A stretch of 48,442 bases of DNA, from positions 1 to 48,442 of the forward strand of contig JANYBS010000001.1 of NCBI GenBank assembly GCA_025360715.1, written 5' to 3'. The translations under genes were made by a program, and so were the position numbers. Within the stretch, counting starts at the first letter, position 1; each line of letters opens with the position of its first letter. Below, one piece after another: positions 1 through 48,442 of the stretch. The notes beneath the pieces were generated by a model. The model was not told the origin of the DNA. It was given only the letters and a program-made list of their open reading frames with translations, and searched no databases. This DNA comes from Candidatus Eiseniibacteriota bacterium (lineage in GTDB: Bacteria > Eisenbacteria > RBG-16-71-46).

Positions 1-876
1 CTAGATCATCCCCTCGCGCACCAGGATGTCGTGCATCGTCGTCCAACGGTAGCGCTCGAAGAGGTGTTCCATCTTGGCGACCACCGTATGCAGGTTCACG
101 TAGGTGATGAACCCGTCCACGGGATCGAGCGGGGTGCGGGAGGCTTCGGGCGTGACTTCGCGCGGGTGCAGGTACAGCGCGAAGGGCCGGCGCTTGAGGA
201 TGTGGTCCAGGCCGGCGCGGAAGAACGCCAGCGGCAACGCGCGCAGGTAGAACCCGCCGCCGACCGGGATCTTGATCCCCAGGCGATGGATCTCGGCGAT
301 CGCGACCGGGAATTCGATGAGATCACCACTCGGGTCGTGTTCGGCGAGGTTCTCTCGCGACGGCTTGTAGATGCCCACCGGCGCGCCCGGCGTGCCGTAC
401 ATCTTGACCTTCATCGGGAAGATGCTCGAGTCGTAGAGAAAGCCTTCGGCGCGTAACACGTCGAGCGCCCATGGATTCGAGCGGTCGATGCTGAACGTGG
501 GCGCGCGAAAGCCCACCACGGGATCGTGTCCCAGCACGTCGCGCACGAGCTTTCGGAACTCGCGCAACTCCTGCGTGAAGGTCTCCGGTGTCGCTTGCCA
601 CACCGGGCGATGACTCATGCCATGACACGCCAGCTCGTGGCCTTCACTGATCATGCGGCGGATCAGGTCGGGATGCTCGCGCACGATGTCTCCGAGCACG
701 AAGAAGGTGCTGCGCCAGCCATGCTTCGAAAGTAGCTCCAAGATGGCGGTGGTGCCCTGGCGCACGATGCTCTCGCTGGGGCGCTCGCTGCCCACCTTGT
801 TGATCTCGCTGTGATGCCAGTCCTCGATGTCGAACGAGAACGAAGCGAGGTGCGGGAACTCGGGCCGCCTACTCAC
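1..876 (-). CDS. Polysaccharide deacetylase, XrtA/PEP-CTERM locus type (DUF3473 C-terminus)
   Basis: This 291-residue protein looks like a NodB-fold carbohydrate esterase that removes acetyl groups from a surface polysaccharide. The metal-site aspartates sit in FSFDIEDW (D16, D19). The HGMSH zinc histidines are at residues 85-89, followed by a RAPTFS motif and a late LHPRE motif. The spacing and the C-terminal part fit the deacetylase subfamily found at exosortase A (XrtA) exopolysaccharide loci. It has no signal peptide, as is usual for that subfamily. It is the last gene of the minus-strand run in this window; its ATG overlaps the stop of the neighbouring membrane-protein gene (ATGA). The stop codon is exactly at the window edge, so the gene is complete. 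The family is confident; the substrate is inferred from context. Confidence 0.92.
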   Translation of the reverse strand: MSRRPEFPHLASFSFDIEDWHHSEINKVGSERPSESIVRQGTTAILELLSKHGWRSTFFVLGDIVREHPDLIRRMISEGHELACHGMSHRPVWQATPETFTQELREFRKLVRDVLGHDPVVGFRAPTFSIDRSNPWALDVLRAEGFLYDSSIFPMKVKMYGTPGAPVGIYKPSRENLAEHDPSGDLIEFPVAIAEIHRLGIKIPVGGGFYLRALPLAFFRAGLDHILKRRPFALYLHPREVTPEASRTPLDPVDGFITYVNLHTVVAKMEHLFERYRWTTMHDILVREGMI

Positions 877-2933
877 ATGTCCACCCTGAGCGCGACCACG
901 CGGAAGCCGTCTCGGTCATAGCGTACGATCGCGCGCGGGCCGGCGGCCTGCTGCAGGCGCGCCCATGGCGCGGCGCCGAGGGTGTCATCTTGTGTACGAT
1001 AGAGCACGAGCACGTCGGACACGCTGTGCATGTGGCGTGCGTCGGCGACCATGCGGCCCAACGTGTCGAGATCGGCTTCCACATGCGCGAGGGGGCCATA
1101 CAGATCGGCCTCGACCGCGCGGCGTTCGGCGAGCTCGGCGGCGGGGAAGGCGGCGCGCTCCGAGCCGAAGATCGTGCCGGCGAGCAGCCGACGCTGGCCG
1201 AGCACGTTGATGAGGTCGCGGTTGTTTGCGTCCAGGAAGACCACGTCGGTGCGCGTGCTGTCCTGCATCCAGCGGTACAGCGCAGTCTCACCCGGCCGCG
1301 GGTGCAGCGCCTCGGCGGTCGCGTTCGCGGGATCCCTCAGGTAGCCCTGCAGGAACGCTGCCTGCGGCACTATAAAGAGCAGTGCGAAAACCACTTTCGT
1401 GACCACGTTCCCGAACCGCGCGCGAGCCGCGTCGAGCGCGTCCAAGAACACCGCGCCGCCCAACAGGGCGAGCGCTGAAAAGAGCGGCCAGACGAACTTG
1501 TGCTCGTTCGACTCCGGCAGGTGCACGACCATCGCGAAGGCGAACATGCCCAGCGTCCAGCACGCCAGCCACGCCGCGAACGTGCGCTTCTCGCTTATGA
1601 CTCGGCGCAGGGAAGCCAGCGCGAGCAGGCCGGCGATGCCGCATGCAGTCAGCACCGTCCACGGCATCTGCCAGTCGAGATGGAAGAACGAGTGCTGCAG
1701 GCCGCTCTTGTGCTGGTCCCAGCCAGCCGAGATCGAACGCGTGTACGGCCCGCAGGCCGCGAAGCCCGCGAGCATCGCCACCGCGAAGGCCGCCATGCGC
1801 TTGAGTTCGGGCAGCCACGGTGAATGCGTGCGCAAGAGTGCGGCCAGGATCAGCGCGCCGGTCGCGACCGGGATCACGCTCATGCCCACGACACCGTGGA
1901 AGAGTTGCTGGCCGGCGGCCGCGAGCGCTGCCACGAATAGCCAGCGCACGCCTTCGCCCGCCAGCGCGCGCGCGAGCGCCCACCACAGCACCAGCATGAG
2001 CAGGTACGCGTAACCGATCGGAGTGCCCAGGCTGAACTTGTCCCAGAAGTTCACCATGTGCGCGAAGGGCGCCGAGATCACATAGAGAACATCGGTGCCC
2101 GACAGCTTGGTGTCCGCCAGGATGCGCTTCATCTCGGCGGCGCCCTGCACCTGGCCATGCAACGCGCGCAGCAGGTTCAGCGGCCACAGCAGCCACGCGC
2201 CGGCGTTGAGGCCCAGTACGAACAGCAGCAGCGTGCCCTTCGCCGCGCGCGCCGTGCCCCAGAGCGCCCACGCCAGCTGCCAGACGACCGCGATGACGAG
2301 CGCGAGGTCGACCACGTTCTGGATCGCCATGAACACGAACGGATCCTGGCCGCGCAGCACGGTGAGCTGCGCCTGGAACAGGTTGTAGAACCACACATAG
2401 TTCAGGTGCATGCCGATGAAGCGCGGATCGACGGGCGGTACGCCATGACGCGCGATCTCGTAGACCAGCGCGCCATGCACCCAGGTATCGACGCGGATGC
2501 GCACCCACGCGTTGCACAGCGGCGGCAGCGCCACGAATGCCGCGCACGCGAATAGCCAGCGCCATGCGAAGCGGTCCAGCATCGGCGCGGCGCTGGGCTC
2601 GTCGGCCGGCCGGCCCAGGTGACGCGCCTCGGCGCCTGTGTAAAGCACCCAGCCGCCCACGCCGATCAGGCGCGATGCGGTGAGCAGGTCAAGGTTCGCG
2701 GCGAGCAGCGCGCACGCCGCGAGCGCGCTCACGAGCGGTGAGAATGCCAGCCCCAAAGTGAAGCGCGTGGCGTCGGTGGCGCGCGGCAACAGCAGGCTCG
2801 CGATCGCGAGTCCGGGGAACACGCCGAGCCACGCGTACAAGCCGATCTGCCCGGGCAGTCCCGGCGCGATCAGGCCCAGGAGCCCCAGGACGAAGAGCCC
2901 CGCGAGCATCCACACACGCGGCACGAGTTTCAA
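873..2933 (-). CDS. Large multi-pass membrane protein, GT-C-like
   Basis: This 686-residue protein starts with a hydrophobic N-terminus and has a dozen or more hydrophobic segments up to about residue 540. A soluble C-terminal domain of roughly 140 residues follows. That architecture is seen in GT-C membrane glycosyltransferases that use polyprenyl-phosphate sugars and in related uncharacterised membrane proteins. I do not recognise a specific family signature, so the function is left open. It overlaps by 4 bp (ATGA) with both the acetyltransferase upstream and the deacetylase downstream, which indicates co-translation with polysaccharide-modifying enzymes. A polymerase or a carrier-lipid glycosyltransferase would both be plausible. 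Confidence 0.85.
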
Positions 2934-3439
2934 CGCGCGGCGTCCTTGATCACGCGCGCCGGCACGCCGCCCACCACCGTGCCCGCGAGCACATCGCGCG
3001 TGACCACGGCGCCGGCGGCCACGACCGCGCCTTCGCCCACGGTGACGCCGGGCAGCAGCAGGCAGCCCGCGCCCAGGTAGCAGCCGCGCTTGAGTGTGAC
3101 CGGGGCCACGGTGCCGTCGCCGGCACCGGCCTGCGTGCGGTCCATGCGCTTGGCGTCATCATGCACGATGATCGTGACCCGGAACGACACGGTGACGTCG
3201 TCCTCGACCACGATGAGTTCGGGGAACTGGTCGTCGAGCCACGTGTCGAGGCCGATGAACACATGCTTGCCGATCGCGATGCCCATCCAGCGGTAGAGGG
3301 TGAGCCGCAACTCGGGCGGGATCGTGGCGCGCGCGAGCATGTGCAGCTGCTTCTGCCAGAACACGCGCATCAGGCTGCGCGGCGCGATGCGAGTCTCGTA
3401 GTCGCGGCGCGCCACGCGCTGGGTGATCGGCTGAGCCAT
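2930..3439 (-). CDS. Left-handed beta-helix (hexapeptide) acyltransferase
   Basis: This 169-residue protein has hexapeptide-repeat character from about residue 50 to the end (for example [25 protein letters not shown]). Its C-terminus, GVPARVIKD, is the typical ending of the WbbJ/LacA/NodL-type O-acetyltransferases. The N-terminal 45 residues are a basic helical extension. It probably transfers an acetyl group from acetyl-CoA to a sugar of the repeat unit. Its ATG shares one base with the stop codon of the FemAB-like gene upstream (TGATG), and its stop overlaps the next ATG (ATGA), so it is embedded in the operon. The family is confident; the acceptor sugar is unknown. Confidence 0.9.
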
Positions 3440-4458
3440 CAGAGCACCTCCGGAAACAACCGTTTCGCAGGCTCACCGAGCACCCGCGCAACCGGCAGCG
3501 GCAGCTTCTTCCACAATTCGACCGCAGCGCCGAATCCGCCCTTCTGGTCGGCCAGGGTCGGGAAGCGCTGCGCGGTGCCGAGCACGTACTGGTAGTGCAA
3601 GGGCACGGGCTTCGCACCCCACTGCTGCTTGAAGAGGAAGGTACCGGAATCCCACTGCGAGCGCCCGAAGTCGAAGCGCTTTGCGCCGCGCGCGAACGCG
3701 CGCTGCAACGCCTCCCAGTACAGCACCTGGTTCGGGCAATACGTGAAATGCCGGCGCAGCGAGGATGCCCACGGATCGGTCATGGTGCCGCCATGCAGCA
3801 TGGTGAACATCACGCCCGCGGGCTCGCCGGCGCGCGTGATCACCAGCAGGTCGGCCTGTTCACCTAACTCACGCAGGCAGAGCTCGTAGTAGGCCGCGCT
3901 GCGGATCGGCGTGCCCAAGTCGCGCATGTTCTCGAGCAGCACGCGGTGGAAGATGCCCACTTGCTCGTGTCCCCACGTACGCGCGTAGTCGGCCTTCTCG
4001 CCCTTACGCACCTGGTTGCGCAGCTTGGCGTCGAACGCCTTCCACTGCGTCTCGGGAGTCTCGGCAAGTTCGAGCACCATGGTCACGTGCTCGTCGTTCG
4101 AAGGCAGGCCGGGCCATGACGTCTTCTGGTCGCGAAGCTCGAGCCAGAGCAGTTTCTCGCGCGCCACCCGCTCGCGCGCCGGAGCGAGCAACGCCGCCGC
4201 CACTTCGGGCGCGTCCGCCAGCATGCCGCCCGGTGCGCTGAAGAGCTGCGGCTCGCGGCCCTTCTTGAGGAACACCGGCAACACGCCCGTGATGCGCCCC
4301 GCGTCCTCGGCCAGCCAGTAGTCCGCGGCCACGCCGTAGGCCTGCTCGGTCACTCGCTTCCATGCGATGAGCTGCCCGAAGTGCGACGCGGCATGCGCGC
4401 GCACGTACGCATCCCAGCGGTCACGATCGGCGGGCTCGAAGCGGCGGACCTGGATCAT
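3439..4458 (-). CDS. FemAB-like GNAT-fold protein, PEP-CTERM/XrtA-associated
   Basis: This protein of about 339 residues begins [19 protein letters not shown] and ends with a second GNAT-like half containing [20 protein letters not shown]. That motif is characteristic of the FemAB relatives encoded in exosortase A exopolysaccharide loci. FemAB enzymes transfer amino acids from aminoacyl-tRNA, and here the acceptor may be an amino sugar; that reaction is not demonstrated for this subfamily. I chose the ATG at 4458 because the protein then starts as the family does. The reading frame stays open for 30 more codons upstream, through a run of nine C residues in the mRNA, so the exact start is uncertain. 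No good Shine-Dalgarno sequence is visible before either start. Confidence 0.9.
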
Positions 4459-4463
4459 CGGGC

Positions 4464-4472
4464 GGGGGGGGG
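4464..4472 (+). repeat. Homopolymeric G9 tract (C9 in the mRNA) before the FemAB-like gene
   Basis: Nine consecutive G residues on the plus strand lie only 5 bases upstream of the minus-strand ATG at 4458. They occupy the place where a ribosome binding site would be. Tracts like this can change length by replication slippage. Confidence 0.9.
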
Positions 4473-4585
4473 TGTCTCCGGCGCGGCGGTCTGGGGACTG
4501 GCGACTGGGGTGCCACAGGTTATCGGAAAGGTGCGGGCGCCGCTTCACCCGCGTCCGCAGGTCTGGCGGCGGGTCTGCCTATCCC

Positions 4586-5836
4586 TTACCGGGCCTCTGG
4601 AGCGGAGTTCCCGAGTTGGCTCGAGAGCCGGGGGAACAGCCGTTGCAGGCCGACTGCAGCCAGCACGATCATGTAGGGTTCGACCGGCACACGATAGCGG
4701 GTCTGGGTGAAGAAGAGCGAGTAGAAGGCGGCCGTCGCAAGGATCACCCCTGCGAGCAGGATGCGTTCGCGCCAGCGGCCGCTTCCAGCCATGATCCCCA
4801 CGAAGCTGAAGCAGAGCACGGGCAAGAAATAGATCGCCCCCAGGAGCAGGATGTACGACTGGTTGTAGTGGTTGCGCGATTGCACGCGGTCGGGCATCGG
4901 CTTGAAGAAGTGCAGGAACTCCCACACGACATCGTGTGCGTAGTCGGCCGGCTGGGTCCGGATGAAGTGCCACTCCTGGGCGAGGAATGCTTGCGTCGGC
5001 AGCGGCTTCCAAGTGGAGTCCACCGGCACGTGCACCCGACGGTCGGCGTCCATGTCATGATCGCTGCGCGCCCAATAGAGTACGTACTGCGCCTTCTGCA
5101 TGGGGATCGCGTGATAGCCGTATGCCTCGCGTTGCAGCAGTACATAAGGCGTCGCGATCGCCGCGGAGATCGCCATGGCGATGAGCAGCGCACGCGTGAA
5201 GCCGGCTTGCGTGCGCGTGCGCACTGCCGCGAGCCAGAGCAGGATCGCAGAGACCGGCGCGAGGATGACCTGGTCGGTGAGCCAGCCCAGCGGCAGCAGC
5301 ACGCCCAGCGCCACCGCGTTGCGCGTGCTGGGGGTCTCGCGCAGCGAAAGCGCGAATTCGGTGATGCCGAGCAGGATCGCCGTGTACAGCGTGGTCGGAT
5401 AGAGCATGCCCGTGACGAACACGAGCGTCGGCGCCCACGCCGCGCCGAAGAGTGCCAGACGCTCGGCGCCGGCGCCGCCCAAGCGGCGTGCGATGCGGCC
5501 GGTGCTCAGTACGATCGACATGGCCAGTGGCAACTGGAGCAGTCGCGCGAGCGGATAGTCGCGCAGGCCGCCCATCGCGATGCCGATCGCCATGAGCGCA
5601 GGGTAGAGCGGCGCACGCGGCGAGGCGGCATCGGGCAGGTGGCCGTGCAGCAGGTTGTTCGCGGCAGCTTCGTACTCCAGCGTGTCGGCGAAATAGAAGT
5701 GGTTGCCCATCTCGAGGATGAACGCCAGTCGCAGCACGAATCCGGTCACGATGAGCCCGGTGGGTGACCATAGCCAACGCAGGGTGCGCAGAAGTGCGCT
5801 GCTGCGCCCGCCGCGGCTCGCGTGCCTTGTGCTCAA
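4586..5836 (-). CDS. GT39/PMT_2-type membrane glycosyltransferase
   Basis: The protein of about 416 residues has multiple membrane segments. Its first periplasmic loop carries ADTLEYEAAANNLLHG followed by SPRAPLYPALMA, the acidic and R-x-PLYP pattern of ArnT/PMT-like GT-C enzymes. These take a sugar from a polyprenyl-phosphate donor on the outer face of the inner membrane. I place the start at TTG 5836, which overlaps the stop of the upstream gene (TTGA). The open frame continues upstream only as a shadow inside that gene. No in-frame ATG suits the first membrane helix. A DPM-synthase-like GT2 (7388-8380) encoded upstream in the same run could supply the lipid-linked donor. The acceptor is unknown. 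Confidence 0.85.
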   Translation of the reverse strand: MSTRHASRGGRSSALLRTLRWLWSPTGLIVTGFVLRLAFILEMGNHFYFADTLEYEAAANNLLHGHLPDAASPRAPLYPALMAIGIAMGGLRDYPLARLLQLPLAMSIVLSTGRIARRLGGAGAERLALFGAAWAPTLVFVTGMLYPTTLYTAILLGITEFALSLRETPSTRNAVALGVLLPLGWLTDQVILAPVSAILLWLAAVRTRTQAGFTRALLIAMAISAAIATPYVLLQREAYGYHAIPMQKAQYVLYWARSDHDMDADRRVHVPVDSTWKPLPTQAFLAQEWHFIRTQPADYAHDVVWEFLHFFKPMPDRVQSRNHYNQSYILLLGAIYFLPVLCFSFVGIMAGSGRWRERILLAGVILATAAFYSLFFTQTRYRVPVEPYMIVLAAVGLQRLFPRLSSQLGNSAPEAR

Positions 5837-6762
5837 GGCGCCTCCAACGCGGGCCGCAGGCGCGCCCAGGGCGTGGCCGCAAGCGCCAGGCCCAGCAGCC
5901 CGGGCACCAGTGTCGCCGCAGCGAACCACAGCAGCGAGAACGCGGGGCCCACGGCAGCACCGGCGCCGAAGCTGCCGAACAAGCTGGCGCTGACCTGCTC
6001 GCGCAGGCCCAGGCCGCCGAACGCGATGGGCAGGTTGCCGAGCAGCGGGATGATCGGGAAGCCTAAGAGCAGCAGCGGCGATGTCTGCGGCGCGAGGTCG
6101 CGCACCAACAGCCACGCGCCGGCGTAGATGAACACATAGAAGAACACGCCGCTCGCCAGGCCGTTGCGGAATGCGCTGCTGCCGAGCATGCCCGCCGAGT
6201 GCTCGGTCCACTTCGCAAGTCGAGGCGCGAGCGGCGGTACCAAGCGGCCGAGCGCCGCCGCGAACTGCGGACGGTCGAGTGCGGCGATCAGCGCCACGGT
6301 CGCCGCGACCACGGCCAGGTAGACGCCGAAGATCGTGCCGCGCCACGCGGGGATCGCCATGAACGCAGGCGCGGACATGACCTCGAGCAGGATCACGTCG
6401 CCGACGCGGTCCCAGATCACCGACGGCAGCGTGCGTGAACGCGGCAACGGCATGTGCAACACACGCGCGAACTCGCCGACGCGCCCGGGCGTGACCAATC
6501 CGTATGCGGTGCCGGCCAACGTGAGCACATAAGCCGTATGCGCGGGCAACTTCACGCCGGCGCGCGCCAGGAAGGCCGCCCAGCGCCACGCGCGGCCCCA
6601 GTACGCGACCAGCGAGAGCAGCAACGCGGCAGCGAGTGTGGTCGGCTGCACGCGCTGGAACGCGGCAAGCGTGCCCGCGAGCGGCACGCGCCGAGCGAGC
6701 AGTACGAGCAGCAGCACCGAGACCGCGAGCTGCAGCAGCAGCCCCAAGGCGCCGCGCTTCAT
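5833..6762 (-). CDS. Lysylphosphatidylglycerol-synthase-TM/UPF0104 (AglD-like) membrane protein
   Basis: This 309-residue, largely hydrophobic protein contains ATLAGTAYGLVTPGRVGEF-type and NLPIAFGGLGLREQ motifs. They mark the UPF0104/AglD family, often annotated flippase-like. Members sit beside DPM-synthase-like GT2 genes and GT-C enzymes in bacterial and archaeal glycan loci, as here. The ATG at 6762 overlaps the stop of the upstream methyltransferase (ATGA), which fixes the start; a longer open frame upstream is only a shadow. Its role is probably in handling lipid-linked sugars. I would not call it a Wzx flippase, because it lacks the MATE/MVF architecture. Confidence 0.88.
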   Translation of the reverse strand: MKRGALGLLLQLAVSVLLLVLLARRVPLAGTLAAFQRVQPTTLAAALLLSLVAYWGRAWRWAAFLARAGVKLPAHTAYVLTLAGTAYGLVTPGRVGEFARVLHMPLPRSRTLPSVIWDRVGDVILLEVMSAPAFMAIPAWRGTIFGVYLAVVAATVALIAALDRPQFAAALGRLVPPLAPRLAKWTEHSAGMLGSSAFRNGLASGVFFYVFIYAGAWLLVRDLAPQTSPLLLLGFPIIPLLGNLPIAFGGLGLREQVSASLFGSFGAGAAVGPAFSLLWFAAATLVPGLLGLALAATPWARLRPALEAP

Positions 6763-7391
6763 GCGGGCTTTCGCGGGCGGCAGAGCACCTGTGTCCACGG
6801 CAGCGGAGTGCGGTAGGCGACCACCTCGGCGTGCCGCGCCACGAACGCCAGGAACGCCTCTCGGCTCCAGTGCTGCAGGTGCCCCGGCGTGTTGCCCAGC
6901 GCCCCCAGATGCGCGCCGCGCAGCACGTTGAGCATGCGCCAGAGCGGCTCGTGCGGCACCGACAGCAGAACCGCGCGCGGCGCCTTGCGCACGAGCGCCG
7001 CCAAGGCCCGCTCGGGGTCTTCCAGGTGCTCGAACACCTCGCACGCCACGATCAGGTCCCAGGCATCGGCGCGCGCGGGCACGTCGTAGATGGACTGCGG
7101 CTCGAAGCGCAGCCCGGGATGCTCGCGGCGCGCGATGGCGATGATGTCCGCCGAGAAATCCGTGCCGAGCACCCGCGCGTTGGGATAGACGCGCGCCAAC
7201 TTTTGCGTCACGTGCCCTTCGCCGCAGCCTACCTCGAGCACGCTCGCGGGCTCACCCGCCAGCGCGAGGAGCTCGTACAACGACGCATCGAAGCCGCGCA
7301 TGAGCCGCCGGGCGACGGGATTGCCGGTGCCGTACTTGTCGTACGTGTTGCCGGCGACCACGCCGTCGGTCACGACCGGCGCGCGGCTCAC
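6759..7391 (-). CDS. Class I SAM-dependent methyltransferase
   Basis: The protein is about 210 residues long. It carries the SAM-binding glycine motif VLEVGCGEGHVTQKLA, an acidic residue after the second strand (VLGTDFS), and a post-I motif with the sequence LIVACEVFEHLEDP. These are typical of the Methyltransf_11/UbiE-like fold. It is likely to methylate a sugar or carrier-bound intermediate of the polysaccharide. I chose the GTG at 7391 because it overlaps the stop codon of the upstream GT2 gene (GTGA), matching the translational coupling seen throughout this run. The upstream in-frame extension is Arg/Pro-rich shadow sequence. The substrate cannot be read from the sequence. Confidence 0.88.
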   Translation of the reverse strand: MSRAPVVTDGVVAGNTYDKYGTGNPVARRLMRGFDASLYELLALAGEPASVLEVGCGEGHVTQKLARVYPNARVLGTDFSADIIAIARREHPGLRFEPQSIYDVPARADAWDLIVACEVFEHLEDPERALAALVRKAPRAVLLSVPHEPLWRMLNVLRGAHLGALGNTPGHLQHWSREAFLAFVARHAEVVAYRTPLPWTQVLCRPRKPA

Positions 7392-8380
7392 AGCGTGGGA
7401 CCCGCGCCCTGGTCGCGCTGCGACTGCTCGCTCTGCAGGCGCTGGATGCGTGTGTTGAGGGTGATCTCTTCCAGCATGCGGCGGTTCATCGCGGTGAGGT
7501 CGGCCAATACGCCGAGCGCCGCCATGAGGAACCCGATCACCGCGAGGGCGCCGGCCACGATCACCGACTGCACGTGGCCGGGTTGGCCGCTCGTGTGCCA
7601 CTGGATCCACGCGAAGCGGCCGAACAGGATCAGGGACATGGAGATGAAGATCATGCTGATCGTGAAGAAGAACTGCATCGGCTCGTACAGCACGTACACA
7701 CGGAACATGGTGCCGAGCGAGCGCTGGATGTACGCGCCCATACCGGTGAACAGGCGTGATTCGCGCAGCTTGCCGTTGGTGCGGATCGGCACATGCGTGA
7801 CCGCGATGTTCTTACGGTTGGCCTGGATCAGCGTCTCGAGCGTGTAGGTGAAGTTCGTGAGCACGGTCAGCTTGAGCGCGGCTTCGCGGCTGTAGGCGCG
7901 GAACCCGCTCGTGGCGTCCGGGATGTCGGAGTTCGCGAGGCGCCGCACGACGCTGCTGCCCAGACGCTGCAGCGTCTTCTTGAGCGGCGAGAAGTGCTCG
8001 ATCCCATCGATCGGCCGTGTGCCCACCACCATGTCGGCGCGCTTCTCGAGGATCGGCTGGATGAGCTTGCCGATGTCGCCGCCCTGATACTGGTTGTCGG
8101 CGTCGGTGTTCACGATGACATCGGCGCCCATCGACAGCGCCTCGCGCAGGCCTGCGTCGAACGCGCGCGCGAGTCCGCGGCGCGAAGCGAAGCGGATGAC
8201 GTGTGCCCCAAGCTGGCGCGCCACGTCACTCGTGCGGTCCTTGCTGCCGTCATCGATGACCAGGTATTCGATCGTGTCCACGCCCGAAAGCGCGCGCGGC
8301 AGGTCGGCGACCGTCACCGGAAGGGTGCGCTCCTCATTCAGGCATGGAATCTGGATGACGAGTTTCAAGACATGCCTCAC
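7388..8380 (-). CDS. GT2 glycosyltransferase, dolichyl/polyprenyl-phosphate mannose synthase-like, with two C-terminal TM helices
   Basis: In this 330-residue protein the GT-A nucleotide-binding region reads VIQIPCLNEERTLP, then YLVIDDGSKDRTSD. The metal-binding acidic motif is NTDADNQYQGGD, and a GTRP motif follows. Two hydrophobic segments at about residues 235-255 and 270-295 anchor the C-terminus, and a charged tail ends the protein. This is the layout of the DPM1/ArnC/GtrB-type synthases that load a hexose onto a polyprenyl phosphate. The neighbouring UPF0104 and GT-C proteins would be natural users of such a donor. A 154-bp gap separates it from the amidotransferase gene upstream, with no obvious terminator. 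Confidence 0.92.
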   Translation of the reverse strand: MRHVLKLVIQIPCLNEERTLPVTVADLPRALSGVDTIEYLVIDDGSKDRTSDVARQLGAHVIRFASRRGLARAFDAGLREALSMGADVIVNTDADNQYQGGDIGKLIQPILEKRADMVVGTRPIDGIEHFSPLKKTLQRLGSSVVRRLANSDIPDATSGFRAYSREAALKLTVLTNFTYTLETLIQANRKNIAVTHVPIRTNGKLRESRLFTGMGAYIQRSLGTMFRVYVLYEPMQFFFTISMIFISMSLILFGRFAWIQWHTSGQPGHVQSVIVAGALAVIGFLMAALGVLADLTAMNRRMLEEITLNTRIQRLQSEQSQRDQGAGPTL

Positions 8381-8534
8381 ATGGCGAGCCCAGGACCGGG
8401 GCCACCGGGACGTGCGCGCCGGAGGGTCGGGGAGGGCGCATCGGAACAGGTGGAACGCGCAGGTTCAGTGATACACGACAAACGCGAGTATTGGCCATAA
8501 CTTGAACCGGGACAACGGAAAAGCCATTCTCGTG

Positions 8535-10466
8535 TCAGCGGTTCGGGGCGCCTGCGGCCACTCTCGGGGGTACCACCCAGGGGGAGGGACGCTCGGGGAC
8601 TGCGTCGATCCAGCAGCGGTGCCAGAGCTCGAGCGTGAGGAGCGTCCACAACTCGCGGCCGCGGTCGCGGCGACCTTCCAGATGGTCCGTCACGTACTCA
8701 CGTACGGTGTCGCTCGAAAGGTAACCCCTTCCGAGGCACGTGGATGACAGCAGCGTGTCGGTCAGTAACTCTTTCATCTCGCCGCGGAACCATGGCGAAA
8801 GCGGGACCGTGAAGCCCACCTTGGGACGGTCCACGACCTCGGTCGGCAGCAGCTTGCGCGCCAGGCGCTTGAGCAGCACCTTGCCCTCGAGGCCACGGAT
8901 CTTGTGGCGCGGCGCCAGGCGCAGCGCCCAATCGATGAGCGCGTTGTCGAGAAGCGGCACGCGCGCTTCGACCGAGGCCGCCATGCTCATCTTGTCCATC
9001 TTCATGAGCAGGTCGTCGGTGAGCCAGAGCCGGATGTCAGCATCGAGCATGCGGTCGAGCGGGTCGTGTGCCGTGCTCGCCGCCAGCGCGCGTGCGAACG
9101 GCGCCACGCCGGCGTCGGCGTAGGGCATGAGCGCCGGACCCAGCAAGCGCGCACGTTCCTCGCCGACGAAGCCGGCGAACCATGCCGCCAGGCGTGAAGG
9201 CTCGTCGCGAAACCTGCTGCTTCGGCCGACGACCTGCAGCTTGCGAAACGCGAATGGCAACTTGTCGATGCCATGCGCGATGATCATGTCGCGAAGCCCC
9301 GCCGGCAGGTGCGCCAGCGCGCGCGCGTAAGGTTCGACGGCATACTTGGGGTAGCCCGCGAAGAGCTCATCGCCGCCTTCGCCCGTGAGCACCACGGTCA
9401 CGCTCTTGCGCGCGAACTGGGTCACCAGGTAGGTGGGGATCGCCGCGGGCTCGCTCATGGGCTCGTCTTGGTGCCACACGAGCTGCGGAAGTTCACGGAT
9501 CAGGTCCTTGGCGCCAACCATGATCTCGTGATGATCGGTGCCGCAGTGCTCGGCCACGCGGCGCGCGAACGGCGCCTCGCTGTAGGGCCCCGGCGCATCG
9601 AAGCCCACGCAGAATGTCTGCGGCGCCTTGGTGAGCAGGCGGCTCATGAGCGCCACCACCAAGCTGGAATCCACGCCACCCGAGAGCAACGCGCCAAGCG
9701 GCACCTCGCTCATGAGGTGGGACTTCACGGAAGCCGTGAGGCGGGTCTCGACCTCGGCCAGCGCTTCGTCGTCAGTGGGATCCAGGCGCGGGGTGAACGT
9801 GGGCTGCCAGTAGCGCGTGAGCTTCTCGCGGCCATCTTCGATCGTGAGCAGGTGGCCGGGCGGCAGCTTCTCGATGCCTTCGAACATCGTGGCGGGCGCC
9901 GCGCTGTAGCGCAGCGTCAGGTGCTCGACGATGGCCGACAGCCGCGGCGCGCGCGCGACGCCGGGGAAGGCGAAGAGCGCCTTGATCTCGGAGGCGAAGG
10001 CCAAGCGCTTGCCGGCGCGCGTCCAGTAGACCGGCTTGATGCCGACGCGGTCGCGGCCCACCACGAGCCGGCGGCGCTTCCGGTCCCAGAGCGCGAAGCC
10101 GAACATGCCGTCGAGGCGCTTGATGAAATCGTCGCCCCATTGCTCGTAGCCATGAACCAGCGATTCGGTGTCGGAGTGCGTGCGATAGCGATGCCCGGCG
10201 CGCTCGAGCTCGGCTCTCAATTGGAGATGATTGTAAACCTCGCCGTTGAAGACGATGGCGATCGTGCCGTCTTCGTTCCAGATGGGCTGCGCGCCGGATT
10301 CCACATCGACGATCGCGAGGCGGCGGAACGCCAGACCCACGCCGCTCTCGCACAGGAAGCCGTCGCTGTCGGGACCGCGATGCCGGATCTGGTGCGCGGC
10401 AGCGGCCAGCCACGATGGCTCCGGCGTGCCGCCATCCGCGTCATAAACGGCCGCGAAGCCACACAT
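8535..10466 (-). CDS. asnB: Glutamine-hydrolysing amidotransferase, asparagine-synthase type (XrtA/PEP-CTERM locus class)
   Basis: This 643-residue protein starts MCGFAAVYD, giving the class II glutaminase nucleophile Cys2. The RHRGPDSDG and FNGEVYNH motifs follow, and the synthetase PP-loop LSGGVDSSLV lies at residues 261-270. The length fits AsnB. Paralogues of this kind are standard members of exosortase A exopolysaccharide loci, where they are thought to amidate a sugar uronic acid or amino acid; the exact reaction is unproven. With AlgD on the opposite operon, a uronate carboxyl is a reasonable acceptor (inference). GGAG lies about 10 bases before the ATG. It is the third XrtA-type gene here, with the deacetylase and the FemAB-like protein. 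Plain asparagine synthesis remains possible. Confidence 0.92.
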   Translation of the reverse strand: MCGFAAVYDADGGTPEPSWLAAAAHQIRHRGPDSDGFLCESGVGLAFRRLAIVDVESGAQPIWNEDGTIAIVFNGEVYNHLQLRAELERAGHRYRTHSDTESLVHGYEQWGDDFIKRLDGMFGFALWDRKRRRLVVGRDRVGIKPVYWTRAGKRLAFASEIKALFAFPGVARAPRLSAIVEHLTLRYSAAPATMFEGIEKLPPGHLLTIEDGREKLTRYWQPTFTPRLDPTDDEALAEVETRLTASVKSHLMSEVPLGALLSGGVDSSLVVALMSRLLTKAPQTFCVGFDAPGPYSEAPFARRVAEHCGTDHHEIMVGAKDLIRELPQLVWHQDEPMSEPAAIPTYLVTQFARKSVTVVLTGEGGDELFAGYPKYAVEPYARALAHLPAGLRDMIIAHGIDKLPFAFRKLQVVGRSSRFRDEPSRLAAWFAGFVGEERARLLGPALMPYADAGVAPFARALAASTAHDPLDRMLDADIRLWLTDDLLMKMDKMSMAASVEARVPLLDNALIDWALRLAPRHKIRGLEGKVLLKRLARKLLPTEVVDRPKVGFTVPLSPWFRGEMKELLTDTLLSSTCLGRGYLSSDTVREYVTDHLEGRRDRGRELWTLLTLELWHRCWIDAVPERPSPWVVPPRVAAGAPNR

Positions 10467-10494
10467 ACTGGGGGATCTCCGAAGAAGGAAGCGG

Positions 10495-11952
10495 TCAGGC
10501 GGCGCGCGGCGCCAGGCGGGCCTCAGCGGGCGGCAGCTTCGAGACTTTGTAGGCCCCGACCCAGAAAGCGAACATGAGCCACACTTGGAACTGATAGGTG
10601 GGATTGCGCCAATACTCGATCTTGAACTGGTCGACCAGGAAGAACATCACTTGGACGTGGGCGATGAACAGATACGCGTCCACGTAGCGGCCGCCGCGGA
10701 AGTGGTCCACGGTAGGTTTGGTGAGTTTCCAGAGCGTGCTCATGAACCACATGAACACGCCCAGGCCGATGAACCCGACCGCGTTCGCCACGTACAGGTA
10801 CAGATTGTGCGGCCAGTACCACAGTTTGAGGCCTCGCTCGGCCGAGTAGTACGGGCCGTGGCCGATGAAAGGGTGCTCCCACGCGCGGGTCCATGCGTCG
10901 GTCCATGCGCCGGCGCGCGAGTCCGGCATCCAGCCGACCATCTGCGTGTGCTCCGCGCGCGCGAAGAGGTCGCCCGAGCGAGTGAAGTTGGCCACGAAAT
11001 AGTTCATGCCGAAGAAAGCGCCGAGGATCAATGACACCGTCATCACCAGCGGGACGAGCTTGATGTGCCTGCGCATGAGGATGGCCAGATACGTCAAGGC
11101 CACTGTGAGTGAGACCAGAGGTCCGCGAGTGACAGTCGCGAACATCACGAAGAGCGACATGCCGATGAGCGCGCCGAACCACAGGCGCCGGTAAAGGTCT
11201 TCGGCACGGATAAAGAGGAAAGTGAGGAAGAGCAGGTTCAGGCCGCTGAAGTCCGCCAGCAGCTCGAAATCGTAGAACGTGGCACCGACTCGCAGGTTCT
11301 TTGTGTCGAATTCCGTACCGTGGGTCTCGGTGAATTCGATCCAGCCCGGGACCAATCGGCCGCCGGGGTGATTGACCTCCCATATCGCAACCAGACAGAC
11401 CGACAGGATCACCACGGTCTGAAAGCTATGCAGGCGTTTCAGGTCGGCCTCGGACTTGATGTTGTTGACCACGAGCCAGAAGACGAGCTGTGTTCCGACG
11501 AACAATTGGAACTGCTGGAGCGCGAAGTAAAGATGCCGAGCGTTCGGGATGTTGTAGAAGGAGAGCACGACCATCAAGAAGAAGGCGCCCAGAGGCGCAT
11601 CCGTCGGTGCCTTGGAGGGTGCGGGGGCCTCGCGCTGCGTGACACGAAGCAGGTAGATCACCAGCACGAGCAGGATGAGCGCAAGATTCGTGGACCCGAA
11701 CGTGGTGCCGCGCGGATAGGGCAGCGCAAGGATGAGCACGCCGATCGCCGAGACCATGTCGAGGCGCCACGCCACGCCGATGACGATCGTGGCGGCGGCG
11801 ACGGCGAGCACGCGCTTGTCGGGCTCCATGTACTGGAGACCCAGCAGAACCCCTAAGCCGATCACGATGGCGACCAGAGCGAGCCGGTCGATCCAGTCCA
11901 GGATCGGGCTCTGCTTCGGCAGCTGACGGACCGGGTACAGCGGGGAGCTCAT
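10495..11952 (-). CDS. O-antigen ligase/polymerase-like membrane protein (Wzy_C/WaaL superfamily)
   Basis: The 485-residue protein has about 10-12 hydrophobic segments. It carries the family signatures TRGPLVSLTVAL and, in the large periplasmic loop, HPFIGHGPYYS followed by WPHNLYLYVANAVGFIG. The conserved H in the PHN motif is the hallmark of O-antigen ligases and Wzy-type polymerases. In this locus it is the best candidate for the enzyme that polymerises or ligates lipid-linked repeat units. I set the start at ATG 11952, which overlaps the stop of the upstream GT2 gene (ATGA). The composition is visibly less GC-rich than in its neighbours. Polymerase and ligase functions cannot be told apart from sequence. 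Confidence 0.88.
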   Translation of the reverse strand: MSSPLYPVRQLPKQSPILDWIDRLALVAIVIGLGVLLGLQYMEPDKRVLAVAAATIVIGVAWRLDMVSAIGVLILALPYPRGTTFGSTNLALILLVLVIYLLRVTQREAPAPSKAPTDAPLGAFFLMVVLSFYNIPNARHLYFALQQFQLFVGTQLVFWLVVNNIKSEADLKRLHSFQTVVILSVCLVAIWEVNHPGGRLVPGWIEFTETHGTEFDTKNLRVGATFYDFELLADFSGLNLLFLTFLFIRAEDLYRRLWFGALIGMSLFVMFATVTRGPLVSLTVALTYLAILMRRHIKLVPLVMTVSLILGAFFGMNYFVANFTRSGDLFARAEHTQMVGWMPDSRAGAWTDAWTRAWEHPFIGHGPYYSAERGLKLWYWPHNLYLYVANAVGFIGLGVFMWFMSTLWKLTKPTVDHFRGGRYVDAYLFIAHVQVMFFLVDQFKIEYWRNPTYQFQVWLMFAFWVGAYKVSKLPPAEARLAPRAA

Positions 11953-12623
11953 ACCAGTCCGAATCGTTTCGCGACCAGGAAGGAGAGGTTGAGCCACCCG
12001 TCGCGCCACTTCTGCAGCTTCACCTCGCCGATGCGCGCGCCGTAGGGGATGTGCGTCTCACCGAACTTGCAGCCGCGGATGAGCGCCTCGAGCTTGATCT
12101 CCTGGCTGAACGGCATGCCATCGGAGGTGAGCTTGAGCTTGGACAGTACCGATCGCTTGAAGATCCACATGCCCGACTGGCTGTCCTCGATCGGCTTGAA
12201 GAACAGGATCGCGGCCGTGACGGTGAGCACCCAGTTGCCGACCTGGTTCGTGAAGTTCATCGCTGCCGGGTCCGAGAGCGGGAAGCGGCTTGCGGACAGG
12301 AAGTCGAGCTTCTTGGCGACAAGCTCATCGACCAACCGCGCGATCTCCTCGGGCGGGTACGTCCCATCCCCATCCATCGTGATGATCACGTCGCCCGTTG
12401 CGGCCTTGAGGCCGGCCTTGTAGGCCGCGCCGTAGCCCGGCGTCTTCTCGGACACGACCACCGCGCCGAGCGAACGGGCCACTTCGGCCGTGCGGTCGGT
12501 GCAGTTGTTGTCGACGACCACGATCTCATCGACGAGCTTCGGGATGCGCTCGATCACCTCGCGCACGCCGTTCTCTTCGTTGTAGCAGGGGATGACGACG
12601 GAGAGCTTCAGGTTCTGGTGCAT
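11949..12623 (-). CDS. GT2 glycosyltransferase, short DPM-synthase-like form
   Basis: This protein of about 224 residues has VVIPCYNEENGVREV, then EIVVVDNNCTDRTAEVA, and TMDGDGTYPPEEI as the metal-binding segment. It lacks the two C-terminal membrane helices of the longer homologue at 7388-8380 and resembles the soluble DPM1-like GT2 class. It probably makes a polyprenyl-phosphate hexose, or adds a sugar to the growing unit. I prefer ATG 12623; a TTG at 12653 would add 10 residues (MTSPGSSPTR) with no better ribosome site. It overlaps the polymerase gene by 4 bp. About 260 bp without a gene precede it, where I see no clear promoter or terminator. Confidence 0.9.
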   Translation of the reverse strand: MHQNLKLSVVIPCYNEENGVREVIERIPKLVDEIVVVDNNCTDRTAEVARSLGAVVVSEKTPGYGAAYKAGLKAATGDVIITMDGDGTYPPEEIARLVDELVAKKLDFLSASRFPLSDPAAMNFTNQVGNWVLTVTAAILFFKPIEDSQSGMWIFKRSVLSKLKLTSDGMPFSQEIKLEALIRGCKFGETHIPYGARIGEVKLQKWRDGWLNLSFLVAKRFGLV

Positions 12624-12883
12624 GCGGGTGGGGGAGCTTCCGGGTGAGGTCAAGAAGAGCGGTGAACGGAGATTCGACCATGCGGTCCTGCAATCCTAGC
12701 AACGCGTGAAGCGCGTCAGCAAGGAGAGCCGATGGCCCTGACGGGTTGGCCGCAGGAGGCAATGCAGACTGCACGAAATCGGTTCGGCAGGAGCGGGTCC
12801 GTGGTGGCGTGGCGAATCCTATACAGCCCCCTCTCGATATCGGCACGTGCGCCACCCAGGATGAGTCCTGGCGGTCCACGGCC

Positions 12884-13981
12884 TCAGGCGGGCCGGGGGC
12901 CGGGGCGCAATCGACGCAGCCACTCGCGGCCCGGCTCCTCGACCCCGTGATAGAGAGCGATCGCACCGACGAAAAGCGCCGCCCAATAGCCCAGCATGAC
13001 ACTCGCGCGCACGGCCAAGGTCGCGTTCACGAATCGCTCGGAGGGCAGCGCCAGGTCAAGGATCTTCTCGGTGATCGCATGGCTCATGTAGAGCGCGTAT
13101 GAGATGCGCCCAAGCCAATGGGCACCGGGGCTTCCCAGAAGCCGTGTTGCGGCGGAATCCTTTGCGGTGAGTGCGATGAGCAAGGCCGGGATCACCAAGA
13201 GGATCAGCTCCGAGCCGCGATGGAACCACACAGGCAAGGCGGTCACGAAGATGAGGAATGCGAGAGCGATTTCGGTGGAGTACCGGTGTATGTGTCCGAC
13301 CACTCGGGGCGAAGAGCGATAGACGCCGTAGATGCCGACGCCCGCCATGAATCCGCAGAGGATGCGCAGGAGCGGAAACATGTCGCGCGACCAGTTGCTT
13401 CGCGTGATCAACAACCATCCTTGAGTGAGCACCAGTACGAGGACGAAGTGAATCCAAGGTCGCGGGCGTCTGGATAGGTACCAGCTGCCGAGCGGAAACA
13501 GGAATACGTAGCCGAACCACTCCGAACTGATGGACCACGATGGATAGTTCCATTCGATCCCCGGCGAGTGGAACCACGCATGCGTCATCGACAACTGAAA
13601 GGGCAGGTATGCGATCGGGAAACTACCCGGCAGTGTCCTGCCCGCGGCGCGTGCGATCAGGACCACGCCGAACATGACGATGAGCGACACGAAATGATTC
13701 GGGTAGACCCTCGCGATGCGCAGCCACAGAAATCGGCGATGGCTGCGCAGGCTGATCGGGCGCTCACCGGCGTGGTACACGTGACAGAGGATGAAACCGC
13801 TGAGCATGAAGAAGAGATCCACCCCGAGGGGCCCGCGTGAAGCGGTCTGGGCGAAGACCTTCCACCCCGGGATCAGGCGTACGAATGCATCATGGAAATG
13901 GAACAGGACCACCATGATCGCCGCGACTCCGCGAATACCCGTCAACGCCCGAATCTCGGGAGGAGGCGCGTCCGGCGTCAC
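12884..13981 (-). CDS. Acyltransferase family 3 (OafA/YrhL-like) membrane protein
   Basis: This 365-residue protein begins with the family hallmark: IRALTGIRGVAAIMVVLFHF, carrying the conserved membrane His, then GVDLFFMLSGFILCHVY. About ten transmembrane helices follow. Family members move acetyl or other acyl groups across the inner membrane to decorate O-antigens and exopolysaccharides. It overlaps the upstream GT-C gene by 4 bp (ATGA). Like the polymerase gene, it is noticeably less GC-rich than the flanking genes, which may point to a more recent exchange of this part of the locus. The family is confident; the acyl donor and the acceptor are unknown. Confidence 0.92.
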   Translation of the reverse strand: MTPDAPPPEIRALTGIRGVAAIMVVLFHFHDAFVRLIPGWKVFAQTASRGPLGVDLFFMLSGFILCHVYHAGERPISLRSHRRFLWLRIARVYPNHFVSLIVMFGVVLIARAAGRTLPGSFPIAYLPFQLSMTHAWFHSPGIEWNYPSWSISSEWFGYVFLFPLGSWYLSRRPRPWIHFVLVLVLTQGWLLITRSNWSRDMFPLLRILCGFMAGVGIYGVYRSSPRVVGHIHRYSTEIALAFLIFVTALPVWFHRGSELILLVIPALLIALTAKDSAATRLLGSPGAHWLGRISYALYMSHAITEKILDLALPSERFVNATLAVRASVMLGYWAALFVGAIALYHGVEEPGREWLRRLRPGPRPA

Positions 13982-15483
13982 GGGTTGCGTCCTGTTGGCG
14001 CGGGCGCGGATGGAGCGGTCTGGATCCAGGGCGTGAGTTCGCCCATCTGCGCGCGGTAGATCGCGATCGTGCCCGGCGGGGGCGTGTAAGTCTTGGGCGC
14101 GGGGCCGTGCAGGATCACGGCGTCAAGATCGTCGCGGTCATACACCAAGCGCAGGAAGCTGCCTGATGCATCGTCGAAGACCAGGTTGAAGATGGTCCGG
14201 CCCGCGAAAGTCTCGCGCTTGGGGTCGCCGGCATCGAAGAACACCATGCGCGCGCCGCGCGGCGGCGCGGGATGCTCGCTCAGAAGGCGCGCTTCGGCGT
14301 CGGCGGCGAGCTGAGGGTAGCGATGCCACGCGATGCCGACGAGCCCGGCGCCGCAGAGGACCGCCGCGAGCACCGCATGCACGGCGAGCGGTGCCACGAC
14401 ACTGCGGCGGCTGCCCGCGGCGGCGGCGGCCTGCGAGACCAAGTCGAGCGCGAAGGCGAGCGCGTAGGCCACGCCGAACGCCGGTACGTAGAGGTAGCCG
14501 TAGGCGGGGCGTCCGGAGATCGGCAGGTAGAGCAACGACGCTGCGACCGCCCAGCCCAGACCGCTGAGCACGCCGATACGCGCTTGCTGCCACGCGGCGC
14601 TGCTGCGTGCCGCCGTGAAAGCCGCCGGCATGAGGAAGCGCGCGAGCACGAGCGTCACGAGCGGCATCGCGCCAAGCTGCTGCAGGAAGAAGCCGATGTT
14701 GTGGAAGACGTGCGCGCCGAAGCGCAGGTGATAGCGGTTCTCGCCCATCTGCGGCGTGGGCAGGATGTGCGTTCGGAAGATCGTGTAGGCGCCGGTCACG
14801 ATCACGAGCGTGACCCACGCGACGACAATCGCGCGACGTTCGCGGGCATCGCGCTGTGGCCAGCGAAGCCATTCGAGTGCGAAGACGGCGCCAGGCAGCA
14901 GCACGATCTCCTCTTTGCAGAGTGCGCCGGCCAGGAATGCGAGCGCCATGCCGATCAGGCTCGGCAGCATGGTGCGGCCGCGCGCGCCTTTGCGGGCGGC
15001 GCGCGCGAACAGCAGCAGGCTGATCAGCGCGAACGTGGCCATGAGGGAGCCGGTCGCGTTCGACACCCAGAGTGCCGTCCACGCGTAGGCGTTGGGCTGG
15101 CACCAGACGGCCACCGTCGCGAGCATCGCGGCATTGCGGCTGCCGCCGTGCTCGCGCACCAGGCGGCCGAGCAGCAGCGACTGCCCCAGCAGCAGCGCCG
15201 AGAGCACGAGCAGCATCGGCGGCGGGTTCAGGCCGAAGAGCCGCAGCATGAGTCCGTGCCACAGATCCACGAGCGGGCGGTAGAGCGTGAAGGGATTCAG
15301 GCTCGTCCAGAGGTCGTGCGCACCGGCCGCGGTCCATGCCCAGCGGCCGCGCTCGAGGTTGATCCAATCATCGGCGCGGAAGCCGCCGAGCGCCGTTGCG
15401 GCGCACAGCGTCAGCGCAAGACAACTGAGCAACCACACCGCAGGCTTGTGGTCGCGTGGCTCATCGGGCGGGGGCGCGTGCAT
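13978..15483 (-). CDS. GT-C-like multi-pass membrane protein
   Basis: This protein of about 501 residues has one N-terminal helix, a short loop with the acidic motif FRADDWINLERG, and a LYRPLVDLWHGLMLRLFG segment. Many hydrophobic helices follow, with a soluble C-terminal tail of about 110 residues. The acidic pair in the first periplasmic loop and the R-P-L motif resemble PMT/GT39-type and other GT-C glycosyltransferases. I set the start at ATG 15483 because the first membrane helix follows about 10 residues later; longer in-frame extensions are low-quality sequence. A 15-bp direct duplication lies just upstream. It is probably a carrier-lipid-dependent glycosyltransferase, but it may be an uncharacterised membrane protein. 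Confidence 0.82.
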   Translation of the reverse strand: MHAPPPDEPRDHKPAVWLLSCLALTLCAATALGGFRADDWINLERGRWAWTAAGAHDLWTSLNPFTLYRPLVDLWHGLMLRLFGLNPPPMLLVLSALLLGQSLLLGRLVREHGGSRNAAMLATVAVWCQPNAYAWTALWVSNATGSLMATFALISLLLFARAARKGARGRTMLPSLIGMALAFLAGALCKEEIVLLPGAVFALEWLRWPQRDARERRAIVVAWVTLVIVTGAYTIFRTHILPTPQMGENRYHLRFGAHVFHNIGFFLQQLGAMPLVTLVLARFLMPAAFTAARSSAAWQQARIGVLSGLGWAVAASLLYLPISGRPAYGYLYVPAFGVAYALAFALDLVSQAAAAAGSRRSVVAPLAVHAVLAAVLCGAGLVGIAWHRYPQLAADAEARLLSEHPAPPRGARMVFFDAGDPKRETFAGRTIFNLVFDDASGSFLRLVYDRDDLDAVILHGPAPKTYTPPPGTIAIYRAQMGELTPWIQTAPSAPAPTGRNP

Positions 15484-15522
15484 AGAAGAGAGAACGCTAT
15501 CATGCGCCCGCCATGCCGGGTA

Positions 15523-15552
15523 GTTCTGACGTGGGATGTTCTGACGTGGGAT
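15523..15552 (+). repeat. Perfect 15-bp tandem duplication upstream of the GT-C gene
   Basis: Positions 15523-15537 and 15538-15552 are identical (GTTCTGACGTGGGAT). The pair lies in the 82-bp gap between the methyltransferase stop and the start of the 13978-15483 gene, so a copy-number change would alter leader length. Confidence 0.95.
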
Positions 15553-15565
15553 GGGCCGCAGGTTC

Positions 15566-16585
15566 TCAGACGCGCCGCGCGACCACACGATACGCTCGGG
15601 CGAAGCGAAAGCTCGGCACTTGGCGCAACGCGACGTTCGCCAGATGCACGAGATCGTTCTTCGCGCCGCCGTAGTGCGGCAGGGCGTAAGCGCGAAAGCC
15701 GCGCCGCTCGAGCATGCTGCACAGCTCGCGCGGATCGAACAGGCGCTCGAGCCAGTAGCCCCACACGGGCTCGCGTGGGCAGTCGCCGCGGCGGTAGGGC
15801 GACGCGGGCGCGGGCCCGGCATTGCCAAGATACGCGCCGACCTCGCGCACGATGCGCGCGGCATCGTAGCCGCTCGTGACGGCGGCCAACTCCACGACCT
15901 GCGCCTGCGCCAGGTGCGGGAACGCCGCGCGCAGCAAGCGCTGGCGGCGCGATACCATGGGCTCGGGGATCTCGTGGTCGCCCAACTTGCCGGTGGGGCC
16001 GGCCTCAAGGCGCTGCCAGAGTGTTTCGGTCTGCTGGCGGATTCGCGGATTCGCGCCATTGTTGCCGTCGGAGATCACGACGAAGCCGCCCGGCCGTAGC
16101 ACGCGCGCGCACTCATCGAAGAAGCGCCCCACATCGTAGTAGTGCGAGATCGCCTCGATCGACAACACCACGTCGGCACTTGCGGATGCGATCGGCAGCG
16201 AACTCACATCGGTTCGCACCGGATGCACGCGGTCGCGGAGTGCGCCGAAGTGCGCATCGAGCACCTTGCGGTGCGATTCGACCATGGGCGTGTGCACCTC
16301 GGTGGCCCACACGCGCCGGGCGCCCCAGCTGGCGAGCAGGTTCGAGACCATGCCGAATCCCGAGCCGGCGTCGACGACCACCCGATCGCGCGCGCCGCCG
16401 ATGAGTGCGAGCAGCTGTGCTTTGGCGCGCACCCACGTCTGGTAGCCGCGGTCGTCGAGCAAGTCGCCGTGATAGCCGTGGAACCATGGGTCCACGCCGG
16501 CGGGAGGGCGGGTTAGCGCGGTGCGAGCCGCGGTCTGGAACTCACCCGGTGACAGCGGTGCTTCGAGCAGTGTGGCGGCGGCCAT
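15566..16585 (-). CDS. Class I SAM-dependent methyltransferase, first gene of the minus-strand run
   Basis: This protein of about 339 residues has the SAM motif VVVDAGSGFGMVSNLL, an acidic residue at strand two (VWATEVHTPM), and VVLSIEAISHYYDVGRFF after motif I. These match the Methyltransf_11/25-like fold. The C-terminal 150 residues are less conserved and probably bind the acceptor. It likely methylates a sugar of the polysaccharide. ATG 16585 is preferred over an upstream in-frame start at 16624, because GAGG lies about 8 bases before it and the extra residues look non-coding. It heads the long leftward gene run and faces the divergent GT2 gene across 152 bp. Confidence 0.88.
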   Translation of the reverse strand: MAAATLLEAPLSPGEFQTAARTALTRPPAGVDPWFHGYHGDLLDDRGYQTWVRAKAQLLALIGGARDRVVVDAGSGFGMVSNLLASWGARRVWATEVHTPMVESHRKVLDAHFGALRDRVHPVRTDVSSLPIASASADVVLSIEAISHYYDVGRFFDECARVLRPGGFVVISDGNNGANPRIRQQTETLWQRLEAGPTGKLGDHEIPEPMVSRRQRLLRAAFPHLAQAQVVELAAVTSGYDAARIVREVGAYLGNAGPAPASPYRRGDCPREPVWGYWLERLFDPRELCSMLERRGFRAYALPHYGGAKNDLVHLANVALRQVPSFRFARAYRVVARRV

Positions 16586-16641
16586 GGCAATCCTCGGCAG
16601 GCAGGATCGCGCGGCGGGGGCCACGCGGCGGTGGACTGCTA

Positions 16642-16672
16642 TTGATAGCGGTGACCCGGTCGCGGATACAAG
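16642..16672. promoter_or_regulatory. Candidate back-to-back divergent promoter pair
   Basis: On the plus strand, TTGATA (16642-16647) is followed after 17 bases by GATACA (16665-16670), a plausible sigma70-type pair about 60 bases before the GT2 start. On the minus strand the same bases read as TTGTAT, 18 bases, then TATCAA, which would face the methyltransferase. The -35 of each would overlap the -10 of the other, so the two operons may be transcribed in competition. The matches are imperfect and this is a visual call. Confidence 0.38.
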
Positions 16673-16737
16673 AGAGAATCCTGACGGGTGTGCGAGCTCG
16701 GAGCCTTCCGGCGACCTTGTGATAGTGTGGGAAAACC

Positions 16738-17508
16738 ATGCCCGCCGCTCATGCCCCCCACACGTTCGACCCCTCCGCCTCGAGTATCGCCCGGATCGAT
16801 CCCGCCCAGGTCGCGGTGATCGTTCCTGCCTGGAACGAGCGCGGGAAGATCGGCGAGGTCGTCCGCAAGGTCCCGCGCCGCTGGGCCAGCGCCGTCATCG
16901 TGGTCGACGACCACTCCAGTGATGGCACGGAAGCCGAGGCCCGGGAGGCCGGCGCCGAGGTCGTGATCCGCCACGAGGTCAACCAGGGCGTCGGCGCCGG
17001 CATCCGCACCGGGCTGCTCGAGGCCAAGCGCCGCGGCTTCACGTACGCGGCGATCCTCTCGGGTGACGACCAGCACGAACCCGACGAACTACCCCGGATC
17101 CTGGCGCCGCTCTTCGAAGGGCGCGCCGATATGGTCCAGGGCAGCCGCTGGCTTGCCGGGGGCGCGACGCCGGGCATCCCCACCGAGCGCCGCTGGCTCA
17201 CGCAGCTCTACCCGCTGCTCTTTCGCTTGGCCAGCGGTTTCCCGGTGACCGACGGCACGAACGGCATGCGCGCATTCCGGCTGGCGATATTGGATGACCC
17301 GCGCATCCGCTTGGAGCAGGCGTGGCTCGATCGCTACGAATTGGAGCCCTATCTGTTGTTCCAGACCGTCCGCTGCCGATACCGGCTGGAAGAAGCCCCG
17401 GTCACCGTGCGGTATCATGCCCGGGGCACCACCAAGATGAAGCTCGTGCGCGACGGTTGGCGGATCCTGAGTCCGCTCGTGCACCTGCGGCTCGGCCTGC
17501 GCCAGTAG
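16738..17508 (+). CDS. GT2 glycosyltransferase, polyprenyl-phosphate sugar synthase-like
   Basis: This 256-residue protein has VAVIVPAWNERGKIGEV, then AVIVVDDHSSDGTEAEA, and the acidic ILSGDDQHEPDEL motif of GT-A enzymes. GTNGMRAFR and a closing TTKMKLVRDGWRI segment are typical of the soluble DPM1-like family. It would transfer a hexose from a nucleotide donor to a polyprenyl phosphate or a lipid-linked intermediate. The first 20 residues are an extra low-complexity N-terminus, and the ATG at 16738 is the only early start. It opens the rightward exopolysaccharide operon; the epimerase starts 43 bp downstream. A conventional ribosome site is not evident before the ATG. Confidence 0.9.
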   Translation: MPAAHAPHTFDPSASSIARIDPAQVAVIVPAWNERGKIGEVVRKVPRRWASAVIVVDDHSSDGTEAEAREAGAEVVIRHEVNQGVGAGIRTGLLEAKRRGFTYAAILSGDDQHEPDELPRILAPLFEGRADMVQGSRWLAGGATPGIPTERRWLTQLYPLLFRLASGFPVTDGTNGMRAFRLAILDDPRIRLEQAWLDRYELEPYLLFQTVRCRYRLEEAPVTVRYHARGTTKMKLVRDGWRILSPLVHLRLGLRQ

Positions 17509-17551
17509 CGCGCGCGTTCACCTCATCCCCGCGTTCTTTCGGAGACCTCAC

Positions 17552-18529
17552 GTGATCCAGCTGGAAGGCTCCCGCGTCCTCGTCACTGGCGGCGCCGGTT
17601 TCGTCGGCAGCAACCTCGTGAAGCGGCTGCTCGCGGAAGGCGCGCGTGTGACCGTGCTCGACGACCTGTTCACCGGCCGGCTCGAGAACCTGCCAGCGGC
17701 CGGCTTCGATTTCGTCGAGGGTTCGGTCTGCGACGCCGCGCTCGTCACCAAGGTCGTGGCGGCGAACGACGTGATCTTCCACGCCGCCGCGCGCAACATC
17801 GTGGTCTCGACGCGCAATCCGCGCGAGGACTTCGAGACCAACATCGGCGGCACGCTCAACGTGCTCATGGCGGCGCGCGAAGCCAAGGTGCAGCGCGTGC
17901 TCTATACGTCGTCGACCAGCGTGTACGGCAATCCGCGCTACATGCCCATCAATGAGGACGACCAACTCTCGCTGCTCACGCCCTACGCCGTCTCCAAGTT
18001 GGGCGGCGAGAACTATTGCATGGCGTTCTACGAGAGCTACGGCCTGCCCACGACCGCGGTGCGCTATTCCAATGTGTACGGTCCGGGGCAGGATCCCGCG
18101 AATCCCTACTGCGGCGTGATCGGCAAGTTCATCGAGTCGCTTTTCGAGGGCCGCCCGCCCGTGATCCACGGCGACGGTAACCAGACGCGCGATTTCACCT
18201 ATGTCGATGACGCCGTGGCCGCGACCGTGATGGCGGCCACCAGCGACCGCGCCTTGGGCGAAGTGTTCAACGTGGGCACCGGTGTCGAGACGCGCGTCAA
18301 CGAACTGGCGGCGATCCTCATCAAGGTGACCGGCGTCGACGTGCAGCCGGCCCACAGCGACCGGCGCGACATCGACAACATCCGCCGCCGCGTGGTGAAT
18401 ATCGAGAAGGCGCGCCGCGCGCTGCGCTGGGTGCCCGAGGTGACGCTCGAGAAGGGCCTGCAGCGCACGGTCGAGTGGCAGCGCGAGAAGCCCAGCCGCC
18501 GGGCCGCCGGACCCCAAGCGAAAGTCTAG
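17552..18529 (+). CDS. NAD-dependent nucleotide-sugar epimerase/dehydratase (extended SDR)
   Basis: The 325-residue protein starts with the Rossmann motif VLVTGGAGFVGSNLVKRLL. The catalytic triad is present as TSSTSVYG with YAVSK (Tyr-x-x-x-Lys). The length is typical of GalE/WbpP/UDP-xylose-synthase-type enzymes. It converts one nucleotide sugar into another for the polysaccharide; whether it acts on UDP-glucose, UDP-GlcNAc or a uronate cannot be decided here. The start is a GTG at 17552, with GGAG about 9 bases upstream. The gene ends 5 bp before the MBOAT start, so the two are probably co-translated. Confidence 0.92.
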   Translation: MIQLEGSRVLVTGGAGFVGSNLVKRLLAEGARVTVLDDLFTGRLENLPAAGFDFVEGSVCDAALVTKVVAANDVIFHAAARNIVVSTRNPREDFETNIGGTLNVLMAAREAKVQRVLYTSSTSVYGNPRYMPINEDDQLSLLTPYAVSKLGGENYCMAFYESYGLPTTAVRYSNVYGPGQDPANPYCGVIGKFIESLFEGRPPVIHGDGNQTRDFTYVDDAVAATVMAATSDRALGEVFNVGTGVETRVNELAAILIKVTGVDVQPAHSDRRDIDNIRRRVVNIEKARRALRWVPEVTLEKGLQRTVEWQREKPSRRAAGPQAKV

Positions 18530-18534
18530 GTCCG

Positions 18535-19956
18535 TTGACCTTCGTCAGCCTCACGTTCCTTGTCTTCATCGCGGTGCTGTACCCCACGTACCGCGTGCTC
18601 CCGCACCGCTGGCAGAATCATCTGCTGCTTGCGGGCAGCCTGGTCTTCTATGGCTGGTGGGACTGGCGCTTTCTCATCCTGCTGATCTTCACGTCGACGC
18701 TCGACTGGTGGGTGGGGCTCAAGCTCGACGCGAGCTCCAACGAGCCGCTGCGCAAGCGTTGGCTGGTGATGAGCATGACGGCGAACCTGGGTGTGCTCGG
18801 GTTCTTCAAATACTTCAACTTCTTCGCCGGTTCGTGCGCGTCGCTGTTTTCGCTTTTCGGCATGCATGCAAGCTGGACCACGCTGCACATCATCCTGCCC
18901 ATCGGCATCTCTTTTTACACATTCCAATCGATGAGCTACACGATCGACGTGTACCGCCGCCAACTGCCTGCATGCAAGCCGTACCTGGACTTCCTCACGT
19001 TCGTGTCGTTCTTCCCCCAGTTGGTCGCCGGACCCATCAACCGCGCGGTCGACCTGGTGCCTCAGGTGCAGCGCCCGCGCGTGGTCACGAGCGACACCTT
19101 CACACGCGGCATGTTCCTGATCCTGCTGGGGCTATTCAAGAAGATCACCGTCTCCGACGGTGTGGCCGTGAGTGTGGACGCGATCTATCACCGTTCCCAC
19201 GGCGTCTCAGGCCCCGACGTGGTCACGGCCACCTGGCTCTTCTGGGCGCAGATCTATGGCGATTTCGCCGGTTATAGCGATATCGCGCGCGGCCTGGCCA
19301 AGATCATGGGCTTCGATCTCATGACCAATTTCCGCCAGCCGTTCTTCGCCACCGACCCGAGCGACTTCTGGCAGCGCTGGCATATCAGCCTCTCGAGCTG
19401 GCTGCGCGACTACCTGTACATCCCGCTCGGCGGCAACCGTGGCGGTCCGCGTTCCACCTACCAGAACCTGATGACAACCATGCTGCTGGGCGGGCTGTGG
19501 CACGGCGCCGCGTGGAACTACGTGCTCTGGGGTTTCTACCAGGGCCTCATCCTGTGTGCGCACCGGATGTGGGTGGGCTTGCGCATCGGCTTGGGCGGCA
19601 TCCCGCTTCTGGTGCGGCGCGCGGGCGTGGCACTTCAGATCTTCCTCTTCTTCCAGGTCGTCAGCTACGGCTGGTTACTCTTCCGCGCGCGCTCGTTCGG
19701 GCAGATCGCGGACTACACGCGCGCCCTCGCGCATCCGTTCGGACCCGTGACCGTGCCCTCGCCGTCGCTCTCGGCGCTCGCGGGTCTTGGCGCGCTCGCG
19801 CTCTACGAGGGCGCGCAACTGCTCTCGGGCGGCGACGCGCGCTTCTATCGCCGCTGGCCCGCGCCGGCGCGCGGTGTGCTGTATGCCACGCTCACCGTGC
19901 TGCTGTTCATGGGGCTGTCGAACCCGCCCTCGCAGTTCATCTACTTCCAATTCTGA
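18535..19956 (+). CDS. MBOAT-family O-acyltransferase, AlgI-like
   Basis: This protein of about 473 residues has many membrane helices. It contains the MBOAT signatures DPSDFWQRWHISLSSWLRDY (His283) and GLWHGAAWNYVLWG (His323). The second corresponds to the catalytic His of AlgI, which passes acetyl groups across the inner membrane for O-acetylation of alginate and related polymers. I chose the TTG at 18535 because it comes just after the epimerase stop and the protein then begins with its first membrane helix; upstream in-frame sequence lies inside the epimerase gene. The following gene overlaps the stop (TGATG) and encodes an SGNH-like partner, the usual pairing for this export-and-transfer system. 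Confidence 0.92.
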   Translation: MTFVSLTFLVFIAVLYPTYRVLPHRWQNHLLLAGSLVFYGWWDWRFLILLIFTSTLDWWVGLKLDASSNEPLRKRWLVMSMTANLGVLGFFKYFNFFAGSCASLFSLFGMHASWTTLHIILPIGISFYTFQSMSYTIDVYRRQLPACKPYLDFLTFVSFFPQLVAGPINRAVDLVPQVQRPRVVTSDTFTRGMFLILLGLFKKITVSDGVAVSVDAIYHRSHGVSGPDVVTATWLFWAQIYGDFAGYSDIARGLAKIMGFDLMTNFRQPFFATDPSDFWQRWHISLSSWLRDYLYIPLGGNRGGPRSTYQNLMTTMLLGGLWHGAAWNYVLWGFYQGLILCAHRMWVGLRIGLGGIPLLVRRAGVALQIFLFFQVVSYGWLLFRARSFGQIADYTRALAHPFGPVTVPSPSLSALAGLGALALYEGAQLLSGGDARFYRRWPAPARGVLYATLTVLLFMGLSNPPSQFIYFQF

Positions 19957-21077
19957 TGACCACGCCCGCCGCCCATAGGCCCCGCCACCACGACGCGCTC
20001 TTCACGGCGCTCGCGTGCGTGTGCGCGCTCGCGGTGCTCGATGTGGCGATCGGCCTGATCGCGCGCATGCCCGGCGATGCGCGCAAGCCGCCATCGGCGC
20101 TCGCGATGTACTTCGATTTCGGCAGTTCGCTCGAGGGCAAGCTGCGGCGTCTGGCCGGGCCTGCGGACTCGCTCGCCGCGCCGGTCGCGCATGCGGGCTG
20201 GCTCGATCCGGCCACATGGCCGCCGCCACAGCCGGTGCCAGCAGGCAAGCGCTCGATCGCCGTGTACGGGCAGTCGTTCACCTACGCGATCATGGACACG
20301 CTGGCGGCGCACGACACGAGCGTGGTGTTGCGGCCGCTCGGCGGGCCGTCGGCGCCGCCGTCGCATCTGTATGCGCTCTGGCGCGTGGACCGCCGCCGCA
20401 CGCACGCCGATATCTGCGTGTTCGGCCTGCTCGCCTCGAGCGTGCGCGGCATGGCTTCGGCGACCGCAGCGACGTGGGAGTTCGAGAGCCCGTATCCGTA
20501 CACCTATCCGCACTGGCGGCTGGCAGGGGATTCGCTCAGCGCTGCGTGGCCGAGCGTGACCTCGCTCGCCGCGTTGCGCGCCACGCTCGCGGATCCCGCG
20601 AGGCTCGCGGCGTGGGAGCACGAACTCGCGCGCGAGGACGATGGCTACGAGCCGCTTCTGTTCCGCGGCGGCCTGAGCGATCGCTCAGTGCTGGTGCGGC
20701 TCTTGCGCCGCGCCTGGGCACAGCGCCAGATGCGTGAGCGGCTCGCGCGGTTGCACGGCGCTGCGGGCTTCGCGAGCGGGGCCGAAGCGATGCGAGTGCT
20801 GCCGGTCATGCTGGCGGACTTCGCCCGCGGGGTGCGTGCCGACGCAGGAGTGCCGGTCGTGCTGCTGCTGCAGGACCAAGGCTACGACGATCATCTGGTC
20901 CGCGTCCTGGGTCCGGCGCTGCGGGCGGCGGGCGTGCCATTCGTGAGCACGGACGCGATCGCGCCGGCGAGCGTGGCCGCTAACTTCATGCCCGATGGGC
21001 ACTTCATCGGCCCCGTGAACCGGCGGCTGGCGGCTGTCGTGGATTCGCTGCTCGGCAGCGGGCCGGCCGGGCATTGA
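19956..21077 (+). CDS. SGNH-like acetyl-transfer partner of the MBOAT protein (AlgJ/AlgX-like role)
   Basis: The 373-residue protein has one N-terminal membrane helix at about residues 15-35, so it is probably anchored with its domain in the periplasm. The block resembling the SGNH nucleophile motif is VYGQSFT (Ser107), where the usual GDS is replaced by GQS. A DGH pair (Asp347, His349) near the end can complete the catalytic triad, as in SGNH hydrolases. Its ATG overlaps the MBOAT stop (TGATG). An AlgI-like MBOAT followed by an SGNH protein is a recognised polysaccharide O-acetylation module. Sequence identity to AlgJ/AlgX is not obvious by eye, so the family call rests on motif order and context. 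Confidence 0.75.
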   Translation: MTTPAAHRPRHHDALFTALACVCALAVLDVAIGLIARMPGDARKPPSALAMYFDFGSSLEGKLRRLAGPADSLAAPVAHAGWLDPATWPPPQPVPAGKRSIAVYGQSFTYAIMDTLAAHDTSVVLRPLGGPSAPPSHLYALWRVDRRRTHADICVFGLLASSVRGMASATAATWEFESPYPYTYPHWRLAGDSLSAAWPSVTSLAALRATLADPARLAAWEHELAREDDGYEPLLFRGGLSDRSVLVRLLRRAWAQRQMRERLARLHGAAGFASGAEAMRVLPVMLADFARGVRADAGVPVVLLLQDQGYDDHLVRVLGPALRAAGVPFVSTDAIAPASVAANFMPDGHFIGPVNRRLAAVVDSLLGSGPAGH

Positions 21078-21518
21078 GCCGATCATGCCGGCGTCATTCC
21101 GGCGACCCCAAGCGGACGGCGGCACGGCCGATGCATGCGCGTTACGGCCCGGAAACCCTTGTCCAGAAACGACAAGACCCCGAATTTGGTCATTGAATCT
21201 GCTGTCACGTCCTTGCTAACCTTGCCTCATGGCTGTACCGCGTCAGTGAACAAACGGAGGAGACGCCGCGATCCCTTGTGAACTGGGTTTGTACACTGTA
21301 GGACGAGCCAGAACCTCGGCCGCCACGTCAGCGGCCGGAGCTCCGGAGAGATCCGGGAAACGCATCCATGGATCAGCATCTTGGTTTTCCCCCAGTCGCT
21401 CGTACTCGGTCGATCCAGTCCGCGCCTGAACGGATGATGCGGATGACTCGAGTGGTGTGAAGCCGTGGGGCAGGGCATACCCCAACGGCTTTTTGTATAC
21501 GGGTGACGACAACTGAGA
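21078..21518 (+). promoter_or_regulatory. 441-bp non-coding leader before the sugar-transferase gene
   Basis: No credible gene lies here on either strand. The stretch is less GC-rich than the genes around it and contains several inverted repeats: CGGCCGC/GCGGCCG with a 7-base loop (21317-21337), the palindrome CCGGAGCTCCGG (21335-21346), and ATCCATGGAT (21364-21373). It ends in an intrinsic terminator at 21460-21494, only 24 bases before the next ATG. A weak sigma70-like pair TTGAAT/TAACCT is at 21193-21222. The layout suggests a transcribed leader that controls read-through into the exopolysaccharide genes. I could not match it to a known riboswitch class. Confidence 0.5.
21460..21494 (+). 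terminator. Intrinsic terminator/attenuator hairpin
   Basis: AAGCCGTGGGG (21460-21470) pairs with CCCC (21480-21483) and ACGGCTT (21485-21491), with a single bulged A at 21484 and a 9-base loop. A run of five T residues follows at 21490-21494. This is the most convincing intrinsic terminator in the window. It stands about 380 bp after the previous gene and 24 bp before the sugar-transferase start, which fits attenuation better than simple operon termination. Confidence 0.75.
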
Positions 21519-22490
21519 ATGGCACCGATGGAACCCGATATCCTCTCGTCCGCAGGAGAAGCCACGGCCAACAGACCGGATTGGTCGGCTTCGGTGGAAC
21601 ATCCGGACAGGGACACCTCTGTGGAAGCCTCGACTCCGACCGGAAGCACCCGGCCGACGCCGCTACAAGCGTCCGCCGCGACCGCTTGGCCGCGACCCGC
21701 TGCGCCCACTGGGCACAATGGGACGAATGGCGCGAACGGTCATCACGCGCCGAATGGCCATGGTTATTCCAATGGCCACGCCCGTCCTCACGTCGCGCGA
21801 GCGAACTATATGAATGGCGTCCGGACCTTGTCGGCACCCGCCTCGGTCACTTCGGCGGTGCCGTTCGAGACGCCGGTGCCCACGGGCGCCTACCTTCGAT
21901 TCGGCAAGCGCGCGCTCGACCTGGTCGGCGCGTTCCTGGCACTCGTGCTCATGTCGCCGGTGATGGGGATTCTCGCGATACTCATCAAGCTCGAGTCGCG
22001 CGGCCCCGTGTTCTACCGCTCCACGCGCATCGGCAAGGGCGGCCGTGCGTTCACGTTCTACAAGCTGCGATCCATGGTGAAGGACGCCGATCGCCGCCGG
22101 GAGCAGATGCAGCACATGAACGAGGCCGATGGCCCGGTGTTCAAGATCGCGCGCGATCCCCGCGTGACGCGCATCGGCAAGTTCATCCGCACCACCAGCC
22201 TCGACGAGATCCCGCAGTTCTACAACGTCCTCATCGGTGACATGAGCCTCGTCGGGCCGCGCCCGCCGATCCCCGAGGAGGTCGCGCAGTACGAGCCTTG
22301 GCAGCTGCGGCGACTCGATGTGCGCCCCGGCATCACTTGCCTATGGCAGATCAGCGGCAGGAGCCGCATCGGCTTCCAGGAGTGGATGCGACTCGACCTC
22401 GAGTACATCCGTCACCAATCCCTTGCGCTCGACGTGAAGATCCTGCTGCGCACCTTGCCTGCGGTCCTCTCGCGCGAAGGCGCCTACTGA
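21519..22490 (+). CDS. Polyprenyl-phosphate sugar phosphotransferase (WcaJ/WbaP C-terminal type)
   Basis: The 323-residue protein primes repeat-unit synthesis by transferring a sugar-1-phosphate to undecaprenyl phosphate. One hydrophobic segment (ALDLVGAFLALVLMSPV) at about residues 132-155 is the membrane-embedded helix. The catalytic region has FYKLRSMVKDAD, then DEIPQFYNVLIGDMSLVGPRP. The chain ends with the family's WQISGRSRIGFQEWMRLDL segment. Unusually, about 115 residues precede the enzyme domain and look disordered, with repeated Asn-Gly and Asn-Gly-His units (roughly residues 67-86) instead of the CoA-binding-like domain and four helices of full-length WcaJ. A second in-frame ATG lies 9 bases downstream. 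It is the first gene after the attenuator. Confidence 0.93.
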   Translation: MAPMEPDILSSAGEATANRPDWSASVEHPDRDTSVEASTPTGSTRPTPLQASAATAWPRPAAPTGHNGTNGANGHHAPNGHGYSNGHARPHVARANYMNGVRTLSAPASVTSAVPFETPVPTGAYLRFGKRALDLVGAFLALVLMSPVMGILAILIKLESRGPVFYRSTRIGKGGRAFTFYKLRSMVKDADRRREQMQHMNEADGPVFKIARDPRVTRIGKFIRTTSLDEIPQFYNVLIGDMSLVGPRPPIPEEVAQYEPWQLRRLDVRPGITCLWQISGRSRIGFQEWMRLDLEYIRHQSLALDVKILLRTLPAVLSREGAY

Positions 22491-22568
22491 ACGGGAGCGG
22501 TCACGGCCCATCCAGCGACTCTCCGTACGGCCACTGATCCTCATCCCGACTCGTCCGCTCCGGCCCAC

Positions 22569-24098
22569 ATGCGCATCGTCTTCGCTGCCACACTCGTGGC
22601 GGCGGTCCTGCGCCTGTTCCGCCTCGGGCACCAGAGCCTGTGGATCGACGAGATCTTCACGTGGCTCGCCGCCGGACCCGGCGGCCGCTTCGGCGTATCC
22701 GACCTGCTCGAGAACGTGCACGGTGCGCTCTACGGCTACGCGCTGCATCTCTGGATGGGCGTCGCCGGCCAGAGCGAATGGGCGTTGCGTTTTCCGAGCG
22801 CGCTCGCGGGCGTGCTCACGGTGCCGGCCATGGCGTGGCTCGCCAAGCGCTGGCTGGGCCGCGACGCCGTCGCACCTGCCGCGTGGCTGGCGGCCGGCTC
22901 TCCGTTCCTGGTCTGGTACGCGCAGGAGACCCGCGGCTACGCGTGGCTCATGCTCTTCACCACTCTGAGCGCTGCCGCACTGCTCGAACTCCAGCGCCGC
23001 TGTGACGCGCGCGGCGTGGTGCGCTACGTGGCGCTCACGGCCATGGCGGCGGGCTCGAACCTGTCGATCGCTCTCATCGCGCCGCTGCACCTGCGCTGGT
23101 GGCTCGCGGGTGATACGGGCACCCGCCGCGCGCGGCTGATCGCCTTGGCGGTGGTGACGGGCGGGCTCATGCTTGCCGCTGCCCCGTGGATGCCGCAGAT
23201 CGCCAGCACCTGGGACTGGAGCCGCTTACAGCCCAACCACACGGCCGCGGCCACCGAGACGCCGCTGAGGGGCCAGACGACCAACCACATCGCCGCGGCG
23301 CCCTTCGCTCTGCACGCGTTCGCCGTCGGCTACACGCTCGGGCCTTCGCTGCGGGAGCTGCGCCAGCATGCGGGGATGGCGCCGCTGCGGCGCCATGCGG
23401 GCGAACTGCTCGTGACCGCTCTGGTCTTTGGCCTGCTCGGGATCCGGGGCCTGCTCGCACTGGCGAGACGCGGCCGGCTGGCCGATACCCTTTTGTGGCT
23501 CATCGCGCCTGGTGTGGTGGTGAGTTACTTTGCGTCGCAGAACTTCAAGGTCTTCCATCCCCGCTATCTCACCGTCTCGCTGCCCTGCTTCCTGCTCGTG
23601 CTCGCGGCTGCTTTCGCCGACCTGCGCGGACGGGCACGGGTGCTGCTGGCCGTCGCGGTCGCCGGGCTCTGGTCGGTCTCGCTGTACCAGCACTACTTCG
23701 ACCCCGCTTACGCGCGCGAGGACTACCGTGGCGCCTTGGCGGCCGTGCGTGCGCACCTCGCGCCCGGGGAGCAGGTGCTGGCGGTCGGCTCCGAGGAACC
23801 GGTGTACTGGTATGCCAAGGGGCTGCCGCAGGTCGGGCGCCTGTGGCTGGGCTACGTGAGCCAGCCCGGACGCATGGAAGCCAAGCTGGACGAAGCGCTC
23901 GCGAAGGCGGACGGGACGTGGATCGTGCTCAGCCGGTCCGAGGATCTGGATCCGTCCGATGCGTTCGTGAAGTATCTCAAGCAGAAGTACCCACATGCCT
24001 GGCGTTGGAGCGGGCCCGGCGTTCGGGTGTGGCACTTGGAAGACACACGCGGCGCGGCGCAAGCCACGCTTGGAGCATCTACTCAAGAACATCAGTAG
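22569..24098 (+). CDS. GT39/PMT_2-type membrane glycosyltransferase
   Basis: This 509-residue protein begins with a membrane helix followed by RLFRLGHQSLWIDEIFTW. That S-L-W-x-D-E motif in the first periplasmic loop is typical of PMT_2/ArnT-like GT-C enzymes and carries the probable catalytic acidic residues. Roughly ten hydrophobic segments follow, then a soluble domain of about 130 residues that includes a YAREDYRGALAAVRAHL segment. It would add a sugar from a polyprenyl-phosphate donor on the periplasmic side, perhaps as a side branch of the polymer. A 78-bp spacer separates it from the sugar transferase, with no terminator. The acceptor is unknown. Confidence 0.88.
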   Translation: MRIVFAATLVAAVLRLFRLGHQSLWIDEIFTWLAAGPGGRFGVSDLLENVHGALYGYALHLWMGVAGQSEWALRFPSALAGVLTVPAMAWLAKRWLGRDAVAPAAWLAAGSPFLVWYAQETRGYAWLMLFTTLSAAALLELQRRCDARGVVRYVALTAMAAGSNLSIALIAPLHLRWWLAGDTGTRRARLIALAVVTGGLMLAAAPWMPQIASTWDWSRLQPNHTAAATETPLRGQTTNHIAAAPFALHAFAVGYTLGPSLRELRQHAGMAPLRRHAGELLVTALVFGLLGIRGLLALARRGRLADTLLWLIAPGVVVSYFASQNFKVFHPRYLTVSLPCFLLVLAAAFADLRGRARVLLAVAVAGLWSVSLYQHYFDPAYAREDYRGALAAVRAHLAPGEQVLAVGSEEPVYWYAKGLPQVGRLWLGYVSQPGRMEAKLDEALAKADGTWIVLSRSEDLDPSDAFVKYLKQKYPHAWRWSGPGVRVWHLEDTRGAAQATLGASTQEHQ

Positions 24099-24148
24099 AC
24101 CGTGCGGTTCCCCCATCCGGAATGCCGCCGCCACGGAGGAAGGACGTC

Positions 24149-25465
24149 ATGCAGGTCGTCGTCGTCGGCTTGGGCTATGTGGGCTCGGTGTGCTCGGCGT
24201 GTCTCTCGAACCGCGGTCACTCCGTGGTCGGCGTGGACACGAGCGGTTTCAAGGTGGAGTGCATCCAGCGGGGGATGAGTCCGATCGTCGAGAAGGACCT
24301 GGGCGAGCTGATCGCCGCCGCGCGCGAGAAAGGCCTGCTGCGCGCGACGACGGACATCGCCAGTGCCATGCCTGGCGCGGATCTCGTGCTGGTCTGCGTG
24401 GGCACGCCGTCCGCTGAAGATGGCTCGCTCGACCTGGACCACGTGAAGCGCGCGTGCGCCGAGGTTGGCAAGGCGCTGCCGCACACGGGCAAGTTCACGA
24501 CCGTGGTCATGCGCAGCACGATGCTCCCCGGATCCGTGCTCGGTGAGCTGACGCCCGTGCTCGAAGCGGCCAGCGGCCTCAAGATGGGCGAGTCCTTCGG
24601 CGTCGCATACAACCCGGAGTTCTTGCGCGAGGGCACGGCGGTCGCCGATTTCTTCGGCGCCGACTACACGATCATCGGTGCCGGCAGTGAGCGCGCGGGC
24701 GAGTCGCTCAAAGCCATGTACGCAGGTGTGGGCGGCGAGCTCATGGTCACTTCGATCCCGTCGGCGGAGATGCTCAAGTACGTCAACAACTCGTTCCACG
24801 CGCTCAAGGTCGCCTTCGCCAACGAGGTCGGCCGCATCTGCAAGCGCGAGGGCATCGACTCGCACGAGGTCATGCGGCTCATGGTGCGCGACACGAAGCT
24901 CAACCTGTCGCCGTATTACCTGAGCCCAGGTTTCGCCTTTGGTGGCTCGTGTCTACCGAAAGACCTGCGCGCGATCCAGTCCCGTTCGCGCCAGCATGGG
25001 CTCGACCTGCCGGTGATCCAGAACATCGTGCGCTCGAACGAAGTGCATATCGAAGAGGCGATCCACCTGATCGAGCGCTTCAAGCACCGCCGTCTGGGCT
25101 TCCTGGGCCTGTCGTTCAAGGCCGGTACCGATGACCTGCGCGAGAGCCCGATCCTGCGCGTGATCGGCACCCTGGTGGGCAAGGGCTACCCCGTGCTGTT
25201 GCACGACCCGAACATCGACATGGAGCGCGTGCTCGGCGCGAACCGCCGTTTCGTCGAGGACGAGGTGCCGTACCTGACGGAGCGCCTGCGCGCGGACTTG
25301 GACGACGTGCTCGCGAACTCCGACGTGTTGATCGTCGGCAACCGCGCCGCGCAGTACCGCGACATCGGTCCGCGGCTCAAGGTGGGGCAGGTGCTGGTCG
25401 ACCTCGTCGCGGCGGTCGACCGCACGAGCGTGACCCATGGGGAATATCATGGGCTGGCTTGGTAG
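24149..25465 (+). CDS. algD: GDP-mannose 6-dehydrogenase (AlgD)
   Basis: The 438-residue protein oxidises GDP-mannose to GDP-mannuronate with NAD. The NAD-binding motif VVGLGYVGSVCSACLS is at the N-terminus and YNPEFLREGTAV sits mid-chain. The catalytic Cys268 lies in GFAFGGSCLPKDLRA, preceded by KLNLSPYY as in Pseudomonas AlgD. LGLSFKAGTDDLRESP in the C-terminal domain completes the family pattern. Length, the Cys268 position and these motifs favour AlgD over UDP-glucose dehydrogenase, though that enzyme shares the fold. The ATG at 24149 has a strong GGAGGAAGGA ribosome site. It overlaps the next glycosyltransferase by 29 bp. ManC, further down the operon, would supply its substrate. Confidence 0.9.
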   Translation: MQVVVVGLGYVGSVCSACLSNRGHSVVGVDTSGFKVECIQRGMSPIVEKDLGELIAAAREKGLLRATTDIASAMPGADLVLVCVGTPSAEDGSLDLDHVKRACAEVGKALPHTGKFTTVVMRSTMLPGSVLGELTPVLEAASGLKMGESFGVAYNPEFLREGTAVADFFGADYTIIGAGSERAGESLKAMYAGVGGELMVTSIPSAEMLKYVNNSFHALKVAFANEVGRICKREGIDSHEVMRLMVRDTKLNLSPYYLSPGFAFGGSCLPKDLRAIQSRSRQHGLDLPVIQNIVRSNEVHIEEAIHLIERFKHRRLGFLGLSFKAGTDDLRESPILRVIGTLVGKGYPVLLHDPNIDMERVLGANRRFVEDEVPYLTERLRADLDDVLANSDVLIVGNRAAQYRDIGPRLKVGQVLVDLVAAVDRTSVTHGEYHGLAW

Positions 25466-26696
25466 TGACCCGCGCTTGACGGGGGGCCGCGGCAGCGTCC
25501 TGCATCTCTCCGAGAACCTCACGCTGCCGTTCGACCGGCGCGTATGGATGGAGCTGAATGCCCTCAAGGCGGCCGGCTACGAGGTCTCGGCGATCTGCCC
25601 CATGGGCGTGGGCGGCACCAAGGCGTACGAGGTGCTCGACGGGATCCACATCTGGCGCTACCCCGAGCCACCGCTGGCGAGCGGGGCGCTCAGCTACATC
25701 TGGGAGTTCCTGTTTTGCTGGCTGCACACCGCGCGGCTCACACTCATGGTGCTCGCGCGCCGCGGCTTCGACGTGATCCATACCGCGAATCCGCCCGACA
25801 CGTTCTGGGCGATCGCGCTGCCGTTCAAGCTCTTCGGCAAGAAGTTCGTGTTCGATCATCACGACCTGTGCCCCGAACTCTATCTGTCGCGTTTCGGCGA
25901 GCAGAAAGCCGGCAGCCTGCCGCACCGCTTGTTGCAGTGGCTCGAGCGGATGCAGTTCGCAACCGCCGACATCGTGATCAGCACCAACGAGTCGTATCGC
26001 CAGGTGGCGCTCACGCGCGGCCACAAGCGCCCTGACCGCGTGTTCGTGGTGCGCTCGGGCCCCAGCCAGAAGCGCTTCGGCGTGGTGCGCGAACCCAGCC
26101 CCGAACTCAAACGTGGCAAGAAGTTCCTGGTCGCCTACCTGGGCGTGATGGCTCCGCAGGACGGCGTGGATCATCTCGTGCGCGCGGCGAAGGTGCTCGT
26201 ACAGGACCTGAAGCGCGACGACATCGCGTTCACGTTCATCGGCGCGGGTGATTCGTTCGAGGACCTGCGCAAGCTCAAGACCGAACTCGGCCTGGACGCC
26301 TGCTGCGAGTTCACCGGCCGCGTGCCCGACGGCGACGTGGAACGCATTCTTGCGACTGCAGACGTGTGTGTGAGTCCCGATCCGAAGAACCCGCTCAACG
26401 ACGTGAGCACCATGAACAAAGTGCTCGAGTACATGGCGTGCGCGAAGCCGGTGGTCGCCTACGACCTGCGCGAGCATCGTTACTCGGCGGGCGACGGCGC
26501 GCTGTACGCCGAAGCCGACGTCGTCGAGGACCTGGCGGCCAAGATCGCGCAGCTGCTCGATGATCCGGCTTTGCGCGCCAGCATGGGCGCTTACAACCGG
26601 GACCGCTTCCTGACGCAGATGGCGTGGGAGCACAATGCCGGCACGCTCCTGAAAGCTTACGAGACCCTATGCGGACCTCCGAAGACCGGCGCGTGA
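25437..26696 (+). CDS. GT4 glycosyltransferase (GT-B fold)
   Basis: This 419-residue protein has an N-terminal domain starting VLHLSENLTLPFDRRVWME and DVIHTANPPDTFWA. The C-terminal GT4 domain has AYLGVMAPQDGVDHLV and the acceptor/donor loop STMNKVLEYMACAKPVVAYD. This type is common in exopolysaccharide clusters that also carry WcaJ-like transferases. It would add one sugar of the repeat unit at the cytoplasmic face. The start at 25437 lies inside the end of algD; a second in-frame ATG at 25449 is an alternative. The sugar specificity cannot be told from sequence. Confidence 0.92.
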   Translation: MGNIMGWLGSDPRLTGGRGSVLHLSENLTLPFDRRVWMELNALKAAGYEVSAICPMGVGGTKAYEVLDGIHIWRYPEPPLASGALSYIWEFLFCWLHTARLTLMVLARRGFDVIHTANPPDTFWAIALPFKLFGKKFVFDHHDLCPELYLSRFGEQKAGSLPHRLLQWLERMQFATADIVISTNESYRQVALTRGHKRPDRVFVVRSGPSQKRFGVVREPSPELKRGKKFLVAYLGVMAPQDGVDHLVRAAKVLVQDLKRDDIAFTFIGAGDSFEDLRKLKTELGLDACCEFTGRVPDGDVERILATADVCVSPDPKNPLNDVSTMNKVLEYMACAKPVVAYDLREHRYSAGDGALYAEADVVEDLAAKIAQLLDDPALRASMGAYNRDRFLTQMAWEHNAGTLLKAYETLCGPPKTGA

Positions 26697-27865
26697 CCGT
26701 GCTGCTGGCCGAAAGTGGCCGCAGCGTGGGAGGCACCGAGCGCGTGGTGTGGGAGTTGGCGACTCGGCTGTCGCCGCAGCGTTTCGACGTGCGCGTGTGG
26801 CTGAGCGACGATTCCGGCGTGACCGAGTTCGCCGATGCGCTCACTGCGCGCGGCATCGAAGTGACGCGCGTCGCCGAGGTGGATTCGCGCTGGGACTGGC
26901 AAGGCATGCTGCGCACGTGGAACGCCCTGCGCCGCATCCAGCCGGGCGTGCTGCACGTGCATCATGTGTGGCCGGCCGCAGACCGCTATCTGGCCATGCT
27001 CGCGCGCGCCGCCGGTATCAAGCGCCTGGTCGTGACCGAACACATCGTGGGCACGTCGCACTCGGGCGGCCAGCGCGCGCTCAAGCGCGACGAGATCGCG
27101 CGCGCCGCCGCCGTCACCGCGGTCTGCGGTGCGATCGCCGAGACGCTCGTGCGCGACTATGGCGTCTCGCGCGAGCAGGTCCGTATCGTCCCCAACGGCG
27201 CGGACCTGCCCGACGAGGCAATCGAGGCGCCGGTGGCGCGGCGCTGGCGCGAGCGCTTCGGAGCATCGCTCATCCGCCCGCTCTGGGTCGTGCCCGCGCG
27301 GCTCGAGGATCAAAAGGGCCACGTCTATCTGTTCGACGCTCTGGCCGAGGTCTGGAAGCGCGGGCTCGACTTCTCGCTCGCGCTCGCAGGCGAGGGTTCG
27401 TTGCGCGGGGCGCTCGAGGAGCGTGCGCGGATGCTGGGCCTGGCGAACAAGATCCATTTCCTGGGCCAGCTCGAGGACCTGGGTTCGCTTCTGGCAGCGG
27501 CCGATGCCGTGGTGCTGCCGTCGCTGTGGGAGGGGCTGCCGCTTGCGATGCTCGAAGCGATGGTGCGCGCGCGCCCCGTCACGGCCACGTCGGTGGGCGG
27601 CGTGCCCGAGGTGATCGAGAACGAGGTGCACGGACAGTTGGTGCCGCCGGCCGATGCCACGGCGTTGGCCGACGCTCTCGAGCGCTTCCACCGCAAGCCG
27701 GACCGGGCGATGCGCCTGGGCCGCGCCGGTGCCGAGCGCGTGCGCGCGGACTACACCTGGCGTGCCGTGGTGCAGGGCTTCGAGAGCGTGTACGACGATG
27801 TGATGGGGCTCGCCACGTTCGCTCCCGATGCGGTGAGTGCCGGCAAGCGCGGAGGCGGCCGGTGA
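26669..27865 (+). CDS. GT4 glycosyltransferase (GT-B fold)
   Basis: This protein of about 398 residues has the classical GT4 opening LLAESGRSVGGTERVVWELA. Its Rossmann C-domain reads VVPARLEDQKGHVYLFDAL, with the E-x7-E-type motif LPSLWEGLPLAMLEAMVRA. It adds a sugar to the lipid-linked unit. Two starts are possible: ATG 26669, with GAG about 8 bases upstream, or GTG 26693, which overlaps the previous stop as GTGA and would start right at the conserved strand. I report the ATG but regard the GTG as nearly as likely. The stop overlaps the GTG of the next gene. Confidence 0.92.
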   Translation: MRTSEDRRVTVLLAESGRSVGGTERVVWELATRLSPQRFDVRVWLSDDSGVTEFADALTARGIEVTRVAEVDSRWDWQGMLRTWNALRRIQPGVLHVHHVWPAADRYLAMLARAAGIKRLVVTEHIVGTSHSGGQRALKRDEIARAAAVTAVCGAIAETLVRDYGVSREQVRIVPNGADLPDEAIEAPVARRWRERFGASLIRPLWVVPARLEDQKGHVYLFDALAEVWKRGLDFSLALAGEGSLRGALEERARMLGLANKIHFLGQLEDLGSLLAAADAVVLPSLWEGLPLAMLEAMVRARPVTATSVGGVPEVIENEVHGQLVPPADATALADALERFHRKPDRAMRLGRAGAERVRADYTWRAVVQGFESVYDDVMGLATFAPDAVSAGKRGGGR

Positions 27866-28860
27866 CGATCGGCGTCGTGATCCCCTGCCACGCGCAGGAG
27901 CGCTTCCTGCCGCGCACGATCGCGGCGCTCGAAGCGGCGCTCGCCGGGCGCGAATGGCGCGGCGTGCTGGTGTTCGCGACGGCCGCAGGCGGCGAAGGCG
28001 TGCCGGAACTGGGCCCGCATTGGCAGATCGTGCGCCCTGCGCCCGCGGCGCGGCCGCTCACGCCGGGCGCCGCGCGCAACTTGGGTTTCGCGCATTGCGG
28101 CGGCGCGTGGGTGTTGTTCGTGGATGCCGATGTCGAAGTCGACCGCGCGTGGTGCGACCGCGCGCTGACCGTGATCGCCGAAGAGCCGCAGCTGGCTGGG
28201 CTCTGGGGACGGCTTGAGGAATGGTTCGTCGAGGGTGGCCAGGACGGCGGGGCGACGCGTGCCGGCTCCCGGGACATGTATCGTGTCGGCGATCACGATC
28301 ACGACTCCGACTACATGGCGACGCTCGCTTTCTACCGCCGCGACGCGCTGGAGCGCACCGGTGGATACGAGCCGCGCCTGAACAGCGAAGAGGACTTCGA
28401 GTTGGGCCTGCGCTTGCGCCAGCGCGGCGGGCTGCTGCGCAGCATCGCGCCGCGCGCGGCCCGGCATTGGAGCGCGCCGCGGCCCAGTTTCGCCGAGATC
28501 GGCAGGCGTTGGCGCACGGGCCTGTGCTTCGGCCAGGGCCAAGTGATCAAGCTCTACCTGGGCCGCCCAGGATTCGCTGCGCACCTTCGCCGGCAATCGC
28601 TCTACCTGATGATGCTCTCGATCGCCCTCGCCGCCATCCCTGCCGTTGTGCTGGCGGGCGCACGCGGGCTGGCGCTCTGGGCACTTGCCCCGGTCGCGCT
28701 GCTGGCGTTCATGAGCGTGCGAAAGCGGAGCCCGCGCCTCGCGCTGCACGCGTTGCTCACGTGGAGCGTCAATGCGGGCGGACTGGTGGCGGGTCTCGTC
28801 CTGCCGCTGCCGCCAGTCACTTCGGCCGTCGCCGGGCGTATGCATCCGGAGGCTCCATGA
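27862..28860 (+). CDS. GT2 glycosyltransferase with C-terminal membrane helices
   Basis: This protein of about 332 residues starts at a GTG that overlaps the preceding stop (GTGA). GVVIPCHAQERFLPRTIAAL opens the GT-A fold. WVLFVDADVEVDRAWCD is the metal-binding segment, and GGYEPRLNSEEDFELGLRLR carries the E-D acceptor motif. After residue 245 there are two or three hydrophobic segments, suggesting attachment to the inner membrane. It resembles succinoglycan-type GT2 enzymes. It is coupled by 4-bp overlaps to the GT4 genes on both sides, so it probably acts in the same stepwise assembly. The sugar added is unknown. Confidence 0.9.
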   Translation: MTIGVVIPCHAQERFLPRTIAALEAALAGREWRGVLVFATAAGGEGVPELGPHWQIVRPAPAARPLTPGAARNLGFAHCGGAWVLFVDADVEVDRAWCDRALTVIAEEPQLAGLWGRLEEWFVEGGQDGGATRAGSRDMYRVGDHDHDSDYMATLAFYRRDALERTGGYEPRLNSEEDFELGLRLRQRGGLLRSIAPRAARHWSAPRPSFAEIGRRWRTGLCFGQGQVIKLYLGRPGFAAHLRRQSLYLMMLSIALAAIPAVVLAGARGLALWALAPVALLAFMSVRKRSPRLALHALLTWSVNAGGLVAGLVLPLPPVTSAVAGRMHPEAP

Positions 28861-30056
28861 CGATCCACGCCGCCGTTGACAACGATATCCATCCGGCCCG
28901 ATTCGGCGGTGCCCAACGCTCATTCGGCCTGGCCCGCGGCATGGCCCGGCGCGCGCGTGTGCGGGTGCTGTGTGTGGTGCCCAATCAGTCCACTGCCCCG
29001 GCGCACGAGTCCGTGGCTGGGGTGGAGCTGATGCGCGTGAAGGCGTGGCACACCAGTCTAGCTTGGCGCTTGGAGCGATTCGGGCTCGCGCCGCTCTTCA
29101 CCGCGGCCGGCGGGCACGATCGTCGCAGCAAGACCTACGAGGCTGCTCTGGGCGAACCTGCCGATGTGCTGGCGGCCGACCTGCACCTGAGCGCACTGCT
29201 GCGCAGCAGGCGCCCGCGCGGCGCGCGTCTGCGCGTGCATACCTCGCACAACGTGGAGTATGACCGCTTCCGCTCCAGCGCTCCGCCGGTGATGCTGCGC
29301 GGCCTGTGGGCGCGACGCATGCGCGCGCTCGAAGCCCGTGCCGTCGAGAGCGCGGACCTGACCGTGGTGTGTACCGATGAAGACGCCGCGCGCATGCGCG
29401 AACTCTATGGTGTGGACGATTCCCGGCTCGCGGTGATCGCGAACGGTTTCGACGAGACCGAGCTGCATGCCGCACAGCCCGCCGAGCGCACCGCCGCTCG
29501 AGCGGCCCTGGGCGTGGCGGCCGACGAGCACCTGGCGGTGTTCATGGGCGCCGACTGGGGCCCGAATCGCGATGCGCTGCGGTTGCTCACCGAGCGCGTG
29601 TTCCCGTCGCTTGCAGGCGAGCGCATCCGCCTGCTCGTGGTCGGTTCGGTCACTCGCGCGCTGGGCGGCCGCCGCGAGCCGTGGCTGATCGCGCATGGCG
29701 AGGCGCCCGAGTTGCTGCGCGTACTGCATGCGGCGGACAGCGGCCTGAACCCCGTGCTCGCGGGTGGTGGCAGCAATGTGAAGGTGCCCAGCTACCTGGC
29801 CGCGGGGCTCGCGGTGATCACGACGCCCTTCGGGATCCGCGGCTACGCGCCGCTGGCTCCGCATTGCGTGGTGGCTGAGCAGGGGCAGTGGGCCGATGCG
29901 TTGCGCGCGCGTCCGCAGGGTTGCGCGGTGCGCGGTGTCGCGCCCCCGAGCATCCTGGCGCAGTATGCTTGGGGTGCGCTCGGGGAACGCTTGGCGCTGC
30001 ACATGGAGCGGATGCTGGCGAAGGCAGACCACATGGAACCTCGGGGAGCGGCTTGA
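28857..30056 (+). CDS. GT4-like glycosyltransferase (GT-B fold)
   Basis: The 399-residue protein has GGAQRSFGLARGMARRARVRV at the N-terminus and a HTSHNVEYDRF segment. A C-terminal domain contains VFMGADWGPNRDALRLL and GGGSNVKVPSYLAAGLAVITT. These resemble the GT4/Glyco_trans_1_4 enzymes with the pattern G-S-x-x-K-x-x-x-Y-x-A found in exopolysaccharide loci. Its ATG at 28857 overlaps the GT2 stop (ATGA), and its own stop shares one base with the next ATG (TGATG). It is likely one of the repeat-unit assembly steps. The open frame further upstream is a shadow. Confidence 0.9.
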   Translation: MTIHAAVDNDIHPARFGGAQRSFGLARGMARRARVRVLCVVPNQSTAPAHESVAGVELMRVKAWHTSLAWRLERFGLAPLFTAAGGHDRRSKTYEAALGEPADVLAADLHLSALLRSRRPRGARLRVHTSHNVEYDRFRSSAPPVMLRGLWARRMRALEARAVESADLTVVCTDEDAARMRELYGVDDSRLAVIANGFDETELHAAQPAERTAARAALGVAADEHLAVFMGADWGPNRDALRLLTERVFPSLAGERIRLLVVGSVTRALGGRREPWLIAHGEAPELLRVLHAADSGLNPVLAGGGSNVKVPSYLAAGLAVITTPFGIRGYAPLAPHCVVAEQGQWADALRARPQGCAVRGVAPPSILAQYAWGALGERLALHMERMLAKADHMEPRGAA

Positions 30057-31159
30057 TGCGCGTCGCGATGATCGGGCAGAAGGGCATCCCTGCGACGTAT
30101 GGCGGCATCGAGCGCCACGTCGATGAGATCTCGCGCCGGCTCGTGCAGCAGCAGGACATCGAGGTCGATGTCTTCTGCCGGCTGTACTACACGCCGGCGG
30201 GCGCGAGCTATCACGGCGTCAAACTGCTGCGCCGGCCCAGCATCCACACCAAGCATCTGGATGCGATCACGCATGTCACGTGGGCCACGCTCGAATCCAT
30301 GATGCGGCACTACGACATCGTGCACTTCCATGCGCTGGGCCCCGCACTGTTCTCGGGGCTACCGCGGCTGACAGGCTCCAAGACTGTGGTCACCGTGCAC
30401 GGGCTCGACTGGCAGCGCGAGAAGTGGGGCAAATTCGCGCGCTGGTTCCTGCGCCAGTGCGAAGGCCCCGCGGCGCACCTGCCCGACCGCACGATCGTGG
30501 TGAGCAAGACGCTGCGTCAGCACTTTCAAGAGGCGCATCACTGCGACGCGGCGTTCATCCCCAACGGCACGAACCTTCCGCAGCCGCGCGCCGCGAAGAA
30601 GATCCTGCAGCTGGGGCTGACGCCCAACAAATACGTGCTCTTCGTGGGCCGGCTCGTGCCGGAGAAGGGCGTGCACTACCTCTGCGAGGCGTTCAGCCAG
30701 ATCGATACCGACATGACGCTCGCGCTGGTGGGCGGCCTGAGCTTCTCGCAGGGCTATGTGGATATCCTCAAGAAGTACGAGAGCGACCGCATCCGCCTGC
30801 TCGACTACGTGTTCGGCGAATCGCTCGAGGAGCTGTGGAGCAATGCGTACTGCGTGGTGCAGCCCTCCACCATGGAAGGCCTGTCGATCGCGCTGCTCGA
30901 GGCACTCTCGTACAGCCGCTGCGTGCTGATCTCGGATATCCCCGAGAATATGGAAGTCGCCGAAGAGTGTTCGATGCACTTCAAGTCCAAAAACGTGGCC
31001 GATCTCAAGGCCAAACTCGAGCGGCTCATCCGCGAGCCCGAACTGGTACGCAGTTTCGGCGACCGAGCGCGCAAGCACATCCTTCAGCACTATTCGTGGG
31101 ACACGGTCGCGGAATCGACCGCGGATCTCTACCGCAATCTGGTCGAACACAAGCAGTGA
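30056..31159 (+). CDS. GT4 glycosyltransferase with DUF1972-type N-terminus
   Basis: The 367-residue protein starts MRVAMIGQKGIPATYGGIER. This is the signature opening of the DUF1972/rhamnosyltransferase-like GT4 group (compare Cps2T- and WbnK-type enzymes). The C-domain has VLFVGRLVPEKGVHYLCEA and the MEGLSIALLEALSYSR nucleotide-sugar loop. Some relatives transfer rhamnose, but the sugar used here is not readable. Its ATG at 30056 shares one base with the previous stop. A 63-bp spacer to manC contains a GGCGC-TGTG-GCGCC hairpin without a T-run, so transcription probably continues. Confidence 0.92.
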   Translation: MRVAMIGQKGIPATYGGIERHVDEISRRLVQQQDIEVDVFCRLYYTPAGASYHGVKLLRRPSIHTKHLDAITHVTWATLESMMRHYDIVHFHALGPALFSGLPRLTGSKTVVTVHGLDWQREKWGKFARWFLRQCEGPAAHLPDRTIVVSKTLRQHFQEAHHCDAAFIPNGTNLPQPRAAKKILQLGLTPNKYVLFVGRLVPEKGVHYLCEAFSQIDTDMTLALVGGLSFSQGYVDILKKYESDRIRLLDYVFGESLEELWSNAYCVVQPSTMEGLSIALLEALSYSRCVLISDIPENMEVAEECSMHFKSKNVADLKAKLERLIREPELVRSFGDRARKHILQHYSWDTVAESTADLYRNLVEHKQ

Positions 31160-31222
31160 ACCTCTCCGGCATAGCAGGCGCTGTGGCGCCGCCCTTCGGC
31201 GTGTGCTAATCCTGCGCTCCAC

Positions 31223-32272
31223 ATGACCCCGACTCCTCTCAGAGGTGTGTTGATCCTGGCGGGTGGCCGCGGCGAGCGTTTCTGGCCGTGGAGCACCGCC
31301 GAGCGCCCGAAGCAGCTGCTGCCGCTCGCCAAGGACGGCCGCACGCTGCTCGCCGCCACCTTCGCGCGCGCGTTGCGACTGACCACCGCCGATCAGGTCG
31401 TGGTCATGACGTCCGAGGCGCTCCGAGACGCATGCCAGCGCGAGTGCCCCGGCGCGCGCATCCTGGGCGAGCCGATGATGCGCAACACGGCGCCGGCCAT
31501 CGCGGGAGCGGTGTTCTCGTACGAGGAATCGCAGGCGTTCGCCGTGCTGCCCGCCGATCATGCCATCGACGATGAGGACGCCTTCACCGCCGACATGGGG
31601 CGCGCGTTCCAGATCGCGGAACACGACGCGGTGCTGGTCACCTTCGGCATCCCGGCCACGGCGCCCGATCCCAACTTCGGCTATATCCAGCGCGGCGCCG
31701 AGTTGAGCGCGCGGCTGCATCGCGTGGCGCGATTCACCGAGAAGCCCTCGCGCGAGACCGCGGCCGAGTGGCTCGCGACCGGCGCGTTCTCGTGGAACAG
31801 CGGCATGTTCGTGTGGCGTAAGCAGACCTTCTTCGATGCGCTCAGCGTGCATCACCCCGACATCGCCGCGCTGCGCAGTTGGAGTCATGCGGGTGATGAC
31901 GCGGGTTTCGCAGCAGCGATCCGGCCGGTGTTCGAGCCGCTCAAGGGCATCTCGGTGGACTATGCGGTACTCGAGCACGCGCCCAACACGGTGGTGCTCG
32001 AGGCGAGCTTCGATTGGGACGACCTGGGCAGCTGGCAGGCGTGGGCGCGCCGGCAGCCGCGCGATGCGCAGGGTAATGTGTGCTGGGGCGACGCGGTGCC
32101 GGTCGAATGCCGCGACTGCATCGTGGTCGGCGACGGCCTGCTCGCGGCACCACTGCGACTGGAAGGCATGGTCGTGGTCGCGACCGCGCAGGGCGTGCTC
32201 GCATGCCGCATCGAGGATTCCGAACTGGTGCGCAAAGTGTCCGAAGCCGTACGCGCGCGGAAGCACGCATGA
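31223..32272 (+). CDS. manC: Mannose-1-phosphate guanylyltransferase
   Basis: This 349-residue enzyme makes GDP-mannose from mannose-1-phosphate and GTP. The nucleotidyltransferase signature is LILAGGRGERFWPWSTAERP followed by PKQLLPL. FAVLPADHAI and the sugar-binding FTEKPSRETA also match the family. It is the short form without the phosphomannose isomerase domain of AlgA-type bifunctional proteins. With AlgD in the same gene run, it provides a complete route from mannose-1-phosphate to GDP-mannuronate. No phosphomannomutase or isomerase is seen in the window. Its stop overlaps the next ATG (ATGA). Confidence 0.94.
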   Translation: MTPTPLRGVLILAGGRGERFWPWSTAERPKQLLPLAKDGRTLLAATFARALRLTTADQVVVMTSEALRDACQRECPGARILGEPMMRNTAPAIAGAVFSYEESQAFAVLPADHAIDDEDAFTADMGRAFQIAEHDAVLVTFGIPATAPDPNFGYIQRGAELSARLHRVARFTEKPSRETAAEWLATGAFSWNSGMFVWRKQTFFDALSVHHPDIAALRSWSHAGDDAGFAAAIRPVFEPLKGISVDYAVLEHAPNTVVLEASFDWDDLGSWQAWARRQPRDAQGNVCWGDAVPVECRDCIVVGDGLLAAPLRLEGMVVVATAQGVLACRIEDSELVRKVSEAVRARKHA

Positions 32273-33033
32273 GATCCGCACGCGCGGCGCTGGGTGTGTT
32301 CGCGGCGCTGATGCTGTCCGGCTGCGCGGCGCAGATGGCGCCCGTGCGCCCGGCGAGCGTACCTGTGCACGCGGCAGCCGCGCCGGTGCAGACGCCCGCG
32401 CGGCCCGCGCCGCGCAACGCGCCTGCGCGCGTGGCGGTGGATTCGCTGCCCACGCCCGAGGCGCTTGCCGTGCTCGCGAGCCTGCCCGAGCCTGCCGGCG
32501 TGAGCGATGCGCCGATGCCGGCGCGCGCGACGGCACCTGCGGTGGCACCTGCCGTGCTGCCTGCGCCGGCACTGCCACAGGCGTCCGAGCCTGCGCCTGT
32601 CACTGCGCCTGCTGACACGGCGGCGGCCGTCCCGGTACCTGTGCCGGTACCGACGCCGGTGCTGGGTCAGCCGAGCACGCCCGCGACGCCGCCGGCGGCA
32701 GCGCCCGCGACGCCGCCTGCGGCAGCGCCCGCGCCCGCGACGCCGCCGGCGCCTCTCACACCGCCCAGTCCCGCGAGCGCGACTGCCGACACCTGCTGGC
32801 GCGTGCAGATCGCCGCGCCGCTCGAGCGCGACAAGGGCGACGCCATGCGCGAGACGGCGCAGTCGCAGCTCGTGACGCCGATGGTGATCGATGTCGAGGC
32901 CGGTCGCTATAAGGTACGTTCGCGCGACTGCCTGCAGCGCGCCGCCGCCTCCGCACTGCGCGAACGCGCACTCGCCTCCGGCTTCAAGGGAGTGTTCCTT
33001 GTGCTTAAGGTGGCGAAAGTGACCCCGCGATGA
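32269..33033 (+). CDS. Lipoprotein with Pro/Ala linker and SPOR-like C-terminal domain
   Basis: The 254-residue protein has a signal peptide ending in the lipobox LMLSGC, with the lipidated Cys at residue 19. A long Pro-Ala-Val-Thr-rich linker spans about residues 22-175. It includes near-repeats of ATPPAAAP encoded by imperfect DNA repeats at 32685-32760. The last 75 residues begin CWRVQIAAPLERDKGDAMRE and end GFKGVFLVLKV, which fits the SPOR fold that binds septal, denuded peptidoglycan. The protein would be tethered to a membrane and reach through the cell wall. Its place between manC and the GlmU-like gene suggests a role in the envelope, not in sugar chemistry. The SPOR call is by eye. 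Confidence 0.82.
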   Translation: MRSARAALGVFAALMLSGCAAQMAPVRPASVPVHAAAAPVQTPARPAPRNAPARVAVDSLPTPEALAVLASLPEPAGVSDAPMPARATAPAVAPAVLPAPALPQASEPAPVTAPADTAAAVPVPVPVPTPVLGQPSTPATPPAAAPATPPAAAPAPATPPAPLTPPSPASATADTCWRVQIAAPLERDKGDAMRETAQSQLVTPMVIDVEAGRYKVRSRDCLQRAAASALRERALASGFKGVFLVLKVAKVTPR

Positions 33034-33129
33034 GCCGGAGGTTCGAGCGCGTGACAACGCCGAGGAAGGCGCGATGAGCCGGAGGTTCGAGCGCGTGACA
33101 ACGCCGAGGAAGGCGCGATGAGCCGGAGG
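33030..33129 (+). repeat. 44-bp tandem duplication carrying the translation start of the GlmU-like gene
   Basis: Positions 33030-33073 and 33074-33117 are identical 44-mers, and the first 12 bases repeat again at 33118-33129, where the real gene begins. Each copy starts ATGAGCCGGAGG and ends GAGGAAGGCGCG, so each brings its own Shine-Dalgarno-like sequence and ATG. Because 44 is not a multiple of 3, each full copy reads as a 15-codon minigene (MSRRFERVTTPRKAR) whose TGA overlaps the next ATG. Confidence 0.95.
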
Positions 33130-34353
33130 CTCATCACATACGAAGACCGGCACTGGCGCACCCTGCGTCCGCTCACCGACACGCTGCCCGTGCCCGCACT
33201 CACGTTCGGCGCGAGCGACCTCGCGCGCCGCTGGATCGCGCGCGCCGGCGTACCGCTGCTCGCGATCGAAGTCCGTGCGAGCGTCCTGCCAAGCTGGTAT
33301 CACGCCCCTGTGCGCGACACCTCCACGATCGGCGCCGACGATGAAGCGATCGTCGTCAACGCCGCCGCCATGCCGGGGCCGTGGTTCGAGAAGGCGCTCG
33401 CCGGTCACGCGCCCGCGCTCTTCCTGGGCGACGGTCGCATCGCCGGCGCGCGCCTGCCGCTGGCCATGCTGCGCAGCGCGCTCGGCCGCGGCGAGGACTT
33501 TGAAGCCGTGCTGCTAGGTCTGGCGCTGCCGGCGCTGGTCGTGGACGCCACGTTCTTGAACTACCCTTGGCAGTTGGTCGAGTGGAACGCGCAAGCGATC
33601 CTCCACGACCTGGCGGCCATGAAGAGCGAGCGCTTCGGCCACGTCCATGCGCTCGCGTGCCTCGAAGCGCCTGAGCGCATCGCCATCGCGCAAGGCGCCG
33701 ACATCGGCGCGTTCGCCGTGCTCGATGCGCGCGAGGGGCCGATCCTGGTGGGCAAGGGCGCGAAGATCGCGCCGCACACCTGCGTGACCGGTCCGTGCGT
33801 GATCGGCGCGGGCACGCAACTGCTCGGCGGATTCGTGTCGGGCACCAGCTTCGGACCCGAGTGCCGCATCGCCGGCGAGGTGGAAGCGAGCGTCTGGCAG
33901 GGCTACGGAAACAAGCGCCACCACGGCTTCGTGGGCCACAGCGTGTTCGGCGAATGGGTCAACCTGGGCGCGCTCACCACCACGAGCGACCTCAAGAACA
34001 ACTACGGCCACGTGCGCGTGCACGTGGATGGCGTGGAGGTCGACAGTCGAAGCGGCAAGGTGGGTTCGATCGTCGGCGCGCACGTCAAGACCGGCATCGG
34101 CACATTGCTGACCACGGGCGCCAGTGTCGGTGTGGGCGCCAACCTCTTCGGTGGCGGGCAGTTCGCGCCCAAGTCCATACCCAGCTTCGGGTGGTGGGAC
34201 GGCAAGAGCATGGTCACGCACGATATCGACAAGTTCGTGGCGACCGCGCGCATCGTGTGCGGACGGCGCGGCCGCATCTTCACGCCCGAGGACGAAGCCG
34301 CATGCCGCGGGCTTTTCCAGTCGACCATGGCTGAGCGGCGGCCGAAAACCTGA
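33118..34353 (+). CDS. GlmU-like sugar-nucleotidyltransferase/acetyltransferase (Bacteroidetes-type)
   Basis: This 411-residue protein begins LITYEDRHWRTLRPLTDTLP, the opening typical of the GlmU-family proteins of FCB bacteria, which lack the canonical LAAGxGTRM loop of E. coli GlmU. From about residue 195 the chain is a left-handed beta helix (IGAFAVLDAREGPILVGKGA onward). It includes the N-N-Y-G-H segment TTSDLKNNYGHV and GVGANLFGGGQFAP near the end. It is likely to make UDP-GlcNAc or a related activated amino sugar. I chose the ATG at 33118: it is the third of three identical start regions and the only one that opens this frame. Confidence 0.88.
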   Translation: MSRRLITYEDRHWRTLRPLTDTLPVPALTFGASDLARRWIARAGVPLLAIEVRASVLPSWYHAPVRDTSTIGADDEAIVVNAAAMPGPWFEKALAGHAPALFLGDGRIAGARLPLAMLRSALGRGEDFEAVLLGLALPALVVDATFLNYPWQLVEWNAQAILHDLAAMKSERFGHVHALACLEAPERIAIAQGADIGAFAVLDAREGPILVGKGAKIAPHTCVTGPCVIGAGTQLLGGFVSGTSFGPECRIAGEVEASVWQGYGNKRHHGFVGHSVFGEWVNLGALTTTSDLKNNYGHVRVHVDGVEVDSRSGKVGSIVGAHVKTGIGTLLTTGASVGVGANLFGGGQFAPKSIPSFGWWDGKSMVTHDIDKFVATARIVCGRRGRIFTPEDEAACRGLFQSTMAERRPKT

Positions 34354-34381
34354 TGGTGGTCGCATTTCGCCCGCCTGCGTC

Positions 34382-34410
34382 TTGACCCTTCCGAGGGGCC
34401 TCTCTAGACT
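34382..34410 (+). promoter_or_regulatory. sigma70-type promoter for galT-glgA
   Basis: TTGACC (34382-34387) is followed after exactly 17 bases by TAGACT (34405-34410), matching the consensus at 5 of 6 and 4 of 6 positions. Transcription would start near 34417, giving a leader of about 60 bases before the galT ATG. It lies in the 123-bp gap after the GlmU-like gene and suggests that a new transcription unit begins here. Confidence 0.6.
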
Positions 34411-34476
34411 CCTGCGGTTCTGAGTGACTCCGCCGGTCGCCGGTGGACCTGCCTGCCAACACATCAAGGACGGCAC

Positions 34477-35490
34477 ATGCCTGAGCTTCGCAAGGACCCG
34501 GTCGTCGGCCGCTGGGTGATCATCTCCACGGAACGCAGCCGCCGCCCGAGCAATTTCACGCCCGAGACGTTCCCCTCGTCCGCCACGTTCTCGCCGTTCG
34601 CGGAAGGGCGTGAGGACATGACGCCCCCCGAGGTCTACGCCGTGCGCCCCAAGGGTGGCGCTGCGAACTCCCCGGGCTGGACCGTGCGCGTGGTGCCGAA
34701 CAAGTTTCCCGCGCTGCAGATCGAAGGCTCGATCGACCGCCGCGGCGAGGGCCTGTACGACAAGATGAACGGTGTCGGTGCCCATGAGGTCGTGATCGAG
34801 GGCAGCGACCCGCAGCTGGCGTTCGCCGACCAGTCGGTCGAGCAGATCCAGCAGACGCTGATCGCGTACCGCGAGCGCATGCTGGATCTGCAGAAGGACA
34901 AGCGCCTGCGCTACTGCCTGGTGTTCAAGAACCACGGCGCCGGCGCGGGCGCTACGCTCGAGCACTCGCATAGCCAGATCATCGCCACGCCGATCATTCC
35001 ACGGCAGGTGCAAGAGGAGCTCGATGGCGCCAAGCGCTACTACGAGCTCAAAGAGCGCAGCGTGTTCACCGACATCCTCGATCAGGAGATGGCCGAGTCG
35101 AACGGCCGCCGGCTCGTCTCCACGAGCGAGCGCTTCGTGGCGCTGGCGCCGTTCGCACCGCGCTTTCCGTTCGAGACTTGGATCCTGCCGCGCGCGCACC
35201 GCTCCAGCTATCACACGATCAGCGACCCCGAGGAATTCCTCGATCTGGCGCGCATCCTCAAAGACACGCTGCAGCGCCTGAACACCGCGCTCGATTCGCC
35301 GCCCTACAACTTCGTGCTGCACACCGCGCCGCTCGGCGAGGATGACCTGCCGTACTACCACTGGCACCTCGAGATCATGCCGAAGCTGACGCGCGTCGCC
35401 GGGTTCGAGATGGGTTCGGGTTTCTACATCAACCCCACTCCGCCCGAGGATGCCGCGCAGTACCTCCGCGAGATCGTCGCTCTCACTTGA
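34477..35490 (+). CDS. galT: Galactose-1-phosphate uridylyltransferase
   Basis: The 337-residue protein starts with the family opening ELRKDPVVGRWVIIS and carries the active-site triad motif HSHSQ at residues 163-167, where His165 is the expected uridylylated residue. LPRAHRSSY and YHWHLEIMPKLTR in the second half are further family signatures. It exchanges UDP between glucose and galactose-1-phosphate; some bacterial relatives act on other sugar-1-phosphates. AAGGA lies 6 bases before the ATG. It has its own promoter and is followed directly by glgA, whereas galK and galE are not adjacent. That arrangement hints at a role in the glucose-1-phosphate/ADP- or UDP-glucose pool. Confidence 0.94.
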   Translation: MPELRKDPVVGRWVIISTERSRRPSNFTPETFPSSATFSPFAEGREDMTPPEVYAVRPKGGAANSPGWTVRVVPNKFPALQIEGSIDRRGEGLYDKMNGVGAHEVVIEGSDPQLAFADQSVEQIQQTLIAYRERMLDLQKDKRLRYCLVFKNHGAGAGATLEHSHSQIIATPIIPRQVQEELDGAKRYYELKERSVFTDILDQEMAESNGRRLVSTSERFVALAPFAPRFPFETWILPRAHRSSYHTISDPEEFLDLARILKDTLQRLNTALDSPPYNFVLHTAPLGEDDLPYYHWHLEIMPKLTRVAGFEMGSGFYINPTPPEDAAQYLREIVALT

Positions 35491-35516
35491 AGAGGGTTCC
35501 CACCGAAGAGGTCCCC

Positions 35517-37046
35517 ATGGCTGCACTCGGCATCGTCCACCTGGCGAGCGAGATGTCGCCGCTCGCGAAGGTCGGCGGCCTGGCCGATGTCGTGGCGGCG
35601 CTGGCGCGTGAGCAGGTGCGCCGCGGCCACCGCGTGCTCGTGGTGTTGCCTTACTACCGCGACCTGCAGCTCCCACAGGGCTGGACGCTCTCCGAGACCG
35701 GGCGCGCCAAGGTGCCCTGGGGCATCGGCGCCGAGCCCGCGCGCTTCCAATTGGCCGAGGCGCCCGACGGCAGTATGCGCGTGCTGCTCGTGGAGCATAC
35801 GGGCGAGCGCAAGTTCTTCGACCGCCCGGGTATCTATGACGACCCCGCGACCCGGCAGGGCTATCCGGATAACGCCGAGCGATTCCTGTTCTTCTCGCGC
35901 GCGGCGCTCGTGGGCCTGACGGGTTTCGGCGAGACCTTCGACGTGCTGCACGCCCACGACCAGCAAGCGGCTTGGGTGCCGTGCTTCGCGCGCACGCACG
36001 AGGCCGATGAGCCGGCGTTCGAGCGCATCGCGACCGTGTTCACGATCCACAACCTGGGCTACCAGGGCATCGTGGATCCGTGGGTGCTGAGCGTGGCGGG
36101 GTTCTCTCGCGAACTGTTCTTCCCGCAGAGTCCGTTCGAATACTGGGGTCGCGTGAACTTCATGAAGGTCGGCCTGGTTTTCGCCGACCTCATCAGCACC
36201 GTCAGTCCCACCTACGCGCTCGAGATCCAGGCCAGCGGCGAATACGGCTATGGATTGGAGGGCGTGCTGCGCCGCCGTACAGGCGATGTACGCGGCATCC
36301 TGAACGGTATCGACAACGACGAGTGGGATCCGGCCAAGGACGTGAATCTGGACGCGCACTACGACCGCGAGCATCTCGACGGCAAGCGCGCGTGCGCGCA
36401 TGCCTTGGCGCTGGCGTCGGGTTTTCCGATGGATCCGGACTGGCCGATCATCGGCATCGTCTCGCGGCTGGTCGAGCAGAAGGGCTTCGAGCTCATCGAA
36501 GAGGCCGAGCGCGAGTTGTGCGAGCTGCCTGCTCGCTTCGTGATCCTGGGTGTGGGACAACCGCGCTACCACGAGTTCTTCTCGCGCCTGGCGTCGGAGC
36601 GGCCGTGGCAGTGGCACTTCGCCACCACGCACGACGAAGCCCTCGCGCACCGGATCGAAGCGGGCTCGGACCTGTTCCTCATGCCATCGCGTTACGAGCC
36701 GTGCGGGCTCAACCAGATGTACAGCTTGCGCTACGGCACCGTGCCCGTCGTGCGCGCCACGGGCGGCCTTGCCGACACGGTGCGCGAGTTCGACCCGATC
36801 ACTCGCGCGGGCAATGGCTTCGTCTTCCACGCCTTCACGGCCGACGAGATGGTCATGGCGCTGCGCCGCGCGCTCGCGGTGCATGCGGAGAGCGAACTCT
36901 GGCGCCTGCTGCAGCGCAACGGCATGGCGCTCGACTTCAGCTGGAAGGTCGCCGCCGACGGCTACGACCGGCTGTACGAAGAAGCCATGGAGCGTGTCGC
37001 GCATGGCCGCGTGCCCACGCTCGACTCGGTCCGGGACAACTTCTGA
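35517..37046 (+). CDS. glgA: Glycogen synthase (ADP-glucose type, GT5)
   Basis: The 509-residue enzyme elongates alpha-1,4-glucan from ADP-glucose. The ADP-glucose-binding motif KVGGLADVV begins at residue 18. HAHDQQAAWVPCF and TIHNLGYQG follow in the N-domain. The C-domain has GIVSRLVEQKGFELIEEA and PSRYEPCGLNQMYSLRYGTV, the typical GT5 acceptor loop. ATG 35517 is preferred because GAGG lies about 5 bases upstream. An in-frame TTG at 35487 overlaps the galT stop and would add 10 residues without family support. Glycogen storage genes next to an exopolysaccharide locus suggest shared control of carbon flow, but that is inference. Confidence 0.94.
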   Translation: MAALGIVHLASEMSPLAKVGGLADVVAALAREQVRRGHRVLVVLPYYRDLQLPQGWTLSETGRAKVPWGIGAEPARFQLAEAPDGSMRVLLVEHTGERKFFDRPGIYDDPATRQGYPDNAERFLFFSRAALVGLTGFGETFDVLHAHDQQAAWVPCFARTHEADEPAFERIATVFTIHNLGYQGIVDPWVLSVAGFSRELFFPQSPFEYWGRVNFMKVGLVFADLISTVSPTYALEIQASGEYGYGLEGVLRRRTGDVRGILNGIDNDEWDPAKDVNLDAHYDREHLDGKRACAHALALASGFPMDPDWPIIGIVSRLVEQKGFELIEEAERELCELPARFVILGVGQPRYHEFFSRLASERPWQWHFATTHDEALAHRIEAGSDLFLMPSRYEPCGLNQMYSLRYGTVPVVRATGGLADTVREFDPITRAGNGFVFHAFTADEMVMALRRALAVHAESELWRLLQRNGMALDFSWKVAADGYDRLYEEAMERVAHGRVPTLDSVRDNF

Positions 37047-37072
37047 CGCCCTGAGCGGGCGCCCAGCATTCC

Positions 37073-38248
37073 ATGGACCCCCAGCTCTGGCACACCAAGC
37101 CCCTGCTGGCGTTCGCAAGCCTGCTGCCGGTGCCGCTGGGCGCGCTGTGGATGATCCTCGCGCCGGCGCTGCCGTGCTTCTCAAGGCACCGGGCATTGCT
37201 CTCGGCGCTCACGTGGTTGCTCACGCGCGTGGCGTTCGGCGTGCTCGTATGGGGCGTGCTCGGGCATAGCGGTATCGACCAACTCACGTTCTTCCTGCCG
37301 CAGGCGAAGCACGCGCTCGCCGGGCAATTGGTCTACCGCGACTTCCCCAGCGCCTACGGGCCACTGTTCGCGCCGCTGCTCGGCGTGATGGTGGCGACGC
37401 TCGGGAACGCGGGGCCATTCGTGCTCTTCCTGTTCGCGGACTTCGTCGCGTGGCGCGCGCTGGCTGCTGCCGACGGCGAAGCGAGCGAGGTGGCATGGGG
37501 CTACGTCGCGCTGCCGCTCGTGTGGTACCTGGCCGTGCGCTATGCGCAGGACGAGCCGCTCTGCGCCGCGTTCATCGCGCTCGCGTATCTTGCGCTCAGG
37601 CGCGAGCGGCCGCTGGCCGCGGGCCTCGCGCTCGGGCTGGGCCTGCTCGTGACGAAGCCGCTCTTCGCACTGCCCGCGCTGCCATTCCTGCTCGCCGGCA
37701 AGGGCCGCCTCCGGCTCGCGCTCGCCGCGGCGGTGCCCGTGGTGATCTTGTACGGTGCGCTGCTGCTCATGCGCGCGCCGATCCTGCAGCCCTTCACGCT
37801 CGAGGGTGGCAACTTCGGCGTGGGTCCCACGCTGTGGCGCGTGCCGGTGGTGCTGCTGCACTTCGACCTGCCCGGAGCCGTGGGCTGGCTGCCGCTCGCC
37901 GCACTGCTGGCGCTCGGCGTGGTGTTGCTCGTGCGCCGCGGCGCGCCCCTCGAGGCCCACGCCGCGTGGCAATACGGCGCTTTCGCGGCACTTTCGCCGA
38001 AGTTCATGACGATGTACGCGATCATGTGGGCGCCGTTGCTCGCGGTCTGGGCCGCGAAGGATCCCGACCGCCGCGGCTGGTGGCTGCTCTACGGCGCGAT
38101 GTTGCCGCTCGCATGGTACCTGGACTCGGGGCCCATGCAGGGGCTCTTTGGAATGGGCTGGCACCTCGTGGGGGTGACAGGGATCATCGGTGTGGCGCTG
38201 CTCGCGCTCTGGCCGTTGTGGGAGATGCGGCGGGCCGACTCCGCATGA
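37073..38248 (+). CDS. Multi-pass membrane protein, GT87/DUF2029-like
   Basis: This 391-residue, strongly hydrophobic protein has about ten membrane segments. The first periplasmic loop contains QAKHALAGQLVYRDFPSAYG followed by PLF. That G-x-x-x-Y-R-D-F-x-x-x-YGP pattern is seen in polyprenyl-phosphate-dependent mannosyltransferases and related GT87 proteins. It may add sugars on the periplasmic side, but no specific substrate is indicated. It follows glgA after 26 bp and ends 16 bp from the convergent FHA gene. No hairpin terminator is visible in that gap. Confidence 0.8.
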   Translation: MDPQLWHTKPLLAFASLLPVPLGALWMILAPALPCFSRHRALLSALTWLLTRVAFGVLVWGVLGHSGIDQLTFFLPQAKHALAGQLVYRDFPSAYGPLFAPLLGVMVATLGNAGPFVLFLFADFVAWRALAAADGEASEVAWGYVALPLVWYLAVRYAQDEPLCAAFIALAYLALRRERPLAAGLALGLGLLVTKPLFALPALPFLLAGKGRLRLALAAAVPVVILYGALLLMRAPILQPFTLEGGNFGVGPTLWRVPVVLLHFDLPGAVGWLPLAALLALGVVLLVRRGAPLEAHAAWQYGAFAALSPKFMTMYAIMWAPLLAVWAAKDPDRRGWWLLYGAMLPLAWYLDSGPMQGLFGMGWHLVGVTGIIGVALLALWPLWEMRRADSA

Positions 38249-38264
38249 CGAAGCGTGGGCGCGC

Positions 38265-38627
38265 TCAGCCTTCCAGGACGTGCTCATGCACCTCGATGCG
38301 GAACTCCACCTCGGGGCCGTCCGGCCCGAGACGGATGTGATCGCCGGAGCCGATCGCAGAACAACCCTCCACGCGCTGGCCATTGAGCCATGTGCCGTTG
38401 CGGCTGCCCAGATCGCAGATGCGAAAGCGCACGGGCGCGCCGTCGGGCTCGATGCGCGCGTGATAGCGGCCCACCGCAAGGTCGCGGCGCGGGTCGAATC
38501 GCACGGCGGCCGATGGCGCACGGCCGAGCACCAGCTCGCGGTGCGCGCCGAGCGGCACGACATCCACCTCGGTCGCGCGCGCACCGCTCACGTGCCGGAA
38601 GACCAGTGACAGGGTCGATGAGGCCAT
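38265..38627 (-). CDS. FHA-domain protein
   Basis: The 120-residue protein is essentially one FHA domain. It has the LGRAPSAAVRF strand-loop, VGRYHARIEPD, and the closing CDLGSRNGTWLNGQRV motif. FHA domains bind phosphothreonine peptides. Here the serine of the usual S-x-x-H motif is a glycine (GRYH), which may weaken phosphate binding. The arginine of GR and the S-x-N-G-T motif are intact. ATG 38627 is preferred: GGAGGAAG is 4-5 bases upstream. It lies 60 bp downstream of the kinase gene on the same strand, so it may read the kinase's phosphorylation state. Confidence 0.88.
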   Translation of the reverse strand: MASSTLSLVFRHVSGARATEVDVVPLGAHRELVLGRAPSAAVRFDPRRDLAVGRYHARIEPDGAPVRFRICDLGSRNGTWLNGQRVEGCSAIGSGDHIRLGPDGPEVEFRIEVHEHVLEG

Positions 38628-38686
38628 CGCGCTTCCTCCCATGGACGGAAGCGTAAATCGGCACGGGCGGGGATCATCCGCCGCCT

Positions 38687-41221
38687 TCAGCTCTTCGGGG
38701 CGAGCATCCGCGCCCGGTAGGGGGCGGCCTTGGCGGGATCGTGCATGGCCTCGTAGAGCTCCACGAGCCGCTTCACGTTGGTGAGCGTGCGCGGGTTCTG
38801 GGCGCCCAGCTTGGCCGACAGCGCCGCCTCGGATCCCAGCAGCAGGCGTTCGGCCTTGGCGTAGTCGTGGGTCAGCGTGAAGTGCTCGCCGAGCACGCCC
38901 TGCGAACTGGCCACCAGCCAGCTGTCGGGCCCCAGATTCTTGAGCCGCAGCGCATAGCTTTCTCGAAGCGCCTTGCCGCCTTCGTCGTAGCGCCCCAGAT
39001 GATCCAGACAACGTCCCAGCGTCTGCAGCGAGGCGGCGATGGCGGGATGCGTGTCGGGCAGCGTCTTGCCGCGCAGCGCGAGGATCTGCCGGGTGAGCTC
39101 GGCGCATTGCTCGAAGCGCCCGCGGTCGAACACGAACATCGAATAGTTGACGAGCGTGAACGCGTAGTCGGGGTGCTCCTTGCCGTAGAACTTGGCGCGG
39201 CGCGCGAGCACGTCGAGGTACAGGGACTCGGCCTGCACCGGCTTGCCCTGCAGATCGAGCGCCGTCGCCAGCGAGTTCTCGATATTCGCGACACTGACCG
39301 AGTCTTCGGGCGTCCTCGACTTGTAGATGCGCAGTGCGCGCCGATCCAGGGACTCGGAGGCGGCCCACTGGCCCTGGTCGCCCAGCGCCACGGCAAGGTT
39401 GTTGAGCGAGTGGGCCGTGGTGGGATTCATGGGTCCCAGGATCCTCTCGCGTAGCATCAGCGCCTCGCGATGCGCGTGCTCAGCGCCCTTCGCGTCGCCG
39501 CGCGAGTGCGCGATGCTTCCGGTTTGAGAGAGGAACAAGCACAGGAGCGAGTCCTCGGGTGCCGGCCGGGAACGCGCCAGCTTGAGGCCCAGCTGGGTCA
39601 GGGAGTCGGCCGGTTCCAGCTCACCCGCATCCAGATATGCTTCGCTCAGGTTCGAGATCGCCAGCAAGTGCTCGCCGCTGGCTTCGCCGTGCAAGGCGCC
39701 TTGCAGGCGTGCGGCGTTCATCATGTGCTGCGCCGCATCGTCGTAGCGGCCGAGCGAGAGGAAGCTGTAGCCGATCACGCTCTCGAGCTCGGCCTGCACG
39801 GCGCCTTGGCCGGCCATCTCGGTCGCCACTCGCTTGCCGGCGGCCTCGAGCAGTTCCGAGACCGGGACGTCGCGGCCGCCCGTCTCCGGGCGCACGGATT
39901 GCAACAGGTCGATGAGGAATGCATTCACACGCTCAGCGCGCGCCTGCGCAGCACGAGCGCGCCCGGCCTGGATGCCGGTCGCTATCACGCCGCCCACCAG
40001 CACGAGCAGCACGATCGCGGCGCCCGCCACGGCCGCACGGTTACGGCGCAGGAACTTGGCGACCTGGTAGCCGTTCCAGCCGCGCTGCGCTTCGACCGGG
40101 CGGCCCTCGAGATGACGCTTCACGTCATCCGAGAAGGCTTGGGCCGTGGGCCAGCGTTGCTCGCTCTCGGGCCGCAGGGCGAGCAGCACGATGCTGTCGA
40201 GCTCGCCGGTCAGCCGCCGCCGGAGCGCTTGCGCATCGCGCTCGCCGCGCACTCGCGCGGCGGCGTCGGTGACCACCGCGCTGGGCTTGGGCGCCGGCTG
40301 CTCGAGCACGGCGCGCTCGATCGCCGCGACGCTCGTGCCACCGGTGTGTGGCCGGCGGCCCGTGAGCAGTTCGAAAAGCACGACGCCGAGCGAGTACACG
40401 TCCGATGCGGTCGTGAGCACCTCGCCGCGGATCTGCTCGGGACTCGCATATTCCGGCGTGAACGCGCGCACGCCGCCGCGCGTGAGCGGCATCTCGGCGT
40501 CTTCCGCCTCGGCTTCGGCGCTCAGGATCTTCGCCACGCCGAAATCGAGCAGCTTCACGTCGCCTTCGGCGGTCACGAGGATGTTGCCGGGCTTGAGGTC
40601 GCGGTGGATCACCAGGTTGCGATGCGCGTGGCGCACGGCCTCGCACACCTGGCGGAACAGCCCGAGCCGCTGAGCGACCGTGAGCTGGAGACGGTCGGCA
40701 TAGGTGGTGATCGGCTCACCCGCGACGTATTCCATGACCAGGAACGGCCGGCCATCGGGCGAGACGCCGCCATCGAGCAGTGTCGCGATGTTGCGATGCT
40801 GCAGGCTCGCAAGGATCTGTCGCTCGCGGCGGAAGCGCGCGAGCGTGGGCGGGGCCAGCAGCCCGCTCTGCACCAGCTTGATCGCGACGCGTTTCTGGTA
40901 CTGCTCATCGGCGCGGTGCGCCTCGTAGACGGCGCCCATGCCGCCCATGCCGATGAGTCGCACGACATCGTAGGGTCCCAGGCGCTGGCCGGTGAGGGCC
41001 GAAGCGTCCCCGAGCCGCGCGAGCGCGTCATCGCCCAGGCGCGAAGCCACGCCGGGCGAAGTGCGTTCAGTCTCGTCGATCAGCGCCTGGACCTCGGCGC
41101 GCAAGCTGGGGTCCGCGTCCGTCTCGCGTTCGAGCCACGCGCGCCGCTGCGCTTCGGGAAGCTCGACCGCGGAATCGAACAGTTCGCGCACGCGTCGCAG
41201 GCGCTGCGCGTCACTCGCCAT
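38687..41221 (-). CDS. Transmembrane Ser/Thr protein kinase with TPR sensor region
   Basis: This 844-residue protein has a complete PknB-like kinase domain at about residues 84-370. The Gly loop is GMGGMG (91-96), the ATP lysine is K115 in VAIK, the catalytic HRDLKPGN has D208, and DFGVAK begins at 226. One membrane helix at about 396-417 is followed by roughly 400 residues of TPR units, such as SLNNLAVALGDQGQWAASES, which would lie outside the cytoplasm. The N-terminal 80 residues are helical. This layout is the classic partner of the ECF sigma factor encoded just upstream; the start overlaps the sigma gene by 11 bp. It probably links an envelope signal to transcription. Confidence 0.94.
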   Translation of the reverse strand: MASDAQRLRRVRELFDSAVELPEAQRRAWLERETDADPSLRAEVQALIDETERTSPGVASRLGDDALARLGDASALTGQRLGPYDVVRLIGMGGMGAVYEAHRADEQYQKRVAIKLVQSGLLAPPTLARFRRERQILASLQHRNIATLLDGGVSPDGRPFLVMEYVAGEPITTYADRLQLTVAQRLGLFRQVCEAVRHAHRNLVIHRDLKPGNILVTAEGDVKLLDFGVAKILSAEAEAEDAEMPLTRGGVRAFTPEYASPEQIRGEVLTTASDVYSLGVVLFELLTGRRPHTGGTSVAAIERAVLEQPAPKPSAVVTDAAARVRGERDAQALRRRLTGELDSIVLLALRPESEQRWPTAQAFSDDVKRHLEGRPVEAQRGWNGYQVAKFLRRNRAAVAGAAIVLLVLVGGVIATGIQAGRARAAQARAERVNAFLIDLLQSVRPETGGRDVPVSELLEAAGKRVATEMAGQGAVQAELESVIGYSFLSLGRYDDAAQHMMNAARLQGALHGEASGEHLLAISNLSEAYLDAGELEPADSLTQLGLKLARSRPAPEDSLLCLFLSQTGSIAHSRGDAKGAEHAHREALMLRERILGPMNPTTAHSLNNLAVALGDQGQWAASESLDRRALRIYKSRTPEDSVSVANIENSLATALDLQGKPVQAESLYLDVLARRAKFYGKEHPDYAFTLVNYSMFVFDRGRFEQCAELTRQILALRGKTLPDTHPAIAASLQTLGRCLDHLGRYDEGGKALRESYALRLKNLGPDSWLVASSQGVLGEHFTLTHDYAKAERLLLGSEAALSAKLGAQNPRTLTNVKRLVELYEAMHDPAKAAPYRARMLAPKS

Positions 41222-41825
41222 GTGCGGGGCCCTCGTTGCCGCCTTCTGCGGGCCCGGTCAGCTGCAGTTCGCGCGCGAGCCATGCGCGTGCGAAGCGCCA
41301 GTCGCGCTTGATCGTGGGCTCCGAGACCCCCAGTACTTCGGCGACCTCGGACACCTCGAGTCCCAGCAGGAAGCGCATCTCGACCACTTGCGCCCAGCGC
41401 GGCTCCGCCTGCGCCAGGCGGTCCAGGGCCTGATCCAGCGCGATGGCATCGACCACATCGGTCTGCCGGCCTTCGACCACGTCATGCAGCGTCACCTGGA
41501 TCCCGCCATCGCGCTTGACCGCGTGACGCGCGCGCGCGTGGTCCACGAGGACCCGGCGCATGGCGAGCGAGGCCGCGCTCAGGAAGTGTGTGCGGTTCTG
41601 GAAGCCGAGCGGTTCGGCGCCCAGCAGGCGCAGGGCGACCTCATTGACCAGCGCCGCAGGCTCGAGCGTGTGGTTCGCACGTTCGTTTCGCATATGGCGG
41701 CGGGCGATCGTCTCGAGCTCGGTGTAGACGGCCCGGAAGAGGCGGTCGCGCGCCAAATCATCGCCCTGCCGGGCGTCCTCGAGCAGCCGAGTGACGCTCA
41801 CAGGAGCCGGGGGATCGGCGGACAT
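41211..41825 (-). CDS. ECF-type RNA polymerase sigma factor (kinase-associated, TIGR02999-like)
   Basis: The 204-residue protein has sigma region 2 with YTELETIARRHMRNERANHT and LEPAALVNEVALRLL, an insertion with HFLSAASLAMRRVLVDHARA, and a region 4 helix-turn-helix, EVSEVAEVLGVSEPTIKRDW. This set is characteristic of the ECF-like family whose genes precede Ser/Thr kinase genes in Acidobacteria, Planctomycetes, Gemmatimonadota and similar phyla. GAAAGG lies about 6 bases before the ATG. The kinase gene overlaps its end, so the two are co-expressed. No anti-sigma factor gene is present; the kinase presumably controls it. Confidence 0.93.
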   Translation of the reverse strand: MSADPPAPVSVTRLLEDARQGDDLARDRLFRAVYTELETIARRHMRNERANHTLEPAALVNEVALRLLGAEPLGFQNRTHFLSAASLAMRRVLVDHARARHAVKRDGGIQVTLHDVVEGRQTDVVDAIALDQALDRLAQAEPRWAQVVEMRFLLGLEVSEVAEVLGVSEPTIKRDWRFARAWLARELQLTGPAEGGNEGPAHGE

Positions 41826-42001
41826 CGTGGCCTTTCACTGCCATCAACGGGAGAGACCCCTCCTGCCATCACGCGGGGGCTGCGCGCAGAAGGGGTGTGG
41901 GTCCCCTAAGCGTACGGCCGCCACGACGCACCGGGCAAGACCGAACACGCGAGGACCGAACACGCGAGGATGGCGGCTGCCGCGACGGGGTGTTCAGCCC
42001 C
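41826..42001 (-). promoter_or_regulatory. Upstream region of the ECF-kinase operon with a GGGG/CCCC inverted repeat
   Basis: This 176-bp gap holds no gene. On the minus strand it contains TTGCCC, 18 bases, then TACGCT, a weak -35/-10-like pair. Directly after it is CTTAGGGGACCCACACCCC, in which GGGG and CCCC form an inverted repeat. A 15-bp tandem duplication (41939-41968) lies just before the -35-like element. An autoregulated ECF promoter would be expected in this place, but the consensus for this sigma group is not known to me. Confidence 0.3.
41939..41968 (+). repeat. Perfect 15-bp tandem duplication upstream of the ECF sigma gene
   Basis: Positions 41939-41953 and 41954-41968 are identical (GACCGAACACGCGAG). 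The pair lies in the gene-free gap between the TPR-glycosyltransferase stop and the sigma-factor start. Confidence 0.95.
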
Positions 42002-43483
42002 TCACGCCGCCGCTCGCAACTCGCGCAGGCGGGCTACGGCATCTGCGGCGACAGCGATGGGTGCGCCCCAGTCGCCTTTGCGTTCCTGAGCGGCGATCGT
42101 CACGCCCGCGTACCAACTGCGCCAGCGCCAGTCCACGTCCTTGACCGTGAGTACCACGGTCGGGATGCCCATGGCGGCGGACAGGTTGGGGATGGCCGTC
42201 TCGGTCGAGATCACCATGTCGAGTTGGGTAAGCACCTGCGCCGTGGCCAGGAAGTCCGGCGCCTGCAGCAGCGGTTGCGCCAGGCCTTGCTCGTGCGCCT
42301 CGTGCTCTCGAGTGCCGCGGTGCAGTGAGACGAACTGCACCTCTTTGATCGCCAGCAGCGGCGCGAGCGTGCACAGGCTCGTGGAGCGCATGTAGTCATA
42401 GGTGTAGTTCGGATTGCCGGCCCAGTTGAGTCCCACACGCGGCCGCGTGCCGCACTGTGCGGGCGCCGCCACCCGGATCCACGGCGCGAGCGGCAGCTCT
42501 GCGACGCTGCGGATACCCAGCGCGTAAGGAAGGCTCATCATCGGGCACCATAAGTCCCACTGCTGGCCCGCGAGCGACGTGACGACGCGCAGCCGGGAGT
42601 CGAGCTTGGCGAGCAGGCTGGCGAGCGGCGCCGGCGCGTGCACGAGCACCTGCGCGAAGCGGTCACACAGCGGCGCCAGGAAGCGGCTCATGAGCAGCAC
42701 GTCGCCCAACCCCTGCTCATGCTGGACGAGCAGCGTGAGCCCGTGCGCAGGGTTGCCGTCCCAGCGCACGCCAAGTGCGTCGTCGGGGGCCGTCACTTGC
42801 AGGCGCTGCTCATAGAGCGGCAGCCCGCGTTCCAGGTCATCGTCCAGCAACAGCACGTGCCCCAGGTTGAAGCGCGCCATCGGGTGATCGCCGGCGCTCG
42901 TGAATGCCGCGCGCGCCTGTGGCAGCTGGCGCAGGCCCTTGTACGCCATGCCCAGGTTGATCAACGCACCGGTGTGGCGCGGCGAGTTCTGCAACAGCAA
43001 CTCGCTCAGTGTGATCGCCAGCTCATGCTCGCCGGTGCGATTGCACGCCACCGCCAGATTGAGCATCGCTTCGGGATAGCCGCGCTTGAGTTCGATCGCC
43101 GTGCGCAAGGCAGCGATCGCGGACTCATAGCGTCGCTGTTCCAGAAGGACCAAGCCGAGCACGTTCCACGGCTCGGCCAGCTGCGGCGCCAGATCACGTG
43201 CGCGCGTGGCGTGCGACTCGGCGCGCGCCAGGTCGTGAAGCCGCAGGTGCGCCTCGGCCAGGCTCTGATGGACCACCGCGGCCTGCGGCGCGAGTTGCTC
43301 GGCGCGTTCCAGGCGCTTGAGCGCCTCGGTCGCGTCGTTGCGCAGGAGCGCAGCGACACCATAGAGATGGTGCGCCTGCGCCTGTCCGGGCTTGGCCCGC
43401 AACAGCGCGCGCAGCTCGGTCTCGGCGAGCACCGCTTGGCCGGCCTCGAGCGCGGCGATGGCGCGGTCAAGCGCTCTGGACAC
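42002..43483 (-). CDS. TPR protein with GT-B (GT9/GT41-like) C-terminal domain
   Basis: This 493-residue protein has about six TPR units over residues 1-200, such as AEPWNVLGLVLLEQRRYESA. A C-terminal GT-B-like half follows with LLVQHEQGLGDVLLMSRFL, PRVGLNWAGNPNYTYD and VISTETAIPNLSAAMGIPTV. The W-x-G-N and D-x-x-I-S-x-D/E-T motifs resemble heptosyltransferase and OGT-like proteins that carry N-terminal TPRs. It may glycosylate a protein or a surface glycan. The start lies 17 bp inside the end of the methyltransferase gene upstream. Whether it is an active transferase is uncertain, because many such fusions are uncharacterised. Confidence 0.88.
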   Translation of the reverse strand: MSRALDRAIAALEAGQAVLAETELRALLRAKPGQAQAHHLYGVAALLRNDATEALKRLERAEQLAPQAAVVHQSLAEAHLRLHDLARAESHATRARDLAPQLAEPWNVLGLVLLEQRRYESAIAALRTAIELKRGYPEAMLNLAVACNRTGEHELAITLSELLLQNSPRHTGALINLGMAYKGLRQLPQARAAFTSAGDHPMARFNLGHVLLLDDDLERGLPLYEQRLQVTAPDDALGVRWDGNPAHGLTLLVQHEQGLGDVLLMSRFLAPLCDRFAQVLVHAPAPLASLLAKLDSRLRVVTSLAGQQWDLWCPMMSLPYALGIRSVAELPLAPWIRVAAPAQCGTRPRVGLNWAGNPNYTYDYMRSTSLCTLAPLLAIKEVQFVSLHRGTREHEAHEQGLAQPLLQAPDFLATAQVLTQLDMVISTETAIPNLSAAMGIPTVVLTVKDVDWRWRSWYAGVTIAAQERKGDWGAPIAVAADAVARLRELRAAA

Positions 43484-44285
43484 GGCCCTGCTCCTTCTCG
43501 TCCTGCATCTGGATCACGCGCAGGTAGCACGCGAGGCGGTTCTCCTCGAGGCGCGCGAGCAATGGGCTCTCGTGATACGGCAGCAGGAACGCGCTCAGGT
43601 CCTGCGTCCACGGTGCGTGTCTGTCGAACAGGATGCCGAGCCCGAAGACCGCGGGGACATTCGCCCAGAGCAGACGGTCCTCCTTACCCGCGATGAAGTC
43701 CTCGATCGCGGTGAGCACGCCGTTGCGCGGGCCGCCTTCACGCAACGCGGTGGCGAACACGCCGGCGCCGCGGAAGCCGCCTTCGATCACGCCGGGCTCG
43801 CCCAGCGTCATGCCAAGGTCCCACGAGAACGGCTGGCGGTACTTCGCCGGGATGCGATCGGGCGCGTAGTACAGGTCGCGGCGCGCGCACGGCCAGCCCA
43901 CGTCGTGGAAGAACGCCAGGAACGGCTTGCCCGCGCGCTGGGTGTTCTCCCAGAGCAGGCGGCATTCGTGAAAGACCGTGTACCAGTTGTGGTCCCCATC
44001 GATGAGCGCGGCGTCGGCTTGCAAGCCGGGCAGGGCATCCAGGCTCAGGCCCTGGATGAGCCGCGCATGCGGGTGCGCGTCGAAGAGCGCAGACGCGCCT
44101 TGCGAGGGTGCGGGGTCGATCGACACCAGCGAGCCGCCGGCCCCGGCCGTGTAGTCGATCAGCGACCGTGTCATGGTGCCGTACTCGGCGCCGACCTCGA
44201 CGACCGTCTTCGCGCCGGTGATGCGCAGCGCCGGCATAATGATCTCGGAGAACTCCGCCATCGAGTGAAGCAAGAGGTTCGTCAT
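43467..44285 (-). CDS. SAM-dependent methyltransferase (Methyltransf_24-like)
   Basis: This protein of about 272 residues has motif I as TVVEVGAEYGTMTRSLIDY, then SLVSIDPAPSQGA, and AALIDGDHNWYTVFHECRLL. The ID-GDH-x-Y pattern is typical of the Methyltransf_24 and cephalosporin-hydroxylase-like group found in glycan clusters. ATG 44285 is chosen because it begins right after the HAD gene stop (4-bp gap); the long upstream frame is shadow sequence inside that gene. It sits between a HAD-family protein and a TPR-glycosyltransferase and may modify the same glycan. The substrate is unknown. Confidence 0.88.
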   Translation of the reverse strand: MTNLLLHSMAEFSEIIMPALRITGAKTVVEVGAEYGTMTRSLIDYTAGAGGSLVSIDPAPSQGASALFDAHPHARLIQGLSLDALPGLQADAALIDGDHNWYTVFHECRLLWENTQRAGKPFLAFFHDVGWPCARRDLYYAPDRIPAKYRQPFSWDLGMTLGEPGVIEGGFRGAGVFATALREGGPRNGVLTAIEDFIAGKEDRLLWANVPAVFGLGILFDRHAPWTQDLSAFLLPYHESPLLARLEENRLACYLRVIQMQDEKEQGRVQSA

Positions 44286-44289
44286 CGGA

Positions 44290-46758
44290 TCAAGCCTCCG
44301 GGAGCAGGGTGAAGAACAGGTCGATGTCGACATCACCGCGGAACGCCTCGGGCGCGGCGAGGGGCGCCACGAACAGCGCGGGCGTGCCTGTCGCGCGCAC
44401 GAGCCCCGGCGCGATCTCGGTGAATCCCGAGTACACCAGGCTCTCGCCCGCGCAGTCCGTGTGCGTGACCACGCCAGTCTCGCTGCGCCAGTGCGCGCGC
44501 ACCCCCGCGATGCGCAGCACGTCGCCGGGTTGGCCCAGAGCGACCGCCACGGCCTGCAGCGGTTCGCCGCGCAGCTGGAGTGTGGCGCGGTGCCACGCGC
44601 GACCGCGCGCATCCAGCACCGCTTCGTCGGTAGCCGACGCTTCGTCGCGGAACCCCGAGCCGTCGTCCCAGAAGAACGTGAGAGGCTGCGCCCCAGCGGG
44701 ATGTTCGAATGCGGCAGGTTCGGCGCTGCGCAGGAACAGATGGGCCACCGCCTCGCCGGTCGCGCGGCTCTGCTGCCACGCGAAGCCGAACGGCCAGTAG
44801 ACGCGCGAGTGGGGCAGGCTTGCCAACTGATGTGCGGAGAGATGTGCGCGTTCCCACTCGTGCAGGCCAGAGACGGACACGAGCGAGCGCGCCTCGCCGG
44901 ATCCGAAGTTCTCATCGTGCTGCCACGCGGAGAAGAGCTCGAGCTCCTTTTCGAGCGGCCGCGCGATCGTGCGTTCGGTGATGGCGCGGCACAAGCCGCG
45001 CAGCGCCTCGGGCTGTGCCGGCCCGTGCTCGGCGCGATAAGCCGCCCAGCGATCCGCGAACGTGAGCACGCCGTGCTGCACCTGTGCGATCTGTGCGCGC
45101 TGCACCACAGGGATGTGCGGCACGTCCAGGCGCGGAGAGCCGTCATCCTCGTGGCCGAGCGTGGTGCCGCAATCGGCCATGAGGCTCTGCTCGAAGATCT
45201 CGGGGCTGCGCATGAAGGTATGCGCCATCGCCGCCGGCTGGCCGTTCTCGGCAAGCCAGCCTTCGACGGCGGCGCCATCCGCCTGCGTCTCGTGCACGTC
45301 GCCGCCGGTGACCAGGTACAGGCCGTGGGTGCGCACGCCTACGTGATCGTGATCGAAAACGCGCTGCAGACCCGCCTGGATCGTGCCCTTGTAGCCGAGG
45401 TCCACCAATGCCACCGAACGCTGCCGGCCCGCCGGCAGCATGGGCTTGAGGTGCGCAAGCAACCGCTTTCGCACGGCGGCGCTCATCGTCACGACTTTGC
45501 GGCGTAGCACCGGTGATGCCGCGATCGCGCGCGCGAAGCCGGCGATCTCGCCGGGCTCGAGCAGGCGCTGCTCATCGAGGCCGGGGAAGTCCGCGGCGGT
45601 GAGACCGAGTTGACCGTAGAGCTTGCTCGCGCGACTGGCGGACGGGCGCTGGATGAAGCGGCGGATCTCGCGCTCACTGCCCTCGAACAAGCTTGCCTGC
45701 AGCGCGACGAAACGCGAGACGAACACCTCGTGCGTCGCGAGTGTGAAGTGCAGGCGCGAGAAGACCTGCTGCAGCACGCGGCCTTCGCGCATGAGGCAGA
45801 AGACGGTGTCGATGCCCAGCGCCTCGCACCGCTGCGCGACCCACTCGGCGTAGGCGGTCACCACGGGCCCGAGCACGCCGGCGCCCCAGCGCGCGTGGTC
45901 GTCGTGCACGGCGGCCATCGCGTGCGAGCGCAGCGCCGTCAGGCCGAAGTCACCATGTTCGACAAGGGGCGCGCGTTGCGAGAGGGACCCCGGCAGCTCG
46001 CGCTTGAGTGAGTCTTCGAAGCCGTCGGGGAAACGGCGGAACCAATAGCGGGCGAGACCGAGGCTGCCGGGCCCCTCGACATCGGCAGTCCGGTCATCGC
46101 CCGCATGCAGGATGCGCGCAGGTTCGATGCCCGTCTTCTCGATGAGCACACGATGCAGGCCGAGTGCCTTCGGCCGGCCGTGCTCGCACGAGACCATCAG
46201 GTGATCGGGGCGCAGGCCGGTCAACTGCTCGATCTGCGCGCGCGTGAAATACGTGTCGGAGACGAACGCAACCTGGAGCCCGCGCGACTTCGCGCGTTCG
46301 ATGAGCGCGCGCATGGGCTCGTAGACGCGCAGGTGCGCGCGCTCGGTCTGAAGTTCCATGCGCATCGCCTCGGCGGCCGTCACACCCGTGAGGTAGCCGC
46401 GCGGGAACTCATCCCAGATCTGCGCCAGCGTGCACTCGTGGCCGGCGACTTTGCCGCGGGCGCGCCCTTCGGCCATCTGTCGCTCGCGCGCGAAGCTCTC
46501 GATGCTGGAACTGGGCAGGAAACCGCCCCGCTCCCGGAGGACGCGGCCCAGTTCGATGAACACATCCAGCGGGCGTACGGCTTCGCGGTGCACGACGGTG
46601 TCGAACACGTCCAGGCTCAAGACATCGTAGTCGCCCGAATCCACGAGCCGGAAGAGGTCGGCGATGCGGCCGTCGTCAGAGGGTTCGAACGACTCCGCGT
46701 ACGCCGCGTGTGTCGCGCGCGGTTCCAACGTGCGGGCCAGAGCAGAGCGCCGATCCAT
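44290..46758 (-). CDS. Large HAD-superfamily protein (COG5610-like)
   Basis: The 822-residue protein has an N-terminal HAD domain with motif I LSLDVFDTVVHR (Asp50 and Asp53), a later AFVSDTY motif II, and HAGDDRTADVEG as motif IV. The central region, ERRVFCLMREGR-like and VALVDLGYKGTIQAGLQRV, matches large HAD proteins found in glycosyltransferase clusters. The last 200 residues have a jelly-roll-like, beta-rich appearance and no obvious relative. I start at ATG 46758, with AAGGA 9 bases upstream; an in-frame start at 46851 would add 31 basic residues of poor quality. It probably acts on a phosphorylated sugar or cell-surface glycan precursor, but the reaction is unknown. Confidence 0.85.
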   Translation of the reverse strand: MDRRSALARTLEPRATHAAYAESFEPSDDGRIADLFRLVDSGDYDVLSLDVFDTVVHREAVRPLDVFIELGRVLRERGGFLPSSSIESFARERQMAEGRARGKVAGHECTLAQIWDEFPRGYLTGVTAAEAMRMELQTERAHLRVYEPMRALIERAKSRGLQVAFVSDTYFTRAQIEQLTGLRPDHLMVSCEHGRPKALGLHRVLIEKTGIEPARILHAGDDRTADVEGPGSLGLARYWFRRFPDGFEDSLKRELPGSLSQRAPLVEHGDFGLTALRSHAMAAVHDDHARWGAGVLGPVVTAYAEWVAQRCEALGIDTVFCLMREGRVLQQVFSRLHFTLATHEVFVSRFVALQASLFEGSEREIRRFIQRPSASRASKLYGQLGLTAADFPGLDEQRLLEPGEIAGFARAIAASPVLRRKVVTMSAAVRKRLLAHLKPMLPAGRQRSVALVDLGYKGTIQAGLQRVFDHDHVGVRTHGLYLVTGGDVHETQADGAAVEGWLAENGQPAAMAHTFMRSPEIFEQSLMADCGTTLGHEDDGSPRLDVPHIPVVQRAQIAQVQHGVLTFADRWAAYRAEHGPAQPEALRGLCRAITERTIARPLEKELELFSAWQHDENFGSGEARSLVSVSGLHEWERAHLSAHQLASLPHSRVYWPFGFAWQQSRATGEAVAHLFLRSAEPAAFEHPAGAQPLTFFWDDGSGFRDEASATDEAVLDARGRAWHRATLQLRGEPLQAVAVALGQPGDVLRIAGVRAHWRSETGVVTHTDCAGESLVYSGFTEIAPGLVRATGTPALFVAPLAAPEAFRGDVDIDLFFTLLPEA

Positions 46759-46858
46759 AGCAGGCCATCCTTCCGTGCGGGCGTGCGCGAGCCTTCGGCG
46801 CAAGCCGCGGGTATTCGGGAGGGGCCCGGATATGCAGGTGTCATCGGCCACTCATGGC

Positions 46859-46890
46859 TGCGCCTCCAGTGCGGAATGCAACGGAGGCGC
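46859..46890. other. 8-bp inverted repeat between lysC and the HAD gene
   Basis: GCGCCTCC and GGAGGCGC flank a 15-base loop in the 202-bp gap between the two minus-strand genes. No T-run follows on either strand, so it could be a weak terminator, an operator, or chance in GC-rich DNA. Confidence 0.4.
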
Positions 46891-46927
46891 GTAAGTGCCG
46901 GAAAGGCCTTGGCCCGGCGACAGGACC

Positions 46928-46957
46928 GGCTGCGGGCGACGGCTGGCGGCCGCAGCC
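46928..46957 (-). terminator. Hairpin just downstream of lysC
   Basis: GGCTGCGG and CCGCAGCC (8 bp, 14-base loop) lie 3 bases after the lysC stop codon on the minus strand. There is no T-run, so it is at best a weak or Rho-assisted terminator, or an mRNA 3'-end stabiliser. Confidence 0.4.
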
Positions 46958-46960
46958 ATT

Positions 46961-48172
46961 TCAAATAACCATCACCTCGTGCAGCGCGCGTACTGCGTCC
47001 TCGCAGCGCGCGTTCTCGACCCGCAGGATCATCGCCGCCGCCGTCATGCGCAGGGCGATCAAAGCGATGCCCGCCTTCTCGAGCGCACGTTCCGCCCGGG
47101 CCGCCTCGTTCGCGCCCAGACCCAGACCGATGAGCGAGACGAACGCATTGCCATGATCCACGCTCAGGCTCCACTCGCCGCCCGGGCCGCGCAATTCGCG
47201 GAAGCCCTTCTGTAGCGCGTCCGCGTCGTCACGCGTTCCCGTCCAGACGATCGCGCCGTGCGTGGCCGTGGCCTGCTCGTGCGCGATCAGTTCCAGCGAC
47301 GGATACGCCTGGGCGACGGCTTCAAGGATGCCGCGCGCCTCGCCGCGACCGCCGGCATTGCCTTCGGCGATCACGATCGAGACGTCTGTCATGTGAGCGA
47401 TGCTTTCGACACGCGCGATCTCCACGGCCTGCTCCTTCATGGCGCCGCCGATGGGCGTGCCGGGGGTGTCGTTGAACGAACTGCGAACCGTGAGCGATAC
47501 GCCCTCGCGCGCCGCAAGGTCCACGCAGCGCGCGTGCAGCACGCGCCCGCCCAGATGCGCGAGGGCCGAGCACGTGGCGAAGGACATGGACGTCAGGACA
47601 CGCGCCTGCGGCACCACCCGCGGGTCGGCACTGAAGACGCCATCGACATCCGTGTAGATCTCGCAGCGTGCCGGCTGCAGCGCCGCGGCCAGTGCCACCG
47701 CGGTGGTGTCGGATCCGCCGCGGCCGAGCGTGGTGATCTCCTTCGTCTCCGGGCTCACGCCCTGGAAACCGGCCACGATCACGACGCGGCCCTGCTCGAG
47801 CGCGGCGCGGATGCGCTCGGGCTTGATCGCGATGATGCGCGCATTCGAGTGCGCGCCGTCCGTGAGGATGCCGCTCTGCGAGCCCGTGAACGAGATCGCC
47901 TCGATGCCGAGGTCCTGCAGCGCCATCGCCAGAAGCGCCATCGAGACTCGCTCGCCGGTCGTGAGCAACATGTCCATCTCGCGCCGCGCCGGATGCGGCG
48001 AGACCTCGTGCGCGAGACGGATCAGCTCGTCGGTCGTATCACCCATGGCCGAGACCACGACCACAAGCGCGTCGCCACTCGCACGCGAGGCCGCGACCCG
48101 GCGAGCGACCGCCCGGATGCGCTCGGGACCATTCACCGAGGTGCCACCGAATTTCTGGACCAGAGTGCCCAT
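46961..48172 (-). CDS. lysC: Aspartate kinase
   Basis: The 403-residue enzyme phosphorylates aspartate, the first step to lysine, threonine and methionine. It opens with [15 protein letters not shown] and has [30 protein letters not shown] and the [15 protein letters not shown] segment, all hallmarks of the family. The C-terminal part (about residues 260-403) forms two ACT domains that would bind lysine or threonine for feedback control. The length fits the monofunctional LysC type. ATG 48172 is chosen since the family motif begins four residues later; an in-frame start at 48220 adds 16 unconserved residues. No ribosome site is apparent, and TATAGA lies 7 bases before the ATG. Confidence 0.94.
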
Positions 48173-48260
48173 GGCCGCATCTATAGCGGCTCCTGAGTCT
48201 CGCTGCACCTGCTTTCGCATTGCGGGCCTGCGAACCGCATACCAAAGCCCGGGGCTGACT

Positions 48261-48289
48261 TGACGCTCTGCCCCTCGCTGGATATATTC
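48261..48289 (+). promoter_or_regulatory. sigma70 promoter of the tRNA-Gly gene
   Basis: TTGACG (48261-48266), exactly 17 bases, then TATATT (48284-48289): 5 of 6 matches to each consensus half. Transcription would start near 48296, about 10 bases before the mature tRNA. This is the strongest promoter in the window. Confidence 0.85.
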
Positions 48290-48305
48290 CCCGCCGCTCT
48301 TGTTC

Positions 48306-48382
48306 GCGGAAGTAGCTCAGCCCGGTAGAGCATCACCTTGCCAAGGTGAGGGTCGCGGGTTCGAATCCCGTCTTCCGCTCCA
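48306..48382 (+). tRNA. tRNA-Gly (anticodon GCC), CCA encoded
   Basis: The 77-base gene folds as a complete cloverleaf. The acceptor stem GCGGAAG pairs with CTTCCGC. The D stem is GCTC/GAGC, the anticodon stem TCACC/GGTGA has loop TTGCCAA, and the T stem is GCGGG/CCCGT (one G-T pair) with loop TTCGAAT. The anticodon GCC (48340-48342) reads glycine codons GGC and GGU. The 3' CCA is encoded in the DNA (48380-48382). It is divergent from lysC. Confidence 0.97.
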
Positions 48383-48390
48383 TGTGCGAC

Positions 48391-48411
48391 GGGCCGGCCA
48401 CAAGCCGGCCC
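48391..48411 (+). terminator. Hairpin after tRNA-Gly
   Basis: GGGCCGGC and GCCGGCCC form a perfect 8-bp stem with a 5-base loop, 9 bases after the tRNA. Only a short T-run (ATTTC) is found some 7 bases further on, so termination strength is uncertain. Confidence 0.6.
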
Positions 48412-48442
48412 TCGCCATTTCCTGCAGGACCCCGCGGGCCAC

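Follow-up and report, generated by a model that had tools for sequence, protein, structure and literature searches.

Polysaccharide operons can be governed by an RNA or by an early-transcribed element, as in the EAR, RfaH-ops (JUMPstart) and LoaP systems, and GEMM c-di-GMP riboswitches can precede polysaccharide genes and can use terminators. At the pgaA leader CsrA acts on both termination and translation, and it controls iraD by way of a short open reading frame (ORF) located upstream (PMC7652899). The leader analysed here precedes a sugar transferase gene in a 48,442-nucleotide stretch of DNA from a Candidatus Eiseniibacteriota bacterium (hereafter the window). It resembles the E. coli pgaABCD leader in being a long leader of a polysaccharide operon, with several recurrent GGA sites and with csrA present in the genome. 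It differs in that pgaABCD uses Rho termination, whereas the Eisenbacteria leader has an intrinsic-type hairpin, and its GGA motifs are candidate CsrA sites for which predictions show no preference for the unpaired state. As in leader-peptide attenuators of the trp, pyrBI and tnaC type, the stop of a short ORF lies beside a terminator hairpin in most relatives; unlike in those attenuators, there is no conserved peptide or regulatory codon run, and the ORF is degenerate in several genomes, including that of the window. The GEMM covariance model, in contrast, matched neither the window leader nor the leaders of the relatives, and, unlike the EAR, RfaH-ops and LoaP systems, the leader has no Rfam match and no RfaH or LoaP paralog was detected in the genome.

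The proposed regulated gene (21528..22490; like all leader features below, on the forward strand) encodes a bacterial sugar transferase (PF02397, Pfam 223 bits). A reading of this DNA made from the sequence only had placed its start at 21519, but the start codon conserved across relatives is ATG 21528 (MEPD...). Close relatives of the protein are 56-72% identical to it, and every one is from a Candidatus Eisenbacteria assembly. Downstream of the gene lie more glycosyltransferases and a UDP-glucose/GDP-mannose dehydrogenase, and upstream, in the window's genome, an NAD epimerase/dehydratase and an MBOAT O-acyltransferase. Other genes of the window encode a GT5-type glycosyltransferase, an O-antigen-ligase-like protein and an asparagine synthase. 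The cluster around the leader is a surface-polysaccharide cluster. Elsewhere in the window, a tRNA gene (Rfam RF00005) occupies the contig end (48306-48379), and 122 bp of intergenic DNA (16310-16431), ~300-430 bp ahead of the gene at 16738, align at 77% with syntenic DNA of the relative G005 (E 2.7e-16); they may represent a small gene or a further conserved leader.

All four same-genus genomes contain leader DNA, as do several others of the family, directly 5′ of the orthologous gene. An intergenic control stretch of equal length was found in only one of the four, and marginally. Two weak DNA matches outside the family (L013, L014) lacked the core. A covariance model from which the window leader had been left out gave that leader 94 bits. 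When 47 genomes of the phylum were searched with this model, it found a single leader in each of 15 of the 20 family genomes, directly before the sugar-transferase ortholog; these 15 are exactly the family genomes that carry the ortholog. No second site was found in the 15 carriers, and no site at all in the other five family genomes or in the remaining 27 genomes of the phylum. The comparative sample thus consists of 15 leaders from a single family, mostly in draft assemblies (G000 denotes the window's own genome, G001-G019 and similar labels its relatives). Rfam gave no match at gathering or permissive thresholds, the best sub-threshold hits being at chance level and on the opposite strand, and the open-access literature searched held no description of the leader RNA.

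Judged by these comparisons, the ~300-base leader is an evolutionarily conserved, previously uncatalogued RNA. The sequence-only reading had proposed a possible undescribed regulatory leader at this place, which it could not match to GEMM, and had suggested a search of Rfam and of relatives for conservation and covarying stems. The leader proved to be conserved in 15 family genomes, its stems covary, no Rfam family reached its cut-off, and the covariance-model search agreed on GEMM. A lack of conservation or covariation, which that reading had named as refuting it, was therefore not observed. Its general idea, an undescribed leader with a probable regulatory role, stands and is joined by the evidence of conservation; the specific antiterminator that it had added did not hold up (below). 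As a whole, the 441 nt fold no more stably than shuffles do (z=0.02), and the last 141 nt slightly more so (z=-1.8). Conservation, not folding energy or the hairpin alone, is what exceeds chance.

A sigma-70-type promoter lies at 21193..21222 (-35 TTGAAT, 18-nt spacer, extended -10 TGC-TAACCT). Its pattern (TTG-type -35, N17/18, TGN-TAxxxT) is present in 15/15 relatives at equal distance from the ATG, ~320-340 bases ahead of the start codon in every leader. Because of this conservation the transcribed leader probably begins near 21229, which puts 21078-21228 outside it. The upstream part of the 441 bp formerly assigned to the leader thus precedes the predicted RNA start.

The early transcribed region contains a conserved block, GGAG...TTGTGAACTGGGTT (21256..21289). 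In 15/15 leaders a GGAG-type site stands ~20-26 nt upstream of xAACTGGG, with variable sequence between them; together the two resemble a bipartite element, not a standard promoter. A second promoter at GGAG-N-TTGCTAACTGGG was rejected, as most leaders have G at the sixth position of the would-be -10 hexamer. Within most genomes the -10 region of the promoter, TTGCTAAC (21209-21222), resembles the later block TTG(C/A)TAACTGGG (21274-21289), the two forming a direct repeat ~65 bp apart, with TTGATA in both copies in G009.

RNAalifold, unprompted, recovered the terminator hairpin and two further helices, the short helix A and the long-range LR. Covariation was evaluated with shuffled-column controls and a tree-aware null, on an alignment fitted to the model and hence biased towards it; both kinds of control favoured all three helices, the hairpin most strongly. 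The hairpin with its U-tract (GAAGCCGTGGGG-N9-CCCC(A)ACGGCTTTTTG) is located at 21459..21494, within one base of where it had been claimed (21460-21494), and is the sole hairpin of -12 kcal/mol or below with a following TTTTT on either strand of the 48-kb window. Shuffles yield 0-2 such hairpins per 48 kb, so the hairpin by itself is not beyond chance. Among the relatives 137/159 cells are paired (tree-aware P<0.001) and 14 are double-changed (P=0.009). G003, G004, G008 and G014 have a poor U-tract or none, so a role as intrinsic terminator is not universal. Promoter, leader and hairpin with U-tract before the first gene, the hallmarks of an attenuator, are all found in the window; the U-tract is incomplete in some relatives. 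Since the genes upstream of the leader vary between relatives, the hairpin is unlikely to be a mere terminator of a single upstream operon, and this explanation was rejected.

Helix A is formed by ACTCG (21404..21408) and CGAGT (21449..21453 in the covariance-model alignment). Its tree-aware P is 0.001, and in G014 CUCG:CGAG is replaced by GUCG:CGAC. In the window leader the 3′ strand follows a 9-nt tandem duplication (CGGATGATG CGGATGACT, 21430-21449), which is absent from the aligned relatives.

In LR, GUCGCUC on the 5′ side of the hairpin pairs with GGGCGAC on its 3′ side. The strands in the window are GUCGCUCG / GTCGCTCG (21395..21402) and GGGTGAC (21501..21507), the latter just 3′ of the terminator. 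Pairing is kept in 96% of cells (tree-aware P=0.026; double changes alone 0.18). G011 and G014 both have U-A in place of a C-G pair, each with the two strands changed, and because G014 is sister to the unchanged G005, these are probably two separate events. The comparisons give LR moderate support as a real pairing. A run of C (21389..21394), with counterparts in 14/15 leaders, stays unpaired in the long-range structure.

Twelve pairings were swap-tested together, each leader's own pairs being compared with between-species swaps and the p-values being uncorrected. Helix P0, in which ACTGGGTT of the block at 21256..21289 can pair with 21412-21419, is weakly supported, with p=0.02 (0.10 with one genome per genus), a value which among 12 tests is suggestive only. 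Pairing of ACUGGG of the same block with CCCAGU of the core was rejected: mismatches occur in several relatives, and the swap signal is missing (b2 x mid p=0.77). A candidate helix P1, mutually exclusive with LR, has as its 5′ strand GACGAGC (21302..21308), complementary to GCTCGT at 21398-21403. By inspection this complementarity exists in most leaders (GCGAAC:GUUCGU in G012), and no coevolution appeared in the swap test (p=0.98). The upstream strands GACGAGC and ACUGGGU could compete for the same middle region.

The antiterminator had been proposed to form between the C-rich element CCCCCAGTCGCT, which does lie at 21389-21400, and the 5′ arm of the terminator. Its own pairs were no better than between-species swaps (p=0.97), and in predicted folds of truncated transcripts the pairing was substantial only in G000, G019, G006 and G004. 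Across the predicted ensembles of the leaders no conserved alternative pairing that would prevent the terminator was shared.

LR may extend towards the gene by a candidate helix, H1, between CUUGGUU (21380-21386) and AACUGAG / AACYGAG (21511-21517). Its 5′ strand lies in CATCTTGGTT (21377..21386; CTTG kept in 14/15), and its 3′ strand in AACTGAGA (21511..21518; GAGAG/GAGAA-like in 15/15), the presumed ribosome-binding region of the sugar transferase. For H1, 89/105 cells are paired (tree-aware P=0.021), with zero pairs changed on both sides in the main alignment, and H1 alone gave no signal in the swap test (p=0.34). The duplex energy of LR and H1 combined was better for own than for swapped strands (p=0.015; one genome per genus 0.08). 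The combined helix is predicted at 0.99 in the window's genome; pairing of the ribosome site is predicted strongly in only 3/15 leaders (G000, G004, G005) and at ~0.4-0.5 in three others. The extension of LR may thus cover the ribosome-binding site of the sugar transferase.

Taken together, one leader per genome before the ortholog, the conserved promoter, the covarying hairpin and helix A and the moderately supported LR suggest a family-specific cis-regulatory leader RNA of ~300 nt which controls the polysaccharide operon, a reading to which we give even chances. Most likely, such a leader would act on transcript completion and/or ribosome access. Transcription would initiate near 21229, and part of the RNA polymerase would halt at 21494. 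In read-through RNA, LR with CUUGGUU:AACUGAG could hide the ribosome-binding site of the sugar transferase. Expression would rise under a signal that holds the middle strand occupied, whether by upstream GACGAGC, by a factor bound there or by a ribosome, as the start site would then be accessible. Candidate triggers are a ligand, a CsrA-type protein and a ribosome on the short ORF.

The short ORF is also the basis of the most probable rival, attenuation by a leader ORF, in which a ribosome entering at UUG 21381 would pause at the stop by the terminator, block the 5′ arm and melt LR, turning the operon on. The ORF starts with TTG (21381..21437; 18 codons in the window). The TTG is present in 14/15 leaders, in most of them ~9 nt downstream of an AGGA-type site, and in 10/15 the frame is open for 23-24 codons and ends against the terminator. 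Internal stops are missing (0 vs 6.4 expected, P=0.03), and a stop triplet stands at one place beside the hairpin in 14/15, all three stop codons being used. In G000 and G001 the ORF ends in GGATGA, where an overlapping ATG opens a frame that leads to the same stop beside the hairpin. However, substitutions in the ORF are not protein-like (BLOSUM -0.43 vs -0.24 permuted), codon position 2 is the most variable, indels break the frame in four genomes, and the stop beside the hairpin is missing in G008. In addition, the ribosome-binding site of the window's own ORF is weak (59th percentile), and the TTG doubles as part of H1. A leader coding for a conserved peptide was rejected on the substitution pattern; the ORF may work by ribosome position rather than through its peptide, or may be incidental. 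On balance we regard ribosome-mediated attenuation as possible but rather improbable. Somewhat more doubtful is a dual-output class of leader, in which the strand that pairs in LR and with the ribosome site overlaps the UUG short ORF, and ribosome entry, or a ligand or protein bound there, would set both termination and translation.

Binding of a CsrA-type protein to GGA sites of the leader, as by CsrA at E. coli pgaABCD, would fit the detection of csrA in 18/20 family genomes, including the window's, and the recurrence of these sites: all 15 leaders have a GGAG-type site early in the leader, ~13/15 an AGGA-type site, and 14/15 a GGA in the loop of helix A. In G014 neither csrA nor the helix A GGA was detected. 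Predictions give the sites no higher chance of being unpaired than the background (most 0.1-0.6 vs 0.44), GGA is frequent in G+C-rich RNA generally, and G008 (82% complete) keeps the sites although csrA was not detected there. We consider control of the operon by such a protein unlikely. A metabolite-binding riboswitch, for which the conserved core with its unpaired bases and the possible outputs at terminator and ribosome site would speak, appears distinctly unlikely, as the leader is limited to one copy per genome, one gene and one family, no Rfam family, GEMM included, was recognised, and the variable 5′ domain has no consistent aptamer fold. The conserved promoter and the non-universal U-tract would also suit a plain promoter with an unregulated 5′ UTR, the hairpin merely limiting read-through or protecting the RNA, but this leaves the conserved core and the covarying helices up to the start codon unexplained, and we deem it quite improbable. 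Processive antitermination of the RfaH/LoaP type is unlikely, since in the window's genome (96% complete) a single NusG-domain gene was found and no paralog detected.

A family-specific regulatory leader of this kind would offer a compact, testable model, a terminator combined with a long-range helix that may extend to the start codon region. Situated at the first committed gene, it would be an entry point to the control of surface polysaccharide in an uncultured phylum.
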